This document shows, piece by piece, positions 1 through 64,000 of a stretch of DNA of 64,000 nucleotides. A program made the position numbers and the translations under genes. The stretch spans positions 1,054,001 through 1,118,000 of the forward strand of contig NZ_CP147243.1 in assembly GCF_037198285.1 (NCBI RefSeq). The letters are read 5' to 3'. The first letter of the stretch is position 1; each line of letters starts with the position of its first letter. The notes under the pieces are model-generated. The model searched no databases, was not told where the DNA came from, and was given only the letters and a program-made list of their open reading frames with translations. This DNA is from Haladaptatus sp. DJG-WS-42 (GTDB lineage Archaea; Halobacteriota; Halobacteria; Halobacteriales; Halococcaceae).

Positions 1-520
1 CAATCAAGATGAACGTCTCTTGGGTGGTTTCGACCTGTTGGACCGACCCACCAGAGAGGCCGATACGATTGATTTTCTCCGTGAGCACCGCGACAGCCGT
101 CTGACGGGTTTCTGCGGTGACGCCATCGCGGATGTTCTCCTCGGTCGCATCGACGCCCGCCGCTTGCAGGGCGCTTGCGAACTCGGCTTGCGTCACGTTG
201 TTCGTGAACACCTCGACGGTGCTCGGCGTGACGCGAACGTCGGTGCGCGAGATGTCGAGTTGGGAGGCAACGGTGTTTGCGACCTCGCGGTCGTTGTCAG
301 GCGAAATCGAGACCTCCTCTGCGGTGAGGCCGACGAGCGGCGCGCGGATGCGCGTCCCGCCGGAGAGTTCGAGGCCGTATTTGAGGTTCGTCGGCCCCGT
401 GTCTACAGTTCCGGCTTGGCCGCCGTCTGCGCCACCGGTCGGCGCGAACAGGGCGACCCCGGAGAGGACGATGAGGACGACCAGCAAGACGATTCGCCAG
501 TTTTCGCGAAACGAACTCAT
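1..520 (-). CDS. secD: Protein translocase subunit SecD, N-terminal part (runs off left edge)
   Basis: Partial gene: about 173 N-terminal codons are present and the rest lies beyond base 1. SecD with SecF forms the membrane complex that uses the proton gradient to assist late steps of Sec-dependent export. The protein starts with one hydrophobic helix (about residues 9-26). The SecD signature YGLELSGGTRI lies near residue 48, and the first periplasmic-type domain follows. The start ATG overlaps the secF stop by 4 bases, so the two genes are translationally coupled in the order secF-secD, as in other haloarchaea. Identification is secure; only the length is unknown. Confidence 0.93.
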   Translation of the reverse strand, partial: MSSFRENWRIVLLVVLIVLSGVALFAPTGGADGGQAGTVDTGPTNLKYGLELSGGTRIRAPLVGLTAEEVSISPDNDREVANTVASQLDISRTDVRVTPSTVEVFTNNVTQAEFASALQAAGVDATEENIRDGVTAETRQTAVAVLTEKINRIGLSGGSVQQVETTQETFILI

Positions 521-1389
521 CGGGCCACCCCCTCGAATTTGTACCAGCGAAGCAGGCTCAGATTGAGCATGTATGTGTTCATCAGGTCAGCGGTGAGGCC
601 AAAGACGAGGACAATCCCGATAGAAGGGAGCAGCGGAATCCCAAAGAGGAACGCCGTGAGCGTCATCACGGCCATCGCGGCGAGCGACGTGAGCGTCATC
701 GTGACACCCGTGCGCATCGCGCGGTAGGTGGATTCATAGAAGTCCCCGCTCCGGCGCAGAATGTGGTTGTTGAGCAGGAGGTCTGAGTCCACGCTGTAAC
801 CAATCAACATCAACAGCGCGGCGACCGTCCCGAGCGAGAGTTTGATGCCGAAAATGTTCATCAACGCAATCGGAATCACGATGTCCGAGAACGCAGAGAG
901 GACGACGGCAATCGACGGGACGAACGAGCGAAACAGGATGAAGACGATGAGACTCATCCCGACGAACGCGATGAGCACGCCAAGCAGGGCAAGGCGCTGG
1001 GTCTCAGCCCCGAAACTCGGGGAGCGACTCTGTGAGGACTCGACGGTGTAGCCTGCATCCCGCGCCTGTCGTTCGATCGCTGACGCAGACGCTTCATCGC
1101 CGTCCGCTTGGAACGTCACGATGTAGGTATCGGCTGACGAGCGAATCGGTTGAACCGACTCGACCGGCGTGTCGAACGTGGCCTCAATCTGTGCCGGTGA
1201 ATCGGTTGTCTGTATCTGTAATTCGGTGCCGCCGGTGAACGCGATGCCCGGGGTGACCGGTGCACCCGTCATCGCGGTCCACCCAGCGATGATGAGAAGC
1301 GCAACGGCGAGCACTCCAAGAGGCACCGCCGCCAACTGGCGGTTAGTGTACCGGGAGAAATCGACCTCCGGTACCTCGAACTCGACCAT
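517..1389 (-). CDS. secF: Protein translocase subunit SecF
   Basis: 290 residues, full length for archaeal SecF. It is an RND-superfamily membrane protein with one N-terminal helix (about 20-40), an extracytoplasmic domain with the FTGGTELQI motif near residue 51, and five C-terminal helices. The conserved GYSVDSDLLLNNHILRR stretch sits near residues 197-213. It acts with SecD, encoded directly downstream with a 4-base overlap, in Sec export at the cell membrane. The promoter should lie in the 110 bases shared with the divergent gene starting at 1500. Confidence 0.95.
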   Translation of the reverse strand: MVEFEVPEVDFSRYTNRQLAAVPLGVLAVALLIIAGWTAMTGAPVTPGIAFTGGTELQIQTTDSPAQIEATFDTPVESVQPIRSSADTYIVTFQADGDEASASAIERQARDAGYTVESSQSRSPSFGAETQRLALLGVLIAFVGMSLIVFILFRSFVPSIAVVLSAFSDIVIPIALMNIFGIKLSLGTVAALLMLIGYSVDSDLLLNNHILRRSGDFYESTYRAMRTGVTMTLTSLAAMAVMTLTAFLFGIPLLPSIGIVLVFGLTADLMNTYMLNLSLLRWYKFEGVAR

Positions 1390-1499
1390 ACCTGTGGGTC
1401 CTTATTCCCGTCGAATAAGCCTTCTTATACGAAATTGAGAAGCGAACGAAATTCACCCGCCCCACAACGTGCTTGTGGTTGGCACGCATAGAAGATGCC

Positions 1500-1814
1500 A
1501 TGAGCGATGCATCGCGCGTCGTCGTCTCCTACCCGGCAGACCTGAGCGGGTGGGGACGCGGCCAACTCGACACCCCGTGGTTTCGCGCCTATCTCACGAA
1601 AACGCTCGGAGCGCCCCGCGTTGGCGACGAGTTCGAGGAGTTCCTCGACGTGGGCTGTTGTGGTGATTCACTCGACGTGCCGCTCAAGGTAGCGGCCATC
1701 GAGGGCGGCGACCGCGTTGGCCCCACAACCGAAATCGAATACGTAGAACGCGAAGCCTGCGGGATTCGCGGCGGGTGGCTCGTCCAGAGTCAGGCCGCGC
1801 CTCAGGGCAAGTAG
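1500..1814 (+). CDS. Conserved haloarchaeal protein, unknown function
   Basis: A 104-residue acidic soluble protein. The ATG at 1500 is preferred over an upstream in-frame TTG at 1473, because the stretch MSDASRVVVSYP looks like a natural N terminus. It contains a CC pair (VGCCGD, near residue 53) and a third Cys in REACGIRGG near the C terminus, with no helix long enough to span a membrane. It is divergent from secF, and its 3' end overlaps the convergent DUF5812 gene by 13 bases. I recognise the general type from haloarchaea but know no function. Confidence 0.75.
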   Translation: MSDASRVVVSYPADLSGWGRGQLDTPWFRAYLTKTLGAPRVGDEFEEFLDVGCCGDSLDVPLKVAAIEGGDRVGPTTEIEYVEREACGIRGGWLVQSQAAPQGK

Positions 1815-2263
1815 CGAATCGCAACGACGCCTGCGTTCGCACGGATTTCGACTCGATTGACGCCGAGACGCGCGGCGCGTTCGCGGGTCGCTTGGTCTGT
1901 CCGAACGTCTTCTACAGCCGCGTCGGTCTGGTCAGCTTCGACGGTCAGTACGTGAATCTCGCCGATGCCAGCGCGCTCGCGCGTGGTGAGTTCACCGATT
2001 TCCTGGGCAGCGGCGAGGTCTTTTTCGAGTTGGGTCGGCGTCTCGTCGCTTCGCTCGACCGGAATCTGCCAGCGGCGCTCGACGGAGACGAGTTCCCACG
2101 ACACCTCCATCGGCGGTTCGGGTGCGACGGTTCCTTCGATGGCGTCGCCCTCCTCGATGCCGGGGTTCGACCCGAGCGTGTGTACCTGCCCGGTCGAAAC
2201 GTCCGTGAGAATCGCCGCATCCACCTCGGCGTGCGTACAGAGAAACGTACCCGTCTGTTCCAT
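1802..2263 (-). CDS. DUF5812 family protein
   Basis: 153 residues, matching the haloarchaeal DUF5812 family as I recall it: an N-terminal beta-rich part containing the TGQVHTLGSNPGIEEGD stretch, then the conserved PEPPMEVSWELV segment near residue 49, then a region ending in VVAIRYLP. The N-terminal half resembles a small OB/TRAM-like barrel, which is an inference only. It lies 45 bases downstream of the FilR1-type regulator on the same strand. No biochemical role is known to me. Confidence 0.8.
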   Translation of the reverse strand: MEQTGTFLCTHAEVDAAILTDVSTGQVHTLGSNPGIEEGDAIEGTVAPEPPMEVSWELVSVERRWQIPVERSDETPTQLEKDLAAAQEIGELTTRERAGIGEIHVLTVEADQTDAAVEDVRTDQATRERAARLGVNRVEIRANAGVVAIRYLP

Positions 2264-2308
2264 GGGCGGGGCTAGGGACTCGTTGGGTTTCTGCGTTTCG
2301 TGTACGCC

Positions 2309-3103
2309 TCAGTCGGCAAACGACTCGACAGACAGCACCACCGACTGCTCGCGGTACCGGGAAATTGTCCGGGTTGCCCACGACCGCACTTCCTCGTCTA
2401 CGACCTGAATGAGACCACGAGGGAGCCCGCCTTCGTCGGCAATCGCAATATCGACGAGGTCGTCGGCCACGGAGACGATGAACGGAATCTCGCCGGGGTA
2501 GCGGCGGATTTCTGCCTGTCCGGAGGCCAGAATATCGCGGAACATGGACGCCATCTGTTCGTCGTTCTGGATGGTGTCGATGACGTCGTGGGTGAGGATG
2601 GCTTCGATGGTCAGGTCACCGGCCGTGGTGCGCCGCCAGATGACTTCGATGTTCTGGGGGGCGGTCGCGTTCGTGAGCACCGAGAGCGACGATGCCTGTC
2701 GCTGGGTGTGGGCGGCGCGACGATACGGTGCAAGCGGGTCAGAGTGCGTGGGGACGGTCACCGAAGCGTCTTCGAGCCGGTCGATGTCGAAACTAAAATC
2801 TTCGACCGGGAGCCACGGCGCGAGTGGCTGCAGCTGGGCGACCGTCTCCATCGTTTCGAGAAACGTCCGGTACGCAGTAGCGACGAGGCGACCAAGTCCG
2901 GTCACCTCATACTGTCGCCCTCGACGACGTATCCACCCCCGGTCGGTGAGGTCTGCGAGAATGCGGCCAAGCGTCACGCGAGAGGCACCGGTCTCCGCTT
3001 CGAGTTCGTCGCGGGTGTGCGGTCGCTCGGTGACGGCGAGTAAAACGGCAGGCCGATTCTCAGACCCGGCGAGAAACGCCAAGTCGTCGAAGGCTGTGCC
3101 CAT
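2309..3103 (-). CDS. Winged-helix transcriptional regulator, FilR1/DUF1724-like
   Basis: 264 residues from the ATG at 3103; an upstream in-frame start eight codons earlier is less likely. Residues about 5-70 form a winged helix-turn-helix (TRDELEAETGASRVTLGRILADLTDRGWI, described here in pieces: recognition helix around SRVTLGRIL). The remaining 190 residues match the FilR1 middle-domain type common in haloarchaeal regulators, thought to sense a small ligand. Expected to bind DNA in the cytoplasm; its target is not evident. It sits between a membrane-protein gene upstream (42-base gap) and DUF5812 downstream. Confidence 0.83.
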   Translation of the reverse strand: MGTAFDDLAFLAGSENRPAVLLAVTERPHTRDELEAETGASRVTLGRILADLTDRGWIRRRGRQYEVTGLGRLVATAYRTFLETMETVAQLQPLAPWLPVEDFSFDIDRLEDASVTVPTHSDPLAPYRRAAHTQRQASSLSVLTNATAPQNIEVIWRRTTAGDLTIEAILTHDVIDTIQNDEQMASMFRDILASGQAEIRRYPGEIPFIVSVADDLVDIAIADEGGLPRGLIQVVDEEVRSWATRTISRYREQSVVLSVESFAD

Positions 3104-3145
3104 AGTGGATGCTAGGAGTCCGCACACTTAAACCGTTGACAATTT

Positions 3146-3703
3146 TTAACGCAGGCGGCGGTGGACTGCAAAGATGAGCAGTGCGGCGAAAAATGGCGGC
3201 AGTGGACTCGTCAGCGCTGGCAGTGCGTAGAGGAGGGAGATGAGCGGCGCAAAGAGACCGGTTGGCGGGTCGCGGCAGGTCATCTGGCCGTCTAAGACGA
3301 AACACTCGGGAATCGAGATGATGAGCCCGATGTAGAGCGAGCAGAGAAACAGGTAGCCTGCAATCGCGAGAACCGTGTCGTAGTTGTCGCTCACAGGCAG
3401 GTTGCGGCGGTGGCGGCGGGCGACGAAGAGGATGGGCGCGAGCAGCGGCCCGAGGACGAAGATGCCGATGACGACGTAGAACGCCCGCGAAAGGGTGAGC
3501 GAGCCGCCGGGAACGTTCGACGTGGCGGCGATGAGCACGACGAGCGCGAACGTGATGATGAGCGCGACGAGCACCGAGGCGAGCGAGCCGACGACGACGT
3601 ACGACCGAAACAGCAGCGAGTCGCTCGCGCGAAGCGCGTAGGGAATTGCGCCGAACACGCCGCGATAGGCGTCGTCTGACTCGCTGGTCACACCGGCTGT
3701 CAT
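3146..3703 (-). CDS. Haloarchaeal membrane protein, unknown function
   Basis: 185 residues from the ATG at 3703. The reading frame extends further upstream, but that part is basic and unlike haloarchaeal coding sequence. Four hydrophobic helices are visible: about residues 28-55, 67-90, 103-125 and 150-175. A Cys pair (PECFVLDGQMTCRDP) lies in the loop between helices three and four and could form an extracytoplasmic disulfide. No recognisable catalytic motif. Divergent from pgi. Confidence 0.72.
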   Translation of the reverse strand: MTAGVTSESDDAYRGVFGAIPYALRASDSLLFRSYVVVGSLASVLVALIITFALVVLIAATSNVPGGSLTLSRAFYVVIGIFVLGPLLAPILFVARRHRRNLPVSDNYDTVLAIAGYLFLCSLYIGLIISIPECFVLDGQMTCRDPPTGLFAPLISLLYALPALTSPLPPFFAALLIFAVHRRLR

Positions 3704-3820
3704 GACCCGACGTTGGCGAGCGACCCGATTAAACCACGCGATATGCTGGCTCCGAGTTGGGCTGGCGAGCGCGTTTCTCACGCAACCGGTGGTATAACTC
3801 TCACGGCCGAAATTCACCAA

Positions 3821-3830
3821 TCATTTTATC
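3821..3830 (+). promoter_or_regulatory. TATA-like element upstream of pgi
   Basis: TCATTTTATC lies 22-31 bases before the pgi ATG at 3852. This spacing fits a haloarchaeal TATA box with a transcript that begins at or close to the start codon (leaderless). Inferred from position and composition only. Confidence 0.5.
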
Positions 3831-3851
3831 GTTCCACCCAAGGGGTTCTCT

Positions 3852-5141
3852 ATGCACCTGGACGTCGGAAACGCACTCGCCTCGGTCGCAAAGCCCGGTG
3901 TGACCGAAGCGGCCTTAAAACGCTTAGATGCGCGCGTCGCGGCCGCCCACGAGCGCATCGAGCAGGGCCGCGAAGCCCACGAACACGGCTACGAAGCCCT
4001 CAACCTCCCACACAGCACAGATGCAGCCGAAATCCGTGACGCTGTCTCCTCGCTCACGGATGCAGAGGCCGTCCTCACCGTCGGTATCGGCGGGAGTGCC
4101 CTCGGCGCGGCCACCATCTCGACGGCTCTCGACATCGAGAACGCCTATGTCCTCGACAACGTTGACCCCGAACACACCTCCGCCGTCCTCGACAGCCTCC
4201 CGCTCGACAAAACCGCCGTTAACGTCGTCTCGCGCTCGGGCACGACCGTCGAAACGCTCGCCACCTTCCTCATCGTCCGCGACGCGATGGAAGCCGCGGG
4301 CGTCGACTGGGCCAACAGGACGCTCGTGACGACGGGCGACGACGGGCCGCTTCGCGAACTCGCAGACGCCCACGACCTCCCGACGCTCAAGGTTCCAGAC
4401 GGCGTCCCGGGCCGCTTTTCTGCGCTCTCTGCGGTCGGACTCGTCCCGGCGGCCATCATGGGCGGCGACATCGAAGGCGTCCTCGACGGCGGCAAGCAGG
4501 CAATGGAGTCGCTCTCTGGGTCGTTGTTCGACTCGCCCGCCTACGCCTACGGTGCAATTGCCTACGCGCTCGACCTCCGGGGGGCGCGCATCCACGCGAT
4601 GGTGCCCTACGCAGAGGCGTTAGAACCGTTCGCCGAATGGTTCGCCCAGCTCTGGGCCGAAAGCCTCGGCAAAGACGGCATGGGCCAGACGCCGGTGCGT
4701 GCCCTCGGCGCAACCGACCAGCACTCCCAACTCCAACTCTACCGCGCCGGGCCGAACGACAAACTCGTGACGCTCGTCCGCCCGCGCGACCGCGAAGACC
4801 GCGAGATTCCAGAAACCGACGCAGCAGAACTTGCCTACCTCAGCGGCAACTCACTTGGCGACCTCTTAGACGCCGAGTTTCGCGCGACCGAAGCCTCGCT
4901 CGCGGCGGCCAACCAGCCAAACGTCCGCATCGAACTCGAGCGCGTGGACGCAGCAGGCATCGGGAAGCTGCTCTATCAGATGGAAGCTGCCTGTGTGCTC
5001 GCGGGCGAACTCTACGGCGTCGAGACGTTCAACCAGCCCGCCGTCGAGTGGGGCAAACGCGCTGCCCGCGGCCTGCTCGGTGGCGGCGACTTCGAAGAAG
5101 CACAGGCCGTCGCGGACAAAGAGGCCTACTGGATTCAGTAA
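3852..5141 (+). CDS. pgi: Glucose-6-phosphate isomerase
   Basis: 429 residues, normal for the archaeal PGI-superfamily enzyme. It interconverts glucose 6-phosphate and fructose 6-phosphate in the cytosol; in haloarchaea this mainly serves gluconeogenesis and sugar interconversion. Visible signatures: GIGGSALG at residues 78-85 (SIS-domain phosphate site), SRSGTTVET near 127, and GATDQHSQLQLY near residue 286, containing the PGI GxxxQHS motif. It is followed after 39 bases by an unrelated CPBP protease. Confidence 0.96.
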   Translation: MHLDVGNALASVAKPGVTEAALKRLDARVAAAHERIEQGREAHEHGYEALNLPHSTDAAEIRDAVSSLTDAEAVLTVGIGGSALGAATISTALDIENAYVLDNVDPEHTSAVLDSLPLDKTAVNVVSRSGTTVETLATFLIVRDAMEAAGVDWANRTLVTTGDDGPLRELADAHDLPTLKVPDGVPGRFSALSAVGLVPAAIMGGDIEGVLDGGKQAMESLSGSLFDSPAYAYGAIAYALDLRGARIHAMVPYAEALEPFAEWFAQLWAESLGKDGMGQTPVRALGATDQHSQLQLYRAGPNDKLVTLVRPRDREDREIPETDAAELAYLSGNSLGDLLDAEFRATEASLAAANQPNVRIELERVDAAGIGKLLYQMEAACVLAGELYGVETFNQPAVEWGKRAARGLLGGGDFEEAQAVADKEAYWIQ

Positions 5142-5180
5142 GACCGTAGCGATTTTAGCCGTCCCCGCCTACGTCCCGGT

Positions 5181-6278
5181 ATGTCACAGAGCCCTGCGGC
5201 TAGTGTGGGGGTCGCGCTCGCGGGTGTTGCCCTCGCCGCCGCGTTCCTCCCGTGGATGGGCGCGGGCACGTCCGTCGCTGGCCTCACCATCGGGAGCGTT
5301 GCCGGTGCCGCCCTCGCGGGTGTCGCCTTGCTCACCTTCCTGCTTCGACGCCACGAGGTGTTGCCCCGGACGTGGGGTGCCCCACTCGCTGGACTCGCAA
5401 GCGGGGCTGTCGTCTGCGCCGCCATCTACACGCTCCTCGCCCCAACGCTTTCTGACGCAGCAAGCGGCGCGCTCGGCGGTGGCCTCCCCGTCGCCGCGTT
5501 TGCCGGGCTGTTCGCGCTCGGCGCGGCGGTTGCAGACGGTGCGGACATCTCCGCAAAACGCATCTCACGGATGGTCCGCGACGTAGCGATTGCGTCTGCG
5601 GTTGGCCTCGTGAGCTTCCTCGTCGGAATGGCCCTCTCTATCATCCCCACCTCAATTGTCGCGGACGTTGGCTTCGCCGTCCAGTTCGGCGTGTTCACGA
5701 CATTCTTCGGACTCGGACTCGCCCTCTCTGCGATTGCGTATCTGAAACTCCGCGAGATTGGCCTCGACTACATCGACATCCGGATGCCGAGCAAACGTGA
5801 CCTCGCCTACGCCGTTGGCGGCGTGGTCGTGCTCTACGGCGCGGCCATCGCCATCAGCATCGTGCTCCAGTCGCTCGGGCTCTCGGGCGCAGAGAGCAGT
5901 ATCGAGCAACAGGCACGCGAGGGCAATCCGACGCTGTTGCTCGTGCTCATCCCGCTGTCGTGGCTCGTTATCGGCCCGGGCGAAGAGCTCGTGTTCCGTA
6001 ACATCGTCCAGAAATCGCTGTACGACAGCTTCTCTGAGCGCGCTGCCGTGGTCGTCGCAAGCTGTATCTTCGCACTCATCCACATCCCACAGTACTATAG
6101 CGCGACGAACCCGGCTTCGACGTTCACGACGCTCGTCGTCATTTTCATCCTCTCGCTCCTGCTCGGTGAGACCTACCGCCGAACCGGAAACCTCGTCGTC
6201 CCTATCCTGATTCACGGAACATTCAACGCCGTCCAATTCTTCCAGCTCTACGTCCAACTCGCTGGCAGCCCGGTCTGA
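5181..6278 (+). CDS. CPBP family intramembrane metalloprotease
   Basis: 365 residues, largely hydrophobic, with about ten membrane helices. The C-terminal half carries the CPBP (Abi/Rce1-like) motifs: GEELVFRN near residue 266 (glutamate pair plus Arg), FALIHIPQYY near 295, and HGTFNAVQFF near 344. These supply the Glu and His residues of the intramembrane active site. The N-terminal 150 residues are an extra membrane module not needed for catalysis. Substrate unknown; family members cleave prenylated proteins or peptides, or act in bacteriocin immunity. Confidence 0.9.
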   Translation: MSQSPAASVGVALAGVALAAAFLPWMGAGTSVAGLTIGSVAGAALAGVALLTFLLRRHEVLPRTWGAPLAGLASGAVVCAAIYTLLAPTLSDAASGALGGGLPVAAFAGLFALGAAVADGADISAKRISRMVRDVAIASAVGLVSFLVGMALSIIPTSIVADVGFAVQFGVFTTFFGLGLALSAIAYLKLREIGLDYIDIRMPSKRDLAYAVGGVVVLYGAAIAISIVLQSLGLSGAESSIEQQAREGNPTLLLVLIPLSWLVIGPGEELVFRNIVQKSLYDSFSERAAVVVASCIFALIHIPQYYSATNPASTFTTLVVIFILSLLLGETYRRTGNLVVPILIHGTFNAVQFFQLYVQLAGSPV

Positions 6279-6296
6279 CGGTTGTCTGACGGAAAT

Positions 6297-6304
6297 TTAT
6301 ATGT
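6297..6304 (+). promoter_or_regulatory. TATA box of the 43-residue gene
   Basis: TTTATATG lies 22-29 bases before the ATG at 6326. This is the expected distance for a leaderless archaeal transcript and supports the small gene as real. Confidence 0.55.
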
Positions 6305-6325
6305 CAAAGTGTGGTACAGACCCAC

Positions 6326-6457
6326 ATGCGCCACTACTCGCTCGTCTGTGAAGACCACCTTGCAGAGCAGGTGACTCAGCTGGCGCAAGAGTACGGACTC
6401 ACGGAAGAAGAGGTGCTCAGGCAGTTGATTTCTGCCGGACTTTCCTCGCTCGATTAG
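6326..6457 (+). CDS. Small protein of 43 residues, unknown function
   Basis: Short gene starting MRHYSLVCEDHLAEQV and ending ISAGLSSLD. It contains two predicted helices (about residues 9-22 and 26-38, the second after GLTEEEV), giving it the look of a small ribbon-helix-helix or helical-hairpin DNA-binding protein; that is an inference. Support for coding: a TATA element at the right distance, an acidic composition, and a stop codon that overlaps the convergent nob1 stop by 4 bases with no wasted space. Confidence 0.6.
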   Translation: MRHYSLVCEDHLAEQVTQLAQEYGLTEEEVLRQLISAGLSSLD

Positions 6458-6918
6458 GCGCTACTCGGGTTCTTGCGGGTGAGTCCCGTCCCACAGATCG
6501 GACAGCGGTCTTTGTTTTCGTCGAAGACGCGGCCACAGCCCTGACATTGGAACTTCCAGTTGCGCTGTTCTGCAATACCGTCTTGGGCGATGACCTCGAC
6601 GGTGACTTCGAGGCGCTCTGCGACGTTCTGCATCGCGTAGTCGTCGGTGACGAGAATGCCTTCGAGTTCGTAGGCCGCCGCAATCAGCCGGATGTCGGTG
6701 GCAGAGAGCTCGGCTAAGTCGCCCGACTTGCGCGCGGCGCGTTGGACGGTTTCGACGGACTGCTCGTCGGGGATGTGGATGTACATCCCAGCGCCTTCCA
6801 TCGCGTCGAAGCGAAAGGCGTGTTCGGCTTCGAGTTCCTCGCGGACGAGCGGGATAGAGGCCTTCTTCGCTTGCGTATGATACTCGTGGATAAAAGCGGA
6901 CGTGTCGAGAACGTGCAT
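6454..6918 (-). CDS. nob1: Endonuclease NOB1 (PIN domain plus zinc ribbon)
   Basis: 154 residues. Residues 1-110 form a PIN nuclease domain: MHVLDTSAFIHE holds the first catalytic Asp (D4), and TDIRLIAAAYE and LVTDDYAMQNVA supply the other acidic residues. Residues about 125-143 form a zinc ribbon with two CxxC pairs (CQGCG and CPICG). NOB1 cleaves the 3' end of pre-16S rRNA (site D) during small-subunit maturation. The gene directly abuts the PRC-barrel gene upstream, so the pair is probably one transcript. Confidence 0.92.
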   Translation of the reverse strand: MHVLDTSAFIHEYHTQAKKASIPLVREELEAEHAFRFDAMEGAGMYIHIPDEQSVETVQRAARKSGDLAELSATDIRLIAAAYELEGILVTDDYAMQNVAERLEVTVEVIAQDGIAEQRNWKFQCQGCGRVFDENKDRCPICGTGLTRKNPSSA

Positions 6919-7164
6919 TTAACGACGGATAACGATGTGGTCTTTCACTGCTTGGACGCGGTTTACGGGCACTTTGAACCGCCCGCTGTCGTTGACGCTG
7001 AAATCAACGTTGCGCGTATTGGTCTGTTCTGTTGGTTCGACGATGAGTTCGTGGAGCGACCCCGTCTTGAGGTCCATCGTGATGTTGTAGAGCATCCCGA
7101 TTTCAGCCCCGTCTGAGCCCATCACGGCCTTCCCCGACAGATTCTCGGCGAGTATTTCGGGCAT
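6919..7164 (-). CDS. PRC-barrel domain protein
   Basis: 81 residues from the ATG at 7164 (MPEILAENLSGK), chosen over an upstream in-frame ATG because this is the usual haloarchaeal N terminus. The whole protein is a single PRC barrel, with GSDGAEIGMLYNITMDLKTG as the first conserved block. Stand-alone archaeal PRC-barrel proteins of this type have been linked to RNA processing and ribosome-related roles. Zero-base spacing with nob1 downstream agrees with a role in rRNA maturation, though that is inference. Confidence 0.88.
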   Translation of the reverse strand: MPEILAENLSGKAVMGSDGAEIGMLYNITMDLKTGSLHELIVEPTEQTNTRNVDFSVNDSGRFKVPVNRVQAVKDHIVIRR

Positions 7165-7270
7165 ACCCACCAGTTCCACATCAATTCATATAAACGGCAC
7201 GGGGATGTCTGACACCCGTCCGCCAGCGCTGTCGCAAACGTTGATACATCAACACAACGTAGCCCGGACT

Positions 7271-7792
7271 ATGGACAGACGAACCCTCCTCAAACACGGC
7301 GTCACGGTTTCGACACTCGGTCTCCTCGCCGGGTGCACCGGTGGTGGCGGCGAAGAAACCACAACGACCGCGACACCCACCGAGTCAACAACCACCGAAA
7401 CGACGACGACGGCGGAGCCAACCACGGAGCAGACCACGACGACCAGCGAAACGACGACGACCGCCACAACGACGACCGCAGAACAAACGCCCGTCCAGTC
7501 AGCCATCACCATCACGGTCGGCCAAGACGGCAACCTGCGCTTTTCGCCCACCCGCGCGTCGGTCAAAGTCGGTGGCGAGGTGACGTGGACGTGGGATTCA
7601 TCAGGCCACAACGTGCGCCCGCGTTCGCAGCCAGACGGCGCAGATTGGGAGGGAACCCCCGGCGGCGACGGCACCACCTACAGTTCAGGCGACGAGTTCA
7701 CCTTCACCTTTGCCGTGCCCGGCACGTACGAGTACTACTGTGCACCCCACCAGAGTTTCGGGATGGAAGGCATCCTCGAAGTCGTCGAATAG
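7271..7792 (+). CDS. Halocyanin-like type 1 copper lipoprotein
   Basis: 173 residues from the ATG at 7271. A Tat-type signal (MDRRTLLKHG) runs into the lipobox LLAGC (Cys22), so the protein is probably exported folded and lipid-anchored. Residues about 25-75 form a Thr/Glu-rich linker. The rest is a cupredoxin fold: the copper ligands are the His in SSGHNVRP, then Cys and His in YYCAPH, then the Met in SFGMEG. Expected to carry single electrons at the outer membrane face. Divergent from the PRC-barrel gene. Confidence 0.92.
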   Translation: MDRRTLLKHGVTVSTLGLLAGCTGGGGEETTTTATPTESTTTETTTTAEPTTEQTTTTSETTTTATTTTAEQTPVQSAITITVGQDGNLRFSPTRASVKVGGEVTWTWDSSGHNVRPRSQPDGADWEGTPGGDGTTYSSGDEFTFTFAVPGTYEYYCAPHQSFGMEGILEVVE

Positions 7793-7880
7793 CCCGAACA
7801 CCCGCCAACACCCCGCTCAACGCAGGCGATTGTTTCGACTCGTGTCGCAGCGCCAACCACCCGTACACCCTTTTGAAAGA

Positions 7881-7888
7881 CTTTTAAG
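7881..7888 (+). promoter_or_regulatory. TATA-like element upstream of infB
   Basis: CTTTTAAG lies about 48 bases before the infB ATG at 7936, leaving room for a short 5' leader, unlike the leaderless spacing seen at pgi. Position-based inference. Confidence 0.45.
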
Positions 7889-7935
7889 CCGAGAATTGCT
7901 GGTCTAGGTAAGAACCTTTGTTACGGGTGGATTTC

Positions 7936-9735
7936 ATGTCGGACAATAACACACCAGATACACATTCACTGCGGACTCCTATCGTCGCCGTCCTCGGTCA
8001 CGTAGACCACGGCAAGACGAGTCTGCTCGACAAGATTCGCGGCTCCGCCGTCATCGAGGGCGAAGCCGGTGCGATTACCCAGCACATCGGGGCGACGGCC
8101 GTCCCGTTAGAAGTCATTTCTGACATCGCCGGTGACCTCGTCAACCCCGATGACTTCGACCTGCCGGGCTTGCTGTTCATCGACACGCCGGGTCACCACT
8201 CCTTTTCGACCCTGCGCTCGCGCGGTGGGGCGCTCGCGGACATTGCCGTGCTCGTCGTGGACGTAAACGACGGCTTCCAGCCCCAGACGCTCGAAGCCAT
8301 CGACATTCTCAAGCGAACTCAGACGCCCTTTATCGTCGCGGCGAACAAAATCGACACCACACCCGGGTGGAACGCCCAGCCCGATGCCCCGGTGCAGAAA
8401 ACGTTCGACAAACAGTCAGACCGTGCCCGTCAGAAGCTCGAAGCCGAACTCTACGAAGTCATTGGCAACATGAGCGACGCGGGCTTCTCGGCGGACTTCT
8501 ACTGGCGCGTCCAGAACTTCCAGAAGAACATCGGCGTCGTCCCCGTCTCCGCGCTCACCGGCGAAGGCGTCGCCGACCTGCTGACCGTCCTGATGGGGCT
8601 CTCCCAGCGCTACATGAAAGAGGCCATGGAAATCGACGTGAACGGCCCCGGCGCGGGGACGGTTCTTGAAGTCAAAGAAGAACGCGGCTTCGGCGCGACC
8701 CTCGACGTGGTGCTCTACAACGGGAGCGTCCGCGAGGGCGACACCATCGTCGTCGGCGGGAAAAACGACCCCATCGTGACCGACGTGCGTGCGCTGTTGA
8801 AACCGCGCCCACTCACCGAGATTCGTACCGAGAAACGCTTCGACCGCTTCGACGAGGTGACGGCCGCGGCGGGTATCAAAATCGCCGCGCCCGACCTCGA
8901 TGATGCGATGGCCGGTGCGCCGGTACGCGTCGTCCGCGACCGCCCACTCGAAGACGTCATCGAGGAAGTCAAAGCCGAACTCTCGGAAATCGACGTGCAC
9001 ACTCAAGACGACGGCGTGGTCGTCAAAGCCGACACCCTCGGCAGCCTCGAAGCGATTGCGAGCGCGCTCAAGGAAGCAGAGGTGCCCATCATGCGCGCCG
9101 AAGTCGGCGACGTTGCCCCGCGCGACATCTCCGTCGCCTCCACCGCGGACGAGGACCTGAACCGCGTCATCCTCGCGTTCAACGTCGGCGTGCTAGACGA
9201 CGCAGAACGCCGCGCCGAGGAGTCGGACGTCAAAATCTTCGAATCCGACGTCATCTACCAGCTCATCGACGACTACGAGGAACACGTCGATGAAATCAAG
9301 CGCGCCCAGCAGACGGCCGTCCTCGACAAGATTCGCCGCCCCGCGCGCTTCCAGATTCTCCAAGACCACGTGTTCCGCCAGTCGAACCCGGCCGTGGTCG
9401 GCGTCGAAGTGCTTTCGGGGACGCTCAAGCGCAACACCCCGGTCGTGGACTTCGAAGGCGCAGAACCGAAGCGCGTCGGCCTCGTGAAAGGGATTCAAGA
9501 ACAGGGCGAAGACGTAGACGAAGCCCGCGCCGGAACCCGCGTGAGCGTCGCCATCGACGGCCCGACCGTTGGCCGCCAAATCGACGAAGGCGACACGCTC
9601 TGGGCCGAACTTCCCGAGAAACACGCGAAGATTCTCGAACAAGAATTGAAAGAAGACATCCCGGCAGACGAGCGCGAGGCGCTCAGTATGTACCTCCAGA
9701 AACACCGCAAGCGCGACCCGTTCTGGGGGAAGTAA
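7936..9735 (+). CDS. infB: Translation initiation factor aIF5B (IF-2)
   Basis: 599 residues, the normal length of the archaeal factor, which lacks the long N-terminal extension of the eukaryotic and bacterial forms. A translational GTPase that promotes subunit joining and initiator tRNA positioning. G1 is GHVDHGKT at residues 21-28; DTPGHHSF (G3) and NKID (G4) follow. Beta-barrel domains II-IV occupy the remainder. An in-frame TTG at 7918 also exists, but the ATG giving MSDNNTPDT is preferred. Confidence 0.96.
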
Positions 9736-9804
9736 AGTCGGATTTCGTTTTTACGAGCATGGGCCACGAAAAGAGATAAGTGACAACCGTTTGTATTTTT
9801 GCTA

Positions 9805-10482
9805 ATGCCCTCCACGCGTCGAAAGCTCCTCCTCGGTGGTTTCGTTGCCCTGGCCGGTTGTCTCTCAGGGAGCGACGAAACTGAACAACCGACAGAACAG
9901 ACCACGACGCAGACAACAAGCCAAACGCCTGCAACAACGACGACGAAATCGACACCAACTGCGACGAGCAAACCAGCCGTCGTTCGACCTGATGAATCAC
10001 GAGCGTTTGGCGAAGCGTATGCGTTTTCTGGCCTCGAAATTACAGTTGAGACACCCACTATTTCGACAACCTTCGAGCATGATGGAGCGACGTACACGAT
10101 GCCAGACGAGAGCGCGTTGCTGTTCGCTCCGTTGACTTTCAGTAACACTGCAGACGAGTTGCGCCCGATTGATGGACCGGTGTTCACGTTGCTCAACGAT
10201 GAGACAACCAACCGCGAGACTCACAGCGTTAGACATCCCGAGTTCGACCCCTCAATTCGAATCCGCGAGATGGACGACGTGCCAACCACGGGTCGCTGGA
10301 ACGCAGAAGGGAGCGCAGTCGAGCCAGATGAGCGACTGTCAGGAATCGCCGTCTTCGAGGTGTCAGAAACCACGAAATCTACGGAAGTCAGTATCGTATT
10401 CGACTCCCAATTCAAGGAGACAGTCGTCGAGTGGACAGCCGAAGGTGAAACCGATTTGCGCACGTCGAATACCGACCCCTAG
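9805..10482 (+). CDS. Secreted lipoprotein, unknown function
   Basis: 225 residues. The N terminus MPSTRRKLLLGG with lipobox LAGC (Cys19) is a Tat-type lipoprotein signal, followed by a Thr/Gln-rich linker to about residue 60. The remaining 165 residues are beta-rich with phrases such as LLFAPLTFSN and LSGIAVFEV that recall the immunoglobulin-like DUF4352 fold; that resemblance is my inference. Probably an extracellular lipid-anchored protein. It follows infB by 69 bases but is unlikely to be functionally linked. Confidence 0.8.
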   Translation: MPSTRRKLLLGGFVALAGCLSGSDETEQPTEQTTTQTTSQTPATTTTKSTPTATSKPAVVRPDESRAFGEAYAFSGLEITVETPTISTTFEHDGATYTMPDESALLFAPLTFSNTADELRPIDGPVFTLLNDETTNRETHSVRHPEFDPSIRIREMDDVPTTGRWNAEGSAVEPDERLSGIAVFEVSETTKSTEVSIVFDSQFKETVVEWTAEGETDLRTSNTDP

Positions 10483-10522
10483 CCACTACTTCTAAAAGGG
10501 TTCGGTCGGTCACTGAGATACA

Positions 10523-10780
10523 ATGGTACTGAGACGACTGGGCCACCGCCTCCTCTCGCTCGTCGTGGCCGTCTGGCCCGGCGAGACGGCGTACGACGCC
10601 GTGTTCGTGGTGATCCCAGTCGGGCTCGTCGTTGGGCTGGTCGCAGGCTGGTGGTTCGCCGTGCCGATGTACGTCGCCATCTTGCTCGGCGCGTTGCCGG
10701 TGCTCGCGGCGATGGGCTACGTCTTGTTTTACAATCCGCCCGACCCGGCTACCGGGCCGTCGCGTCAACGTCAGAATTGA
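10523..10780 (+). CDS. Small two-helix membrane protein
   Basis: 85 residues with two hydrophobic helices (about 26-45 and 47-67), a basic N terminus (LRRLGHRLL) and a short polar tail beginning NPPDPATG. No catalytic motif. Its last 32 bases overlap the end of the convergent DUF5811 gene. The family is seen in haloarchaea but is uncharacterised as far as I know. Confidence 0.7.
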   Translation: MVLRRLGHRLLSLVVAVWPGETAYDAVFVVIPVGLVVGLVAGWWFAVPMYVAILLGALPVLAAMGYVLFYNPPDPATGPSRQRQN

Positions 10781-11132
10781 CCGACTGTTTGACCTGCAGC
10801 GCTGCCTGTGCGGCGAGGCTGCGGGCGACTTCTTCGCGGTCTTCGGCGCTGATGATGCCGCCTTCGCGCTCGAAGTCGTCGTCGTCCGGCGAGATACCGG
10901 CGCTTACGGGCGAACCAATCGGCGGGTGGACTGCCACGAGGGCGTGGGGTGAGCCGTCGAGCCCGGCGGTGAGTTCCGTGCCGATGACGTACTCATCGGG
11001 CAGAAACGCCCGCGTTCGCGTCGCAACACCGACGACGCCCCGCCGGAGTTCTCGGCGCTGGTCGGGCGTCAGCACGGCGTGTGCTGCCCGGTCGGTGCTG
11101 TCGTCGCCCGCATACGGGGTGTTTCCATACAT
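10749..11132 (-). CDS. DUF5811 family protein
   Basis: 127 residues beginning MYGNTPYAGDDS, which matches the haloarchaeal DUF5811 family as I remember it. Conserved blocks: LTPDQRRELRRGVVGVATRTR near residue 21 (written in pieces: LTPDQRRELRR then GVVGVATRTR), FLPDEYVIGTEL, VAVHPPIGSPVSAG and SAEDREEVARSLAAQAALQV. Soluble, acidic, no known function. On the same strand as the arginine decarboxylase gene upstream (78-base gap). Confidence 0.82.
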   Translation of the reverse strand: MYGNTPYAGDDSTDRAAHAVLTPDQRRELRRGVVGVATRTRAFLPDEYVIGTELTAGLDGSPHALVAVHPPIGSPVSAGISPDDDDFEREGGIISAEDREEVARSLAAQAALQVKQSVNSDVDATAR

Positions 11133-11210
11133 AAAATTGCTATCGTTCGTAGCAACTACTGAGGTAAAAACCCTCCGACAGCGTGCGAGTCGTTAACATG
11201 GTCAACTATC

Positions 11211-11693
11211 TTACCGAATGATAGGCTCACTCTGGCCGTAGGCCGCCACGACGAGGGCGGTGACGTACTCCTCCGAATCTGCGGGTGCGGAGGCGAGTTG
11301 CACGTTCGTCTCGCCAAAGTCCCACTCACGGAGGGCTTTGCCCGCCTCCAAACCTTCTTCGACGCGGGTGCGAACGTTCGCGGGGTCGTGTCCCGAGGCT
11401 TCGTAGAAGATGCCTTTCCCAGAGGGCGTCTGCGCCCACGCGAGCGCGGCGGCAGCGGTGTCACCAGAAGCGGGTGCGACGGTGGCCTTGCCTTCGACGA
11501 CGGTCAGGCGATTGCCAACCGGGCCGAGGTCAGGGGCCGTGCCGACGGCTTCGACGGCCACGTCGTCTGGAATCACCGACGAGACGGCGACGAGGTTGTA
11601 GTTGTGGATGTTGGCCTCTCGCAGCGCGGCGTCGAACGAGGCCATGGGGGTGGGTGCGCTTGCCGCCCCCCAGACGACGCGGATGTGACTCAT
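11211..11693 (-). CDS. pdaD: Pyruvoyl-dependent arginine decarboxylase
   Basis: 160 residues, typical for the family. The enzyme decarboxylates arginine to agmatine, which archaea need for agmatidine modification of tRNA-Ile and for polyamines. The proenzyme is predicted to self-cleave between Ser38 and Ser39 in NLVAVSSVIPDD, turning Ser39 into the pyruvoyl cofactor. EGKATVAPASGDTAAA and GIFYEASGHD are also family features. It lies 45 bases upstream of the PAN stop-side boundary on the same strand, with PAN transcribed towards it. Confidence 0.92.
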   Translation of the reverse strand: MSHIRVVWGAASAPTPMASFDAALREANIHNYNLVAVSSVIPDDVAVEAVGTAPDLGPVGNRLTVVEGKATVAPASGDTAAAALAWAQTPSGKGIFYEASGHDPANVRTRVEEGLEAGKALREWDFGETNVQLASAPADSEEYVTALVVAAYGQSEPIIR

Positions 11694-11738
11694 ACCAGTG
11701 GAAAACAGCGAAACAACGTAAGCGGTTACGATTCCAGT

Positions 11739-12959
11739 TCAGTAGAACGCAACCGGCTGGCCGACAGACTCCTCGTCAGACGTGAGTTTGTCGAGGGCGG
11801 CATCGAAATCTGCCATCTCGACTTCCGTTCGCTCGTCACGTAGCGCGAACATCCCGGCTTCGGTGGTCAGACTTTCGAGTTCTGCGCCGCTGAATCCCTC
11901 CGTTTCAGCCGCGAGCGTCTCGAAGTCGAGTTCGTCAGTCAGATTCATGCCGCGAGTGTGAATCTGGAGGATTTGGTGGCGGCCCTCTTCGTTCGGTTCC
12001 GGCACTTCGATGAGGCGGTCGAATCGACCCGGGCGCAAGATGGCGGTGTCGAGCATATCGTAGCGGTTCGTGGCCGCAATGATGCGGATGTCGCCCCGGT
12101 CGTCGAAGCCGTCCATCTCAGAGAGCAACTGCATCATGGTCCGCTGAACCTCGGCATCACCGGACGTTTTCGAGTCCGTCCGCTTGCTCGCGACGGCGTC
12201 GATTTCGTCGATGAAGATGACTGCAGGCTCTTTCTCTGCGGCGAGTTTGAACAGGTCGCGGACGAGCCGTGAGCCTTCGCCGATGAACTTCTGGACGAGT
12301 TCCGAGCCAGCCATCTTGATGAAGGTGGCGTCGGTCTGGTTCGCGACAGCTTTGGCGAGCATCGTCTTGCCCGTCCCCGGTGGGCCGTAGAGCAACACGC
12401 CGCCCGGTGGCTGAATTCCGACCTCTTCGAACTGCTCTGGGTTCACGAGCGGCAGCTCGACCGTCTCGCGCACTTCGCGAATCTGGTCGTCGATGCCGCC
12501 GATGTCCTCGTAGGCGACCTGCGGGTTGGCGGTGACTTCCATCGCCTGTGCGCGGGCGTCGGTCTCCTGTTCGAGGCGCGTCTGGATTCCAAAGGAATCG
12601 TTGATGGCAACGCGGTCGCCTGCTTCGAGTCGCTCTTTCATCTGCTCTGAGACCTCGACGAACACTTCCTGATTGTTGCCGTGCTGTTTGATGACGACAC
12701 CGTCCTCGGTGATGTCTTCGATGGTGGCGAGGTACAGCGACGCCGTTTTTAGCGTCTCGTTTTCGCGTTCGAGCCGCGAAATGTCATCGCGCAACGTCTG
12801 GCCGTGTGCTTTGGTTTTCTCGATCTGTTCTCCGAGTTCGCGATTCACTTGCAGTATTTCGGTGAAGTGATCTTCGAGAACCGCGAGGCGCTCGTCTTCA
12901 GACAGGTCGCTATCCAAATCAAGCCGCGGCCTGTCAGGGAGAGAGGGGCTACGTGACAT
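11739..12959 (-). CDS. pan: Proteasome-activating nucleotidase (PAN)
   Basis: 406 residues. An AAA ATPase ring that unfolds substrates and feeds them into the 20S proteasome. Layout: N-terminal coiled coil (about 25-75), OB domain (about 76-135), AAA domain with Walker A GPPGTGKT at 192-199, Walker B FIDEID near 249-254, and a C-terminal helical domain. The extreme C terminus is PVAFY: the gate-opening tail has Phe rather than Tyr in the penultimate position of the usual HbYX motif. Haloarchaea usually carry two PAN paralogues; I cannot tell which this is. Confidence 0.95.
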   Translation of the reverse strand: MSRSPSLPDRPRLDLDSDLSEDERLAVLEDHFTEILQVNRELGEQIEKTKAHGQTLRDDISRLERENETLKTASLYLATIEDITEDGVVIKQHGNNQEVFVEVSEQMKERLEAGDRVAINDSFGIQTRLEQETDARAQAMEVTANPQVAYEDIGGIDDQIREVRETVELPLVNPEQFEEVGIQPPGGVLLYGPPGTGKTMLAKAVANQTDATFIKMAGSELVQKFIGEGSRLVRDLFKLAAEKEPAVIFIDEIDAVASKRTDSKTSGDAEVQRTMMQLLSEMDGFDDRGDIRIIAATNRYDMLDTAILRPGRFDRLIEVPEPNEEGRHQILQIHTRGMNLTDELDFETLAAETEGFSGAELESLTTEAGMFALRDERTEVEMADFDAALDKLTSDEESVGQPVAFY

Positions 12960-13075
12960 CAGACAACGCCGACTAAGAACCCACCGTTAGAAGTGCTTTT
13001 GGGTCGCGGTTGATTTCGGCAACACTTGCTTGGAAGCGTGAAAATTGACCGCAGGCTAGTGAAAATTGATGAGCG

Positions 13076-14863
13076 TTACTGCAGGCTGGCGAACTCGTCG
13101 AGATAGTCACCGTACACCGAGAGCGCGGCTTCGACTGGCTCCGGCGACGCCATATCGACGCCCGCACCTCGCAGCAGTTCGAGTGGGTAGGCCGCAGAGC
13201 CGCCGCGCAGGAAGTCGATGTAGTCTGTCGCGGCGTCTTCGCCGCCTTCCAAAATCCCTTCTGCGAGCGCGACGGCGGCGCTGATACCCGTCGAATACTG
13301 GTAGACGTAGAACGCGCGGTAGAAGTGCGGAATGCGCATCCACTCGCGCGCGATATGGTCGTCTACGACCGCTGGCTCGTAGAACTCCTTTTTGAGGTCG
13401 CTGTAGATACCGTCTAAGCGGTCTGGCGTGAGCGGTTCGCCGTCTTCGACCAACTTGTGCGTCTGGTGTTCGAAGTCCGCGAACATCGTCTGGCGATACA
13501 GCGTCGAGCGGAAGCGCTCTAAGTACTCGTTTAAGATGTGACGACGCAGGTTCTCGTCTTCGACCGTGTCGAGTAGGTGGTGGGTGAGCAGCGTCTCGTT
13601 GACCGTACTCGCCACTTCCGCAACGAAGATTTCATAGCCGCTGTAGACGTACGGCTGGGTCTCGCTCGTGTACTCAGAGTGCAGTGAGTGGCCGAGTTCG
13701 TGGGCGAGCGTGAACATCGAGGAGATGTCGTCCTGATAGTTCATCAGGATGAACGGCTGGGAATCGTAGGTGCCACCGGAGTACGCACCCGACTGCTTGC
13801 CCTTGTTCTCGTAGACGTCGACCCAGCGCGAGTCGAGGCCCTTCGTGAGCCGCGTCTGGTAGTCTTCACCCAGTGGCGCAACCGCGTCGATGATGTACTC
13901 ACAGGCTTGGTCGTACGGAATCTCCGGCGTCTCTGAGTCCACCATCGGCATATAGATGTCCCACATCTGGAGTTCGTCGACGCCGAGGCTCGCTTGCTTC
14001 AATTCTGCGTGCTGGTGGAGCAAGTCGAGGTTGTCGCGCACCACCGACAGCAGGTTGTCGTACACCGAGACGGGGATGTTAGAGGAGTCGAGGGCGGCTT
14101 CTCTCGCGGAATCGTAGTTGTGCGCACGGGCGAGTTTCACGTCGGCTTTCACGCTGTTTTTGTACGAGGAGCCAACCGCGTTGCGGATGGTCTCCCACTC
14201 GCCGTAGAACGTCTCGTACACCTTGCGGCGAAGCTCGCGGTCTTGTTCCTGCTGGAGCTTGGTGAAATTGCTCTGGGTAATCGCAACCTCGTCACCGTCG
14301 TGCTCGACGCTGGGGAACGTGAGGTCTGCGTTGGTGAGCATATTGTAAATCTCACCCGACGCACCGGTCACCTCACCGAGTTCTGCGAGCAGATTTTCAA
14401 TCTCTGCAGACCGGGTGTGGGGCTTCATCCGCAGCACTTCGTCGAAGTAGTGGTCGTACTGCGCTAGGGCCGGTTCGTCTTCCATGAACGCGTCTAGCTC
14501 CTCGTTCGAGGACTGCTGAAGCTCTGGCTCGATGTAGCTCGCTGCACTCGAAGCTTGTGAGATGAGCGTCTGGGCCTTGCCAAGCAGGGCTTGGGCGTCT
14601 TGGTCGCGGGTGTCTTCGTCGCGGCGCATGCGGGCGAACGACGCCACGTTCGACACCGTCCGCATCATATCTTCGCGGAGTTGGAGAATCGCAAGGAGCG
14701 TCTCCGCATCGTCGGTGACGTGGCCTTCGTACTCCTCTAGGTCTGCAATCTGGGCGGCGACCGATTCGTAGCGCTCCTCCCACGTTTCGACGGAGGCAAA
14801 GAGGCTGTCGAGATCCCACTTGTGCTCAGCAGAGATTTCACTTCGTTCGGGAACCGAACTCAT
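13076..14863 (-). CDS. pepF: Oligoendopeptidase F (M3B metallopeptidase)
   Basis: 595 residues, full length. Cytosolic zinc peptidase that cleaves short peptides, probably acting after the proteasome. The zinc motif HELGHSLHSEY begins at residue 388 (His388, Glu389, His392), with the third ligand Glu in EIFVAEVASTVNE near 416. The N-terminal 200 residues form the helical lid. The 116-base gap to PAN downstream suggests separate units, although both serve protein turnover. The tRNA/ribosome gene series follows upstream. Confidence 0.95.
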   Translation of the reverse strand: MSSVPERSEISAEHKWDLDSLFASVETWEERYESVAAQIADLEEYEGHVTDDAETLLAILQLREDMMRTVSNVASFARMRRDEDTRDQDAQALLGKAQTLISQASSAASYIEPELQQSSNEELDAFMEDEPALAQYDHYFDEVLRMKPHTRSAEIENLLAELGEVTGASGEIYNMLTNADLTFPSVEHDGDEVAITQSNFTKLQQEQDRELRRKVYETFYGEWETIRNAVGSSYKNSVKADVKLARAHNYDSAREAALDSSNIPVSVYDNLLSVVRDNLDLLHQHAELKQASLGVDELQMWDIYMPMVDSETPEIPYDQACEYIIDAVAPLGEDYQTRLTKGLDSRWVDVYENKGKQSGAYSGGTYDSQPFILMNYQDDISSMFTLAHELGHSLHSEYTSETQPYVYSGYEIFVAEVASTVNETLLTHHLLDTVEDENLRRHILNEYLERFRSTLYRQTMFADFEHQTHKLVEDGEPLTPDRLDGIYSDLKKEFYEPAVVDDHIAREWMRIPHFYRAFYVYQYSTGISAAVALAEGILEGGEDAATDYIDFLRGGSAAYPLELLRGAGVDMASPEPVEAALSVYGDYLDEFASLQ

Positions 14864-14900
14864 GGCTCACTCTTACACAGTGAGGGAAGTAAGCCTTCGG

Positions 14901-15713
14901 TCAGTTTTCGCCCGACACGCCTGCCTGAAGCTGGGCTGCGACGCGGGTTGCCGTTCGGTGATACTCGACGTCGTTGGTGAACACGCGACGAGCGCTTTCC
15001 GCCGCTTCCCCGTCCACCGCAAAGTCAAGCATCGGGTACTCGACGTGGCGCAACACAAGCGGTTCGGGGGCCGCTGGGCCGATGCCGTCGCCACCCGAGA
15101 GCTCCTCCGCTGAAAGCGCCCGTTCTACGAACGACTCGGGGCGCTCGCCCGCCGAAACTTCTGAGACCACGGTCACGAACCGACGGACGAACTGGCGTGG
15201 AAAGCCGTCGGACGAGATTTCGAGTCCCAGAAAGTCACCAGTGCGTTCGACGGATGCTTCGACGACCCGCGCTGTGTTGCGCGAATCGGGCGTCAAGTTG
15301 TGGTAGTCGTGTGCGCCCGCAAGCGAGGCGAGCACGTCCGCGACACGCCCGCGCGAGAGGTTGGGCGCGAACAGATGGTAGGTGTAGTGACGGCGCGTCG
15401 CGTCGTGGGTCGCGTGAAAGTCGGCGGGGGCGTCGGCCATCGCCCATGCGCGAATCGACCCGGGCAACTCGCCGTTGAACGCGCGTGGCGTGAGCCAGTC
15501 GGGACACTCGAAGGCAACGGTTTGCCCGAGTGCAGAGACACCGGCGTCGGTCCGACCGGAGCCGGCGTAGTACGGCGGCACGCGGGCGTCTTCGGGCATC
15601 GCACCGAGTTTTTTGAGATTTCTGAAGATGGTGTCTTCGACGGTCTGGCCGTGGGGCTGGCGCTGGAAGCCGCGGTACTGCTTCCCGTCGTAGGCGACCC
15701 GAAACGCACGCAT
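14901..15713 (-). CDS. truA: tRNA pseudouridine synthase TruA
   Basis: 270 residues. Converts U38-U40 in the anticodon stem of tRNAs to pseudouridine. The catalytic Asp is D56 in GSGRTDAGVSALGQ. Other family blocks: YDGKQYRGFQRQP at the N terminus and GDFLGLEISSDGFPRQFVRR, which carries the second active-site block. It lies 47 bases downstream of hisS and 37 bases upstream of pepF, all on the minus strand, so a tRNA-related operon with hisS is likely. Confidence 0.95.
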   Translation of the reverse strand: MRAFRVAYDGKQYRGFQRQPHGQTVEDTIFRNLKKLGAMPEDARVPPYYAGSGRTDAGVSALGQTVAFECPDWLTPRAFNGELPGSIRAWAMADAPADFHATHDATRRHYTYHLFAPNLSRGRVADVLASLAGAHDYHNLTPDSRNTARVVEASVERTGDFLGLEISSDGFPRQFVRRFVTVVSEVSAGERPESFVERALSAEELSGGDGIGPAAPEPLVLRHVEYPMLDFAVDGEAAESARRVFTNDVEYHRTATRVAAQLQAGVSGEN

Positions 15714-15760
15714 GGCTCAGAGTTGCGAGAGGAGGACTAAAACGTGGTAGCTTTTGTCGG

Positions 15761-17065
15761 CTATTCGAAGTCAGCAACTCTCGGCTCGTCGTACGCCGCG
15801 GGGAAGTCTTTGACCGGAACCTGCACTTGGTCGCCGGATTCCATGTCCTTCAGCGTGACCTCGTCGTTTGCGAGGTCTTGCTCGCCGACGATGACGACGG
15901 TTTTTGCGTTGATGGAGTCGGCGTAACCCATCTGCGCGCCGAAGCTCCGACTCGACACGTCCGATTCCACGACGTGGCCCTGTTCGCGGAGTGCGCGGGC
16001 GATGCGCGCGGCCTCCTTGCGCGTGTCGCCGACTTTCAGGATGTAGTAGTCGGTCGAGAGTTCCTCGTCTGGCCAGACGCCCGCGCGCTGGAGCAGGAGT
16101 GAGAGCGTGGCGTCACCGACCGCAAACCCGACGGCGGGGGTTGGCTGGCCGCCGAAGCCCTCGATGAGGTCGTCGTAGCGCCCGCCGCCGAACACCGCGC
16201 GGCTGACTTCCCCCGTTGAGTCGAAGCACTCGAAGACGACACCCGTGTAGTAGTCGAGGCCGCGAGCGGTTTCGAGCGAGAGAGTGCAGTACTCGCGCGC
16301 GCCGAAGTCTTCTGCGGCGGCAAGGACGTTCTGGAGGTTGGTGACCGCCTTCTCGACGCGTTCGGTTCCGGCGAACTCGATGAGGTCGTCTAATTCGTCG
16401 GGGTCGCAGTCGAGCAGGTCGTCGAACTGCTCGGCTTGGTCGTACGTCAGGCCTGCGGCGACGAGCAAGTCCATGTACTCGGCGTGGCTGATTTTGTCGC
16501 TCTTGTCAACCGTGCGGATGGCTTCTTCAGTGTCTACGTCGGCGTCGAACGATGCTAAGAGGCCACCCAGAATGTCGCGGTGGGAAACCCGAAATTCGAA
16601 GTCGTCGTTTTCGAGGCCGAGATTCGTGAGCGCGTCGGCGGCAGTGGCGATAATCTCTGCGTCCGCTTCCGGTTCTGCGGAGCCGAAGATGTCGATGTTG
16701 GTCTGGTAGAACTCGCGGAAGCGACCCTGTTGAACCTGTTCGTAGCGCCAGAACGGCCGCGTCGAGAACCACTTGATGGGCTTCGACAGTTCTTGCTGTT
16801 TGGCGACGACCATCCGCGCGACGGTCGGCGTGAGTTCCGGGGTGAGCGCAATCTCGCGCCCGCCCTTGTCCTCGAAGCTGTACAGTTCCTCGACGATTTC
16901 CTCGCCGGATTTGTCCACGTACATCTGCGTGCGTTCGAGCGCTGGCGTCCCGATTTCACGGAAGCCGTAGCCTCTGGCCGTGTCTTCGAGCGTGTCGAAG
17001 GTGGCGCGGTAGGCCTGCATCTCGTCGGGGTAGAAATCCCGAAAGCCCTTGATGCGGTCGTACAT
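15761..17065 (-). CDS. hisS: Histidyl-tRNA synthetase
   Basis: 434 residues from the ATG at 17065 (MYDRIKGFRDFYPDEM); the frame is open further upstream, but that part is arginine-rich and runs into the neighbouring gene. Class II synthetase charging tRNA-His. Motif 2 is RPFWRYEQVQQGRFREFYQ near residue 108, the histidine-binding motif is ARGLDYYTG near 260, and motif 3 lies around PAVGFAVGDATLSL. The anticodon-binding domain fills the last 95 residues. Same-strand neighbours are truA and the PP-loop ATPase gene. Confidence 0.96.
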   Translation of the reverse strand: MYDRIKGFRDFYPDEMQAYRATFDTLEDTARGYGFREIGTPALERTQMYVDKSGEEIVEELYSFEDKGGREIALTPELTPTVARMVVAKQQELSKPIKWFSTRPFWRYEQVQQGRFREFYQTNIDIFGSAEPEADAEIIATAADALTNLGLENDDFEFRVSHRDILGGLLASFDADVDTEEAIRTVDKSDKISHAEYMDLLVAAGLTYDQAEQFDDLLDCDPDELDDLIEFAGTERVEKAVTNLQNVLAAAEDFGAREYCTLSLETARGLDYYTGVVFECFDSTGEVSRAVFGGGRYDDLIEGFGGQPTPAVGFAVGDATLSLLLQRAGVWPDEELSTDYYILKVGDTRKEAARIARALREQGHVVESDVSSRSFGAQMGYADSINAKTVVIVGEQDLANDEVTLKDMESGDQVQVPVKDFPAAYDEPRVADFE

Positions 17066-17105
17066 GCCCGCCCGTTGGGGCAGGGGTCGCTTGAAGCCTT
17101 TTGTT

Positions 17106-17696
17106 CTAGCGCCGCGCGACCACACGCGTCTGGGTGTGGGCGGGGAACACCTGCGAGACGGTTTCATCGTCGTACAGGTCGGCCATCAGCGCGCGTAAAT
17201 CAACCTCGTAGTCGCCTTTCGGGATCTCTTCGCTCGGCCCGCTCTCGATTTCGAGCGTTTGGGCGACCATCTTATCGACCGCATTCCGGCCGATGCCGGT
17301 GAGCGGGGCGAGGTAGTCGATGCCGTGGCGGTCTTCTAAGCTCTGGGCTTGCGCGCGCGAGACGCTCGGGACGCGGTCGTCCCGGCGCGTGCCGTCTGCG
17401 ATGGCGTCGAACGCCATCGCGGCGACGGTCTCTAAGGTGTGGCGGTGGACTTGTTGGATGCCGTTTCGCGGAAACCCGTCTTCGACCATCTGTTCGACTG
17501 CGGTTTTTGCGATGTCCTGGTCGAGGATGACTTCCTCGAAGTCGTAGCCGAGGGCGGTGGCAGTCTTTCGGGCGTGTTTCCACGCGCCGGTCACTTCGAA
17601 GTGCGCGCTCACGAGCGTCACGTCGTAAAATTCGTCTAAAAGCAACGCGGTGAGCGAGGAGTCTTTCCCACCGCTGAACAGTAAGCCGACCTCCAT
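17106..17696 (-). CDS. PP-loop ATP pyrophosphatase, COG2117-like (probable RNA-modification enzyme)
   Basis: 196 residues. The N terminus [20 protein letters not shown] holds the SGGKDS pyrophosphatase loop that activates a substrate with ATP. The family has long been annotated in archaea as a predicted partner in tRNA thiouridine or related modification; I know of no firm assignment. DYLAPLTGIGRNAVD and the C-terminal HTQTRVV are further family features. The start overlaps the stop of the PDCD5-like gene by one base, and hisS lies 40 bases downstream, so translation-related context is strong. Confidence 0.8.
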   Translation of the reverse strand: MEVGLLFSGGKDSSLTALLLDEFYDVTLVSAHFEVTGAWKHARKTATALGYDFEEVILDQDIAKTAVEQMVEDGFPRNGIQQVHRHTLETVAAMAFDAIADGTRRDDRVPSVSRAQAQSLEDRHGIDYLAPLTGIGRNAVDKMVAQTLEIESGPSEEIPKGDYEVDLRALMADLYDDETVSQVFPAHTQTRVVARR

Positions 17697-18049
17697 CAGC
17701 GCCGACGGATGTTGAAACTCTTGTCGTCGGGTTTCAGTTCGCGCAGGAGGTTTTTCATCTGGTCTTCGTCGATGCGCCCGCCGAGTCGCCCGCTCTGGGC
17801 GAGGGCGAGAATTTGCTGTTCGACCTGGTCTGCAAAGTCCGGTTTCGACATGCGCACGGAGTTGAGCCGCTTGCGCGCGCCGTCGGTCAGGTACTGGCGA
17901 AGCAAGGCAGCTTTCTGGGCTTCTGCCTGCTGTTGTTGGGCCTGCTGTGCGGCCTCGTCGGCCCCGCCTTGGCCCTGTTGGTCTTGCAACTGCTGCATTT
18001 TCTTGCGTCGGAGCTCCTCGATATCGTCTTCGTTCGGTGCGCCACTCAT
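17696..18049 (-). CDS. DNA-binding protein, PDCD5/TFAR19 family
   Basis: 117 residues from the ATG at 18049 ([17 protein letters not shown]). The archaeal homologue of eukaryotic PDCD5: an N-terminal charged helix, a long Gln/Ala-rich stretch (about 22-46), then the conserved three-helix bundle with [25 protein letters not shown] (in pieces) and the C-terminal [12 protein letters not shown]. Archaeal members bind nucleic acid in vitro; the physiological role is unclear. It commonly sits next to S19e, as here (82 bases downstream of it). Confidence 0.92.
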
Positions 18050-18131
18050 AGCTGTCACTTATAGATTGGTCGTCAAAACAATTACGGAGCACTCAGAACG
18101 CAGAAGGCCTCAAGACCGCCGGCAGACGGGC

Positions 18132-18587
18132 TTAGGCGTAGCGTTCGAGGTCGGGACGGTCTAAGTCCGAAAGCACGTCGCCCGCGACGGAGTCGAGCAG
18201 ACTGCGACCCTCTGCGGTCACGATGCGCCCGGCGCTGCCTTCGGTGCCGACGTAGCCCGCGTCCTCTAACTGCTGGAGGATGGTGCGGATGATTTTCTTG
18301 CTGCCCGAGCCCTTGTGGGCTGGAGCGACTTGGTAGCGGTTCGAGCCTTTCTTCGTCTTGCCGTAGGCCGTCGAGAGACGGTCAACGCCGACGGGACCGT
18401 CGGTGGCGACTTTACGGAGTAAGCTCGCGGCGCGAACCTGCCAGAAGTTGTCCTGTTCTGGCGGAAGTTCTCGGTCGGAGCCGGTCTTTGCGACAGCGGC
18501 CCACTCGGGCTCCTCGACTTCGTCTGCGAGACGTTCGGCGAGCGCCTCGATGAGCGCATCTGCCGGCACGTCATAGAGCGTTGGCAT
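18132..18587 (-). CDS. rps19e: 30S ribosomal protein S19e
   Basis: 151 residues. Small-subunit protein found only in archaea and eukaryotes. N terminus MPTLYDVPADALIEALAERL, then the conserved WQVRAASLLRKVATDGPVG, the turn VDRLSTAYGKTKKGSNRYQVAPAH (given here as landmarks), and the winged-helix-like end IIRTILQQLEDAGYVG. It is the head of the run S19e, PDCD5, PP-loop ATPase, HisS, TruA on the minus strand. Confidence 0.95.
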   Translation of the reverse strand: MPTLYDVPADALIEALAERLADEVEEPEWAAVAKTGSDRELPPEQDNFWQVRAASLLRKVATDGPVGVDRLSTAYGKTKKGSNRYQVAPAHKGSGSKKIIRTILQQLEDAGYVGTEGSAGRIVTAEGRSLLDSVAGDVLSDLDRPDLERYA

Positions 18588-18626
18588 GGCTACGCCTTCC
18601 TTCGCACGAGGTTTAAATTCACTGTT

Positions 18627-19646
18627 TCACGTCCGGTTGGCGATGACTGCGGTTACCCCGCCGCCGAGCGCCGTTGGTAACCAGTAGGTGCCAAGCCGGT
18701 GGAGCACCACCGCCGCCCCCGCCGTCGCCGGGTCGATGCTCGTCACTGGGACGAGCAATCCCACCAAGACCGCCTCGACGCCGCCGAGGCCACCCGGCAG
18801 GGGCGTGATGCTCGCAACGCTCCCGAGGGGAATGACGAGCAACACCACCGGGAAGGGGACGGCGTGGCCAAGCGAGAATAGGGCAAACCAGAGTGAGGTC
18901 GAGAGCGCAACCCACCCGAGCGCCGAGAACCCAAGCGCGCGGGCGAGCGACCACCGACTCGACGCCACGCGCTCGATGGAACCAAAGAAGTTGTCGATAC
19001 GCCGGATAACGCTTTCGCGCTCCGGCGGTTCGACGCGGGGGAGCACGCGCGCGATGACGCGCGCTGTTGGCGTGAGTGCATCTACAGTCCAGCCTTTGAC
19101 CGTCTCACGATGGCGCCAGAGCAAGAATCCCGCCATCGGGACGGCCACCGCGAGGACGCCAACGGCCACGACGGCGATTTCGAGGCGGCCGCCAACGGTT
19201 GCCGTCGTCAGGAAATAGCCAACCGCGATGAGGCCAAGGCCAATCGAGGGGACGAAGTTGAGCGCGTCAACGCTGGCGATGGCGGCGAGACCAGTCTCGT
19301 ACTTCGTTTTGGTCGTCCGCGAGATGAGGAGAGCGCTGAACGGTTCGCCACCCGCCTGCCCAAACGGCGTGATGTTGTTCGCGAAGATGGCTGCTGCGTA
19401 GAGCATGATGGCGCGAACCGCGCTCATCGGGCCGTTAAGGACGTTTACAACCGTCCAGAGCGCAAGTCCCCACGCGACAATCCAGACCGCCCCGGAGACG
19501 AGGACACCAAGAAAAATCATCGGGTTGGCCGTCGAGAGCGCAGCAACGATGGCGTCGATGCCGACGAGCCAGAACACCACGGCGAGAACGACGAGCGCGC
19601 TCAGAAATCCGAGGATAATGGTGCGAACGTCAGCGTCGAGGCCCAT
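18627..19646 (-). CDS. Flippase-like integral membrane protein (LPG-synthase TM domain, UPF0104)
   Basis: 339 residues from the ATG at 19646 (MGLDADVRTIILGF). About eight membrane helices. The conserved phrases FGQAGGEPFSALLISRTTK and TPLPGGLGGVEAVLVGLL (in pieces) are typical of the lysylphosphatidylglycerol-synthase membrane domain found in archaea without the catalytic domain. Such proteins are thought to move lipid-linked precursors across the membrane, but no substrate is visible here. Divergent from thiL, 97 bases apart. Confidence 0.85.
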   Translation of the reverse strand: MGLDADVRTIILGFLSALVVLAVVFWLVGIDAIVAALSTANPMIFLGVLVSGAVWIVAWGLALWTVVNVLNGPMSAVRAIMLYAAAIFANNITPFGQAGGEPFSALLISRTTKTKYETGLAAIASVDALNFVPSIGLGLIAVGYFLTTATVGGRLEIAVVAVGVLAVAVPMAGFLLWRHRETVKGWTVDALTPTARVIARVLPRVEPPERESVIRRIDNFFGSIERVASSRWSLARALGFSALGWVALSTSLWFALFSLGHAVPFPVVLLVIPLGSVASITPLPGGLGGVEAVLVGLLVPVTSIDPATAGAAVVLHRLGTYWLPTALGGGVTAVIANRT

Positions 19647-19743
19647 TTGGTCAGACGAACGAGTGTGGGGCGCTTCAACCCTCCGACTACGGGATTTCAG
19701 CCAAACCGGACGCATTTTTGTCTCGGCCATGAGATGCACCGGT

Positions 19744-20619
19744 ATGGACGAGCGGGCCGCCCTCAAACGCATCGCAGCAACCCTGCCAGCCGCGGGTGAC
19801 GACGCTGCCGTCGTGGACGGACAGGTCATCACTACCGACATGCTCCACGAGCGAACGGATTTTCCCGCGGGGACGACCCGCTACACCGCCGGGTGGCGCG
19901 CCGTCGGTGCATCGCTCTCTGACGTGGCTGGGATGGGTGCACGCGCGACGGTCGCGGTGTCTGCCTACGCCGCGCCGTCGTTCGACGAAGTGGAGTTAGA
20001 AGCTTATCTCGACGGCGCACGCGACGTGTGCGACGCCGTGGGCGCGGAATACGTCGGCGGCGACTTAGACACCCATTCTGAATTTACCGTGGCGACGACC
20101 GCGCTTGGCGAAACCGACACCCCGGTGCTCCGCTCAGGAGCGAAACCGGGAGACGTGGTTGCAGTGACTGGCGGCCTTGGCCGATCGGCGGCGGCGCTTC
20201 GGCTGTTCGAGCAGGGGGAACTCGACCGTGCGAACGACCTGTTTCAGTTCACGCCGCGCGTGGCCGCGGGCGTCGCACTCGCCCCGCACGCGAGCGCCAT
20301 GATGGACATAAGCGACGGTGTCGCGCGCTCGCTCCACCAACTTGCAGAAGCCAGCGACTGTGGCTTTGCGGTTGAAGAAGCCGCGATTCCGGTTGTCGAT
20401 GCGGTCGGAGAACTCGCAGCGGACGCGACCGACCGCCGCGAACTGAGCCTCTTTTTCGGTGAGGATTTCGAGTTGCTTGTGACGATTCCCGAGGCTGCGT
20501 GGGAGGGGGCCGTCTCAGCCTGTCCAGACCCACTCACGCGCATCGGTGCGGTCACTGACGGAGGAATTGAGATGGACGATAACTCACTGCCAGACCGTGG
20601 CTACACCCACGGCAATTAG
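19744..20619 (+). CDS. thiL: Thiamine-monophosphate kinase
   Basis: 291 residues from the ATG at 19744. Phosphorylates thiamine monophosphate to the active diphosphate. It lacks part of the extreme N-terminal block of bacterial ThiL but shows AAGDDAAVVDG, ITTDMLHERTDF with metal-binding acidic residues, the SLSDVAGMGARA ATP-site block, MMDISDGVARSLHQL, and FFGEDFELLVTIP near the C terminus. Its stop codon overlaps the stop of the convergent M50 protease gene by 4 bases. Confidence 0.93.
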   Translation: MDERAALKRIAATLPAAGDDAAVVDGQVITTDMLHERTDFPAGTTRYTAGWRAVGASLSDVAGMGARATVAVSAYAAPSFDEVELEAYLDGARDVCDAVGAEYVGGDLDTHSEFTVATTALGETDTPVLRSGAKPGDVVAVTGGLGRSAAALRLFEQGELDRANDLFQFTPRVAAGVALAPHASAMMDISDGVARSLHQLAEASDCGFAVEEAAIPVVDAVGELAADATDRRELSLFFGEDFELLVTIPEAAWEGAVSACPDPLTRIGAVTDGGIEMDDNSLPDRGYTHGN

Positions 20620-21734
20620 CTGAGGAACTCGATTGGGACGGGGGTAAAACAGAGCAGCCCCAACACGAACGTCAACACACCAATAGCGATGCGTTTCGCG
20701 TCGAGCGGGTCGTCGTGGACGGGGTGGGCGGGGCCTGCGTACGCAATCCCCATCGAGAACAGCCCCCAGAAGAACCAGATGCCCGCGGCGTTCGAGGAGC
20801 TGTGGAAGTAGTAGAGGTACCCTGCAAGCCCGAACAGCACCGCGGGAACGAGCGCGGCGAGCGTCTCTTGGCGTTCACCAATCATCGAGCGGACGAGGTG
20901 GCCACCGTCTAGCTGCCCGACGGGGAGCAAATTGAGGAACGTGACGAAGAAGCCGACCCATCCGCCCATGACGACAGGGTTTACGGACATCGCGGGGTCT
21001 GCGTATTCGAGTGGTCTGCCAACCGCCGTCGCAATCAGTTCGAGGATGAGTGGGTTGTTGAAGCGAATCTGGACGGAGCCCGGGTCGCTCAGGACGTAGG
21101 CGGGTGCCGTGACCGGGTCCATGTACAGCCCGATAATCGTCACGACGACGGCGGCGACGAGCCCGGCAAGCGGGCCAGCAACGCCGATGTCGAACAGCGC
21201 CTTACGGTCTGGCATCCGCCCACGCATGCGGATGACCGCGCCCATCGTCCCGATGAGCGTCGGGAACGGGATGAAGTAGGGGAGGCTTGCGTCCACGCCA
21301 TGATACCGGCTCATGGCGTAGTGGCCGAACTCGTGGACGCCGAGCACGCCGAGGATGGCGAGTGCAAACGGGAACGCCTGTACGATGTCGAGGGGGTTCT
21401 GCGTGATGTCGATGTAGTACCACGCCGTCCCGGCATAGAGCGTCGAAAGAATCGTGAGCAGCGCCATGAGGACGTTCGTCCACGGGAATCCCCGAGTCCC
21501 AGTCGTGTGTGGCTCTGCGACGAGGACGTGTTCGCCCGTCTGTTGGGTGAGCGTTACTTCGTAGCCGTTGTCTCTGAACAACGGCCAGATCTGTTGCTCA
21601 ACTGAGTCTGCGGTGTCGAGTGGGACGCCGTAGTAGAAAAGGCGAGTGCCGTCGGTTCGCGTTTCATAGACATGAAACACGTTCGAAAACGCATCCACCG
21701 GAGGGCCATCAGCCGGTGGACTGGGGTTGTCCAT
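20616..21734 (-). CDS. Site-2-protease-type membrane metalloprotease (M50)
   Basis: 372 residues from the ATG at 21734, chosen over a GTG two codons upstream. A cytoplasmic N-terminal domain (about 1-85) precedes six or more helices. The zinc motif is HEFGHYAMSRYHG near residue 155, and the second motif GQLDGGHLVRSMIG supplies the Asp ligand. This subgroup resembles the cyanobacterial/plant EGY type rather than bacterial RseP, since no PDZ domain is seen. Probably cuts membrane-bound regulators; substrates unknown. Convergent with thiL. Confidence 0.9.
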   Translation of the reverse strand: MDNPSPPADGPPVDAFSNVFHVYETRTDGTRLFYYGVPLDTADSVEQQIWPLFRDNGYEVTLTQQTGEHVLVAEPHTTGTRGFPWTNVLMALLTILSTLYAGTAWYYIDITQNPLDIVQAFPFALAILGVLGVHEFGHYAMSRYHGVDASLPYFIPFPTLIGTMGAVIRMRGRMPDRKALFDIGVAGPLAGLVAAVVVTIIGLYMDPVTAPAYVLSDPGSVQIRFNNPLILELIATAVGRPLEYADPAMSVNPVVMGGWVGFFVTFLNLLPVGQLDGGHLVRSMIGERQETLAALVPAVLFGLAGYLYYFHSSSNAAGIWFFWGLFSMGIAYAGPAHPVHDDPLDAKRIAIGVLTFVLGLLCFTPVPIEFLS

Positions 21735-21932
21735 TGGCACTCAGTAAGAGTGGAGCAGTGATAAATCCCGTGACGGGGACCACGGGAGGGTCTGGAACGA
21801 CCTAGTGGTTTCCGTTGCGTGTGGTGGCACGCAGCGGGTGGTCACGGCAGTGGCACGCGGTGACCGAATTGGAACGTCAGCGTGTGGTGGCACGCGATGA
21901 CTGTCTGGTTTTGAAGGTGCAGTTTTGACGCC
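21735..21932. repeat. Intergenic region with repeated GTGGCACGC motifs
   Basis: 198 bases between the DUF7123 gene and the M50 protease gene, both on the minus strand. GCGTGTGGTGGCACGC occurs twice exactly (21817-21832 and 21880-21895); each copy can itself fold, GCGTG pairing with CACGC. A third copy of the core GTGGCACGC lies at 21850-21858 inside an inverted repeat GGTCAC/GTGACC (21840-21865). It could act as a terminator region for DUF7123 or as a binding region upstream of the protease. Confidence 0.6.
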
Positions 21933-22184
21933 TTACGCCGTGGTCTGTTGGACGCGCCAGGTGGTGGCGCTCGTGTACGACCACTTTTCGATGGTGAGAT
22001 CAGTGGCGGAGTCACAGAGCTTGACCATCAGCGCGCCGATTTCTTTTGGCGAGAGGCCAACGTCGTCGGCGATGAACTTCCCTTTGAAGAAGAATTCGCC
22101 CTTCTCCATCGCACGTTGCTTCAGGTAGCTCTTGAGCCGGTCTTCTTTGCTGACAGTGGAGGGTTGCTCCGTTGTAGCGCTCAT
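21933..22184 (-). CDS. DUF7123 family protein
   Basis: 83 residues from the ATG at 22184 (MSATTEQPSTVSKEDRL). An in-frame upstream start would add 13 residues unlike the family. Conserved core: KSYLKQRAMEKGEFFFKGKFIADDVGL (landmarks KSYLKQ and FIADDVGLSPKEIGALM), then IEKWSYTSATTWRV. The pattern suggests a small winged-helix protein. Widely present in haloarchaea, function unknown. The 269 bases upstream (22185-22453) hold its AT-rich promoter and no convincing gene. Confidence 0.85.
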   Translation of the reverse strand: MSATTEQPSTVSKEDRLKSYLKQRAMEKGEFFFKGKFIADDVGLSPKEIGALMVKLCDSATDLTIEKWSYTSATTWRVQQTTA

Positions 22185-22453
22185 CTCTAACACCTCGAAT
22201 CTCCCTTGCAACTTCCAGAGCATATAAGCGGCAGAACCTTAGGGTTGATTTGGGTCGTTTTAGCGAAATCGAGGGTGGCAGACAACCTTTTACGAAGCCG
22301 TTAAAACGCTTTTAATATTTTAAAACAGCAGGAGAATGCGTAACTCCCGGACAAGAACCTTTCACGAAATTCCGCAAAGTTCGCCCGTCAGACGCGGACA
22401 TATCCGGCAACAATCCCCTCAAAATACGGCTTAGTCGGTTGCGCGCGCGCTGC

Positions 22454-23242
22454 TCACTGTCGTTCGTGGACCCAAAACTCCTCATCGACCGTCACTTCCT
22501 TTTTAAACAGCGGCACTTCGTCTTTGAGTCGGTTGATGCCGTCTTCGACCGTCTCGAACGCCTCCCCGCGGTGGGCGGCGAGCACGACGACGAACACGAT
22601 GTCCTCGCCGTACTCGATGACGCCGGTTCGGTGATGCATCACGACGGAGAGGACGCCCTCGCGCGCTTCGAGTTCCCGCGAAATCGTGTCCATGCGCTCT
22701 TCTGCGACGCCTTCGTACTTCTCGAACTGAAGGTACTCGGTGGGTGCGTCGTCGTCAGATTCCTTCGCGCGGACGCGCCCGGTGAAGGTGGCAATCGCGC
22801 CCGACAGTTCTGCCTTTTCGGAGGCTTTGACCTGCGCGACCAGCGATTCGAGCGTCTCGTAGGGGTCGAGGTCTGCAACAGCGTCCACGATGGCGTCGAG
22901 GTTGGCGGATTCCACGTCCGCCACCCGATAGAGCACCTCACCCGCGTGGGACACGTCGCCGCAAACGACCTGTGGCAAACGAACACCGGTGTCACCGTGG
23001 ACAATGGCGTAGTCGTGGGTTGCGGCGAGACGGTCTACGAGTTGGTCGAGCGAGTCGTCCCCCGCTCCCGTCCACCCCGCGTCTGCGTGGGTGTAAGTGG
23101 CTGTCACGCCGGTCGGTCGGTCGTCTACAGGAAGCGCATCGACGCGCGAAATCGTGGCCACGCGGGCGTCCGAACCGAGGCGGGCAGCCAGTTGCTCGGC
23201 CAGCGCCGCAGCGTCGTCGCCGCAGATTGAGAAGACGTACAT
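22454..23242 (-). CDS. moaE: Molybdopterin synthase large subunit MoaE with N-terminal MobB-like extension
   Basis: 262 residues from the ATG at 23242 (MYVFSICGDD). Residues about 135-262 are MoaE, which with MoaD inserts the dithiolene sulfurs to make molybdopterin: the blocks AIATFTGRVR, LQFEKYEGVAEERM, VMHHRTG and VVVLAAHRGEAFE are seen, and VPLFKKEVTVDEEFWV holds the catalytic Lys pair. Residues 1-130 resemble MobB but lack a clear P-loop, so nucleotide binding is doubtful. Divergent from pyrH. The Mo/W transport genes lie about 24 kb away. Confidence 0.88.
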   Translation of the reverse strand: MYVFSICGDDAAALAEQLAARLGSDARVATISRVDALPVDDRPTGVTATYTHADAGWTGAGDDSLDQLVDRLAATHDYAIVHGDTGVRLPQVVCGDVSHAGEVLYRVADVESANLDAIVDAVADLDPYETLESLVAQVKASEKAELSGAIATFTGRVRAKESDDDAPTEYLQFEKYEGVAEERMDTISRELEAREGVLSVVMHHRTGVIEYGEDIVFVVVLAAHRGEAFETVEDGINRLKDEVPLFKKEVTVDEEFWVHERQ

Positions 23243-23329
23243 ATCCGCCGAAACGCACGCGAGTCGCTTGTACGCTTCGCCGTCCAGTTGGCAACTCTTA
23301 AGGCTAACTCTGGGCAACCACGAACAGAT

Positions 23330-24046
23330 ATGAAGGTCGTCGTTTCTATCGGTGGGAGTGTGCTCGCACCATCGCTTGGGTCAGAGCGAGTAAAGGCACA
23401 CGCTACCGTCGTCGAATCGCTCGCATCGGAGGGTATAGACCTCGGCATCGTCGTCGGTGGCGGTGGCGTCGCACGAGAGTACATCAACGCCGCGCGCGAC
23501 CACGGCGCAAACGAGATTCAACTCGACCAGCTCGGCATCGATGTGACGCGCCTCAACGCCCGGCTCTTACTCACGGCGCTCGGCGAAAAGGCCGCCCCGA
23601 GTCCGGCACTCACCTACGAAGCCGCCGGTGAAGCGCTCCGTCGCGGCGACATCGCCGTGATGGGCGGCGTCACCCCCGGCCAGACGACCGACGCCGTGAG
23701 CGCCGCGCTCGCAGAGTACGTGAACGCAGACTTACTCGTCTACGCGACGAGCGTCAACGGCGTCTACTCAGCAGACCCGCGCACGGACGAGGACGCGACG
23801 CGTTTTGACGAGATGAAGGCCGACGAACTCGTGGATGTCATCGCCAACATCGAGATGAACGCTGGTTCGAGCGCGCCGGTTGACCTGCTCGCGGCGAAAC
23901 TCATCGAACGCTCCTCGATGCGCGCCATCGTCCTCGATGGAACCGACCCAGAGCGCATCGGGACGGCCGTGCGAACGGGCGAACACGACGGCACGGACAT
24001 CATCCCGGAAGGCGCAAAGGACGAGCCGACGTTCTGGGTTCCATGA
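23330..24046 (+). CDS. pyrH: UMP kinase
   Basis: 238 residues. Amino-acid-kinase fold enzyme that phosphorylates UMP to UDP. MKVVVSIGGSVLAP is the N-terminal phosphate-binding strand, VVGGGGVAREYINAA the second glycine loop, and GGVTPGQTTDAVSA the UMP site; DLLVYATSVNGVYSADPR completes the family pattern. The stop overlaps the lysS start (ATGA), so the two are cotranslated. Archaeal-type pyrH is shorter than some bacterial forms but normal here. Confidence 0.95.
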   Translation: MKVVVSIGGSVLAPSLGSERVKAHATVVESLASEGIDLGIVVGGGGVAREYINAARDHGANEIQLDQLGIDVTRLNARLLLTALGEKAAPSPALTYEAAGEALRRGDIAVMGGVTPGQTTDAVSAALAEYVNADLLVYATSVNGVYSADPRTDEDATRFDEMKADELVDVIANIEMNAGSSAPVDLLAAKLIERSSMRAIVLDGTDPERIGTAVRTGEHDGTDIIPEGAKDEPTFWVP

Positions 24047-25662
24047 GCGACGACGCAGGCGACCACCGCGTGTTCTGGGCCGATGAGGTGGCAGACCAAA
24101 TCGAAGCACGCGACCCCGAAGACCCCATCATCATCAAAGGTGGCGTCTCACCCTCCGGCATCCCGCACATCGGCCACTTAAACGAAATTCTCCGGGGCTA
24201 CTTCGTCGCGGAGGTGCTCCGCGAGCGCGGTCACGAGGTGCGCCAAATCTTCACCTCCGACGACAAAGACCCGCTTCGCAAGATTCCCCGCCGCCTCGCT
24301 GCCCTCGATTTCACCATCAAAGACCTCGGCGACCTCGAAAACCCCGGCGCACTCGGGCGCAACCTCGGCAAGCCCCTGACGTCGGTTCCCGACCCATTCG
24401 GCTGCTGTGAGTCGTTCGGTGAACACCAGACGAAACTCCTCGAGAAGAACGCGAAAGCCGTTGGCGTGCCCATCGAAGTCGTCTCGAACACCGAACTGTA
24501 CGCCGAAGGAAAATTCGACGACGTGGTCGCCTACCTGCTCGAAAACCAGCAGAAAGCGGCCGAAGTGCTCTCCGAGTACCAGGACAAGGTTGACGCAGAG
24601 TACATCCCGTTCAACCCGGTCTGTGAGAACTGCGGCAAACTCACCGAGACGGTGCTGTCGTTCGATGTAGCCGCGGGAACCGTCGAATACGAGTGTACCA
24701 ACCTGAAGGCGGGCGGCAACGTCATCGACGGCTGTGGCCACACGGGCACGGCGACGTTCCGCGAAGGCAAACTGCCGTGGCGTTTCGAGTGGCCCGCCCA
24801 GTGGCAGGTGCTCAAGGTCGACCACGAACCGTTCGGCAAAGACCACGCCGCCGGGTCGTGGCCCTCCGGCAAGGACATCGCAGAGAACGTCCTCGGCAAC
24901 GAAGCCCCCGTCCCGATGGTGTACGAGTGGTTCACCTACAACGGCGAGGCACTCTCGTCGTCTGCGGGGAACGTTGTCACCGCCCACGAGATTCTCGAAC
25001 TGCTCGAACCGGAAGTGTTCAAGTACTTCTTCTCGCTCACGCCGAAGAAGGCACGTGACTTCGACGTGTCGCGGTTGAACCAACTGGTAGACGACTTCGA
25101 TCGCTTCGAGCACATCTATTTCGACCGCGTTACAGACGAGGACCTGAAACCGCTCGCAGACCGCGTGTATCCGTTCCTCGTAGACGAAGTCAAGGAAGAC
25201 CGCGTGCGCCTACCGTACACCTTCGCGGCCGTCCTCGGGATGACCGACGACGTGGAACTCCGCGAGGAGATGGCGCGAAACGAGGAGCACTTCACCGACG
25301 AAACGCCCGACTGGGCCGTCGAAGACGCCCTCCAGCGCGTCGAGAAGGCGCGCAACTGGGCCGAGCGACTGGACAACGAGTACAACTACCGCCTGCAAGT
25401 CGAGTTGCCGGAGACGGCGTTCGACGACGCGACGCAGGCCGCACTCTCAGACCTCGCAGCGTTCGTCGAAGCCGGACACGACGGCGAGGAGATTCAAGGC
25501 GAAATCTACGAGACGGCAAAGCGTCACGACGTTGGCGTTGGCGACTTCTTCACCGCTGGTTACCGGCTGTTTTTCGACGCCGAACAGGGGCCGCGCCTCG
25601 GCACGTTCCTCGGCGAACTCGACCGCGAATTCGTCGTCACGCGACTCCGTCGAGAAGGATAG
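24043..25662 (+). CDS. lysS: Lysyl-tRNA synthetase, class I
   Basis: 539 residues. This is the archaeal class I LysRS (LysK type), not the class II enzyme. The HIGH motif is in SGIPHIGHLNEIL (residues 42-45), and the KMSKS-equivalent loop is SSSAGNVV near residue 306, a serine-rich variant usual in this family. A zinc-binding region with CENCG near residue 195 and CGHTGT near 231 is visible. Overlaps pyrH by 4 bases, a common haloarchaeal arrangement. Confidence 0.96.
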   Translation: MSDDAGDHRVFWADEVADQIEARDPEDPIIIKGGVSPSGIPHIGHLNEILRGYFVAEVLRERGHEVRQIFTSDDKDPLRKIPRRLAALDFTIKDLGDLENPGALGRNLGKPLTSVPDPFGCCESFGEHQTKLLEKNAKAVGVPIEVVSNTELYAEGKFDDVVAYLLENQQKAAEVLSEYQDKVDAEYIPFNPVCENCGKLTETVLSFDVAAGTVEYECTNLKAGGNVIDGCGHTGTATFREGKLPWRFEWPAQWQVLKVDHEPFGKDHAAGSWPSGKDIAENVLGNEAPVPMVYEWFTYNGEALSSSAGNVVTAHEILELLEPEVFKYFFSLTPKKARDFDVSRLNQLVDDFDRFEHIYFDRVTDEDLKPLADRVYPFLVDEVKEDRVRLPYTFAAVLGMTDDVELREEMARNEEHFTDETPDWAVEDALQRVEKARNWAERLDNEYNYRLQVELPETAFDDATQAALSDLAAFVEAGHDGEEIQGEIYETAKRHDVGVGDFFTAGYRLFFDAEQGPRLGTFLGELDREFVVTRLRREG

Positions 25663-25716
25663 GCTCACTCGGCTGCCCCAAAACCCTCTTTGCGGTAAGG
25701 CACCTGATTCAGCGTA

Positions 25717-27489
25717 ATGGTAAACACCCTCGTGTGGGTGCTCGCCGGTCTCGCCCTCTATTCGCTGGTTGCGATGGGCTTGCGAGCACGGGGACTGCTG
25801 CCCGAGTCGGTTCGGGTGCAAGGTCCCATCACGACAATTCATACACAACGCGGCAAGGCATTTCTCGACTGGCTCGCGGGGCCAAAACGGTTCTGGCGCG
25901 CGTGGGGGAATCTCGGCATCGGCATCGCGCTCGTCATCATGGCCGGGTCGTTCCTCGCCGTGCTCTTTTCTGCGTACACCACGCTCACCCAGCCAACGGC
26001 GAGCGCCATCACCGAACCCCGAAACGTCCTCGTCATCCCCGGCGTGAACGACTTCCTCCCGCTCTCTGCGGCCCCTGAAATCGTTCTTGGCCTCCTGATT
26101 GGCCTCGTGGTCCACGAAGGCGGCCACGGCCTGCTCTGCCGGGTCGAAGACATCGACATCGACTCGATGGGCCTTGCGCTCATCACGCTCCTCCCCGTCG
26201 GCGCGTTCGTCGAACCCGACGAAGAGAGCAGACAAAAGGCAGACCGCGGCGGCCAGACGCGCATGTTCGCCGCTGGCGTGACCAACAACTTCGCCGTCGC
26301 GCTCATCGCCTTTGCCCTGTTGTTTGGCCCCGTAGTTGGCTCTATCGCCGTCGTTTCGGGCGCACCCGTTGGCAACGTCGCTGGCGGCTCTGCGGCCGCG
26401 AACGCCGGAATCGGAGCCGGTGACGTGATCACCCAAATAAACGGCGTCGACGTGACGAGCGCGGGCGACCTCCCGACGGTGCTCGCAAACGAGAGTCGCA
26501 CCGTCGATGTCACCCTCAAAAACGGCGAGCAGAAAACCGTCGAGCGGTCGCTGATTATCACCGGAGCAGTCCCACGGGTCGTAGACGGCATCGACCTCTC
26601 CGGGGACGCACCGCCGACGATACAGGCGGTGAACGGGACGGATGTCCACACGCGGAGCGAACTGCGCGATGCACTCCAGAATCGGACGGTTGCGACCCTC
26701 CAGACCGACAAAGGGAGCGCCACGTTCGCCGCCGGCGCACTCGTGCAAGTGAGCGCGGACGGCCCGCTCGCCGCGGCGGGTGCGCCCGCAGAGGAGACGA
26801 TGATAATCACCTCGGTCAACGGGACACGGACGGTTGACCAAGAGGCTCTCCAAGCCGCGCTTGCGAACACGGACGCCGACCAGCGCGTCACCATCGAGGG
26901 TGTGTTGGACAGCGAAACGGTCAGCTACGACGTGACGCTCGATGAAAACCCGCGGACCGGCGGCGGCTTACTCGGCGTATTCACCCAGCCCGGCATCTCG
27001 GGTGTGACCGTCGATGATTTCGGCGTTGACCCGTACCCCGCAGAGCAGTACCTCGCGGCGCTCGGCGGCGACGGTGAGGGCGGCTTCGGTGCCGTATCGT
27101 TCATCCAGCGCATCGGCGTCATCCTGTTCTTGCCGTTTGCAAGCGTTCTCTCGCCAGGGCTGAACTACAACTTCGCCGGGTTCGTGGACATGGTCACGAA
27201 TTTCTACGAAATCCGCGGCCCGCTCGCGTTTATGGGCGGGAGCCTGTTCACCGTCGCAAACGTCCTGTTCTGGGGTGGCTGGGTGAACTTGCAGTTGGGC
27301 TTCTTCAACTGCATCCCCGCCTTCCCGCTCGACGGCGGCCACATTCTGCGAACCAGCACGGAGGCCATCGTCTCGCGGTTGCCGATTCGTGACGGCCGCG
27401 AGGTGACACGCGCGATTACCACCTCGATTACGCTCACGATGCTCGCGGGCCTCGTGCTCATGATTTTCGGGCCGCAACTGTTGGCCTGA
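25717..27489 (+). CDS. Site-2-protease-type membrane metalloprotease with PDZ domains
   Basis: 590 residues. Zinc motif HEGGHGLLCR near residue 136 lies in an early membrane helix; the second zinc motif FPLDGGHILRTSTE lies near 535. Between them are at least one clear PDZ domain (GSAAANAGIGAGDVITQINGVD, in pieces, near 225-245) and a second, more diverged one (near 345-400), outside the membrane. About six helices in total. Probably performs regulated proteolysis of membrane-bound factors. It follows lysS by 54 bases. Confidence 0.9.
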   Translation: MVNTLVWVLAGLALYSLVAMGLRARGLLPESVRVQGPITTIHTQRGKAFLDWLAGPKRFWRAWGNLGIGIALVIMAGSFLAVLFSAYTTLTQPTASAITEPRNVLVIPGVNDFLPLSAAPEIVLGLLIGLVVHEGGHGLLCRVEDIDIDSMGLALITLLPVGAFVEPDEESRQKADRGGQTRMFAAGVTNNFAVALIAFALLFGPVVGSIAVVSGAPVGNVAGGSAAANAGIGAGDVITQINGVDVTSAGDLPTVLANESRTVDVTLKNGEQKTVERSLIITGAVPRVVDGIDLSGDAPPTIQAVNGTDVHTRSELRDALQNRTVATLQTDKGSATFAAGALVQVSADGPLAAAGAPAEETMIITSVNGTRTVDQEALQAALANTDADQRVTIEGVLDSETVSYDVTLDENPRTGGGLLGVFTQPGISGVTVDDFGVDPYPAEQYLAALGGDGEGGFGAVSFIQRIGVILFLPFASVLSPGLNYNFAGFVDMVTNFYEIRGPLAFMGGSLFTVANVLFWGGWVNLQLGFFNCIPAFPLDGGHILRTSTEAIVSRLPIRDGREVTRAITTSITLTMLAGLVLMIFGPQLLA

Positions 27490-27529
27490 AACTCACAACG
27501 CCCTTATTCGTGCCCACTAACACCCTGTC

Positions 27530-29347
27530 ATGGAGCGACGCGAACCGCCACAGACCGACGAGGGTTGGTACGCACTGCACGACTTTCGGACGATAGACTG
27601 GGACGCTTGGCGCGAAGCGTCCAGCCGCGTCCGCGAGCGAGCCACTGAGGAGGGCATCGAGTACCTCACCGCACACGAGGCGCTCGAAGACACGACAGAA
27701 GGCGCGTCTGCGGTGTTCTCGATTCTCGGGCACAAAGCTGACCTACTTATCTTACACCTGCGCCCGACGATGGCCCAGCTCGACGTGGCAGAACGACAGT
27801 TCGAACAGACCGCCTTTGCCGAGTTCACCGACCAGTCCTCCTCGTACGTCTCCGTCACGGAGGTCTCTGGCTACATGTCTCAGGAGTACTTCGAGGACGA
27901 CGGCGAGGTTGACACCGGCATCGCCCGGTACATCCAGTCGCGCATCAAACCGGACCTCCCCGACGCCGAGTTCGTCTCCTTCTACCCGATGAGCAAAAGC
28001 CGGGAGCCAGAGAACAACTGGTACGACCTCCCGTTCGACGAGCGTGCAGACCACCTCTCCAGCCACGGTGAAATCGGCAAACAGTACGCCGGGAAGGTCA
28101 AACAGGTCATCACCGGCTCGATTGGGATGGACGACTGGGAGTGGGGCGTCACGCTGTTCGCAGACGACATGACCGACATCAAGCAACTGCTGAACGAGAT
28201 GCGCTTTGACCCCTCTACCTCCAAATTCGCAGAGTTCGGCCCCTTCTTTACGGGTCGGCGCTTCCCACCGGCGGACTTAGCAGCCTTCCTCGCGGGCGAA
28301 CACGTCCCGACCGGGACGGCCCCCGACGTCGACCAAGAGACAGCAGACAGCACCCACCGCGGGCCACCCGTCGCGGACGACGACGAACCAACCCACGAGG
28401 AAGTGGATGCAGAACAGTTCGAACAGGCACTCAGAACCCACGGCATCTCGCTTTCCGACTACGAGGAAGCGGGCTACGGCCTCATCTTCCGGTCGACCGC
28501 GGACGCAGAAGACCTCGCCGCCGAGGTGAGTGGTCTGCGAAAGAACTTCGACCACTACGACACGCACGTGATGACCACGGTTCGCGCCGACGCTGGGCAC
28601 GCAGGCGTCATCAGCCTCTGGAAGAACCAGCGCGCTGCGGAGACGGCCGCGGGCTTCCTCTCTGACTTAGATGGCGTCGAATCAGGAATGGGCGCGCTGC
28701 TCGGTGACGACGTGGACGAAGCCGACGAGACGGACGAATCCACCTCCCACGGCACGGACGAAGACGAAGACTTGCGCTCTGAGTTAGAGGACCTCAACAT
28801 CTACTCCGGCCAGCCACACGGTGAAGACGTGTGGTCGATGGTGCTCTACTCGGAGGCCGACCCACAGGAGGTCTACGACGAGGTTGACAGCATGCGCGAG
28901 CGGTTCGACCACTACGACACGCACGTCAAAACCGCGGTATACACCGCAGAGATGGCTGAGAAGACGGCAATCGTCAGCATCTGGAAGACCCAGAGCGCGG
29001 CGAACACCGCAGGCGGCTTCCTCGCAGACCTGCCGGGCATCGTCGCCCGCGCTGGCGAGGAGTCCGGCTTCGGGACCATGGGGATGTTCTACACCGTGAA
29101 ACCCGAGTACCGAGCGGATTTCGTCGAGAAGTTCGAGACGGTTGGCGGCCTGCTCGCGGACATGGACGGCCACTTAGAGACCGCACTGCTCGCCAATCTC
29201 GATGATGAAAACGACATGTTCATCGCCAGCCAGTGGCGCGACCGCGACGCCGCCATGGCCTTCTTCCGCAGCGAGGCGTTCCGCGACACCGTCCAGTGGG
29301 GCCGCGACATCCTCGCAGACCGCCCGCGTCACGTCTTCCTCGCGTAA
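27530..29347 (+). CDS. Chlorite-dismutase-family (coproheme decarboxylase-like) protein fused to repeats and an ABM domain
   Basis: 605 residues. Residues 1-245 form a Cld/HemQ domain. Tyr152 and Lys156 in FYPMSKSREPENNWY and His179 in SSHGEIGKQYAGKV correspond to the radical Tyr, propionate-binding Lys and proximal His of coproheme decarboxylases; DDWEWGVTLF is also conserved. An acidic linker follows, then two tandem repeats sharing FDHYDTHV (about 310-390 and 425-505), then an antibiotic-biosynthesis-monooxygenase domain (about 515-605). The haloarchaeal PitA-type proteins are Cld plus ABM; the duplicated middle repeat is notable. Likely heme binding or heme synthesis in the cytosol. Confidence 0.88.
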   Translation: MERREPPQTDEGWYALHDFRTIDWDAWREASSRVRERATEEGIEYLTAHEALEDTTEGASAVFSILGHKADLLILHLRPTMAQLDVAERQFEQTAFAEFTDQSSSYVSVTEVSGYMSQEYFEDDGEVDTGIARYIQSRIKPDLPDAEFVSFYPMSKSREPENNWYDLPFDERADHLSSHGEIGKQYAGKVKQVITGSIGMDDWEWGVTLFADDMTDIKQLLNEMRFDPSTSKFAEFGPFFTGRRFPPADLAAFLAGEHVPTGTAPDVDQETADSTHRGPPVADDDEPTHEEVDAEQFEQALRTHGISLSDYEEAGYGLIFRSTADAEDLAAEVSGLRKNFDHYDTHVMTTVRADAGHAGVISLWKNQRAAETAAGFLSDLDGVESGMGALLGDDVDEADETDESTSHGTDEDEDLRSELEDLNIYSGQPHGEDVWSMVLYSEADPQEVYDEVDSMRERFDHYDTHVKTAVYTAEMAEKTAIVSIWKTQSAANTAGGFLADLPGIVARAGEESGFGTMGMFYTVKPEYRADFVEKFETVGGLLADMDGHLETALLANLDDENDMFIASQWRDRDAAMAFFRSEAFRDTVQWGRDILADRPRHVFLA

Positions 29348-29562
29348 GCAGAGCCCGGCACTTTCGCGCGTTTGTGTCGAAACTGGCAGTATATTTTGAC
29401 GGGTTTAAGAGGTGAGCGGCGCGAACGCACAGCCCCACCAAGTTTCGAAGGACAAACGTCCGGGGAGAGAGTTGATTAGCTGTTATTCACCTAGGTATCT
29501 AAAGAATATTAATGTGTATGTCCAGAACGGTTAAACAGTGGTGACTGGTTGTCAAGAGTAAG

Positions 29563-30009
29563 ATGATACAGATTTTCGTTGCCTCACTCGCGGCAACCGC
29601 GCTCCCGACTGTCCCACCAACCGCGACCGCCAAAGAGGCGGCGTACCTGCTCAGAGAACCAGATGTGCCCGCACTCGTCGTCGTCGACGCCACGGAAACG
29701 GTGGTGGGAATGGTGACAGAAGCAGACATCGTCGCGCTCGTCGCAACGGAGAGTACGCAGCTGCCCGTTTCGGGGTTCATGTCGAACCCAGTCGCGACCG
29801 TGACGCCGGAAACAAGCGTTCACACCGCCGCCGACACGATGCAAGAGGTCGGCGTCAAACACCTGCCAGTGGTCAAAAATGGCGTCTACCACGGCCTGCT
29901 CAGCGTCGATGACATTGCGCCGTACGTCTCGCGCCACCGCCTCGACATCGTGTGGAAAGGCGACTCTTTTCGCGCACCCGAAGGGACGACACCGCAACCG
30001 GCCGATTAA
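29563..30009 (+). CDS. Two-CBS-domain protein
   Basis: 148 residues consisting of a CBS pair. CBS1 spans about 5-65 (VPALVVVDATETVVGMVTEADI as landmark VGMVTEADIVALV) and CBS2 about 70-130 (VGVKHLPVVKNGVYHGLLSVDDI, landmark KHLPVV). Such modules bind adenine nucleotides and usually regulate partners. The first helix lacks the usual DLM motif and is unusually hydrophobic (IFVASLAATALP). The 215-base gap before it is AT-rich and holds its promoter; no other gene is seen there. Confidence 0.88.
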   Translation: MIQIFVASLAATALPTVPPTATAKEAAYLLREPDVPALVVVDATETVVGMVTEADIVALVATESTQLPVSGFMSNPVATVTPETSVHTAADTMQEVGVKHLPVVKNGVYHGLLSVDDIAPYVSRHRLDIVWKGDSFRAPEGTTPQPAD

Positions 30010-30048
30010 ATTTCTTTCTTTGCTGGCCGACCCCTCCGACGGTTCTAC

Positions 30049-30816
30049 TCACAGCTTGACGGCTCTAACTCGCAACCGCCGGTAGTCGGCCACCCACTCG
30101 CCGTTTTCGAACAGTTCGCGCCGCAGTCGCGCGGTTACGTCGTTGAGAACCGCCTGCTGGTCGGCTTCTGGAATCACGTCGAGCATCGCGCCCGCGAACA
30201 TCTGCAGCCAGTTTTCGAGGCCTGCTTCGCCGTTATCGAGCGTCGTTGGGCGGTCGAAGAGCGTCGCATCTCGCACCTCGAACCCTGCGTCTTCGAGGAC
30301 GGTTGCGTACTCGCCGACGCTCGGGAAGTACCACGGATTTTCGGGCGCAATGTCGTACCCAGCGTCTGCAGCGGCCTCGATGAGGCCCGTCTCGATGGTC
30401 TCGATGTTGCCCGTGCCGCCGAGTTCGACCACCATGCGCCCGCCGGGTTTGAGGGCAGCCGCGAGCGAGGCTGCGACTGCATCCGCCTCGGGAATCCAGT
30501 GGAGTGCCGCGTTCGAAAACACGGCATCGAACGGTCGGTCGAACTCGATGTCGCGGGCGTCGCCTTCGATGAAGGTGCGGTCAGGATATTGCTCTCTGGC
30601 TTGTGCGAGCATCTCGACTGACTGGTCGAGTCCGACAACCGTGGCCCCGCTATCTGCGATTTTTGCGGTGAGGTGACCCGTGCCACAGCCCACATCGAGG
30701 ATGCGCTCGCCTCGCTCGGGAGCGAGCAAGTCGATAAGCGATGCACCGTACTCGTGGACGAACGAATGATGCGTGTCGTAGAGCGAGGAGTTCCACTGTG
30801 ACGTCTCTTGAGTCAT
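30049..30816 (-). CDS. SAM-dependent methyltransferase, class I
   Basis: 255 residues. Motif I ILDVGCGTGHLTAKIA near residue 40, the acidic loop VVGLDQS, motif for adenine contact EGDARDIEF, and AVFSNAALHWIPEADA are all clear, resembling the trans-aconitate or UbiE-like methyltransferases. Substrate unknown. It is convergent with the CBS gene and on the same strand as the DUF6176-like gene upstream (54-base gap). Confidence 0.88.
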   Translation of the reverse strand: MTQETSQWNSSLYDTHHSFVHEYGASLIDLLAPERGERILDVGCGTGHLTAKIADSGATVVGLDQSVEMLAQAREQYPDRTFIEGDARDIEFDRPFDAVFSNAALHWIPEADAVAASLAAALKPGGRMVVELGGTGNIETIETGLIEAAADAGYDIAPENPWYFPSVGEYATVLEDAGFEVRDATLFDRPTTLDNGEAGLENWLQMFAGAMLDVIPEADQQAVLNDVTARLRRELFENGEWVADYRRLRVRAVKL

Positions 30817-30870
30817 TAATTGGCACGGCTACACGGTGGGAGACAAAGAATGTATGGCTAATGGCAGGAT

Positions 30871-31242
30871 TCAAGCCGGACGCTCGGGGTTCACGAGGTG
30901 ATAGAGTACGTCCGAGTCTACGAGATACGGGTCGCCGTCCATCACGGCGTTGAACTCCGCGACGAACGCCCCCATCTCGTTGGGGAGCTCGTCGGGATGT
31001 TCGGTGACGTGTTTGAATACGTCGTACACCGTCGCGCCGTCTTCGGCTTCGATGTAGTAGGTGACGTAATCGCCGTCGTCTCCGCGACGGAGAAAGGCAG
31101 ACTCGGTGTGGACGCCTTCTGCGTCGAGAATGGCGAGTGCCGCGTCGGCGTACTCGGGGTCGTCCATCTGTGAGAGTAACGCTTTCGCGCGCTCGGTTTT
31201 TCCGGGTGCAATGCGCTGGTTTACGAGCAAGACATCTCCCAT
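30871..31242 (-). CDS. DUF6176-like protein
   Basis: 123 residues from the ATG at 31242 (MGDVLLVNQRIAPGK); the frame continues upstream, but those residues look non-native. The protein resembles a dimeric alpha-beta barrel: one repeat starting VLLVNQRIAPGKTERAKALL and strands such as YVTYYIEAEDG. I associate it with DUF6176, moderately confidently. Cytosolic, no known function. Confidence 0.68.
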   Translation of the reverse strand: MGDVLLVNQRIAPGKTERAKALLSQMDDPEYADAALAILDAEGVHTESAFLRRGDDGDYVTYYIEAEDGATVYDVFKHVTEHPDELPNEMGAFVAEFNAVMDGDPYLVDSDVLYHLVNPERPA

Positions 31243-31368
31243 ATGAGAAGCGACCCAGAGGGCGGCGATAAGTCTTGGGCAGTCAACAACTTCTCGTGTC
31301 TGTGTCACGCTTCATTTCGAACGTCAGACACATCACCCTCAGTGAGTTTCGACTCGCAATGAAGGGGT

Positions 31369-31719
31369 TCACTCGTCGCGGACGATTTCACAGCCAAGCA
31401 CACTCTCTATGTCCTGTCGGATACACTCATCCGCGAGTTCGAGTAGCCCAATAGCCTCTGGCCGTGCAACTCGGTAGAACTTCTTGCGCCCGTCGCGCTC
31501 GGCTGCGACTAGTGTACAGTTTGTGAGACACTGGAGGTGGTGGGAAACGAGATTCGCCGCGAGGCCGGTTCGGTCACAGATTGCCGTGCCGTTGAGCCGG
31601 TCGTCTGCCTCCACGATGGTCTGGAAGATGCGCAAGCGCGTCGGGTCGGAGAGAGCACTAAAGATATTGGCTCGTGCCCGATTCACGTCTTCGCTAGCGT
31701 TCAACAGTGAAACAGTCAT
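31369..31719 (-). CDS. ArsR-family metalloregulator, probable mercury-responsive (archaeal MerR role)
   Basis: 116 residues. Winged helix: ALSDPTRLRIFQTI near residue 22, recognition helix GLAANLVSHHLQCL near 53, wing VAAERDGRKKFYRV. Five cysteines (CDR, QCL, NCT, ECI, GCE), including one in the recognition region and one near the C terminus, are well placed for thiophilic metal binding. It is divergent from a mercuric reductase gene with 99 bases between, which is the arrangement expected of a repressor controlling it. In archaea the regulator of merA is of ArsR type, not bacterial MerR. Confidence 0.82.
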   Translation of the reverse strand: MTVSLLNASEDVNRARANIFSALSDPTRLRIFQTIVEADDRLNGTAICDRTGLAANLVSHHLQCLTNCTLVAAERDGRKKFYRVARPEAIGLLELADECIRQDIESVLGCEIVRDE

Positions 31720-31770
31720 TAGATTGAATTAGAAGGTATCGTAGATAATCCCTCTGTTTGGCTGCTGTTT

Positions 31771-31793
31771 GCGATAATCGCCATAGTTATACG
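31771..31793 (+). promoter_or_regulatory. Palindrome and TATA element in the merA control region
   Basis: GCGATAATCGC (31771-31781) is a perfect palindrome around a central A. It lies just upstream of AGTTATACG (31785-31793), a TATA-like element 26-34 bases before the merA ATG. GATAATC occurs again at 31744-31750, overlapping the likely TATA element of the divergent regulator. Both fit operator sites for the ArsR-type protein; inference only. Confidence 0.45.
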
Positions 31794-31818
31794 GCCAAAT
31801 AGTCTAACGAGTATTGAA

Positions 31819-33273
31819 ATGTCTTCGAACAGTTCTTACGACCTCGTGGTTCTCGGTGGCGGAGCGGCCGCCTTCGCCGCGCTCACGGAAGCCAGTTCTC
31901 GCGGGCTCTCGACGGCACTCGTGAACACTGGACTACCACTCGGCGGCACCTGCGTCAACGTCGGTTGCGTCCCGAGTAAACACCTGCTCGAAGTCGGGAA
32001 GATGGCGTTCGAACCGCCACGGAACCCCTTCAAAGCCGTTCGCTACGAACAGGAACCGGAAGTTGACTGGGCCACAGCAATCGACGAGAAAAACGAACTC
32101 ATTGCGTCGCTCCGCGAGCAGAACTACGTGGACGTGGCAGATCACTTCGACGTAGACGTGTACGAGGGGTTCGGCCAGTTCGCCACCGACACGAGTATCG
32201 AAATCGGAGAAGGAGACGACGTGGGGGTCACGCTTTCGGGCGAGAAAATCCTCGTCGCGACCGGGAGCTCCCCGAAAATCGCCCCGATTGATGGTATCGA
32301 ATCGGTCGAGTATGAGACGAGCGAGAGTATCCTCGAACGACGTGAATTGCCAGAGAGCGTCATCATGCTCGGCGGCGGCTACATCGGCCTCGAATGGGGG
32401 CAGATTCTCCACCGCGCGGGCGTCGATGTGACGATTCTCCAGCGCTCTGCGCACGTTCTCTCGGGGATGGACTCGCACCTCGGCCGTGAAGTAGAGCGCA
32501 CCTTCGAGGAGGAGGGCATTCGGGTCGTGACGGGGGCGAGCTTCGAACGCGTCGGGTCAGTCACGGCGGATGGCGGGCAGCGAAGCGGTTTGGAGGGCGT
32601 CTTCGTCGAAGCCACAGTGGACGGCGACACACAGCGATTCGAGGCCAGCGACCTGTTCGTCGCAACGGGTGTGAAGCCGAATTCAGAAGGAATCGGCCTC
32701 GACGAGATTGGCGTCGAGCGCGACGAAACGGGCGCAATCGTCGTGGACGACTTCTTCCAGACGACCAATCAGACCGTCTACGCCGCGGGTGACGTCATCG
32801 GCGAGCCGATGCTCGAAACCGTGGCCGCCAAAGAGGGAAACCACGCCGTCAAAAATGCGTTCGGCGATGAGGGGCAATCGATCACCTACAGACACGTCCC
32901 GGAAGTCGTCTTTACCAGCCCAGAGGTTGCTTCCGTGGGTATCACCGAAGCCGAGTACATGGAAGAACACGGCACCTGCTCGTGCCGAACGGTTCTCATG
33001 AAAGACGAGTCCAAATCCAAGGCGGTGAAAGACACTCGCGGGCTCGTCCAGGTCGTCAAACACCACGAGACGGACGAAATCGTCGGCGTCCACATGGTTG
33101 CCCCACGGGCGGCTGACATGATTGCGGAAGCCACGCTCGCCGTGCAATTCGGGCTGACGGTGGACGACATCATCGACACAATTCATCCATTTCCGACGTT
33201 CTCAGAGGCGTTCAAACACGCCTGTCAGTCATTTCGCCGTGACATGTCCAAGATGAGTTGCTGTGTTGAGTGA
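31819..33273 (+). CDS. merA: Mercuric reductase
   Basis: 484 residues. FAD/NAD(P)-dependent pyridine-nucleotide-disulfide oxidoreductase that reduces Hg(II) to volatile Hg(0). The redox Cys pair is C45/C50 in GGTCVNVGCVPSK, the second Rossmann fold is at VIMLGGGYIGLEWG near 178, and the C-terminal vicinal pair C481-C482 (MSCCVE) is the diagnostic metal-transfer pair that separates MerA from lipoamide dehydrogenase. It has no N-terminal heavy-metal-associated domain. Paired with the divergent ArsR-type regulator; no mercury transporter or merB lies nearby. Confidence 0.9.
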   Translation: MSSNSSYDLVVLGGGAAAFAALTEASSRGLSTALVNTGLPLGGTCVNVGCVPSKHLLEVGKMAFEPPRNPFKAVRYEQEPEVDWATAIDEKNELIASLREQNYVDVADHFDVDVYEGFGQFATDTSIEIGEGDDVGVTLSGEKILVATGSSPKIAPIDGIESVEYETSESILERRELPESVIMLGGGYIGLEWGQILHRAGVDVTILQRSAHVLSGMDSHLGREVERTFEEEGIRVVTGASFERVGSVTADGGQRSGLEGVFVEATVDGDTQRFEASDLFVATGVKPNSEGIGLDEIGVERDETGAIVVDDFFQTTNQTVYAAGDVIGEPMLETVAAKEGNHAVKNAFGDEGQSITYRHVPEVVFTSPEVASVGITEAEYMEEHGTCSCRTVLMKDESKSKAVKDTRGLVQVVKHHETDEIVGVHMVAPRAADMIAEATLAVQFGLTVDDIIDTIHPFPTFSEAFKHACQSFRRDMSKMSCCVE

Positions 33274-33370
33274 CGATTCAGCGACAAATACAGCGCGGTG
33301 AAAGTGAACGAAAATCCGCGTCAGACGCCTTCCGCCCCACTGTTTTCGAGTTGCAGCGAAGGGGTTCAGA

Positions 33371-34429
33371 TTATGCGCCAGCGTTCTTAAGCTTCAGGCC
33401 AGCGGCGTCGATATCTTCCCCGTCAACCGAGGAGCGAAGGCTGTCCATGCCGTCGTTTCTGTCGATTTTGAAGTTGGTTTCGTACAGCTCTGCGACGCGG
33501 GCTTGTTCCTCGTCTGTGAGCGGTGGAGTCTCTGAGGCGGCAGCCCATTCGGTGATGTCGTCGGTGGAGTGGAACGTCGGCGTGACGGAGGCGACCTCAT
33601 CGTGGCTGAGGAGCCACTGGATGGCGGCCTGTGCCATCGTACGTTCTCCATTTTGCTCTAAGAAGCGGACGGTTTCGATTTTCTCCCAGCCCGTCTCGTA
33701 CCATTCGTCGGGACGGAACCCACGGTGGTCACCGGCTTCGAGTTCGGTTTCCGGGCGCACCTGCTCGTTCAGCAGCCCAGAGGAGTGGGGAACCCGAGCG
33801 ATGACGGAGGTGTCTGCGTTCTCCCGGCGGATGGTGTCGATGAAGTGCTGGCCGGGAACCTGCTCGAACATGTTGAACACGGTCTGGACGGCGTCGAAAT
33901 CGAGTTCGACGGCGCGGTCGCCTTCTGCGAGCCAGCCAATCGACGGGCCAAGCGCCCAGCCAAGGGCGTCCACGCGGCCTTCGTCGCGTAGGTCGGAGAG
34001 CACGTCCATGACCTCGGGGGTGACTTCCGCGACGTTTGCGTTGTGCAGTTGGAGGAAGTCGATGTGTTCGATGTCGAGGCGCTCGATGCTCTGTTCGACG
34101 CAATGGCGCATCCACTCTGGGTCGAGGTTCTTCGGAATCTCGCCGTGGCCCGCCTGTGCGTGGTTGTAGAAGTCGTAGCCGATTTTCGTCCCGATGGTGA
34201 CTTCGTCGCGGTGCTCTGCGAGGGCCTGCCCGATGAGTTCTTCAGAGCGCCCGTGGCCGTACACGTCGCCCGTGTCGAAGAAGGTAATCCCCTCAGAGAG
34301 GGCGTGTTGAACCATCTCGATGGATTCAGCTTCAGTCTTGTCGCCCCACCAGTCGGTGCCGACGACCCACGCGCCGAAGCCAACCTCGCTTACCTCGACG
34401 CCAGAATCGCCGAGCGTTCGGTAGTGCAT
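33371..34429 (-). CDS. Aldo/keto reductase
   Basis: 352 residues, TIM-barrel NADPH oxidoreductase. MHYRTLGDSGVEVSEVGFG is the typical start; FFDTGDVYGHGRSEELIGQ contains catalytic Asp and Tyr, TIGTKIGY the Lys, and DFLQLHNA the His. VIARVPHSSGLL marks the cofactor region. The overall layout resembles the AKR11/YhdN-like group. Substrate unknown. Convergent with merA, divergent from the acyltransferase. Confidence 0.93.
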   Translation of the reverse strand: MHYRTLGDSGVEVSEVGFGAWVVGTDWWGDKTEAESIEMVQHALSEGITFFDTGDVYGHGRSEELIGQALAEHRDEVTIGTKIGYDFYNHAQAGHGEIPKNLDPEWMRHCVEQSIERLDIEHIDFLQLHNANVAEVTPEVMDVLSDLRDEGRVDALGWALGPSIGWLAEGDRAVELDFDAVQTVFNMFEQVPGQHFIDTIRRENADTSVIARVPHSSGLLNEQVRPETELEAGDHRGFRPDEWYETGWEKIETVRFLEQNGERTMAQAAIQWLLSHDEVASVTPTFHSTDDITEWAAASETPPLTDEEQARVAELYETNFKIDRNDGMDSLRSSVDGEDIDAAGLKLKNAGA

Positions 34430-34556
34430 GTGCGCGGCTAGGTGAGAGAGGCACTTATCCGTGTGGATTTTCCGCCGAACGGCCGGTACAGTTATTGTGG
34501 CGGTCGCTACCGGGAGTGCCGTAACGGAAACCCCTATCAGTCACCAGCGTGAACCG

Positions 34557-35465
34557 ATGGACATGACGAAGCGACACGTTCACCTGCCCACTGGCGCCGA
34601 GGCAGGCATCCGCGCTTTCATCGACGAGGTCGACGACCGCCTCTCTTCTGACGATGAAAGCACCTGTGAGGTCGTCGAAGACGTCCTCATTGACCTCTAT
34701 GGCGACCGGGAAGCGTATGAACGATGGCAAAACGGCGAGGACATCTCGACCGCAGAGCGCGTCCGCCTGCAGGGCTACGACCCGTGTAACTCCTCGCTCG
34801 AAAGCGAATACTACGCCGAGAAAGACGAGGAGAAGTTCAAACGCTCAAAGCACCTCCAATGGCTCTGGCGGCAGTTCGACGCCACGCCAATGGCCGACAA
34901 CATCGAGTTCGCCCTCCGTTTCCGTCAGATGCTCGCAAACCATCTGTTCGAAGACGCCGGCGACAACCTCCGCATCTTCAAGGGCGTCACGATGACCTAC
35001 GGCCACAACATCTCTGTTGGCGACAACACCGTCATCCACGACGATGTACACTTAGACGACCGCGGCAAACTCACCATTGGCAAGCGGTGTTCGATTTCTG
35101 ACGGCGTCCACGTCTACAGCCACGACCACGATATCAACGACCAAACGGCGGTCGAGAACTTCCACACGATTGTCGAAGACGACGTCCGCCTGACCTTCGA
35201 CGCGATGGTTCGTGCAGGCGTCAAAGTCGGCGAGAACTCCGTCGTCGGCGCGCGCTCGGTCGTCCAGCACGACGTGCCCGCCCACCACGTCGTCGTAGGT
35301 CAACCTGCAAAGAGCGTCCGCGTGAAACCCGGCTGGGAGTCCGTTGCCCACCCGGTAGACGAGAAATACGAGAGTCACCGAGACGAGCGCAAACTCCCGT
35401 ACGACCTCCCCGAGAAATTGGACGTGTTCGACGAGTTCGGGCGCACTCGTACGCCGCCGAACTGA
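34557..35465 (+). CDS. Hexapeptide-repeat acyltransferase
   Basis: 302 residues from the ATG at 34557; a second ATG two codons later is equally possible. Residues about 1-125 form a helical, acidic N-terminal domain ending around WLWRQFDATPMADN. Residues about 140-270 form a left-handed beta helix with ISVGDNTVIHDDVHL, CSISDGVHVYSHDHD (catalytic-type His) and the closing VGARSVVQHDVPAHHVVVG. Resembles maltose/galactoside O-acetyltransferases; the acceptor is unknown. A gamma carbonic anhydrase with the same fold follows after 48 bases. Confidence 0.87.
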   Translation: MDMTKRHVHLPTGAEAGIRAFIDEVDDRLSSDDESTCEVVEDVLIDLYGDREAYERWQNGEDISTAERVRLQGYDPCNSSLESEYYAEKDEEKFKRSKHLQWLWRQFDATPMADNIEFALRFRQMLANHLFEDAGDNLRIFKGVTMTYGHNISVGDNTVIHDDVHLDDRGKLTIGKRCSISDGVHVYSHDHDINDQTAVENFHTIVEDDVRLTFDAMVRAGVKVGENSVVGARSVVQHDVPAHHVVVGQPAKSVRVKPGWESVAHPVDEKYESHRDERKLPYDLPEKLDVFDEFGRTRTPPN

Positions 35466-35513
35466 AATTCTGCGACAGCAACCTACTCGTGGCTTCACCC
35501 TCTCTGTCGAGCC

Positions 35514-36041
35514 ATGCTTCGGTCATTTGACGGGACAGAGCCAGACATTGCTGCGAGCGCCTACGTAGACCCCGCCGCCGTCGTCATCGGCGATGTGCGA
35601 ATCGGCCCCGACGCCAGCGTCTGGCCGAACGCGGTCCTCCGTGGCGACGTGGGAACCATCGTCGTCGGCGAGGGTGCGAACGTCCAAGACAACGCCACCC
35701 TCCACGAAGACGTCGTTTTGGAAGCCTCTACCACCGTCGGCCACGGAGCCATCGTCCACGACGCGACGGTGCGCGAAGGGAGTCTGGTTGGCATGAATGC
35801 CGTCGTACTCGATGATGCAGACATCGGCCGTGAGAGCATCGTCGCCGCCGGAAGCGTCGTCACCGAAGGCACCGAAGTTCCTCCGGGCGTACTCGTGACT
35901 GGCGCACCCGCGACGGTGAAACTCGACCTTGACAACGCGGACGTTTCTGCTGGCGCAGCTCACTACGTCGCACTCTCGAAACGCTATGCCGAAACCTCGG
36001 AAATTCTCTCAGAGGAGGGCTTTTCTGACCGTGACTGCTAA
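35514..36041 (+). CDS. Gamma-class carbonic anhydrase-like protein
   Basis: 175 residues, left-handed beta helix. The three metal-ligand histidines are present: His64 (NATLHEDV), His77 and His82 (VGHGAIVHDATV). Arg43, Asp45, Gln58 and Asp59 of the active site are also seen (LRGDVGTIV, NVQDNATLH). It lacks the extra acidic loop of the Cam prototype, so it is of the CamH/YrdA-like short form. Likely interconverts CO2 and bicarbonate in the cytosol, though many short forms have little measured activity. Confidence 0.9.
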   Translation: MLRSFDGTEPDIAASAYVDPAAVVIGDVRIGPDASVWPNAVLRGDVGTIVVGEGANVQDNATLHEDVVLEASTTVGHGAIVHDATVREGSLVGMNAVVLDDADIGRESIVAAGSVVTEGTEVPPGVLVTGAPATVKLDLDNADVSAGAAHYVALSKRYAETSEILSEEGFSDRDC

Positions 36042-36048
36042 CCAGCGC

Positions 36049-37131
36049 ATGAACAGACGCACCTACCTCGCTGGCATCGGCGCAGCCGCGAGCGCAGGAC
36101 TTGCTGGCTGTACGCTCCCCGGTGTTGGCGGCCCGGCCCCCGAAACCACGACGACGACCGTCGGCGAGCAAGAAATCGTCGTCGAGTCGGTCGTCACCGA
36201 CCTCGAAGTGCCGTGGGACGGGGCGTTCCGCGACGGCGACCTCTACATCACCGAGCGCTCCGGGCGCATCGTCCGGGCGCGAGACGGCGACCACGAGGTG
36301 GTGCTCGACATGGGCGATTCGACCGCTGCCCGCGGGGAGGGTGGCTTGCTTGGCCTCGTGTTCCACCCCGATGAGGAGGTCGCATACACCTACCAGACGT
36401 ACAGCGCGGGGTCGGGGCTCGCAAACCGCATCCTCCGCCACGACATCGCGAACGACTGGGCGTTCGAGCCGATTCTGGACGGGATTCCGGGTGCGACCAC
36501 CCACGACGGCGGGCGACTTGCGATTGGGCCGGAGGGTGCGCTCTATGCGACCGCGGGCGACGCCCGGCAGGACGGCCCACAGGACACGAGCACGCTGAAC
36601 GGCAAGGTGCTCCGCCTGACGCTGGACGGCGAACCCGACCCCGACAACCCCTTCGACAACGAGGTGTTCACCTACGGTCACCGCAATCCACAGGGGCTTG
36701 CGTTCCGCGACGGCGAGCTATTCTCGGTCGAACACGGTCCTGACCACTCAGACGAAATCAACGTCCTCGAAGCCGGGAACAACTACGGCTGGCCGGACGT
36801 CATGGGCGACTCAGACGGCGAGTTCACCGACCCGCTTGCCTCCTATACGCCCACTATCGCGCCGGGCGGAGCGATGTTCTACGACGGCCCCATCACCCAG
36901 TGGCAGGGTGATTTCTTCTTCGGGACGCTCAAAGCCACGCATCTGCGGCGGATTCGCTTCGACGGACGCGAGGTAGTCGAACAAGAACAGCTGTTAGTCG
37001 ATGCCTTCGGCCGCCTTCGGACGCCATTTTCGGGACCAGACGGCGACCTGTACGTCACGACCAGCAACCGAGACGGGCGCGGGGCGGCGAAATCCGGAGA
37101 CGACCGAATTATCAGACTCAGGCCCGCCTAA
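36049..37131 (+). CDS. PQQ-type sugar dehydrogenase family lipoprotein
   Basis: 360 residues from the ATG at 36049. Tat signal MNRRTYLAGIG leads to lipobox LAGC (Cys21), so it is probably anchored outside the cell. The mature part is the six-bladed propeller of soluble aldose sugar dehydrogenases: EVPWDGAFRDGDLYITERSGRI (landmark YITERSG), GEGGLLGLVFHPD, LYATAGDARQ, YGHRNPQGLAF, EHGPDHSDEIN and NNYGWPD are conserved blocks. It should oxidise sugars using PQQ if that cofactor is available. Confidence 0.9.
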   Translation: MNRRTYLAGIGAAASAGLAGCTLPGVGGPAPETTTTTVGEQEIVVESVVTDLEVPWDGAFRDGDLYITERSGRIVRARDGDHEVVLDMGDSTAARGEGGLLGLVFHPDEEVAYTYQTYSAGSGLANRILRHDIANDWAFEPILDGIPGATTHDGGRLAIGPEGALYATAGDARQDGPQDTSTLNGKVLRLTLDGEPDPDNPFDNEVFTYGHRNPQGLAFRDGELFSVEHGPDHSDEINVLEAGNNYGWPDVMGDSDGEFTDPLASYTPTIAPGGAMFYDGPITQWQGDFFFGTLKATHLRRIRFDGREVVEQEQLLVDAFGRLRTPFSGPDGDLYVTTSNRDGRGAAKSGDDRIIRLRPA

Positions 37132-37181
37132 CGGCCTGAAACGCCGAAGAGACAAAGTACCTTGACACCGTATCTCAAAGT

Positions 37182-37463
37182 ATGCTCGACGCGTGGGGAT
37201 GGGTCGTTGCCTACATCATCGGGTTCACCATCATCCACCTGCTGGTCTATCAGTACCTCAAAACGAGCGACGATTCGCGCTTCGAACAGTTCTCGCCGAG
37301 CGACGCCTCCGGCTTCGAGGCCGCGAGCGCGAGCGCTGACTTCAAGAGCCACAGCGGACCGGTCGCAGGCGAGTTTAGAAGCTGCCCACACTGTGGCACC
37401 CAAAACGAACCGGACCCCATTTTTATTTTCTGCAAACAGTGCATCCAACCGCTCTCCGTGTAG
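37182..37463 (+). CDS. Membrane-anchored zinc-ribbon protein
   Basis: 93 residues. One N-terminal helix (about 6-25), a polar linker, then a zinc ribbon with the pairs CPHC (near residue 68) and CKQC (near 86), ending IQPLSV. Matches a haloarchaeal zinc-ribbon family (I recall the label DUF7577). Probably a membrane-tethered cytosolic ribbon; function unknown. Followed after 30 bases by the Nmad3-like gene, which may be cotranscribed. Confidence 0.8.
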   Translation: MLDAWGWVVAYIIGFTIIHLLVYQYLKTSDDSRFEQFSPSDASGFEAASASADFKSHSGPVAGEFRSCPHCGTQNEPDPIFIFCKQCIQPLSV

Positions 37464-37493
37464 GGTAAATTCGTAGCCGCCTGAGTTTCGACT

Positions 37494-38192
37494 ATGCCGA
37501 GAAGCGTCGCCATCAACGTCGGTGCGAACACCAACGCCCCCGGCTTTCGTGGCCCGATTTACGACGACGGAAGCTTCGAGTACGTACCAATCCCCGAAGA
37601 AAAAGCCACGACCGAGCCGGTACCGACGTACGCAGATCTCGGGTTATCGATGGAACTGCCGGACGAAATTCGAGAAACGCCCGTTCACCTAGACCCTGAG
37701 TTCGCGGGCTACGGCCCGTGTAAAGCCTACACCTACGGTGACCCGTTCGGCGTGAAGGCAACGCCCATCGCAGAACTGTCCGCAGGCGATTACCTGTTTT
37801 TCTACGCGACGCTTTCGACGGTCGGTGACCAGCCTGCGTCGTGGATTCCGCCGCGCTGGGGCTGTTATCTCATCGGCCAGTTCGAACTCGCTGCAGCTCC
37901 GGTGACGGGCGAAGAGTTCACAACCCTCACTGCCGAACAGCGAGCCGCCTTTTCGTCGAACGCCCACCTGAAGCGCGACCCGTTCGACGCCCGGGTGTTG
38001 GTGCGCGGCGACCCTGACGGTTCGCGACTGTACGAACGGGCAGTGCCACTGAGTTCGCCAGAAGCAGGCGCGACGGCGAATCATATTGTGACCGAATGGT
38101 CGAGTGACTCAGGAAACGGCCCGTGGTGGCGACGGCCGCTTCGCTTTGCAGAAGACGGAACAGAACGGCTCATGGACGTAGTGACAGGGTGA
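37494..38192 (+). CDS. Nmad3-like putative nucleotide-modification protein
   Basis: 232 residues. The N terminus has the Nmad3 pattern of a short strand followed by GFRGPIYDDGSFEYVPIPEE, and later YADLGL, VHLDPEFAGYG, LSAGDYLFFYATL and GCYLIGQFELA fit the same family. Nmad domains were predicted computationally to act in DNA or nucleotide modification, largely from bacterial and phage contexts; no activity is established to my knowledge. Here it stands beside a zinc-ribbon protein and a RecA-like protein, not a restriction system. Confidence 0.7.
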   Translation: MPRSVAINVGANTNAPGFRGPIYDDGSFEYVPIPEEKATTEPVPTYADLGLSMELPDEIRETPVHLDPEFAGYGPCKAYTYGDPFGVKATPIAELSAGDYLFFYATLSTVGDQPASWIPPRWGCYLIGQFELAAAPVTGEEFTTLTAEQRAAFSSNAHLKRDPFDARVLVRGDPDGSRLYERAVPLSSPEAGATANHIVTEWSSDSGNGPWWRRPLRFAEDGTERLMDVVTG

Positions 38193-38201
38193 AAAGTGTC
38201 G

Positions 38202-38831
38202 TTAGGCGATGTCGCGGCTGGTGTCGATTGCGACCCGGTCTGCCAACTGGAGCTTGATGACGTCGCCGGTCACCACGCCGCCACGGAATTTCGGAATCGT
38301 GAGGCGCGTTTCGATACTGTCGCTTTTCACGTCCATTGCGAGCGTGAACACGAGATCGGCCATGTATTCGGTGGTGTCGCGCATCGGTGGAACGGCACGC
38401 CCACTGAGGCAGTGTAAGAAGGCAATGCCGCCGATGTTCATCATGTGCGTCTGCACGTCGTTCAGGAAGTTTCGATACCGGATCCCGCCATCTTCCTCCA
38501 ACACGTCGATGGGGTCGATGATGAGATTTGCGCCCTCTGGCAACTGACGAATCAGTCGGAGGGCGTGGTCAATCGGTGCGTCTGCCTCGACTTCCTTGAT
38601 GGTTGGCGACCCAACCCGGGTGTTCGTACGCGTAAGGGCATCGCGGACGGCCTCCGTAGACCGTGCAGTCGTGAGATACAGCGTCTCGCGCGTCGCGGTC
38701 AGCTCAAAGAGAATTAACTCTGATTGACTCGCGGGTGGCGCAACGAGCGCGACAAGACTCCCGGCCGGGATTCCGCCTCCGAGTTTTCGGTCCAGAATCT
38801 CGATACCCGTTTGAACGGTCTTCACAGCCAA
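38202..38831 (-). CDS. RecA/KaiC-superfamily protein with degenerate Walker A
   Basis: 209 residues. It starts like a Rad55/KaiC-type ATPase (TGIEILDRKLGGGIPAGSLVAL), but the P-loop position reads APPASQSEL and has no GKT, so ATP hydrolysis is unlikely. The Walker B-like strand is GANLIIDPIDVL near residue 98. Haloarchaea carry several such proteins, often labelled HTR-like. Possible regulatory or scaffold role. Convergent with the Nmad3-like gene (9-base gap). Confidence 0.75.
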   Translation of the reverse strand: MAVKTVQTGIEILDRKLGGGIPAGSLVALVAPPASQSELILFELTATRETLYLTTARSTEAVRDALTRTNTRVGSPTIKEVEADAPIDHALRLIRQLPEGANLIIDPIDVLEEDGGIRYRNFLNDVQTHMMNIGGIAFLHCLSGRAVPPMRDTTEYMADLVFTLAMDVKSDSIETRLTIPKFRGGVVTGDVIKLQLADRVAIDTSRDIA

Positions 38832-39192
38832 GCCTCACAGCAGCGATAACCGAACACAGTTTCGTACACTTTTCTCCCCCACACCTTCTTGCGCGGGAGA
38901 TGGGTATTGTTACACAGCTTCTAACCGCTAGTTATGCGGTCACTGCCCTCGATTTTTTCGAGTGGAAGTGTGTCGAAACAATTGGAATCGTGCTACAAGT
39001 GAACGCACAGATATGTCAATACGAGCGGCGTCGGCGGTTCGTGCCGCTAATCCGGTTGAAATCGTTCAAAACATCGAATTATAGCGTTTCAGTAGATGTA
39101 ACTCCAGAATCATCATTTTGTTGCAACACGAATTAATCAGCCTATAATAACAGTCAGTCTCACACTACTGTCTTTTTAGAGTGAGAATCAAA
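38832..39192. other. Gene-free AT-rich stretch upstream of the beta-helix gene
   Basis: 361 bases with clearly lower GC than the neighbours and no frame with haloarchaeal character. CTATAATAA at 39142-39150 is a plausible TATA box about 45 bases before the ATG at 39193. No tRNA, repeat or terminator of note seen. Confidence 0.55.
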
Positions 39193-41007
39193 ATGAGTAA
39201 CAAATCAAACGAAGCTGACGAGGCGGACGAGACAGTGAACACAACGAGACGGGGCCTGCTCGCGCTTGCCGGAGTTGCAGGTCTCGGGTTCACGTCGAAC
39301 GGCAAGTTTTCCCCAGACCCCACGTTCAAAAGTCTGACGCCGGAAGGGAGCGCGCTCTCTGTCGATGGCAACCTGGACCTCGAAGGGAACAACATCCTCA
39401 ACATCGACGACATCGAGGCCAAGGACGACTACTCCTCGTGGAGTACCTCGGGCACGGGTGAGGGGAGCATTCAGCTGCGCGACTCCGTGGCTCAGACGTG
39501 GTCTATGCGAGCGTACGAAGGCGACGAAAGCGGGCCCGGCCCGGTCAAGTTCCAGTCACCCATCACGGGCGCAAAAGAGGAAGACGCAGGCGTGGCGAAC
39601 CCGGGAAGTCTCGAAATCTCGGGTGGGGCGGTCCTCGAATCGATGTCCGTAGAAAGCTGGAACGTCGTGGACGTGACCGAACGCGGCGTTGAACCTGGCA
39701 CCGACGACGACCTCGGCGCGTTCATCAAAAACGACTTCGACGGCGGCGTCAACAGCACGACGCTCTACGTGCTCCCCGAAGGCGAATACACGTGGAACAC
39801 GGCCGTCACTGTGGAGAGATTCGACGCCTTTGGCATCATCGGCAAGCCGCAGGCGAAGGTGAAGTGTACCAACCCACAGATGACGCACTTCCTGAAGCTC
39901 GGAAGCGGGGAACAGAATCGTGCGGACATGTTCCTCACCGAAAACATCACGTTCGACATTACCACCGAGAACGTGGCTGCGTCCTCGATTCAGGCCGCCG
40001 TTGACGAGTACCTCTACATCAACAACTGCAAAATCATCGGCGAGATGGACCGCGAGTACGGCCAAGTGTACTCCATCCATCCAACCTTGCTCAAAAACAC
40101 CGGTCGCGGCTACGTGAGCGTCACGATGCCCGACGGCGGGTACTACGACCCCGCGCAGAATGAACAAGAGCACCCGATGGGGATTTCGCTCGAACGAGAC
40201 CACCTTGGTCACCTCGTCATCGAGAACTCGTTCATCGAGGGGTTCATCAACAACGGCATCTACAGCGCAGGCCACAAGGGGCAGGTGAGCATCCGGAACA
40301 CCCAAATCAAAAACTGTGGGGCCGGGATGCTCCGGCTCGGGGACGGCGACTTCGCCTACAAGTGCCACCTCATCAACGACGACGCAGAAGACCGCGGCTA
40401 TTCCTACGCGGCCCTCTGGGTGGCCAAAGCCCGCCACGCCGTCGCAAACAGCATCTACATCGACGCAAAGCAGGGGACGCCCTCCGAACTCATTCGGGTC
40501 AACGGCGACACCAAACACTGCCAATTGACGAACATCCACGTCAACTCAGACCGCTCGCAGTACATCTGTGAGTTTACCGGGGATGGCGACGACGAAGGCT
40601 CGATTATCTGTTCGAACTGGACCATAAACGACACCGGCGGCGAAGGCAGCCGGGCACAGCTCGGCAGAATCAGCCGCGCGAACGTGAAGATTCGTAACTG
40701 GGAAGTCAGGCTGAATCCAGCGTCCGGCGAAAAGCGCCACGGCCTCGTCGTCGACGCGCCGTGGGTGGATATCTCCGGCTGTACGTTCTACCACAACAAG
40801 GGCGAAGACGGCATCTCGCTCATTCTCGACGACGACGCAGATTACGTCAGACTCCAGAACAACGAGTTCAAGTCGGGAACCCTCTACCAGTACAGCCGCG
40901 CCTCGGTCAAAGACGCAATCGTGAGCGGCAACCGGTTCATGGACGGCACGAGCCTGTCTGGAGTCCAAGACAACTGGAACACGCACACGAATCAGGGTGG
41001 CCTCTAA
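39193..41007 (+). CDS. Tat-exported right-handed beta-helix protein
   Basis: 604 residues from the ATG at 39193; an in-frame GTG at 39181 is a weaker start. Residues about 17-40 contain TTRRGLLALAGVAGLG, a Tat-type signal without a lipobox. From about 190 onwards the protein shows the repeating short strands of a pectate-lyase-like beta helix, with phrases such as ENSFIEGFINNGIYSAGHKG and RLQNNEFKSGTLYQYS. Probably extracellular, acting on or binding a polysaccharide; no catalytic set identified. The upstream region is AT-rich, hinting at acquisition. Confidence 0.75.
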   Translation: MSNKSNEADEADETVNTTRRGLLALAGVAGLGFTSNGKFSPDPTFKSLTPEGSALSVDGNLDLEGNNILNIDDIEAKDDYSSWSTSGTGEGSIQLRDSVAQTWSMRAYEGDESGPGPVKFQSPITGAKEEDAGVANPGSLEISGGAVLESMSVESWNVVDVTERGVEPGTDDDLGAFIKNDFDGGVNSTTLYVLPEGEYTWNTAVTVERFDAFGIIGKPQAKVKCTNPQMTHFLKLGSGEQNRADMFLTENITFDITTENVAASSIQAAVDEYLYINNCKIIGEMDREYGQVYSIHPTLLKNTGRGYVSVTMPDGGYYDPAQNEQEHPMGISLERDHLGHLVIENSFIEGFINNGIYSAGHKGQVSIRNTQIKNCGAGMLRLGDGDFAYKCHLINDDAEDRGYSYAALWVAKARHAVANSIYIDAKQGTPSELIRVNGDTKHCQLTNIHVNSDRSQYICEFTGDGDDEGSIICSNWTINDTGGEGSRAQLGRISRANVKIRNWEVRLNPASGEKRHGLVVDAPWVDISGCTFYHNKGEDGISLILDDDADYVRLQNNEFKSGTLYQYSRASVKDAIVSGNRFMDGTSLSGVQDNWNTHTNQGGL

Positions 41008-41069
41008 AAAATCGGCAGCACCTGACGACGCACATACGGTTTTCACCGAGCGCGGAAAAGAGTCGGTGA

Positions 41070-42305
41070 ATGACCCCCGACGTTGCAGAACATGGCTCCC
41101 TCAGCGCGAGCATCCGAAACCTGTGGAGCAACGGCCGGGGCCCGATTCTCGTCTCCATCTCGTTCGGCTGGTTTCTCGTCTACGGCCTTCGGGCCGCGAT
41201 TCCCGCGTTGCTCCCGCAGATTAAGACGACGTTCGCGCTCTCCAACGCGGCCGCTGGACTCGCCTACTCCGCGCTCTGGGTTGGCTACGCCGTGTCGCAA
41301 TTTCCTGCCGGACTGCTCGTAGACCGCCTCGGCGAGCGAACGCTGCTCGGGGCGAGTATGGGCCTCACCGCACTCGCCATCGTCGGGCTTGCGGCCGCCC
41401 CGCTGTTTGGCATCCTCGTCGCAGCGAGTGCAATACTCGGCCTCGCCATGGGACTCTACGGCCCACCGCGCGGGACGCTGCTCTCTGCGGTGTACGACAA
41501 AAGCGACGGGACGGCGATTGGCGTGACGCTCTCTGCGGGCAGTATTGGCGGCGCAGTGCTCCCATTTCTCGCTGGCGTCCTCGTCGTGACTGTCGGCTGG
41601 CGCGCGACGCTTGGCCTCACCGTCCCGCTGTTTCTCCTCACCGGCCTCTACGTCTGGCGAGTCGTTCCCCACGCCCGGTCGGCGGCGGTTGGCGGCGACG
41701 GCCGGAGCGTTGCAGGCGACATGGACGGCATCATCAGCGGCGTGCTGACTCGCCCGGTCATCATCACGGTGATTGCCGTCACGCTGTTGATTCTGAGTTT
41801 TCAAGGGTTCGCCGCCTTCTTCCCAACCTACCTGACAGAGGCAAAAGGCTTAGACCAAGGGACCGCCGCCGGACTCTACGGACTGATATTCCTCGCCGCG
41901 GCGGTGGCTCAGCCGCTCGCCGGAGGGATTGCTGATGCCTACAACGACCGCATCGTCCTCGTCGCCTCAGCCGCCATCGCCGCGGTGCCGCTGTTCATCT
42001 TGCCGTTCGTCTCCGGCCTCATCCCGCTCGCCATCCTCGCGGTCGTGATGGGCGTCCGACTCGGTGGGTATCCCGTGACCAACGCCTACATCATTCGCCT
42101 CCTCCCCGACGAGGTACAGGGGGCGGCGTGGGGCCTCGTGCGCACGGTGTTCTTCCTCATGAGCGCCTCCGGCCCGGCGCTCGTTGGCATTCTCAGCGAC
42201 ACATCCGGCTTCGAGACGACGTTTCTCGTCCTCGGCGTGGTGACGGTCCTCGCCGCCGTTGCCTACGGCTTGTTGCCCGCTCCCGGAACCTATGGCACGC
42301 GATGA
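41070..42305 (+). CDS. Major facilitator superfamily transporter
   Basis: 411 residues, about twelve membrane helices with the usual central cytoplasmic loop near residue 205. The MFS motif between helices 2 and 3 reads GLLVDRLGERTLLGAS, and VWRVVPHARS follows helix 6. Resembles nitrate/organic-anion or CynX-like subfamilies only loosely; the substrate cannot be read. Starts 62 bases after the beta-helix gene and ends 152 bases before tRNA-Gly. Confidence 0.9.
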   Translation: MTPDVAEHGSLSASIRNLWSNGRGPILVSISFGWFLVYGLRAAIPALLPQIKTTFALSNAAAGLAYSALWVGYAVSQFPAGLLVDRLGERTLLGASMGLTALAIVGLAAAPLFGILVAASAILGLAMGLYGPPRGTLLSAVYDKSDGTAIGVTLSAGSIGGAVLPFLAGVLVVTVGWRATLGLTVPLFLLTGLYVWRVVPHARSAAVGGDGRSVAGDMDGIISGVLTRPVIITVIAVTLLILSFQGFAAFFPTYLTEAKGLDQGTAAGLYGLIFLAAAVAQPLAGGIADAYNDRIVLVASAAIAAVPLFILPFVSGLIPLAILAVVMGVRLGGYPVTNAYIIRLLPDEVQGAAWGLVRTVFFLMSASGPALVGILSDTSGFETTFLVLGVVTVLAAVAYGLLPAPGTYGTR

Positions 42306-42371
42306 GCCAGTCACAAAACCGCCGTGAGAAGCGCTACGTTCAAGTGCAAAGACGGAGAAGTAAAAGACGCA

Positions 42372-42446
42372 CACTGAACGCCAGTGACTCACGACGATGT
42401 GAGTGCGCCGGTGTCGTACCGAACGAAGTGAGGTACGGCTCGGCGC
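42372..42446 (+). repeat. Three abutting hairpins before tRNA-Gly
   Basis: CACTG/CAGTG (42372-42386), ACTCAC/GTGAGT (42387-42404) and a longer nested stem, GCGCCG with CGGCGC enclosing CGTACC/GGTACG (42405-42446), follow one another with no spacing. They end 11 bases before the tRNA. The inner loop is GAACGAAGTGA. Could be a terminator for the MFS gene or a structured RNA leader. Confidence 0.6.
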
Positions 42447-42457
42447 GAGTGTAACGA

Positions 42458-42528
42458 GCGCCGGTGGTCTAATGGCATGACAGTGCCTTCCCAAGGCTCT
42501 AATCCGGGTTCAACTCCCGGCCGACGCA
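42458..42528 (+). tRNA. tRNA-Gly (anticodon CCC)
   Basis: 71-nt cloverleaf: acceptor GCGCCGG/CCGACGC, D stem GTC/GAC, anticodon loop TTCCCAA (CCC), T stem CCGGG/CCCGG with loop TTCAACT, discriminator A, CCA not encoded. Two mismatches stand out: position 4:69 is C-A in the acceptor stem and 28:42 is T-T in the anticodon stem. It may still function, but the acceptor mismatch could come from replacement of the 3' end by an integrating element. Copies of the 3' end follow downstream. Confidence 0.85.
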
Positions 42529-42578
42529 CTCCCTGCGGTCGTTTGTCGGCCGACGTTCACCTCGCTTTGCTCGGTGAA
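42507..42578 (+). repeat. 72-bp direct repeat, copy 1 (overlaps tRNA-Gly 3' end)
   Basis: Bases 42507-42578 are repeated exactly at 42696-42767. The repeat begins in the tRNA T stem (GGTTCAACTCCCGG), includes the whole 3' end, and continues through the palindrome GTCGGCCGAC and the hairpin TTCACC/GGTGAA. Fits a duplicated attachment site or a recombination product. Confidence 0.85.
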
Positions 42579-42964
42579 CTCCCCGGCCGACGCATTATTG
42601 TCTCGAGCGGAGGTGAGAGACATCATCGTTCTGTAGGGAGTTCGAACCCTGCAAGTCGCAGCGCGCGAACGCAGTGAGCGCGACCGTCTTGCTCTGGTTC
42701 AACTCCCGGCCGACGCACTCCCTGCGGTCGTTTGTCGGCCGACGTTCACCTCGCTTTGCTCGGTGAATTCCCGGAGAGACCACGTCTCTCCGTTGTTCGC
42801 ACCGCTTTCGCGGTGCTCACTCCCGGCCGACACATTTTCTAAACACTATCGGAGAGACTCGGCTTTGCGTCTTCGAAGCTACATACTACCAAAAGACGCA
42901 ACAATCGTCCACAAAATCGCCGCAGTGACAAGACTATTTGACACTCCCACCCGTATTCTCGCCA
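42529..42964. other. tRNA 3'-end array and hairpins; no protein gene
   Basis: 436 gene-free bases between tRNA-Gly and nadE. They contain three further copies of the tRNA 3' end CTCCCGGCCGACGCA: 42579-42594 with one extra C, 42703-42717 exact, and 42820-42834 with ACACA at the end. Hairpins lie between them: CGCGC/GCGCG at 42662-42682, GGAGAGAC/GTCTCTCC at 42773-42791 and GCACCGC/GCGGTGC at 42799-42816. No integrase gene remains. Confidence 0.75.
42696..42767 (+). repeat. 72-bp direct repeat, copy 2
   Basis: Exact second copy of 42507-42578, lying 189 bases downstream (start to start). The preceding bases do not form the rest of a tRNA, so this is an isolated tRNA 3' fragment plus its flank. 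Confidence 0.85.
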
Positions 42965-43798
42965 ATGACAGACACGCAGACGGTTGACGCCGGAAAGCGT
43001 ATCGACCTCTCGTTCACCGAACAGGAACTAGAGGCACACCGCGAACACATCACCCAGTTCATCCGCGACCAAGTGCGCGCTGCGGGCGTCGACGGAGCCG
43101 TGCTTGGCCTTTCTGGCGGCATCGATTCGACGCTCACCGCCCACCTCGCCGTCGAGGCACTCGGCACAGAGAACGTCCACGGCCTCGTCCTCCCGAGTGA
43201 GGTGAACGCCGCGGACAACATGAGCGACGCAGAGCGCGTTGCCCAACTGCTCGAAATCGAGTACGACGTCATCGAAATCAATCCGATTGTGGACGCGTTC
43301 TTGGCTGCCGTTCCAGAAGCCAAAGACGACCAACTCGCCGCCGGGAACGTCCGCGTTCGCACGCGGGCGGTGCTCAACTACCTCGTGGCGAACCACGAAT
43401 CGCGGCTCGTCCTCGGCACGGGCAACCGCTCTGAGGCGCTCGTTGGCTACTTCACGAAGTACGGCGACGGCGCGGTTGACTGCCACCCGATTGCGAATCT
43501 GTATAAGGGACAGGTGCGCCAACTCGCCCGCCATATCGGCGTGCCAGAAGACCTCGCCGCGAAAACCGCGACCGCAGGAATGTGGGTTGGCCAGACCGAC
43601 GAGGAGGAGATGGGCGTCCCCTACGACACCTTAGACCAGGTGCTCGCACTCTACGTCGATGGCCCGCTCACCAAGGCGCAGACGGTAGCGGCGCTCGGCG
43701 TGGGTGACTCGGTCGTCGACCGCGTTGACGAACTGTATACGAACAGCGAGCACAAGCGCAACGTCCCGCCGGGACCAACGTCCCTTTCTTCGCTCTAA
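42965..43798 (+). CDS. nadE: NH3-dependent NAD+ synthetase
   Basis: 277 residues from the ATG at 42965 (MTDTQTVDAGK). Adenylates nicotinic acid adenine dinucleotide and amidates it with ammonia. The pyrophosphatase loop is LGLSGGIDSTLTAHL near residue 47; GTGNRSEALVGYFTKYGDGAVD and IANLYKGQVRQLA hold further active-site residues. No glutaminase domain, so free ammonia is used. Its stop is 1 base from the stop of the convergent C2H2 gene. Confidence 0.95.
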   Translation: MTDTQTVDAGKRIDLSFTEQELEAHREHITQFIRDQVRAAGVDGAVLGLSGGIDSTLTAHLAVEALGTENVHGLVLPSEVNAADNMSDAERVAQLLEIEYDVIEINPIVDAFLAAVPEAKDDQLAAGNVRVRTRAVLNYLVANHESRLVLGTGNRSEALVGYFTKYGDGAVDCHPIANLYKGQVRQLARHIGVPEDLAAKTATAGMWVGQTDEEEMGVPYDTLDQVLALYVDGPLTKAQTVAALGVGDSVVDRVDELYTNSEHKRNVPPGPTSLSSL

Positions 43799-43799
43799 C

Positions 43800-44381
43800 T
43801 CAGCCGCGTCTCGCAATAATCGTGATTCTGTCGCCCTCTTGCAGCAGGTACTCGGCTGGGTTCACTGACTCGCCGTTCACCTGCACGCGAACCGTGTCGC
43901 CGTTTGCCTGCGCGTAGGTGGTCCCGTCGTAGCTCACAGACGCTTCCGTCACCGAGATGTTGAGGGTGTCCATCGCGTACTTGAGCGTGATTTGATTCGC
44001 GTGGCCGTGCCACTGAGAGCCGTCGCCGCCTTCGAAGTGGAACGCCCTATCCTGATTCTGGAAGCGCGACTGGCTAAAATCGAGTCGGTCACCGCCGATT
44101 TCTGCGGTGATAGGGCCGTGGAAGTGTGCGCCGCCGAGGTTGGTCGGCTGGATGTTGTCGCTCCCCGCGAAGAAGGTGACGTAGCCGATGACGCCCGCGA
44201 CGGCGAGAATGACGACGACGAGCGCGTAGGGAGCCACATCGGTGGCCGTAGGCTCGTCCTCGGTCAGCCCGACGCGACGGCGGTCGATTGGCCCGAGTTC
44301 TGCGGCGTGGTCACTCCGAAGGTGGTCGTGATAGGCATCCGCAGAAGAAAACGCCTCGTCGCAGTACGAACACTCGGGCAT
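43800..44381 (-). CDS. C2H2 zinc-finger membrane protein with extracytoplasmic beta domain
   Basis: 193 residues. Residues 3-25 form a C2H2 finger (CSYCDEAF, then HDHLRSDH). A membrane helix spans about 52-72. The outer part is rich in His (GGAHFHGP, FHFEGG, QWHGHANQ) and ends with VRVQVNGESVNPAEYLLQEG then DRITIIARRG, which looks like the last strands of a ThiS/MoaD-type beta-grasp fold. A cytosolic finger joined to an outside His-rich domain suggests signalling across the membrane; function unknown. Convergent with nadE. Confidence 0.75.
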   Translation of the reverse strand: MPECSYCDEAFSSADAYHDHLRSDHAAELGPIDRRRVGLTEDEPTATDVAPYALVVVILAVAGVIGYVTFFAGSDNIQPTNLGGAHFHGPITAEIGGDRLDFSQSRFQNQDRAFHFEGGDGSQWHGHANQITLKYAMDTLNISVTEASVSYDGTTYAQANGDTVRVQVNGESVNPAEYLLQEGDRITIIARRG

Positions 44382-44405
44382 GGGTTAGCCACTCATGGCG
44401 CAAAC

Positions 44406-45104
44406 TCAACCTTTTCGGTGCGCGTCAAAATCGACCGCCGTCTCAACGAGGTGGGCGAACGCTTCGGCTTCGGCCTGTTCTTGGACCGGAGCTTCGGCCT
44501 CGTCGCGGACACGTTGTTTCACGACGCGGAGCGCCTCCGGGTTGTTCGTGGCGATACGCTCTGCGACCGCCTGCGGGTTCTCCGTGATTTGGGAGATGAG
44601 ACCCATCCGGAGGGCTTCTTCGGCATCGACGACGCGGCCAGTGAGCGCGATGTCGAGGGCCTCGCCCTGCCCGACGATTTTCGGCAGGCGAACCGTCCCG
44701 CCCCACGCGCCAAAGAGGCCGAACACGACGCCCGGTTCGGCGAACGTTGCTCGCGGGGTAGCAACCCGCAGGTCACACGCGAGGGCCATCTCGACGCCAC
44801 CGCCACGTGCCGGGCCAGTGATGCCCGCGACGGTGACGGCTTCTGTGTCCTCGATGGCGGTCGCCACGCGCTGGCCGAGTTCGGCGAACTCCTTCGCGCT
44901 CGGACCGTCGAGTTGCTGCACTTCAGCCAAATCAGCGCCCGCAGAGAACGCGCTGCCCGCGCCGTGGATGTAGATGACGGCAGCGTCCGTCTCGGTGACC
45001 GCGCGTTCGAGCGCGCGGAGCCCGTCTTTAGAGAGCGCATTTCGCTGGTCTGGACGGTCGAGCGTGACCACCCGTAGCCCGTCGGTGTCCGTGGTCGAAA
45101 TCAT
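44406..45104 (-). CDS. Enoyl-CoA hydratase/isomerase family protein
   Basis: 232 residues from the ATG at 45104 (MISTTDTDGLRVVTLDRP). Crotonase fold: RNALSKDGLRAL, the oxyanion-hole block AFSAGADLAEV, and GITGPARGGGVEMALACDLRVAT (landmark GGGVEMALACDLR). One catalytic Glu position is plausible at EPGVVFGLF, but the specific substrate cannot be told. Slightly short for the family (about 255 usual). Divergent from the DUF7114 gene, 60 bases apart. Confidence 0.88.
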   Translation of the reverse strand: MISTTDTDGLRVVTLDRPDQRNALSKDGLRALERAVTETDAAVIYIHGAGSAFSAGADLAEVQQLDGPSAKEFAELGQRVATAIEDTEAVTVAGITGPARGGGVEMALACDLRVATPRATFAEPGVVFGLFGAWGGTVRLPKIVGQGEALDIALTGRVVDAEEALRMGLISQITENPQAVAERIATNNPEALRVVKQRVRDEAEAPVQEQAEAEAFAHLVETAVDFDAHRKG

Positions 45105-45164
45105 GGCAGGAAGTGACCGTCCGTTTCCAAAGGTCTTTGCCCTTCCCGACGCTAAATTGGGGCA

Positions 45165-45839
45165 ATGGAGGAAGCCGCTGCGGTTCGCCACGCCGCACTG
45201 GACGCGATACGCGATATCGAGCCAGCGCGGTTGCGTGGCGATATTGAGGCCATACTCTCTGCCGGGTCGATGGCCCCGGGCGTTCTGACACTTCTCTGTG
45301 CGCAGGCTGTCGACAACGTCGAGCCGAACGCGATTCGCACCCGAGCCGCAGGTGTTCAACTGATCTACGAAGGCCTCCGACTCACCCGGACGCTCACCCA
45401 AAACCCCTCGTGGGAAACCGACGTCGAGCAAGCGAACTTGGACGTACTCGCCGCAGACGTGCTCGTCTCGCGGGGCTTTCATCTCCTCGCGCGAACCGAA
45501 GCCGCAGACAAGGCCGTCGCCACCGTCCAAGCGTTCGGCCGCGACCAAACCCGCCGCGCGGACGCCAATGCCGACACCGACACCTTAGACCGCAACTTAG
45601 AACGCGACGTGTTCGACCTCGCGCTCGTCGCCGGAACCACCGCCGTCGGCGCGACCACCTCACCCCCACTCCGCACGTTCGTCCGCGACCTGACCACCAC
45701 CTACGACGACGTGGTGTTTCCCGACCCGGAACTCCTGTTCACAGACGCCGTCACAGAGTCGCTCGCGGGCCATCTCGCCGCCCACGATGCGGGACTAGGA
45801 GTGGACGACGGCGTCCGCACCTCGGCGACCGACCCCTGA
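45165..45839 (+). CDS. DUF7114 family protein (polyprenyl-synthase-like helical fold)
   Basis: 224 residues, all helical. MEEAAAVRHAALDAI and SAGSMAPGVLTLLCAQA followed by AAGVQLIYEGLRLTRTL recall the helices of trans-isoprenyl diphosphate synthases, but the DDxxD motifs are missing, so catalysis is unlikely. I recall it as haloarchaeal DUF7114. It ends 48 bases before tRNA-Thr. Confidence 0.78.
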   Translation: MEEAAAVRHAALDAIRDIEPARLRGDIEAILSAGSMAPGVLTLLCAQAVDNVEPNAIRTRAAGVQLIYEGLRLTRTLTQNPSWETDVEQANLDVLAADVLVSRGFHLLARTEAADKAVATVQAFGRDQTRRADANADTDTLDRNLERDVFDLALVAGTTAVGATTSPPLRTFVRDLTTTYDDVVFPDPELLFTDAVTESLAGHLAAHDAGLGVDDGVRTSATDP

Positions 45840-45887
45840 CGCGAATCGAAACGTCTAAAGACGGGACGGCGTAAGTTGGTATTGCCT

Positions 45888-45959
45888 GCCTGGGTAGCTT
45901 AGCGGTAAAGCGCGTCCTTGGTAAGGACGAGAGCCCGGGTTCAAATCCCGGCCTAGGCT
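45888..45959 (+). tRNA. tRNA-Thr (anticodon GGT)
   Basis: 72-nt cloverleaf: acceptor GCCTGGG/CCTAGGC with one G-T pair, D stem GCT/AGC, anticodon stem CGTCC/GGACG with loop TTGGTAA (GGT), T stem CCGGG/CCCGG with loop TTCAAAT, discriminator T. CCA not encoded. Well formed, in contrast to the tRNA-Gly upstream. Confidence 0.93.
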
Positions 45960-46433
45960 TTTCTGACGAAATTATACGGCAAGCGCAGCGAGCCAGCTGA
46001 TAAACGCAGAGCCGAACAAACACTCGTTCCGAGTTGCCACTGTCTGTGTCGCGTACGAAGCGGGGGCAGGAGACGGAGCGACAGGTCACCCACGAACCGA
46101 TGTGATGACGGACGTGGACACGACGTGTCGCCGTGAACGGAAGAGCGGAGACCGCCGCCGGAACCCCAGTACCGACGGCAGTTCAAAGCGGAGTACAACG
46201 GGTCGCTGTAAGTCGACCCGCCGTGCAGTCACCGCGTCCCACCCCCTATCGGTCGTAGTCGATGTACGCCCTTATATCTAGTGTGGTATTGTGTGAAATT
46301 AACTATCTAGCTACCTGAATTCGCGTGGAAACCAGCCTCCGGCGCCGTCACAGCACGCGATGGCTCGACCGGCACCATTCGCCATGACAGACAGTAACTA
46401 ACGTTTTTACGCCAGCCGACGTATGACACCTCG
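45960..46433. other. Gene-poor stretch downstream of tRNA-Thr
   Basis: 474 bases without a convincing gene. One plus-strand frame stays open from about 45967 to 46280 but is Arg/Ser/Thr-rich, lacks a good early start and looks like decayed sequence. An AT-rich patch near 46270-46320 and GTTTTTAC at 46403-46410 probably belong to the TrkA-gene promoter. No repeat of the tRNA-Thr end was found. Confidence 0.5.
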
Positions 46434-47111
46434 ATGAGGTATGTGATTGTCGGATTTGGGCGTGTGGGACACCGAACGGCGCGCATCTTGAAAGAGGAGG
46501 GTCACGACGTGACCATCATCGAAATCGACGCGAAAAAGTGTGACCGAGCGCGCGAAGAGGGGTTTTCAGTCATCGAGGGCGACGCGATGGACGAAGCCAC
46601 CCTCGACCACGCCGACCTCAACTCGGCAGACGCCTTTGGCGGCCTCTCTGGTGACTTGAATGTGAACTACGCAGCCTGCATCGTCGCCGCAAAACACGGC
46701 TGCAGGACAGTCATGCGCATCGACGAGGACTACCGTGAGGAGATCTACGAGAAGTACGCCGCAGACGTAGACGAAATCATCTACCCCGAACGCCTCGGCG
46801 CAATCGGGGCGAAAAACGCCTTGCTTGGCGGGGATTTCAACATCATTGCAGACCTCACCGCAGACCTCTCGCTCGCCAGCTTCTCGCTGCCGGAGGATTC
46901 GCCCATCATCGACCTGCACGTGAGCGAAATCGACCTGCCTGAGGGGGCCGTACTCTACGCCCACGGCCGGGCGCACCAGGCACAGACGATTCCGCTCCCA
47001 CAGACCGTCATCCAGCCGGGTGACCGCGTTTCCATCATCGCAGAGGTTGGCGACATGGACGCCGTAAAACAGGTCTTACTCGGGCCGAATCGGACGGCGA
47101 CGGCCAGCTAA
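46434..47111 (+). CDS. trkA: TrkA-type potassium regulatory protein (RCK N plus C domains)
   Basis: 225 residues. An N-terminal Rossmann fold with MRYVIVGFGRVGHRTARIL binds NAD(H) or ATP, with the acidic ligand in TIIEIDAKKCD and EGDAMDEATL. A C-terminal RCK_C domain (about 140-220) has LPEDSPIIDLHVSEIDL. Peripheral regulator of a Trk/Ktr K+ channel; the channel subunit is not encoded here. Its stop overlaps the stop of the convergent ABC ATPase gene by 4 bases. Confidence 0.9.
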   Translation: MRYVIVGFGRVGHRTARILKEEGHDVTIIEIDAKKCDRAREEGFSVIEGDAMDEATLDHADLNSADAFGGLSGDLNVNYAACIVAAKHGCRTVMRIDEDYREEIYEKYAADVDEIIYPERLGAIGAKNALLGGDFNIIADLTADLSLASFSLPEDSPIIDLHVSEIDLPEGAVLYAHGRAHQAQTIPLPQTVIQPGDRVSIIAEVGDMDAVKQVLLGPNRTATAS

Positions 47112-47860
47112 TACACTAATTCGCCGGTGATGAATTTTCGCGCCCGCTCGTCGTGTGGGCGTTCGAACACCCGTTCTGTCGCGCCGTACTCGATGCACTC
47201 ACCAGCCAACAGCACCGCGGTTCGGTCTGAGACGCGCCGTGCTTGTTGCATGTCGTGGGTGGCGATGACGACGCCGATGCCGCGGTCTCGCGCCCGTGTG
47301 ACCGCTTCTTCGAGCAGCGCGGTGTTCCGCGGGTCGAGGTTCGAAGTCGGTTCATCGAGCAACAGCACGTCGGGTTCGACCGCGAGCGCTCGGGCAAAGG
47401 CGACGCGCTGGGCTTCGCCCGCAGACAGCCCCCGGGCGTGCTGGCTCATTTTGTCGCGCATGCCAACGGTATCGAGCGCGTCGAGCACCGCAGATGGCGC
47501 ACGCTCGCGGGTCAGCATGTGTTTGAGGCGTGTTGGCCACGGTTGGCGCACGTCGAGGCCGTACGCCGCGTTCTTGGCAACCGTCGTGCTGAACAGGCTC
47601 CGGTCTTGGAACACCATCCCGATGCGCCGCCTGCGAGCGAGGCGCTCCTCACGCGAGAGTGACCAGACGTCGTCGCCATCGACGAGTACGTCGCCCGCCT
47701 GTGGCGGGTCGAACAGCGCGAGTAGACGCAACAGGGTGGTTTTGCCCGTCCCCGACGGTCCGACGATGGCGAGCACTTCGCCCGCGGACACATCGAGGGA
47801 AACAGCCGAGAGCACGTCGGTGCCATTAAAGCCGTGTGAGAGTGCGCGAGCCTGAATCAT
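47108..47860 (-). CDS. tupC: Tungstate-type ABC transporter, ATP-binding protein
   Basis: 250 residues from the ATG at 47860 ([11 protein letters not shown]). Walker A GPSGTGKT at residues 34-41, ABC signature [15 protein letters not shown], Walker [14 protein letters not shown] and the switch His in IATHDMQ. Energises import with the permease encoded directly upstream (4-base overlap). With TupA and TupB it forms a complete tup operon, supplying tungstate or molybdate for the pterin cofactor. Confidence 0.9.
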
Positions 47861-48546
47861 GCGTCCCACCGCCCGCGGTCGCGCACCCACGCGCCGAGCG
47901 CGTTCACGCCGAGCACGAGCACGAGCAACACGATGCCGAGGGCGATTCCCGTCTCATACCGGCCGCGGCGGGCTTCGACGGTGATGGCCGTCGTCAGCGT
48001 ACTGGTGAGCGACGTTCCGTCGGAAAGGACGATGTTCCCCCCGACGATGAGCACCGACCCGACTTCGCTGATGGCCCGGCCGTAACCTGCGAGGATGGCC
48101 GTGATGATGCCGTAGCGGGCTTCTTTGATGACGACGAGGGCGACGTCCACGCGAGTGCCGCCGCTCGCGTAGGCGGCGTCTTTGACCGACTGTTCGACGC
48201 CCGAGAGCGCAGAGAGCGTGACGCTCGTGATGACCGGGGTGGCGAGAATGACCTGTGAAATGACCATCGCCTCGACGGTGAACAGGAGGTCGAGACTGCC
48301 AAGCGGCCCGGAGTTAGAGAGCATGAGCAACACCAGCAATCCGACGACGACGCTCGGAAAACCCATGCCGGTGTTGATAACCGACGTGACGAGTCCCCTG
48401 CCGGGGAAGCGATTGAAACTCACACCAAAGGCAATTGGCAGGCTGAGCAGGGTGCTCACCAAGACGGCGGTCGTGCTCACCTGCAGCGAGACGACGATGA
48501 TGCTGACCAGATAGCGCCAGTTCAAGTCAGCGAGACTCTCTAACAC
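47857..48546 (-). CDS. tupB: Tungstate-type ABC transporter, permease
   Basis: 229 residues with about five or six helices. The cytoplasmic EAA-like loop is [18 protein letters not shown] (landmark DAAYASGGT), and [28 protein letters not shown] completes the typical TupB pattern. It overlaps tupC by 4 bases and follows tupA by 48 bases. Confidence 0.9.
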
Positions 48547-48594
48547 GTGCTGTCCTCGGGCGGGAGACGACTAAAAGGCCACGAGTGGCCCGAT

Positions 48595-49533
48595 TTATCC
48601 CTCGTAGTCTTCGGGGACGTACTCACCGAAGGTCGGCTCTTCTGAGAGCGCGTTCGGATAGAACAGCTGTTCGCCGTTCGCGGTGTAGTTCTCGATGATG
48701 GACTGGCCCTCGGGACTGGTGATGAAACCGATATATGCCATCGCCATCGCATAGTTCACGTCGGGGTACTTCGCCGGGTTCACCGCGATGACGCCGTAGG
48801 GGTTCTTGAGGATTTCTGGGCCGCCTTTGAGCGGGCCTTCCACCATGATTTCGAGGCCGATGTCGGCTTCCATCGAGAGATAGGTTCCGCGGTCTGCGAG
48901 CGTGTACGCCCCGCTCTGGTCTGCCTGCACCAGCGTGTCACCCATCCCCTTGCCGATGGACTGATACCACGTCCCGCCAGGTTCGCCCGCAGATTGCTCC
49001 CAAAGGGCCTGTTCTTTCTTGTGCGTCCCCGAGTCATCGCCTCGCGAGACGAACGTCGCCTGTTCGTTCGTAATCGTAGCGAGCGCTTCGGTCGCACTTC
49101 CCACCCCCGAGATGCCAGCCGGGTCGTCGCTCGGTCCGACGATAACGAAGTCGTTGTACATCACGTCGCGGCGATTCACGCCGTAGCCCTGCTGGATGAA
49201 CTCGTCTTCCGCGCCGCGGGCGTGGACGAGTACGAGGTCTGCGTCGCCGTCTTGGGCGGTACGAAGACTCGCACCCGTCCCCTTCGGGAGCGTCTTGATG
49301 GTGACGCCAAAGCGTTTTTCGAACGCAGGGTTGAGTTCGTCTAAGAGGCCGGAGTCGTAGGTCGAGGTCGTCGTCGCGAGCACCAACTCGGTGTCACCCG
49401 TCGCGCCGCCCATCGACCCCTCGCCCGACGCGCTCGGCTGTTGGTCGTCCGCGGTGTCGTCATTACCAAGACAACCGCTGAGCGCGAGCACCGCACCCAC
49501 ACCGGCGGCTTGGAGGAACCGTCGTCGTTGCAT
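48595..49533 (-). CDS. tupA: Tungstate-type ABC transporter, substrate-binding lipoprotein
   Basis: 312 residues. Tat-like signal MQRRRFLQAAG with lipobox LSGC (Cys21). The TupA hallmark TTTSTYDSGLLDELNPAFEK lies near residue 53, with the anion-binding Thr/Ser cluster; KGTGASLRTAQDGDADLVLVH and FVSRGDDSGTHKKE are further ligand-site blocks. Binds tungstate (possibly molybdate) outside the cell. First gene of the tup operon; TTTAAT read on the minus strand about 30 bases before the start may be its TATA element. Confidence 0.92.
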   Translation of the reverse strand: MQRRRFLQAAGVGAVLALSGCLGNDDTADDQQPSASGEGSMGGATGDTELVLATTTSTYDSGLLDELNPAFEKRFGVTIKTLPKGTGASLRTAQDGDADLVLVHARGAEDEFIQQGYGVNRRDVMYNDFVIVGPSDDPAGISGVGSATEALATITNEQATFVSRGDDSGTHKKEQALWEQSAGEPGGTWYQSIGKGMGDTLVQADQSGAYTLADRGTYLSMEADIGLEIMVEGPLKGGPEILKNPYGVIAVNPAKYPDVNYAMAMAYIGFITSPEGQSIIENYTANGEQLFYPNALSEEPTFGEYVPEDYEG

Positions 49534-49589
49534 TTGTCTGGCTGTACCGAAGGCAACTCGCGCATTAAACCTTGGCGTGCCAACGTAAC

Positions 49590-49634
49590 GTAAACTGGTT
49601 ATTTCCTCAATTGAGTGTGTAGACTTTCGTTTAC
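49590..49634. promoter_or_regulatory. Possible operator between tupA and the MOT1-like gene
   Basis: GTAAAC (49590-49595) and its reverse complement GTTTAC (49629-49634) flank a perfect palindrome CTCAATTGAG (49606-49615) almost symmetrically. The site lies between two divergent Mo/W transport genes, so a molybdate- or tungstate-responsive regulator is an obvious candidate. No experimental support. Confidence 0.4.
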
Positions 49635-49674
49635 TGAGAAGAATGAAGACGGTTCGAGAAAATCGTCTAGGTAG

Positions 49675-50757
49675 ATGGCGATTAGGTACGAAGCGCGCAC
49701 TGAATCTGCCCTGAAATTCACGACCGGTGAACTGACCGGTGCGTTAGGAGATTCGATTACGGCCCTTCCGCTCATCGTCGCGCTCGGGACGCTCACAGAC
49801 GCCTCACTCGCCCACATGTTGCTGTTTTTCGGCCTGTTTCAGGTGGTTTGGGGCGTCTACTACGGCATTCCGCTCTCAGTCGAGCCGATGAAGGCGCTCG
49901 CCGGACTCGCCATCGCCGGAGCCATCACCCACGGCGAACTCGTCGCTGCAGGCCTGCTCGCAGGCGGGATTCTACTCGTCGCGGGACAGGCTGGTCTGCT
50001 CTCACGGCTCTCGACGGTCGTTGGCCTGCCCGTCATCCGCGGCATCCAACTCGCCGTCGCCCTCCTGCTCGCAGAGGCCGGACTCGCCCTCGGTGGTGGC
50101 GACCTGCCCATGGCTCTCGCTGGCCTTGCTATCGTCGTGCTCGTCGCCCTCGGCGGCTACGCACGGGCGAGCGCGCTCGTCGTCCTCGCCGTCGGCGGCA
50201 TCCTCGCCGTGTCACAAACCTCGATTGCTGTAGCGCTCCCCACCCTCTCCGTGTTCCCCGTTTCCCCGCCCACGTTCTCCCTCGCGGCCACCGAGGGGAT
50301 GGTCGGCCAACTCGCGATGACGGTCGGCAACGCTGCCGTCGCCACCTCGCTCCTGCTCTCAGACCTGTTCGAGCGCGACGTGTCGGCCGACAACCTCGCC
50401 ACGAGCATGGGCTCCATGAACCTGCTCGCCGTCCCGCTCGGCGGCCTTCCGATGTGCCACGGCTCCGGTGGCCTCGCCGGGAAGTACGCCTTCGGGGCGC
50501 GAACCGGCGGCGCGAACGTGATTCTCGGCGTGCTCTACGCGCTCGTCGCGCTCGTCGCGGGCGTCCTCGTCGGCTTCCCGATGGCGTTGCTGGGCGTGTT
50601 GCTCGTCGTCGTCGCCGTCCAGCTAGGCGCGGTGTCGCTCGACTCAGCCCACCTGCCCGTTACCGTCGCCATCGGCGTCGTCGGCCTCGTGTTCGGCGTC
50701 GGCGTCGCCTTCGTTGCGGGCGTCACGGGTTGGTGGCTGCTCGACAGAGTCGCGTAA
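49675..50757 (+). CDS. MOT1-like sulfate/molybdate transporter
   Basis: 360 residues, about ten to eleven helices. FTTGELTGALGDSITALPL near the N terminus and GGLPMCHGSGGLAGKYAFGAR near residue 260 (landmark PMCHGSGGLAGKY) are the paired signatures of the MOT1 molybdate-transporter family, a branch of SulP without a STAS domain. Probably imports molybdate. Divergent from tupABC, giving the cell two routes for group-6 oxyanions. Confidence 0.88.
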   Translation: MAIRYEARTESALKFTTGELTGALGDSITALPLIVALGTLTDASLAHMLLFFGLFQVVWGVYYGIPLSVEPMKALAGLAIAGAITHGELVAAGLLAGGILLVAGQAGLLSRLSTVVGLPVIRGIQLAVALLLAEAGLALGGGDLPMALAGLAIVVLVALGGYARASALVVLAVGGILAVSQTSIAVALPTLSVFPVSPPTFSLAATEGMVGQLAMTVGNAAVATSLLLSDLFERDVSADNLATSMGSMNLLAVPLGGLPMCHGSGGLAGKYAFGARTGGANVILGVLYALVALVAGVLVGFPMALLGVLLVVVAVQLGAVSLDSAHLPVTVAIGVVGLVFGVGVAFVAGVTGWWLLDRVA

Positions 50758-50788
50758 CGGTTTTCGCCCGCTGGGGGTAACGGAGCAT

Positions 50789-50881
50789 ATGAGCTGGGCG
50801 TCCCTCTTCGAGCGCGCAGAACGCGACGACATTTCAGAACAAGCCGTACGCGACGCGCTCGCGGAGGTGCGCAGTGAGTAA
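50789..50881 (+). CDS. 30-residue protein preceding DUF7384 gene
   Basis: Encodes MSWASLFERAERDDISEQAV and ends ALAEVRSE, a single acidic amphipathic helix. It ends 5 bases inside the next gene, whose GTG start (50874) lies in another frame, giving tight translational coupling. I believe this small gene recurs before DUF7384 genes in haloarchaea, from memory. It may be a binding partner or a translational coupler. Confidence 0.6.
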   Translation: MSWASLFERAERDDISEQAVRDALAEVRSE

Positions 50882-51344
50882 TCCAAATCCCGCCCGCGTC
50901 GTTGCGGACGCAGACGTTCTCGCCGCAGATTTGCTCGTCGGTGGGCCTGCACGCGAGGCTCTTGACCACATCCGGCGTCACTCGTGGGTCGAGTTGGTTG
51001 CGACCGATGAGCTACTGGACGACGCAGAAGCCACCATCTCACGTCTCGCGGACACCGAGTTGGCCGCAGACTGGCGCGAACACATCGAAGCTCTTCGCGT
51101 GCGAGTCGAACAACCCGACCACGACCACCCCGCACTCGCCTCCGCCTACCACGGTGGGGCCGCCCACATTCTCTCGTTCGACGAAGGCCTCCGGAGCGCC
51201 AAGGCGGGGGCAGCCATGCAAAAGCGCGTGAAAACGAGCGTCAAACACCCCGACGCCTTCGCCAAACTGTTCGACCCGCAGTCGCTCTATGAAGTGGTCG
51301 TTGGCGGCGCGTATCCAGGCCCCGACCGCGACCCGCGCGCTTAG
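50874..51344 (+). CDS. DUF7384 family protein (PIN-like)
   Basis: 156 residues starting at GTG (50874). RVVADADVLAADLLVGGPAREALD resembles the first strand and acidic residue of a PIN domain, and AHILSFDEGLRSAKAG resembles the later PIN strand with Asp; VATDELLDDAEATIS also fits. Nuclease activity is possible but not established. Coupled with the 30-residue gene upstream. Its stop overlaps the stop of the convergent rdgB gene by 4 bases. Confidence 0.75.
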   Translation: MSNPNPARVVADADVLAADLLVGGPAREALDHIRRHSWVELVATDELLDDAEATISRLADTELAADWREHIEALRVRVEQPDHDHPALASAYHGGAAHILSFDEGLRSAKAGAAMQKRVKTSVKHPDAFAKLFDPQSLYEVVVGGAYPGPDRDPRA

Positions 51345-51904
51345 TCAGAGACGCCCGGATTCCACTCGCCGTCCGCGCTGAACCACTCGGCAAACTTCGC
51401 AAGTGCGCGCCCACGGTGGCTAATCGAGTTTTTCTGTTCGATGTCCATCTCGGCGAGCGTCACGCCGTTGTGTTCGAAGATTGGGTCGTAGCCGAAGCCG
51501 TCGTCGCCGCGGGGCGCGACGATGCGCCCGCGGACGCTCCCCTCGAAGGTCTCTGCGCGCTCGCCGTCGTAGTAGGCGACGATGGTGCGAAATCGGGCGC
51601 GGCGGTTGTCCTCTAACGCGGCGAGGTTCCAGACGCGTTCGACGCCAACCGTATCCTCGACGTAGGCCGAGTACGGGCCGGGAAAGCCGCCGAGGGCGTC
51701 GATGAAGAGCCCGGTATCGTCAACGATGAGCGGGTCATCGCCATCGAGGTGGTCGAACGCTTCTTTCGCGCCGTGGACGGCGATGTCCGCGAGACTGGTG
51801 CTCTGAATCTCGGTGTAGTCGTACTCGACCTGCTCGAGTGGGTCGGTGAGATAGTGTTCGGCCTCTCTGATTTTCCCCGCGTTCCCGGTGACGAATCGGA
51901 GCAT
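51341..51904 (-). CDS. rdgB: XTP/dITP pyrophosphatase (RdgB/HAM1 family)
   Basis: 187 residues. Hydrolyses non-canonical purine triphosphates to keep them out of nucleic acids. Signatures: FVTGNAGKIREAEHYL at the N terminus, IVDDTGLFIDALGGFPGPYSAYV (landmark VDDTGLFIDAL), and NSISHRGRALAKFAEW at the end. Stands alone between a convergent DUF7384 gene and the DUF5808 gene upstream. Confidence 0.94.
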   Translation of the reverse strand: MLRFVTGNAGKIREAEHYLTDPLEQVEYDYTEIQSTSLADIAVHGAKEAFDHLDGDDPLIVDDTGLFIDALGGFPGPYSAYVEDTVGVERVWNLAALEDNRRARFRTIVAYYDGERAETFEGSVRGRIVAPRGDDGFGYDPIFEHNGVTLAEMDIEQKNSISHRGRALAKFAEWFSADGEWNPGVSD

Positions 51905-51984
51905 GCAGAAACGCTAGCGGCGGGGTGAAAATAGCCTATCGACTGGTGACCGCGTGCTCGCAACAAATAGGTGTGGGAAGGTGC

Positions 51985-52260
51985 TTAATCGACGATGACT
52001 TCGACGGGGCCGTCATCTGCTTCTTTCGCTTCCTTCTCGCCACCTTTCCCGCGTTCCAGATAGAGCATCCCACCGACGACGGCGAGGACAATCCACGAGC
52101 GCCAGTTTGCGAGATTCAGCGTGTAGCCGATGCCGAATGGCTTCTCTACGAGCATCTCGTCGCCGGGTTGCCAGTACGACTGGAGCATGCGTTTGAGGCT
52201 TGGGCGTTCGAAGTTGTACGGAATCCCCAGTATCTCACCGGACGATGGTTTGTCAGCCAT
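51985..52260 (-). CDS. DUF5808 domain protein
   Basis: 91 residues. GEILGIPYNFERPSLKRMLQSYW (landmark GIPYNFERPS) and GYTLNLANWRSWIVLAV match DUF5808. One membrane helix (about 56-72) and a short charged tail. Family members occur alone in haloarchaea or attached to bacterial membrane proteins. It lies 30 bases downstream of kae1-bud32 on the same strand. Confidence 0.82.
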   Translation of the reverse strand: MADKPSSGEILGIPYNFERPSLKRMLQSYWQPGDEMLVEKPFGIGYTLNLANWRSWIVLAVVGGMLYLERGKGGEKEAKEADDGPVEVIVD

Positions 52261-52290
52261 ACGTCTACTACGCAGGGGAGGGTTAAGGAA

Positions 52291-53868
52291 CTAGTGGCTC
52301 TGTTGATAGCGCCCCCGCCCTTCGATTTCGCGCAGTTGACTGAGGACGCGCTCGTCACCCGCTGCGCGATAGCCGGCCTCGAAGGCGTCCCGAAGCGGGT
52401 CGGGGTCGGCTGCGGTCCCCGTCAAACTCTGGTGGAAAACGTGGAGGTCCATCGCGTAGTCCTCAATGTGGTCGGTGTAGAAGCCGAGGCCGAAGTCGAT
52501 GAGGTAGGTGTACGCACCGACGCGCACGTTTCGCGTCGTCGGGTCGCCGTGGACGAACCCCGCCCGGTGAAGCGCGGCAAGGTGTTCTCCGACGTCGCGG
52601 ACGCGCGAGGCGGTCAGGTTGTCGCTCAAATCGCCCTCGCCAACGTGTTCGAGGGTGAGCGCACCTTCCTGTACGTCCACGTCGAAGACGACGGGCGTCG
52701 GGACGCCCTGTTTTCTCGCCTCGCTGAACAAGCGTGCCTCCTGTACCGTCCGCGTCTTGCGGAGGTGCGCATCGAGGTCAGGGTGGCGGTAGGATTTGGG
52801 CAGGCGGCGTTTCACGACGCGGTCGCCCTCTACGGTCACGGTCGCTTCTGCACCGACGAGTTCGCGCCCGGTGTCGCCAACGACAGCGACACTCTCGTTT
52901 GCCCGCCACGTCACAGCCACTTGGTCGGGGCGGAAGTCAGAATTCACCGCCGACTCCTCGATTTCGATGGTGTCACCCGCGGCGGCCATCGTCGCACCGA
53001 GCACCGCAATCATGCCCGCGTTGTCGCGGAGGAATCGTGGGTCGGGCGCAAAGAAGTCCGCTCCGCGCTCGTCGCACATCGTGCGGAGCATCTCTTGGAG
53101 GCGGGCGTTCTGGGCGACACCACCGCCGAGGACGAGTTCGTTGCTCCCCGTGAGCGACAGCGCGCGCTCTGCGACTTCGGTGAGCATCCCAAAGATGGTC
53201 TCTTGGAGCGAGAAACACACGTCTTCGATTGCCGCACCGTCGTCGGAGGCCTGTTTCGCGGCGCTCATGATGCCGGAAAACGAGAAGTCCATCCCTTTGA
53301 CGACGTAGGGCAGGTCGATGAGCTCGCCACCTTCGGCGTGTTTTTCGACCTTTGGGCCGCCGGGGTGCGACCAGCCGACGTGCCGGGAGAACTTGTCGAT
53401 GGCGTTGCCGACGCCGGTATCCATCGTCTCGCCGAGCACCTGATAGCGGCCGTTGTGAAAGCCAAGCAGGTGGGCATTCGCGCCGCTTGCGTTGAGACAG
53501 ACCGGCGAGTCAAAACCCGACTGGTGGCGGCCGATTTCGAGATGGGCCACCATGTGGTTGACGCCGACAAGCGGGACGGCTAAGGCCTGTGAAAGCGAGC
53601 GAGCGGCCGTGCCGACGATTCTGAGACACGGCCCGAGACCGGGTCCCCGCGAGAAGGCGACGTAATCGACGGGGCCATCTGCGTCTGCGAGCACCTCGCG
53701 GACGACGCGAGGGATGGCACTCGCCATGTGTTCTGCGGCCTCGCGCGGGTGAATGCCACCCGACGCAGGTTGATACGCGTCTGAAACAATCGTCGTCGAA
53801 TCCGTCTCGGTGTCGTGAATCGCCGCGCTCGCTGCCCACGCGGTGCCTTCGATACCGAGTACGCGCAT
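52291..53868 (-). CDS. kae1-bud32: KEOPS subunits Kae1 and Bud32 fused
   Basis: 525 residues. Residues 1-320 are Kae1, which transfers threonylcarbamoyl to A37 of tRNAs: metal-binding His105 and His109 in NHMVAHLE, plus VLGGGVAQNARLQEML and FFAPDPRFLRDNAGMIA. Residues about 337-525 are the Bud32 kinase/ATPase: VHGDPTTRNVRV (440-450) and LIDFGLGFYT (456-465). The fusion is usual in haloarchaea. Last member of the run from aIF2 gamma to here on the minus strand; S27ae lies 3 bases upstream. Confidence 0.96.
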   Translation of the reverse strand: MRVLGIEGTAWAASAAIHDTETDSTTIVSDAYQPASGGIHPREAAEHMASAIPRVVREVLADADGPVDYVAFSRGPGLGPCLRIVGTAARSLSQALAVPLVGVNHMVAHLEIGRHQSGFDSPVCLNASGANAHLLGFHNGRYQVLGETMDTGVGNAIDKFSRHVGWSHPGGPKVEKHAEGGELIDLPYVVKGMDFSFSGIMSAAKQASDDGAAIEDVCFSLQETIFGMLTEVAERALSLTGSNELVLGGGVAQNARLQEMLRTMCDERGADFFAPDPRFLRDNAGMIAVLGATMAAAGDTIEIEESAVNSDFRPDQVAVTWRANESVAVVGDTGRELVGAEATVTVEGDRVVKRRLPKSYRHPDLDAHLRKTRTVQEARLFSEARKQGVPTPVVFDVDVQEGALTLEHVGEGDLSDNLTASRVRDVGEHLAALHRAGFVHGDPTTRNVRVGAYTYLIDFGLGFYTDHIEDYAMDLHVFHQSLTGTAADPDPLRDAFEAGYRAAGDERVLSQLREIEGRGRYQQSH

Positions 53869-53871
53869 CCC

Positions 53872-54006
53872 CTATTTCCACTCGGTGAAGCCACAGCGGC
53901 CACAGTGGGTGCGGTCACTGTGCTCTGCGAGGAATGCGTCGCCACAGCTTGGGCACAGCTCGTGGTCGGTCGTGCCGTCGTCGTTGTAAATCTCGTAGCG
54001 AGACAT
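53872..54006 (-). CDS. rps27ae: 30S ribosomal protein S27ae
   Basis: 44 residues: starts [20 protein letters not shown] and ends [11 protein letters not shown]. The zinc-ribbon Cys pairs are CPSC and CGRC. It directly abuts rps24e (0-base gap) and precedes kae1-bud32 by 3 bases. Standard archaeal gene order and length. Confidence 0.93.
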
Positions 54007-54324
54007 CTATGCTTCCTCCGCCTCGGCGTCTGCGTCGTCTTCGCCGGCGAGAATCTTGTTGCGTTCGAGCATGTGCTCGTGTTCGACATCGCGGGCGAAC
54101 TCGGGGTTGTCGTACACCTTTGCGAGGCCGCGCGTCTTGCGCATGCCGAACTTCGTGTTCATCTTGCGGACGACGACTTCGGAGGCGTCTTTGTTCAGTT
54201 TGGCCGCGAGACTGTCGCGGACAGAGAGGCGCGACGGCGTGGCCTCATCGTGGAGAATTTCGAAGCGAACGTCTGTTCGGTGAAGCATCGGGTTTTCCGA
54301 TTCTTCGAGGATTGTGATATCCAT
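54007..54324 (-). CDS. rps24e: 30S ribosomal protein S24e
   Basis: 105 residues. MDITILEESENPMLHRTDVRF, then SRLSVRDSLAAKLNKDASEVVVRKM (landmark VRDSLAAKLN) and GMRKTRGLAKVYDNPEFA are the conserved parts; the tail is strongly acidic (GEDDADAEAEEA), as usual in haloarchaea. Small-subunit protein specific to archaea and eukaryotes. 63 bases downstream of the DPCK gene. Confidence 0.95.
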   Translation of the reverse strand: MDITILEESENPMLHRTDVRFEILHDEATPSRLSVRDSLAAKLNKDASEVVVRKMNTKFGMRKTRGLAKVYDNPEFARDVEHEHMLERNKILAGEDDADAEAEEA

Positions 54325-54387
54325 GGTAACTCAGTTACAGGGATTTGGCGGCGAACCGGCTAAAAGGATTTCGAAGGGACTGGCGGC

Positions 54388-54939
54388 TTATTCGGCGTCA
54401 ACACCGAGCGCTGCCCACGCCGCGTCGTGGTCGCCAGTCATCTGTGAAAGCAGAGAAATCATGCGATGGCGAACCTCCGGCGTGACCGTGACGAGCACCA
54501 TCCCCTCGTCTGGCTGGCCGTAGACGACGCTTGCACCCTCTGGGGCGGCGACGAGCGCCGGGAGCGTTGCCAAGTCTTCTTCGCCCTCGACCACGATGAC
54601 CGTCGTCTCGGGAGCGTCGATGGCCTCTCGCAGCGTAGCGAGCAGGTCGAGCGAGAGCGTCGCGGCGGGGTTCGTGACTTCGTGGCTGCGTTCGTACCCA
54701 CCGATGGCCTCGGTGATGGCCGCATCCACTGCCGTCCGCTTCGTCTTCCCGTCGATGACCGCCACGTCGGGGATGACCCCGGCTTGGGTGAGGTGGTAGG
54801 TGACGATGTCGCCAACGGCGATGAGCGGCGTTCCTGCCTCGTCGAGCAACATCTCTGCGTCAGTAAACAACGGGCCAAGCGGGTCTTTGAACGCCGACCG
54901 CAAGTCGTCAGGGAGCGTGAGGACGGCGTCTGCTGGCAC
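54388..54939 (-). CDS. GTP-dependent dephospho-CoA kinase
   Basis: 183 residues. The archaeal DUF359 enzyme that phosphorylates dephospho-CoA with GTP as the last CoA step. LIAVGDIVTYHL, AVIDGKTKR with conserved Asp and Lys, TNPAATLSLDL, and VIVVEGEEDLATLPAL (substrate-site Glu/Asp) are diagnostic. Its start overlaps the spt4 stop by one base, a gene pair frequently conserved in archaea. Confidence 0.93.
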   Translation of the reverse strand: MPADAVLTLPDDLRSAFKDPLGPLFTDAEMLLDEAGTPLIAVGDIVTYHLTQAGVIPDVAVIDGKTKRTAVDAAITEAIGGYERSHEVTNPAATLSLDLLATLREAIDAPETTVIVVEGEEDLATLPALVAAPEGASVVYGQPDEGMVLVTVTPEVRHRMISLLSQMTGDHDAAWAALGVDAE

Positions 54940-55139
54940 TATCGAACCTTCAGCGCGTAGGCGCCGGGGGAGGTGACGCCCATTTCTTTTGCGATGTCGC
55001 TTTGCTCCGGGTGGGAGATGACGACGTAGCCTGCCCAGTCTTCGGTGAGGCTCGTAGAGCCACAGTCCGGACAGACGTCGCCGTCGGTGACTTCGAGGAC
55101 GCGGTGGCAGTCACGGCACACTTTTCGCTTTTTGGCCAT
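54939..55139 (-). CDS. spt4: Transcription elongation factor Spt4 (RpoE'')
   Basis: 66 residues. Zinc ribbon with CRDCHRVL and CPDCGS; the second half ISHPEQSDIAKEMGV is the Spt5-binding part. Forms the processivity clamp with Spt5 on RNA polymerase. It starts 2 bases after rpoE ends. Confidence 0.94.
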   Translation of the reverse strand: MAKKRKVCRDCHRVLEVTDGDVCPDCGSTSLTEDWAGYVVISHPEQSDIAKEMGVTSPGAYALKVR

Positions 55140-55141
55140 GG

Positions 55142-55711
55142 TTATTCACCTGCGGCGGCCTGCCGACGCTCGCGTTCCTCTTTCAGCCAGCCGTGTTTGC
55201 CAAGGCCGACCTGTTTGGCCGTGAGGCCAATCTTGCTGTCGCGTGGGTTGCGCTCGTCGATGCTCTTCGTGACGATGCGCGCGCGAACGGAGTCGCCAAC
55301 GCCGAGAGAGCGGTTGGACTCACGCGAGGCGAGCTGTTGGTTCTCGTCGTCGAAGGCGAGGTATTCGTCCGAAATCTGAGAGACGTGGAGCAGGCCGTCC
55401 ACGGGACCAATCCCGATGAACGCCCCGAAGTTGACGACTTCCACGACTTCGCCATCGACGACTTCCTGCATCTGTGGGTCGTACGTGACGGCGTCGAAAT
55501 CCGCCTCGTAGTAGACGCCGGGCTTGTTGGGGATGACCGCCCCGTCGCCGATTTCGTGGACTTTCGTCACGCTGACGACGCTGCCCACGTCTTCGTCCAT
55601 TCGTCCTTCGAGCTTGTCCTGCAGAAGCTGCTTTACCAGTTGTGGAGACACGTCTGCGAGATGCCGCGGTGGAACCTCAACCGTGTCCTTGAGTCTGACC
55701 CGTTTGTACAT
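55142..55711 (-). CDS. rpo7: DNA-directed RNA polymerase subunit Rpo7 (E', Rpb7)
   Basis: 189 residues from the ATG at 55711 (MYKRVRLKDTVEVPP). N-terminal RNP-like domain (1-80) and C-terminal S1 domain (about 82-165, with VVNFGAFIGIGPVDGLLHVSQIS, landmark GAFIGIGPVDGLLH). With Rpo4 it forms the polymerase stalk that binds emerging RNA. Sits in the conserved cluster aIF2 gamma - PIN - rpo7 - spt4. Confidence 0.95.
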   Translation of the reverse strand: MYKRVRLKDTVEVPPRHLADVSPQLVKQLLQDKLEGRMDEDVGSVVSVTKVHEIGDGAVIPNKPGVYYEADFDAVTYDPQMQEVVDGEVVEVVNFGAFIGIGPVDGLLHVSQISDEYLAFDDENQQLASRESNRSLGVGDSVRARIVTKSIDERNPRDSKIGLTAKQVGLGKHGWLKEERERRQAAAGE

Positions 55712-55713
55712 AC

Positions 55714-56097
55714 TTATGGTCGAGTGATTGCCAGTTTGTTCCGGCCCCTTATACCAATTACTGGTACGCAGGCGGCCAGCAACCGCCGTTTCAGGGGTCC
55801 GTCGTTCGTGACGACGTAGTCGCACTCACCGCCGGTGGCGAGTTCGACAATGGCGTCGTCTGCATACGATTCGTCGTGTGAGAGGATACGACAGCGCTCA
55901 CGCGCGAGGTCCGTCCCCACGCTTGCCGCAACCGCCTCGCGGCCCGCGCCCGTCGAGAGTTTCTCCAACTCATTGACGACTGCGGTGGGCGTCACGAGGC
56001 GCACGTCACCGAGCAACCGGTCGAGTTCGTCGAACACGCGCACGTCGAATTCGACCGGCATCATCAGCGCGTTTGCGTCCATGAGCACCGTCGTCAT
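55714..56097 (-). CDS. FCF1-like PIN domain protein
   Basis: 127 residues from the ATG at 56097 (MTTVLMDANALMMPVEF). Acidic residues of the PIN site: D7 (LMDANAL), the Glu in VVNELEKL, the Asp pair in SYADDAIVEL and the Asp in YVVTNDGPLKRRL. Related to eukaryotic Fcf1/Utp24, an rRNA-processing nuclease. Tightly packed between aIF2 gamma (1-base gap) and rpo7 (2-base gap), which supports a role in RNA or ribosome maturation. Confidence 0.9.
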   Translation of the reverse strand: MTTVLMDANALMMPVEFDVRVFDELDRLLGDVRLVTPTAVVNELEKLSTGAGREAVAASVGTDLARERCRILSHDESYADDAIVELATGGECDYVVTNDGPLKRRLLAACVPVIGIRGRNKLAITRP

Positions 56098-56098
56098 C

Positions 56099-57331
56099 CT
56101 ATTCCGTGATTGTCCCGACGCCGATGAGCCGCCAGCGCGCGCCGACGCGGCGGTTGATGGCGACTTTCGCACCGGCGGCCGCACAGACCGGGCGCTTTAA
56201 GCGAACTTCACATTCGCCGCCGCGGGCGCTCGTCACGGCGCCGACCGTCGTGGCCGTGCCGACCGTCATCATGAGCGGTTCGCCCGTCGAGATTTCGTCA
56301 ACTGTGTCCTCGTCGTCGCCGACGACGCGGTCTAAGAGGTCAACCTCCATCTCGAAGGCTTCCCGCGTTGGCGGGAGCGACCCCGGTGGGCCAGCGATCT
56401 GGCCAGCGAGGCCGTCACCTTTCGTGAGGCTTGGGTCGAGTCCCGTGCCGACGCCGAGCAGGCCACCGGGCGTGGCGGTGTCAACCGACTGGCCGCCCGC
56501 CTGAATCGAGCGGACGTTCGTTTCGATTGGCCGCCATTCGGTCTGCCCGCCCTCTTCGACCTCGCGGCCGGGGCGAATTTCGATGTCTTGGCCGTTCTCA
56601 AGCGCGCCCGCGACGAGCGAGCCGCCGATGACGCCGCCGGTGAGGCTGTCCCACGTCGTCCCCGGGCGGTTGATGTCGAAACTGCGCGCGATGTGCAGTC
56701 GGGCATCGTCGCTCGGGTCGCGTTCAGGCGTTGGAATCTCCTCTTCGATGGCCTGAATGAGCAGGTCTAAGTTGACCTCCTGTTGGGCGCTGATGGGGAC
56801 GACCGGCGCGTCTTCTGCAACCGTGCCCTTCGTGAACTCTTTTATCTGCTCGTAGTTCTCGCGGGCCTGGTCTGCAGAGACGAGGTCGACCTTGTTCTGG
56901 GCGATGACAATGTTGTCGATGCCGATGATGTCGAGCGCCATCAGGTGTTCTTCGGTCTGGGCTTGGGGGACGGGCGAGGTGGCGCTCACGAGCAACACCG
57001 CGCCGTCCATGATGGCGGCACCGGAGAGCATCGTCGCCATGAGCGTCTCGTGGCCGGGAGCGTCCACGAACGACACCGTGCGGAGCGGGTCGCTTTCGGT
57101 GCCGTCTTCGCACTCCTCTTTGACGGTGTAACACTCCGGTTCCTCGACGCCGGGGCACTTTCGGAACGTCGCGTCCGCGTACCCAAGTCGGATAGAGATT
57201 CCGCGCTTCATCTCCTCTGAGTGCTGGTCTGTCCACTCCCCTGAGAGCGCTCTGACCAGCGTCGTCTTTCCGTGGTCGACGTGGCCGACGAGTCCGATGT
57301 TCACCTCCGGTTGTTGATGTTTCCCTGTCAT
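56099..57331 (-). CDS. eif2g: Translation initiation factor aIF2 subunit gamma
   Basis: 410 residues. GTPase that carries initiator Met-tRNA to the small subunit. G1 GHVDHGKT at 16-23, G3 DAPGHE near 90, G4 QNKVD near 145. The zinc-knuckle region ([17 protein letters not shown]) keeps three Cys with changed spacing. C-terminal beta barrels II and III follow. First gene of the run extending through kae1-bud32. Confidence 0.96.
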
Positions 57332-57455
57332 TTCGAGAGTAATCTTACAGAGTAATCACCCCGAGCGACGCATAAACCTACTGTTCTCGGGCCACAACGC
57401 GCGCTCGCGAGTTTCTGGACACCCGGACGCCCTCTGGGGGTTTGCTCGAAATCTA

Positions 57456-57471
57456 CTGAAAAAATTTTCAG
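57456..57471. promoter_or_regulatory. Inverted repeat upstream of first winged-helix regulator
   Basis: CTGAAAAAATTTTCAG is a 7-2-7 inverted repeat ending 35 bases before the ATG at 57507. It overlaps the position expected for a TATA element and may be an autoregulatory site. Confidence 0.4.
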
Positions 57472-57506
57472 GCAAGACCTTAGCCCCCTCGTCGCATAGC
57501 TTTGGT

Positions 57507-58421
57507 ATGTCATCTCAGCCCACACCAGAGGATGCGCCAGCCGAGCAGGCGAATCCCTCGATAACCGAACCGGCAGAGGTGTTCGCCACCATCTCGAACG
57601 AGACGCGCCTCGCCATCTTGGAAGCCCTCTGGGAGGCGGAGACGCGACACGTGAGTTTTACTGACCTGAATCGGGCGGTTGGGATGAAAGACTCAGCCCA
57701 ATTCAACTACCATCTGCGCCAACTCCTCGGCCGGTTCGTCCACAAGAGCGACGACGGCTACAAGCTCACCTACGCCGGAAAACACGTCCTCCGGACGCTC
57801 ATCTCGGGACGATTCACCGACCAAATCACCATCGACCCCTTCCCGCTGCCGGGGACGTGCGTCGGCTGTGGTGAACAACTCGTCGCGAGCTACGCAGACG
57901 AGGTGCTGGCCGTCCGGTGCTCGGTCTGCGAACGCCTGCACAGCGGCTATCCGTTCCCGCCCGCGGCCGTCCAAGGGCGCACCCACGAGGAGATGCTGGA
58001 CGGGTACAACCGCTGGGTGCGCCACCTCTACAGCCTCGCCGCGGACGGCGTCTGCCCCGAGTGTGGGAGCCAGATGAAGTCGAAGCTCGTAGACGGCCAA
58101 CAGTGTCTCCCCGAACTCCAGATTGCCGTTGGCCACGAGTGCATGCAGTGTCAATCGCATGTGACCGCCGCCATCGGGATGAATCTACTCTACCAGCCTG
58201 ACGTGGTGAGCTTCTACCGCGACCACGACATCGACCTCGGGAACGTCCCCTACTGGGAGTTGCCGTGGTGCGTCGGTGACGAGCACACGACGGTCATCGG
58301 GGACGACCCGTGGCGCGCTCGCGTCGCCATCACCCTCGGTGACGAGGAACTTCGGGTGACCGTCGATGACCAAATCGCCGTCGTCGCCGTCGAGCGGGCG
58401 AAGCAGTACACCCGCAAATAG
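57507..58421 (+). CDS. Winged-helix regulator with zinc ribbons, tandem copy 1
   Basis: 304 residues. Residues about 25-100 are an ArsR-like winged helix (ISNETRLAILEALW; recognition region MKDSAQFNYHLRQL). A zinc ribbon follows (CVGCGEQL ... CSVCERLHSGYPFPP, about 115-150), then a second set of pairs (CPECGSQM and CMQCQSH) and a C-terminal domain with WCVGDEHTT and DDPWRARV. Homologous along its whole length to the protein encoded at 58851. Followed by a small membrane-protein gene with duplicated upstream sites. Likely a transcription factor; ligand and targets unknown. Confidence 0.85.
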   Translation: MSSQPTPEDAPAEQANPSITEPAEVFATISNETRLAILEALWEAETRHVSFTDLNRAVGMKDSAQFNYHLRQLLGRFVHKSDDGYKLTYAGKHVLRTLISGRFTDQITIDPFPLPGTCVGCGEQLVASYADEVLAVRCSVCERLHSGYPFPPAAVQGRTHEEMLDGYNRWVRHLYSLAADGVCPECGSQMKSKLVDGQQCLPELQIAVGHECMQCQSHVTAAIGMNLLYQPDVVSFYRDHDIDLGNVPYWELPWCVGDEHTTVIGDDPWRARVAITLGDEELRVTVDDQIAVVAVERAKQYTRK

Positions 58422-58431
58422 CTCACTTTTT

Positions 58432-58477
58432 CGACAGAAACGGACTTCAGTATCATCGCTTACAGAAATGTAATTCA
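58432..58477 (+). promoter_or_regulatory. Paired 18-bp sites before small membrane protein 1
   Basis: TTACAGAAATGTAATTCA (58460-58477) contains the inverted repeat TTACA-GAAA-TGTAA. A weaker relative, CGACAGAAACGGACTTCA, lies at 58432-58449, 28 bases upstream (start to start). The same pair with the same spacing occurs before the second membrane-protein gene. Likely operators or activator sites for the adjacent regulators. Confidence 0.65.
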
Positions 58478-58518
58478 GATTACTCTTTTTGCCCTTCCTC
58501 TCCTGTGTTCACCTGTCC

Positions 58519-58785
58519 ATGAAGACCAACACTCGCACCCTGTCTGCCACCCAGTACGCCTACCGCAGACCAGCCCAAACCAAAACAGAGCGGGTGGTCG
58601 CGTACCTCCGCGCTGGGGTCATCGTCCTTGCGCTTGCCGTCGTCCTTGCCGTGCTCGCACTCGGTGTGATTTCGCTCCTCCCCGCCCCGGCCGTGTTCGT
58701 GCTCGGAATGGTTGCCCTCGTCAGTGGCCTCATCCTCGTACCGTTCGCCGCAATCAAACTCGTCGTCGGCGCGATTGACGCATAG
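58519..58785 (+). CDS. Small two-helix membrane protein, tandem copy 1
   Basis: 88 residues from the ATG at 58519 (MKTNTRTLSATQYAY). A polar basic N-terminal 30 residues precede two helices (about 31-53 and 58-82) separated by the short turn LLPAPAVFV. The second small protein (59873) has the same layout and the same LLPAPA turn. No catalytic residues. Starts 41 bases after the 18-bp site. Possibly the main target of the regulator encoded upstream. Confidence 0.75.
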   Translation: MKTNTRTLSATQYAYRRPAQTKTERVVAYLRAGVIVLALAVVLAVLALGVISLLPAPAVFVLGMVALVSGLILVPFAAIKLVVGAIDA

Positions 58786-58794
58786 TCACAAACC

Positions 58795-58812
58795 TTACAA
58801 AAAATTCGTTCA
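58795..58812 (+). promoter_or_regulatory. Degenerate 18-bp site before second regulator
   Basis: TTACAAAAAATTCGTTCA resembles TTACAGAAATGTAATTCA at both ends but has lost the inverted-repeat arm. It lies 38 bases before the ATG at 58851. Weak resemblance; included because of its position. Confidence 0.3.
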
Positions 58813-58850
58813 CTGAAGCTTTTTCGCGGTGGCGTACAATTGTTAACACA

Positions 58851-59762
58851 ATGAAGGAAACCTCTATCCAAGAGTGCGAGGAGTGTCTCGCGCCCGCTGA
58901 GGCGTTTTCTACCATCGCAAACGAGACGCGACTGTCCATCTTAGAAGCCCTCTGGACGGCGCCAGAGCGGCCCGTCACGTTCTCTGAACTCAGGCGGTCG
59001 GTGGGCATGCGCGACTCCGCCCAGTTCAACTACCACCTCGGCAAGCTCACCGGCCACTTCATCACAAAGACCGAAGGCGGCTACGACTTCCGCCACGCGG
59101 GCAAGAAGGTCGTGAGAGCCGTCCTCGAAGGCTCGTTCAACGAAGACCCGGAACTCCCCTCCTTCGGGATTTCCGGAGCGTGTACAGATTGCGGCGCGGG
59201 CCTGCAAGCCGCCTACGCTGACGAGCAAATCACCATCGACTGTACTGCCTGCGGGCGGATTCACTCGCGCTATTCATTCCCACCGGGTGGCCTGAACGAC
59301 CGCACCCGCGAGGAGGTCATGGATGCGTTCAACCAGCGCGTGCGCCACCTCCACTGTCTCGCCGCGGACGGCGTCTGCCCCGAGTGCAACGGCAAGATGG
59401 AAACCACGCTCCGGCGGGCAGAAGAGCCCGACGTTGCCGCCACGGTGTGCGTCGAACACCGCTGTGCGCAGTGTGACCACCGCATCCACTCGACGGCAGG
59501 CCTCAAGCTGCTTGACCACTCTGATGTGGTCACGTTCCACCGCACCCACGGCATCGACCTCTGTGCGACGCCGTACTGGGAGTTCGCGTGGTGCGTCTCT
59601 GACGAGCACACGACCATCCTATCTTCCGACCCGTGGTCGATTCGCGTGACGATTCCGCTCGACGACGAGGAACTGCGCGTCACGATGGACGGCGACCTGA
59701 CCGTGACCGACGTCGAAACGTTCCCGACGGGCACGCCCGCAGACTCGCGGACGACCGCCTAA
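58851..59762 (+). CDS. Winged-helix regulator with zinc ribbons, tandem copy 2
   Basis: 303 residues, a paralogue of 57507-58421. Same order of parts: winged helix (IANETRLSILEALW, MRDSAQFNYHLGKL), zinc ribbon (CTDCGAGL and CTACGRIHSRYSFPP), second pairs (CPECNGKM and CAQCDHR), then WCVSDEHTT and SDPWSIRV near the end. The DNA-reading helix is nearly the same in both, so the two may share sites, while the wing and the middle domain differ more. Acts with the small membrane protein downstream, by context. Confidence 0.85.
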   Translation: MKETSIQECEECLAPAEAFSTIANETRLSILEALWTAPERPVTFSELRRSVGMRDSAQFNYHLGKLTGHFITKTEGGYDFRHAGKKVVRAVLEGSFNEDPELPSFGISGACTDCGAGLQAAYADEQITIDCTACGRIHSRYSFPPGGLNDRTREEVMDAFNQRVRHLHCLAADGVCPECNGKMETTLRRAEEPDVAATVCVEHRCAQCDHRIHSTAGLKLLDHSDVVTFHRTHGIDLCATPYWEFAWCVSDEHTTILSSDPWSIRVTIPLDDEELRVTMDGDLTVTDVETFPTGTPADSRTTA

Positions 59763-59775
59763 ACGGACAGAATTT

Positions 59776-59821
59776 TTACAGAAGTGCGATTCAGTACGGC
59801 CGCTTACAGAAATGTAATTCA
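59776..59821 (+). promoter_or_regulatory. Paired 18-bp sites before small membrane protein 2
   Basis: TTACAGAAATGTAATTCA (59804-59821) is identical to the site at 58460-58477, and both are preceded by CGC. A relative, TTACAGAAGTGCGATTCA, lies at 59776-59793, again 28 bases upstream. CATATATG, a likely TATA element, follows at 59827-59834. Confidence 0.65.
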
Positions 59822-59872
59822 AGAATCATATATGGTCGCACAACGCCTTCTCTCAGATGAGGAAAACAACCC

Positions 59873-60118
59873 ATGGCCGCATCCAACCCACAGCTGTCAT
59901 CTGCGACCCGACTGGCACCGAGAACGCCCGCTGACGCCGCCGCAGACGTGCTGGTCACGCTGCTCCTGGTGACCCTCGCGTTCGCGGCCCTCGTCGCGGT
60001 CGCCGTGGTCGCCACGGCCCTCCTGCCTGCACCGGCACTGTTCGTGTTACTGTGGGTTGGCGCCGTTGCTGGCCTCTTTGCACTCCCGCTGGCCGTGGGT
60101 TCATTCCTCGCTCGATAA
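59873..60118 (+). CDS. Small two-helix membrane protein, tandem copy 2
   Basis: 81 residues. Polar N terminus (MAASNPQLSSATRLAPRTPA), helix 1 about 26-49, the turn LLPAPALFVL, helix 2 about 53-77. Same architecture as the 88-residue protein at 58519. Start ATG lies 51 bases after the 18-bp site. Function unknown. Confidence 0.75.
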   Translation: MAASNPQLSSATRLAPRTPADAAADVLVTLLLVTLAFAALVAVAVVATALLPAPALFVLLWVGAVAGLFALPLAVGSFLAR

Positions 60119-60157
60119 GGGAAAACAGTTCTGTGACTCGGCCTGCAATGCACTGAC

Positions 60158-60841
60158 ATGGCATTCGACGCAGGCCGAGTCACGACCGTTACCTTCGATT
60201 CGTACAGCACCATCGTTGACGTAGACGCCGCAGAGCAGGCGCTCGCAGACCGCGTTTCGACTCCCGAACCCGTCTCCAAACTCTGGCGGGCGCGCTCGAT
60301 TGAGTACACCATGGTGGCGAACTTCGTCGACGCCTACCAGCCCTTCTACGAGATGAACCGCGACGCCCTCCAGTACGCACTGGACGTCCACGGCGTCGAT
60401 ATTTCGACCGACGAGCGCGACGAAATCCTCGCCGTCTACCACGAACTCGACGTGTTCGACGACGTGCGCGACGGGATCCAGCGGCTCAAAAATGGCGGCT
60501 ACGACTGCTATGTCGTCTCCAACGGGAACCCCGAGATGCTCGCCTCGATGGTCTCCCACGCCGACATCGGCGACCTGCTTACTGACACGATTTCCGCCCA
60601 CGAAGTGGAGACGTTCAAGCCGGATGCCGAGATTTATCGGCACGCCGCTGGGCGAACCGGGACACCAATCAAAGAGATTGCGCACGTTTCGGCTGGCTGG
60701 TTCGACGTGATGGGCGCACAACACGCCGGAATGCAGGGCGTCTGGGTCGACCGGAAGGGCACGCCCTACGAGACCTTCGGCGGCGACCCCGACTTGACGA
60801 TTGAGACCTTCTACGAATTGGCCGAGGAACTGGGCGTCTAG
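60158..60841 (+). CDS. HAD-superfamily hydrolase, haloacid dehalogenase type II-like
   Basis: 227 residues. Motif I is VTFDSYSTIVDVD near residue 12, where the first Asp is the nucleophile; the second position is Ser rather than the Asp found in phosphatases, which points to the dehalogenase branch. SNGNPEML is motif II, the Lys in EVETFKPDAEIY motif III, and VSAGWFDVMGAQHAGM motif IV. Cytosolic; it probably acts on a small organic halide or is a general HAD enzyme. Confidence 0.88.
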   Translation: MAFDAGRVTTVTFDSYSTIVDVDAAEQALADRVSTPEPVSKLWRARSIEYTMVANFVDAYQPFYEMNRDALQYALDVHGVDISTDERDEILAVYHELDVFDDVRDGIQRLKNGGYDCYVVSNGNPEMLASMVSHADIGDLLTDTISAHEVETFKPDAEIYRHAAGRTGTPIKEIAHVSAGWFDVMGAQHAGMQGVWVDRKGTPYETFGGDPDLTIETFYELAEELGV

Positions 60842-60856
60842 ACGACCAGCCAACCG

Positions 60857-60965
60857 CCACGGGTGGGACTGAAAGGGGCCGGATGCTCGGGGAACCCCGG
60901 TGCCTCAAGCACCGCAGGCCGGAGGCCGAGGAGCGCAGCGTGTACCGCGGGAGTCAAGCATCCGG
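60857..60965 (+). ncRNA. Candidate structured RNA (multibranched)
   Basis: A 9-bp closing stem, CCGGATGCT (60879-60887) with AGCATCCGG (60957-60965), encloses hairpins CGGG-GAAC-CCCG (60888-60899), GGTGC-CTCAA-GCACC (60899-60913, competing for one base) and GGCC-GGA-GGCC (60917-60927). A conserved-looking block, CACGGGTGGGACTGAAAGG, lies just before it. It sits in the 217-base gap between two plus-strand genes. I think the leader block recurs in haloarchaeal genomes, but this is recollection. Not a known RNA family to me. Confidence 0.45.
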
Positions 60966-61058
60966 GGGCTTTCGAGGCGTTTGAGTTATTGTTAGCGTGT
61001 TTTGCAGAGTTACCGTCTAGCACGAGGTTTTTCCTCACCACGAACCAAGCAACCCCAT

Positions 61059-62024
61059 ATGTCCGAGTTTGCGTTCGAGGTGGCCCTCTGTGCCCTCCTT
61101 GAGCGCGAGCGAGACGAGATTATCGCCCGCCAACTCGGCGCGAGCGTCCACGGGCGGCGCATCATGGACATCATCTGCGTCGAACCCGGCCCCGCGTTCG
61201 AGAAACGGGCGGCCATCACGCCTCACGAGATTCCCGAGGCGGCCATCGAAAGTCGCGCGGGAGTGGGCCAAGCCCGGTATTATCGAAACTGCTTCGATAT
61301 GCACCCTGACCGGGCGCGGAGCGTCGCAGAGCGTGCCATCGAGATTGGCTTTTTCGAGCGCGTGCGCCGAGGGTCGCGCCTCTACGTCCGACAGACGGCG
61401 CGGTATCCCGACGACTGGTTCGGCAAGTTGGTCGGCATCGAGAACAAGCCAGACCTTGCTGTGCCGGGTGATTTGGAACTCCAGTTGCGCAAAGACGTGT
61501 CCCTCGGCGTGTTCGACGAGGTAATTCTCGCCACCGAATCCTACGTCACCGGCGCGCACTTGAACAGAATCCCCGAGGAAGTGGGCGTGTGGCGGTTTCG
61601 ACCGGAAACGGGGGGCCTCGAAGTCATCCGTGAACCGACGCCGCTTGACCCCGCTGCATCGGGCGTGGATATCGTCGATGCGTACACCGGGCGAACCGAC
61701 ATGCAGGTTGCGACGGCGGCCGAAAAGGCCAGACTCCGCCGCCGGATGGCCGAGCGGGCGTATGGCAAGGGGTGGCGGAGTTTTTCGCTTCCGGCGTGTG
61801 TCCACGGGGCGGCGAGAACGGTTGCCGGAGCCGAAGGCATCCCCTACTGCGAGTGGAAAGATTCCGTGGTGAATCCGACAGACGAGTGCGGCCCGGCGTG
61901 TCCGGGCTACGAACCCGCAGAGCCGCCCGAAGTGGACGTCGAAGCCGTCCGCGACAGTCGGACGCCGTGGGTCGCAAAGCCAAAAGGCCCGCGCACCCAG
62001 AGCGGGCTCGACCGCTTTCTATAG
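61059..62024 (+). CDS. DUF5787 family protein
   Basis: 321 residues from the ATG at 61059 (MSEFAFEVALCALLER). The blocks ARQLGASVHGRRIMDIICVEPGPAF, WFGKLVGIENKPDLAVPGDLELQL (landmark GIENKPDL) and a Cys-rich end (ACVHGAAR, YCEWKD, CGPACPGY) are typical of haloarchaeal DUF5787. The order D...E-N-K resembles the D-ExK core of restriction-like nucleases, and the C-terminal cysteines could bind an Fe-S cluster or zinc. Both are inferences. Overlaps the convergent hydrolase gene by 6 bases. Confidence 0.83.
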   Translation: MSEFAFEVALCALLERERDEIIARQLGASVHGRRIMDIICVEPGPAFEKRAAITPHEIPEAAIESRAGVGQARYYRNCFDMHPDRARSVAERAIEIGFFERVRRGSRLYVRQTARYPDDWFGKLVGIENKPDLAVPGDLELQLRKDVSLGVFDEVILATESYVTGAHLNRIPEEVGVWRFRPETGGLEVIREPTPLDPAASGVDIVDAYTGRTDMQVATAAEKARLRRRMAERAYGKGWRSFSLPACVHGAARTVAGAEGIPYCEWKDSVVNPTDECGPACPGYEPAEPPEVDVEAVRDSRTPWVAKPKGPRTQSGLDRFL

Positions 62025-62843
62025 TCGATATTGTTCGCCATCGACGGCGAGCGGGTCTTCGAACGCTTCCTCGACGGGGTAGTAGTGGGCGATGTGGACG
62101 AGGCGGGTGATGGCTGCGTTCAGTTCGGTTCCGAGCGCAATCGCTCCCTCGCGGGTCATGTGTTTCGAGCCGAAGGTACGCGGGTTGCCGTCATCGTCGT
62201 GGTGGTCGCCGCCTGCCGGGTGGTGTTTTGAGAGGTGGCCGGGGACGATGCCGTCTGCGAGGAGTAAGTCTGGATTGGCGAGCAGGTCGCGCGACTGGGC
62301 GGGCATGTCGAAGCTCGTGTCGCCGGAAATAGAGAGTTTCGCGCCGGTTTCCGGGTCTTCAATGACGACGCCGTAACAGAGCAGCGGTGGGTGGTCAACC
62401 GGCACGAACGTCACGTCAAGGCCACAGAGGCGCTGGGTCTCGAAGGGGTGGACGTCGTGGACGGTGACCGCGCGGAGGTAGTCGAACTTCTGTCGAATCG
62501 TCTCCGCGACGCTCTCGCCGGTGACGGGGTCTACCTCCGCACCTGCATAGACTGGCAGGTCGGAGAGCAGGCGGTAGGCGTTCCCGAGGCCATCGACGTG
62601 GTCGAAGTGGATGTGGGTGATGAGCGCCGCGTCGGGAAGCGTGAGGTCGTTCGTGAGAAACTGGTGGCGAAAGTCTGGACTCACGTCTACGAGCAGAGTT
62701 TCGTCGGTGCGTTCGTTGTAGACGTGCACTGAAAAGCGACTGCGGTGGACGCCGCGCTCCCGGGCTTCTTCGCAGGTGTCACAGCCACAGTTCGGGGTGG
62801 GCGTCCCCGTCGTGTCACCGGTGCCAAGGAGCGTGACCTGCAT
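62019..62843 (-). CDS. MBL-fold metallohydrolase, PhnP-like
   Basis: 274 residues. THIHFDHVDGLG carries His77, His79, Asp81 and His82; further ligands are VPVDHPP, SGDTSFD and HIAHYYP. Near the N terminus Cys19, Cys21 and Cys24 (NCGCDTC) match the structural zinc site of PhnP phosphodiesterases. An insertion rich in His and Asp (SKHHPAGGDHHDDDG) may bind extra metal. Its start overlaps the stop of the AAA ATPase gene by one base, so the pair is cotranslated. Confidence 0.9.
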   Translation of the reverse strand: MQVTLLGTGDTTGTPTPNCGCDTCEEARERGVHRSRFSVHVYNERTDETLLVDVSPDFRHQFLTNDLTLPDAALITHIHFDHVDGLGNAYRLLSDLPVYAGAEVDPVTGESVAETIRQKFDYLRAVTVHDVHPFETQRLCGLDVTFVPVDHPPLLCYGVVIEDPETGAKLSISGDTSFDMPAQSRDLLANPDLLLADGIVPGHLSKHHPAGGDHHDDDGNPRTFGSKHMTREGAIALGTELNAAITRLVHIAHYYPVEEAFEDPLAVDGEQYRL

Positions 62844-63994
62844 CAGTCGTGGTCGTGATCGTGGTCGTCGTGGCTGTGGTCGTGGTCCGAGTCAGACCCG
62901 CCGGGCATGTCGCTGCCGCCCGCGATGAGCGCGTCGTGGTCGCCGTTCATCATGTCTAAGTCTTTGAGCGTGTCGCGCTCCTCGAAGTCGGTGATGGCGT
63001 CTAAGAGGTCTTGTTGGGTGAGCACCATCCGTTCTTCAGTGAGCGCTTCGAGCACGGCTTCGCGCATCACAAGGCGGAGGTCGCTCCCGGTGAGCCCCTC
63101 GGTGAGGTCTGCGACCTCGTTGGGGTCGAAGTCCACGATCTCCATGTTGCGAGTGATGAGCCAGAGGATGTCAGAGCGCATCTGACGGTCTGGTTTCGGG
63201 AAGTTCACAATCTCGTCGAAGCGCCGCCACGCTGCTGCGTCGAGCTGGTCTGGGTGGTTCGTCGCGCCGATGAGGAGCACGTCGTCTTGAATCAGGCTGA
63301 TGTTGTCGATGGACTTGAGCAGGGTGTTCACCGCGCGCTTGATGGCGGCGTGTTCGTCCGATGCCCGCGTTTTGGCGACGAAGTCGAATTCGTCCATGAA
63401 CAAGATACACGGCGAGAGGCGCTTTGCCACCTCGAACGTTTTCTCGACGTTTTTCGCCGTTTCACCCAAGTACTGGCTCGTAATCATCGAGAGCTTGACC
63501 TCGACAAACGGCAGGTCGAGTTCGTGGGCAAGCGCGCGAGCGGTCGTCGTTTTCCCGGTTCCCGGTGGGCCGACGTAGAGGAGCTTCCCGATTTCGCGCA
63601 GGCCAATCTGGGCGAGGTAGTCGCGGTGCTCGATGGCCTTCATGATCTTCAGAATCTCGCCTTCCTGGTCTGCGGTGAGGACGAGGTCATCGAGGCTCAT
63701 ATCGATTTCTTCGGGTGCGAGGATGTCCACGAGGTCGAGCATCTCCTCTTCTTCCTCACTCTCGAAGTACTCCTCTAAGAGGCTGTCAATCCAGACGCGG
63801 TCTGCGCGGAGGGGGCGGTTTTGTGCCCGGGAGTGTTCGTAATCGAGGCCTTCGACCTCCTCCTCGAACGCCGCGGCGAGGGTAGGGACGTCCATGATGC
63901 GCTCTGGCCCGGCGCGATCGAGATACCACTGTTTTGCGAGGTCGGCTTCGGTGAGTTTGATGACCTGGTTGAAGTCGTCAAAATCAGTGAACAT
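62843..63994 (-). CDS. AAA ATPase with His/Asp-rich C-terminal tail
   Basis: 383 residues. N-terminal helical domain (1-115), then an AAA module: Walker A GPPGTGKT (142-149), Walker B ILFMDEFD (197-204), sensor and Arg-finger region LIGATNHPD and AWRRFDEIV, and a small lid with GLTGSDLRLVMREAV. Residues 367-383 are SDHDHSHDDHDHDHD-like, a probable metal-binding or solubility tail. Related to Cdc48/proteasomal-type and ATAD-like unfoldases; partner unknown. The PhnP-like gene is coupled downstream. Confidence 0.87.
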   Translation of the reverse strand: MFTDFDDFNQVIKLTEADLAKQWYLDRAGPERIMDVPTLAAAFEEEVEGLDYEHSRAQNRPLRADRVWIDSLLEEYFESEEEEEMLDLVDILAPEEIDMSLDDLVLTADQEGEILKIMKAIEHRDYLAQIGLREIGKLLYVGPPGTGKTTTARALAHELDLPFVEVKLSMITSQYLGETAKNVEKTFEVAKRLSPCILFMDEFDFVAKTRASDEHAAIKRAVNTLLKSIDNISLIQDDVLLIGATNHPDQLDAAAWRRFDEIVNFPKPDRQMRSDILWLITRNMEIVDFDPNEVADLTEGLTGSDLRLVMREAVLEALTEERMVLTQQDLLDAITDFEERDTLKDLDMMNGDHDALIAGGSDMPGGSDSDHDHSHDDHDHDHD

Positions 63995-64000
63995 CAGACC

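Follow-up and report, generated by a model that had tools for sequence, protein, structure and literature searches.

A DUF7347-DUF7351 regulator, a small two-helix membrane protein and a candidate double operator associated across Halobacteriales

To our knowledge, most one-component regulators and small membrane proteins of haloarchaea have no known target or function. Among described archaeal systems, the closest to the locus considered here is that of TFB-RF1 (PF1088) of the Thermococcales, which forms a conserved pair with PF1089, a membrane protein (4 TMS) whose function is not known. TFB-RF1 is autoregulated, with a palindrome TCTGAA-N1-TTCAGA just upstream of a weak BRE, and its second target, an ABC transporter of the drug-exporter type, is activated (PMC5937170). 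EarA and Ptr2 are methanogen activators that bind upstream of the BRE, with the archaellum and rubredoxin as targets (PMC5512572). CsmR of Haloferax volcanii is a 13-kDa Lrp/AsnC-like protein that governs a motility and shape regulon through the motif TATCA-N4-TGATA (PMC13286277). The haloarchaeal BRE consensus is CGAAA (PMC4983044). The putative switch presented here, comprising a regulator (R) and a small membrane protein (S), is undescribed, is spread across an order of salt-loving archaea, and occurs as a pair twice in a row in one genome. A preliminary description of this DNA had known of no system of this form; in agreement with it, literature searches on the motif and theme recovered no description of such a system, and no paper naming DUF7347 or DUF7351.

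The stretch analyzed (the window) comprises 64 kb of Haladaptatus sp. DJG-WS-42, and coordinates below are window positions. As previously described, four ORFs on the + strand alternate between regulators and small membrane proteins in the order R1 (57507..58421, 304 aa), S1 (58519..58785, 88 aa from the ATG, near-leaderless), R2 (58851..59762, 303 aa) and S2 (59873..60118, 81 aa). The gene order of a divergent aIF2-gamma gene, R1, S1, R2, S2 and a HAD hydrolase gene is kept throughout the genus (3/3 genomes). The two regulators had been considered homologous along their length, and indeed align gap-free over 275 residues with 50% identity (E = 3e-106). The inference of a tandem duplication holds at the level of structure. 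In the tree, however, R1 forms a long branch confined to this genus, whereas R2 groups with the single-copy R of relatives as their ortholog; the core R clade comprises 66 sequences with support of 99/94. A search of genome contigs with R1 matched, among named relatives, only Halobacterium sp. KA-4, where no S is adjacent.

Both R1 and R2 contain a winged helix of the DUF7347 family (PF24038) followed by a DUF7351 domain (PF24042). These score 110 and 213 bits in R1 (E = 6e-32 and 3e-63) and 118 and 236 bits in R2, in each case above the Pfam gathering cut-offs of 27.6 and 31.2 bits. The two sets of cysteine pairs pointed out earlier are a conserved feature of the family: across 65 relatives, C111, C114, C131, C134, C176, C179, C205 and C208 (R2 numbering) show either no variation or a conservation of 90% or more, and constitute two predicted zinc-ribbon quartets within DUF7351, which may have a structural role. 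The metal- or redox-sensitivity offered as an example in the preliminary description would derive from these cysteines and is conjectural, both regulators scoring far under the cut-off of the ArsR/SmtB metalloregulator model (see below). The AlphaFold2 model of R2 is confident (pLDDT 92.9), and comparison with the PDB indicates that its N-terminal wHTH resembles the folds of ArsR/SmtB-type repressors (6j05, 6j0e) and PagR (2zkz), with weak sequence similarity. Unlike ArsR/SmtB proteins, R has a DUF7351 module of 180 residues that contains the eight cysteines. No PDB entry matched the R2 model at E <= 0.001, and this module has no significant fold match.

The two small proteins align over 75 residues with 36% identity (E = 2e-5 in a single comparison) and have in common the LLPAPA turn noted in the preliminary description. 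AlphaFold2 predicts two helices in S1, spanning residues 22-51 and 56-87, with modest confidence (pTM 0.44). The dN/dS ratios across three species, namely 0.16-0.31 for S1 and 0.22-0.29 for S2, are low, which indicates that both encode proteins under purifying selection. Neither S1 nor S2 has a Pfam or NCBIfam match above cut-off, and none of ten S relatives matches a Pfam family. As a sequence search with S1 yields the genus and weak TM-similarity matches, many of them inside larger proteins, the conservation of S was traced via its promoter.

The strongest part of the locus, which was overlooked in the preliminary description, is a direct repeat of 49 nt in front of both S1 and S2. Its exact common core, CTTACAGAAATGTAATTCA, has two exact copies and no others in the 2.78-Mb genome. 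The S1 promoter harbors two inverted-repeat boxes without mismatches, box 1 (CAGAAACGGACTTCAG, 58435..58450, +) and box 2 (CAGAAATGTAATTCAG, 58463..58478, +), followed by a BRE/TATA-like region (ATTACTCTTTTT, 58479..58490, +) devoid of a CGAA BRE. The S2 promoter has its own box 1 (CAGAAGTGCGATTCAG, 59779..59794, +) and box 2 (CAGAAATGTAATTCAA, 59807..59822, +), and a TATA-like element (CATATATGG, 59827..59835, +) lying about 10 nt further downstream than in S1, a shift also found in the genomes G034 and G111. The regulators are associated with single boxes. A candidate operator upstream of R1 (CTGAAAAAATTTTCAG, 57456..57471, +) is the sole exact CTGAA-N6-TTCAG in the whole genome, and in G111 its half-sites are kept with a changed spacer (CTGAAGATTCCTTCAG). 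Upstream of R2 a degenerate single box (CAAAAAATTCGTTCAC, 58798..58813, +) lies at -53 from the ATG and is the best + strand matrix match in the window behind the two S promoters.

Alignment of S upstream regions across genera exposed the general form of this double element, namely two copies of C[AT]GAA-N6-TTCAG placed 28 bp apart, directly before the BRE/TATA region of a gene that would be near-leaderless. In 81 of 88 sites the boxes keep this 28-bp separation, with box 1 at position -25 and box 2 at position +3 relative to the search motif. Box 2 is followed by GATTA, a TATA-like ACTTAT and then an ATG usually 32-46 nt past the motif, a short distance that suggests leaderless or nearly leaderless S transcripts. 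The pattern of box 2 with its flank was recovered from 113 of 293 Halobacteriales genomes, representing 45 of 87 genera, as against 2 hits with the reversed pattern. In 93 double-box loci, which include a few overlapping records of one place, the next ORF encodes two predicted TM helices in 80 cases, as opposed to 2.2% for positions drawn at random from that DNA, and at least one in 87. A few further double-box matches with 2-3 mismatches (e.g. G053 C1:90572) are not beside R. Several genomes have more than one double-box locus, as in G281 (L126, L127, L128) and G208 (L105, L106), with differing S proteins or DUF7351 paralogs, suggesting that the module expanded repeatedly in genomes with two or three such loci.

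The S proteins downstream of these promoters are strongly divergent. Thirty long-hairpin versions, mostly linked to R, can be aligned and display one near-invariant proline, while others have a shorter hairpin and a basic tail; a CVPxxxxC tail motif is found in 14 of 80. One subset ending in a basic tail with CVPxTxxCV (L142, L143, L146-L148, L122, L123, L125) comes mostly from loci where R is unlinked, and this tail could possibly form a beta-hairpin with two cysteines. All S types are accordingly grouped here by their promoter and hairpin layout, as their divergence is too great for sequence comparison to demonstrate common ancestry.

Several lines of evidence connect R to the box. The linkage was scored in 60 loci, each of 8 kb, of which 20 were drawn largely from instances where R had not been seen in the vicinity. 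A DUF7351 regulator occurs within 4 kb of S in 33 and directly precedes it on the same strand in 20. Of the genomes with an unlinked S, 26 were checked, and every one encodes an R ortholog at another place (best E 6e-86 to 7e-146), compared to 17 of 41 motif-negative genomes from different genera (E <= 1e-65; Fisher p = 2e-7), and several of these 17 possess a diverged double box beside R. Further, the promoters of 41 of 95 R genes have a box (<=3 mismatches) at -51 to -54, with about 1 expected; no box is seen in R's own promoter at certain R-linked loci (e.g. in G099 and G022). The gene pair, its candidate operator and the R-S association are thus established computationally, and the idea of a working pair put forward earlier gains support from the linkage, the co-occurrence in trans and the common candidate operator, and extends well past the genus. 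A search for the contrary, i.e. that S might not be conserved beside R homologs in other genomes, turned up the linked loci enumerated above.

Since R is non-adjacent to S in about half of the loci, and the motif also has distant DUF7351 paralogs as neighbors, the assignment of a protein to each site is provisional. One could envisage that an unlinked global factor reads the double box and that R is a frequent neighbor which is itself another target of that factor, in keeping with the boxes in R promoters and with the absence of linkage in about half of the loci. However, R has a DNA-binding domain, its ortholog is present in every tested motif-positive genome with unlinked S (26/26), and separate DUF7351 lineages adjoin the box, one of them next to a distinctive half-site variant (CAGAA/TTCTG), which together make such a factor quite improbable. 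It is much more plausible that R itself binds the boxes, and comparative sequence evidence indicates that this is very probably so. Two disrupted loci count against control of S by R. In G034, R2 is a pseudogene that has acquired a single nonsense codon and lost 71 codons in frame between two RIHS-encoding repeats (L039:2915-3601), but S2 and its boxes are intact. In G077 (L055, G077:C135), an insertion sequence with a transposase ORF splits R after approximately residue 74, while the downstream S is kept. These cases imply that S can outlast the local R, at least temporarily. The putative control of S by R is nevertheless well supported by inference from the above associations.

These observations suggest a mechanism in which R would be a one-component transcription factor binding the inverted repeat C[AT]GAA-N6-TTCAG. 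A pair of these sites, 28 bp apart and immediately next to the BRE/TATA region, would drive the expression of S, a helical-hairpin membrane protein, and one weaker site at about -52 would place R under its own control. R would probably activate S by recruiting TFB to a putatively weak BRE, as Pyrococcus TFB-RF1 does, and S would then act as a membrane effector, perhaps in a response to envelope- or membrane-active stress. For this explanation overall, we estimate a probability of roughly 0.6 from the comparative evidence.

The BRE position in S promoters reads CGAA in none of 88 sites and GATTA in 72, in contrast to the boxed R promoters, where CGAA is present in 13 of 43. The placement of a box directly before a BRE position at which CGAA never occurs speaks for activation via TFB recruitment, and this contrast together with the double site favors such activation at S and milder autoregulation at R. 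Alternatively, R could repress both S and itself, with R bound at box 2 blocking TFB/TBP until released by a ligand, metal or oxidant in the manner of ArsR-like derepression. Negative autoregulation is common among one-component regulators, the wHTH of R resembles those of the ArsR and PagR repressors, and box 2 ends at the BRE, close enough to allow repression. Against this, the lack of a CGAA BRE in S promoters is as expected under activator dependence, and the ArsR/SmtB metalloregulator model of NCBIfam (NF033788) scores R1 and R2 at 24.9 and 20.6 bits, far under its cut-off of 55. Moreover, both boxes are upstream of the TATA element and TSS, the usual position for archaeal activators (PMC5937170). 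On balance, repression appears rather unlikely, and R probably acts as an activator at S.

The resemblance to TFB-RF1 includes the pairing of a regulator with a membrane protein, autoregulation, which is probable here, the half-sites CTGAA/TTCAG, and a palindromic site at a fixed distance upstream of the BRE, which is occupied here by box 2, with box 1 28 bp further upstream in 81 of 88 sites. The two differ in that the spacer is N6 here and N1 there, two sites are present here as opposed to one per promoter, and each gene has its own promoter here, whereas in TFB-RF1 the membrane protein precedes the regulator in one operon. The exact TFB-RF1 site TCTGAA-N1-TTCAGA is absent here, only the half-site core being common to both. 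Hence R is not classed as TFB-RF1, and is inferred by analogy to work like it, the comparison being based on site and architecture. The sites are also reminiscent of those of EarA and Ptr2 in lying immediately upstream of the BRE/TATA region in multiple copies, although the sites and targets are different, and no small membrane protein partner of these activators is described in PMC5512572. CsmR is likewise a haloarchaeal winged-helix regulator with a promoter-proximal palindrome beside the TATA, but its different family and motif rule it out as a relative of R. The half-site and position in common with Thermococcales raise the question of whether the control of small membrane proteins through TFB recruitment dates far back in the archaea.

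With regard to S, a role as an effector or a feedback element is more likely than one as a sensor, given that S is the conserved target of the promoter. S might give feedback on R by tethering or inhibiting it at the membrane, such that the pair would combine a sensor and a regulator instead of a regulator and an effector. The single dominant target, the retention of S wherever the promoter is present, and the basic, probably cytoplasmic tails of many S proteins are compatible with this; yet S diverges strongly while R is conserved, unlike what is typical of a tight interface, and paralogous R proteins adjoin an MFS transporter instead of S, making this an unlikely option. The small hydrophobic hairpin, fast divergence and two-site promoter might also evoke a membrane-active toxin- or holin-like protein, kept under tight control because of harm to its own cell. 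This is very unlikely, as there is usually one conserved S copy per genome across the order, with no family match and no recurrent mobile element among the common flanking genes.

The preferred reading of S as an effector draws on the paralogs of R. In the Haladaptatus genome itself (G000:C1:1508627-1510800, L012:2607-4800), a gene for a paralogous DUF7351 regulator precedes a variant double box, with a gene for a 412-aa MFS transporter lying about 37 nt beyond it. The variant consists of CAGAA-N6-TTCTG twice, or close variants thereof, in a geometry similar to the S double box, and the same arrangement is found in G034, G111 and G053 (two loci). Thus, to judge from these arrangements, it is apparently the whole gene family, beyond the core R clade, that is tied to the box. 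The membrane location of S and these MFS neighbors of the paralogs are the grounds for proposing that S functions in envelope or membrane stress, and a stress- or efflux-related role is accordingly advanced tentatively. By extension, DUF7351 regulators could mediate an order-wide response to envelope or xenobiotic stress, in which they would read tandem operators particular to each family and thereby switch on either S or an MFS exporter, S representing a new class of small membrane stress effectors; this broader scenario is speculative and rather doubtful at present. Even so, comparative sequence alone provides a regulator, a probable operator, a core target and probable autoregulation for an order-wide family, rendering its function testable.

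Finally, R adjoins the aIF2-gamma operon, which also contains genes for an RNA polymerase subunit and a PIN-domain protein, in several families of the order (window 55142-57331; loci L127, L130, L132, L133, L135, L139, L150, L154, L155, L158, L160), and this neighborhood appears to be where the R-S pair originally resided. The aIF2-gamma locus was also considered as a common non-R neighbor of S and set aside, as it recurs mostly where R is linked. In the window, a perfect 14-nt inverted repeat (GTGACTCGGCCTGC / GCAGGCCGAGTCAC, 60133-60183) extends across the start of the gene for the HAD hydrolase, which follows S2.

Follow-up and report, generated by a model that had tools for sequence, protein, structure and literature searches.

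Local, autoregulated winged-helix factors with palindromic operators beside the BRE are an already known kind of system. TFB-RF1 of Pyrococcus furiosus, in the available part of its description, has a palindromic TCTG-N5-CAGA element just upstream of the BRE/TATA, activates by TFB recruitment, and was found to bind the promoter region that includes its own gene as well as a membrane transporter operon (PMC5937170). The GvpE UAS of haloarchaea is presented, in the accessible portion of the source, as an activator element that adjoins the BRE and for which a close UAS–BRE distance is essential (PMC4390858). For CsmR of Haloferax volcanii, the available text gives a semi-palindromic TATCA-N4-TGATA element beside the BRE/TATA (PMC13286277).

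Here we describe palindromic sites in Haladaptatus sp. DJG-WS-42, within a window of 64,000 nt (1054001–1118000 of one 2.78 Mb contig) that is best explained as carrying two copies of a cassette derived from an old duplication. Judging from the sequence elements themselves, how they are spaced and conserved, and how they associate with DUF7351 genes, we estimate a probability of roughly 0.84 that the sites are operators of the DUF7347-DUF7351 proteins, which would bind them as dimers and control their own gene and the neighboring small membrane-protein gene. Like TFB-RF1, this system combines a palindromic site upstream of the BRE/TATA with an own-gene promoter and a predicted membrane-protein target; in contrast, a single site per promoter is described in the available TFB-RF1 text, versus a 28-bp pair here. 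The sites adjoin the BRE at close distance, as does the GvpE UAS; however, the latter is a 20-nt element of two 8-nt parts and GvpE, as far as the accessible account goes, resembles leucine-zipper rather than winged-helix proteins. CsmR also has a semi-palindromic site beside the BRE/TATA in a haloarchaeon, but its motif is different, its regulon is large (65 peaks, with motility and shape genes), and the portion of the text available names no DUF (PMC13286277). The ArsR/SmtB regulators (HTH_20, NF033788) share a weak N-terminal winged-helix likeness with DUF7347, whereas the proteins described here carry a DUF7351 domain with two Cys4 zinc-ribbon-like motifs and fall below the NF033788 cut-off. 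No arsenic or metal genes were noticed beside DUF7351 cassettes. The open-licence literature yielded no report on DUF7351, DUF7347 or this motif, and within it neither the DUF7347-DUF7351 family nor its operator, nor the strict double-site design, appears to have been described.

Two cassettes and their promoter elements

The elements of the two cassettes, numbered from the first letter of the window, are as follows.

57456–57471, + strand: predicted single operator CTGAAAAAATTTTCAG in the regulator 1 promoter, followed by the TATA-like gcaagACCTTAg
57507–58421, + strand: regulator 1, DUF7347 winged HTH plus DUF7351, 304 aa (PF24038, E 6.1e-32; PF24042, E 3.1e-63)
58435–58450, + strand: predicted distal operator of pair 1, CAGAAACGGACTTCAG (order-wide core and minimal-pair genome scan)
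58463–58478, + strand: predicted proximal operator of pair 1, CAGAAATGTAATTCAG, overlapping TTACAGAAATGTAATTCA (core and genome scans)
58484–58490, + strand: TATA-like box TCTTTTT of small gene 1 (fixed offset; zero mismatches in the TATA-anchored scan)
58519–58785, + strand: small two-TM protein 1, 88 aa, without a Pfam family (third-codon-position bias)
58798–58813, + strand: predicted degenerate single operator CAAAAAATTCGTTCAC before regulator 2 (two mismatches in the TATA-anchored scan)
58851–59762, + strand: regulator 2, DUF7347 winged HTH plus DUF7351, 303 aa (PF24038, E 2.4e-34; PF24042, E 3e-70)
59779–59794, + strand: predicted distal operator of pair 2, CAGAAGTGCGATTCAG (pair scans of genome and order)
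59807–59822, + strand: predicted proximal operator of pair 2, CAGAAATGTAATTCAA (genome and order pair scans)
59828–59834, + strand: TATA-like box ATATATG of small gene 2 (TATA-anchored scan and relatives)
59873–60118, + strand: small two-TM protein 2, 81 aa (42% identity to small protein 1 over residues 3–78)

The 18-mer TTACAGAAATGTAATTCA is present at 58460–58477 and again at 59804–59821 with zero mismatches, and each copy is preceded by a weaker partner 28 bp upstream (cgACAGAAACGGACTTCA at 58432 and TTACAGAAGTGCGATTCA at 59776), just as the first-pass annotation of this DNA had reported. When the genome (2,782,331 bases) was scanned with up to two mismatches, these two were the only matches and the reversed control pattern had none; the random scatter that the same annotation had named as refuting evidence was not seen. 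A looser form, TTACANNNNTGTAATTCA, gave four matches in the window at up to three mismatches, against 0.63 expected, a count reached by 1 of 100 shuffles. The proposal that 28 bp lies near a multiple of the helical turn fails because 28 bp corresponds to 2.67 turns at 10.5 bp per turn; the spacing itself is nonetheless strict.

Both regulator genes also have a site in their own promoter. Only a degenerate copy before regulator 2, at 58795, had been recorded previously; this copy is real but is a variant of a different site type, namely CAAAAAATTCGTTCAC, and it is followed by CTTTTT at the same offset as the TATA-like boxes. In the relative G002 the left half of this site is lost and TTCACTGAA-n-CTTTTT is kept. 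The site before regulator 1, CTGAAAAAATTTTCAG, had been missed. It is a perfect palindrome and the sole exact CTGAA-N6-TTCAG in the genome.

Downstream of the cassettes lie an HAD-like ORF (60158–60841) and a second ORF (61002–62024). By eye, ORFs resembling these two follow the regulator in loci L029/L030 and L006/L028, and this neighborhood appears partly conserved across the order.

Conserved core of the site and age of the duplication

The element that recurs at orthologous loci chosen by protein is CWGAA-N6-TTCAG, present twice at a distance of 28 bp and followed by a TATA-like box. Among 30 such loci (own locus included; 60 genomes searched) it follows the regulator in many, mostly without TTACA-GAAA-TGTAA; one example chosen by protein alone reads TTACAGAAATGATTTTCAG, with TTACA-GAAA-TGTAA not conserved. 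An order-wide profile built from 82 of 97 sites, near copies having been removed, reads roughly TACwGAA-N6-TTCAGTA ... TTACAGAAATrT-NN-TTCAGATTACACTTAT. The pattern used to select the sites (up to one mismatch) included GAA and TTCAG, and their high scores in the profile are partly by construction; TAC before GAA, TA after TTCAG and ATTACACTTAT lie outside the selecting pattern and are free results. About 6 bp separate the end of the paired sites from the TATA-like box, whose offset after TTCAG is fixed. Thus the site lies directly upstream of the BRE/TATA at a fixed distance, in the pair promoters as seen in the profile and in the own promoters of protein-chosen regulators. In the stretch that leads from the TATA-like box to the start codon, the profile (positions +56 to +67) shows conserved letters as well, namely G at 56, C at 65 and T at 67, as if the initiation region had a further signal.

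The first-pass annotation had placed the conserved part of the site elsewhere, in the inner palindrome TTACA-GAAA-TGTAA. That palindrome is exact in both 18-mers, and the TAC of its left arm is well conserved, but in the 82 non-redundant sites its right arm scores 0.82/0.56/0.80/0.41/0.48 by position. The drop to 0.41–0.48 at its end is likewise a free result of the profile. Moreover, TGTAA is absent from the distal and own-promoter sites, and at the CTGAAAAAATTTTCAG site in G002 both outer arms, CTGAA and TTCAG, are intact although the 6-bp centre differs. We consider it very unlikely that TTACA-GAAA-TGTAA is the operator, and the orthologous loci together with the order-wide profile led us to drop TTACA-N4-TGTAA as the core; by these sequence comparisons, the order-wide conserved core is CWGAA-N6-TTCAG.

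True TTCTG sites are few (L118, L123, L130, L145 and L170); several other TTCTG readings come from pairs that were read on the strand opposite to a divergent regulator. The recognition-helix class (DSAQ or DSGQ) did not separate cleanly with half-site type, and several DSGQ regulators adjoin TTCAG sites. Variant pairs with TTGAA-N6-TTCAAA proximal sites lie beside divergently oriented DUF7351 genes (G029:C17:2495, G029:C32:1076 and G045:C77:50981), which suggests paralogue-specific half-sites.

Could the identical 18-mers be a functionless remnant of a recent duplication? The cassette is indeed duplicated, with the regulators 49% identical over the matched part and the small proteins 42% identical (E 5.9e-6). 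However, sequence comparisons indicate that the duplication is old. G002 also has both copies, and in a quick tree the two regulator types are separate, the regulator 1 type (L004, L005) grouping with a Halogranum protein; the tree (148 of 149 regulators, one with a core below 200 residues having been dropped) has modest support and some long branches, which makes its fine detail unsafe. Regulator 2 is 52–70% identical to 38 proteins of other genera, versus 47% to regulator 1, and thus appears closer than regulator 1 to the order-wide protein form. The sites, moreover, persist across the order while their flanks change. We therefore give the remnant explanation virtually no weight; with a duplication of this age, it is constraint that keeps the 18-mers identical, and they are no fresh copy.

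Association of the site pair with DUF7351 genes and small membrane proteins

A scan of the whole genome (2.78 Mb) for the minimal pair, GAA-N6-TTC twice at 28 bp, gave three exact occurrences, each of them 17–61 bp after a DUF7351 match from a separate protein search. Eight further places appear at one mismatch, which we take as chance. All four DUF7351 genes of the genome are involved with sites. Upstream of the fourth lies a cupin-like gene; in its promoter there is a proximal site together with a distal half-site. In coordinates, the cupin-like locus and the fourth DUF7351 gene after it span G000:C1:1953296-1955032 (L119, L261), and the third DUF7351 gene (G000:C1:1508606-1509535; L118, L260) is followed by a pair with TTCTG right arms and then by a 412-aa transporter-like ORF. 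The TATA-anchored scan of the same genome gave 20 forward and 3 reverse matches (control, 5 and 5), many of the lesser ones looking like chance; of ten whose contexts were read, two were module sites beside DUF7351 genes. A lone own-promoter-type site, CAAAAATCGGGTTCAGCGAACGGTTAT, at G000:C1:2301211-2301237 (L279) stands just before an ORF that by eye is Rieske-type-like and is a possible further target.

Across 60 genomes, own included, the pair with its TATA-like box had 24 exact matches and the control none. Nineteen of these lie within 400 bp of an independently found DUF7351 match, three lie 1.1–2.2 kb away, and two have none on the contig. A stricter search of the order (up to one mismatch) found the pair in 150 of 392 genomes, with the reversed-pattern control at 0 in every row. 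DUF7351 is present in 337 of the 392 sampled genomes, and the family also occurs in the laboratory strain Haloferax volcanii; the pair occurs in 150 of these 337 (187 lack it at this threshold) versus 0 of the 55 without DUF7351, in a comparison uncorrected for kinship and with 35 of the 55 assigned by absence from the match list.

Starting instead from the proteins, 149 regulators were assembled from separate searches that yielded 30, 15, 40 and 80 loci, the helix DSAQFNY being over-represented since it was in the patterns that yielded the 80. They comprise 181 distinct regulators minus 32 that had been found by motif or filed under L001/L002, with the two in the window left out; an earlier step had removed duplicates with identical cores and regulators whose matched core was shorter than 150 residues. 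A pair lies downstream in 50 (up to three mismatches; control 0) and a single site upstream in 39 (up to one mismatch; control 1), the upstream sites in other genomes being mostly at the same distance from the TATA-like box. Within 400 bp downstream, 99 of the 149 have no pair, and 72 have neither a downstream pair nor an upstream single site. Where site pairs follow these regulators, the spacing is 28 in 51 of 58; the control pattern gave no pairs.

These searches bear on two further explanations. In one, the block would be no more than an unusual core promoter, a BRE/TATA context for a special TFB without a regulator operator, and the contact of the proximal site with the BRE region and its fixed TATA distance would agree with this. 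Core promoters, however, do not need a distal palindrome 28 bp further out, and the pair tracks DUF7351 genes, so this explanation is exceedingly improbable. In the other, a different transcription factor would bind the sites, both genes, for DUF7351 and for the small membrane protein, merely being its targets. Many pairs do stand before a small membrane gene although the 1.5–2 kb of fetched flank contains no DUF7351 gene, and binding by DUF7351 is itself a prediction. Against a different factor stand the lack of any pair in the 55 genomes without DUF7351, the involvement of every DUF7351 gene of the Haladaptatus genome, and the occurrence of pairs next to various DUF7351 paralogues, be the layout tandem, divergent or convergent. 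We regard it as unlikely. The missing elements, the distant pairs and the lack of a clean helix code fit paralogues with other sites and genome-spread regulons, but a third factor would be compatible with them too. That selection has kept these sites for protein binding by the adjacent regulators, as the first-pass annotation had proposed, is well supported by the independent searches, the binding being predicted.

A small membrane ORF, of up to 130 aa, whose start codon falls at +34 to +51 and which has one or more hydrophobic stretches, follows the pair at 100 of 118 sites, versus 0.7% of 1751 control positions. More loosely, an ORF starting within 130 bp has a hydrophobic stretch at 108 of the 118 and two or more at 95; among the 118, all kept in the count, a few gave matches to both strands (L103, L105, L108, L116) and a few others probably matched by chance (L098, L109, L135). 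The exceptions, named by eye, include transporter-like (L072, L075, L095), reductase-like (L081) and ABC-type (L088) ORFs. Differences among three genomes of the genus fall mostly at third codon positions in the small proteins of the window; because of this and their mutual relationship, the small proteins look like real genes. None of those checked matched a Pfam or NCBIfam family above the cut-off. The promoter signature picks out 101 distinct small membrane-protein ORFs in the fetched DNA. A C-terminal CxP-like tail was considered as a family mark and rejected, being present in just 10 of the 101.

The regulators and a model of their action

Both window regulators score above the gathering thresholds for PF24038 and PF24042, in that order. 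Eight cysteines (C111, C114, C131, C134, C176, C179, C205 and C208) are invariant in 40 alignment rows and form two CxxC...CxxC motifs, which suggests that the DUF7351 domain holds two zinc-ribbon-like Cys4 motifs. In an AlphaFold2 model of regulator 2 (mean pLDDT 84.5), a winged HTH spans residues 15–92 with helix 56–66 in the recognition position, and two regions after it contain the eight invariant cysteines. Foldseek with this model returned zero matches at E 0.001 or better, and only its winged helix matched plausible folds, with weak E-values, among them the CggR DNA-binding domain and an ArsR repressor (6j05_B; probability 0.99, E 0.1). A sequence search of solved structures gave no useful match. 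The N-terminal winged helix has weak but detectable similarity to HTH_20/NF033788, with both window regulators missing the NF033788 cut-off (24.9 and 20.6 bits versus 55), and its modelled secondary structure is consistent with the winged-helix DNA-binding fold of ArsR/SmtB proteins. The regulator orthologue in Halocatena pleomorpha (L217) has an in-frame stop in this assembly, and the second regulator of the closest relative (L004 in G001; L120) is broken, as it lacks an internal part of DUF7351 and has a stop in the matched stretch, while its operator pair and small membrane gene are still kept.

In the arrangement that we favor, one regulator dimer would recognize the inverted repeat CWGAA-N6-TTCAG, in which the distance between half-sites, about one helical turn, is what a single dimer would need. 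Two dimers would sit 28 bp apart before the small membrane-protein gene, the inner of the two ending some 6 bp short of the TATA-like box, and one dimer would occupy the same place in the regulator's own promoter. Each regulator thus probably controls itself and the neighboring small membrane protein. As to the sign of control, the anatomy leans slightly toward activation through help in TFB recruitment, because TFB-RF1 and GvpE likewise act from a position upstream of the TATA-like box; repression, with TFB blocked, would fit almost equally well. As for the signal, the obvious candidates are the zinc-ribbon-like domain and the membrane protein.

A wider reading, which we offer as a tentative possibility, is that the whole family keeps to one rigid design of two GAA-N6-TTC dimers, 28 bp apart and locked to the TATA box, in which paralogues differ only in the letters that flank it (TTCAG, TTCTG, or TTGAA/TTCAAA), and that small membrane hairpins of no known family are the targets of most members. 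If so, these systems may respond to membrane state, with the small protein feeding back on its regulator. For the DUF7347-DUF7351 proteins themselves, widespread archaeal regulators so far listed just as domains of unknown function, our analysis provides a predicted operator, predicted targets and predicted autoregulation. The promoter signature also reveals small membrane-protein ORFs that are easily overlooked in annotation and that, where checked, belong to no sequence family. Finally, because the spacing of 28 bp is strict and locked to the TATA box, the question of activation or repression at an archaeal promoter can be put to a direct test.
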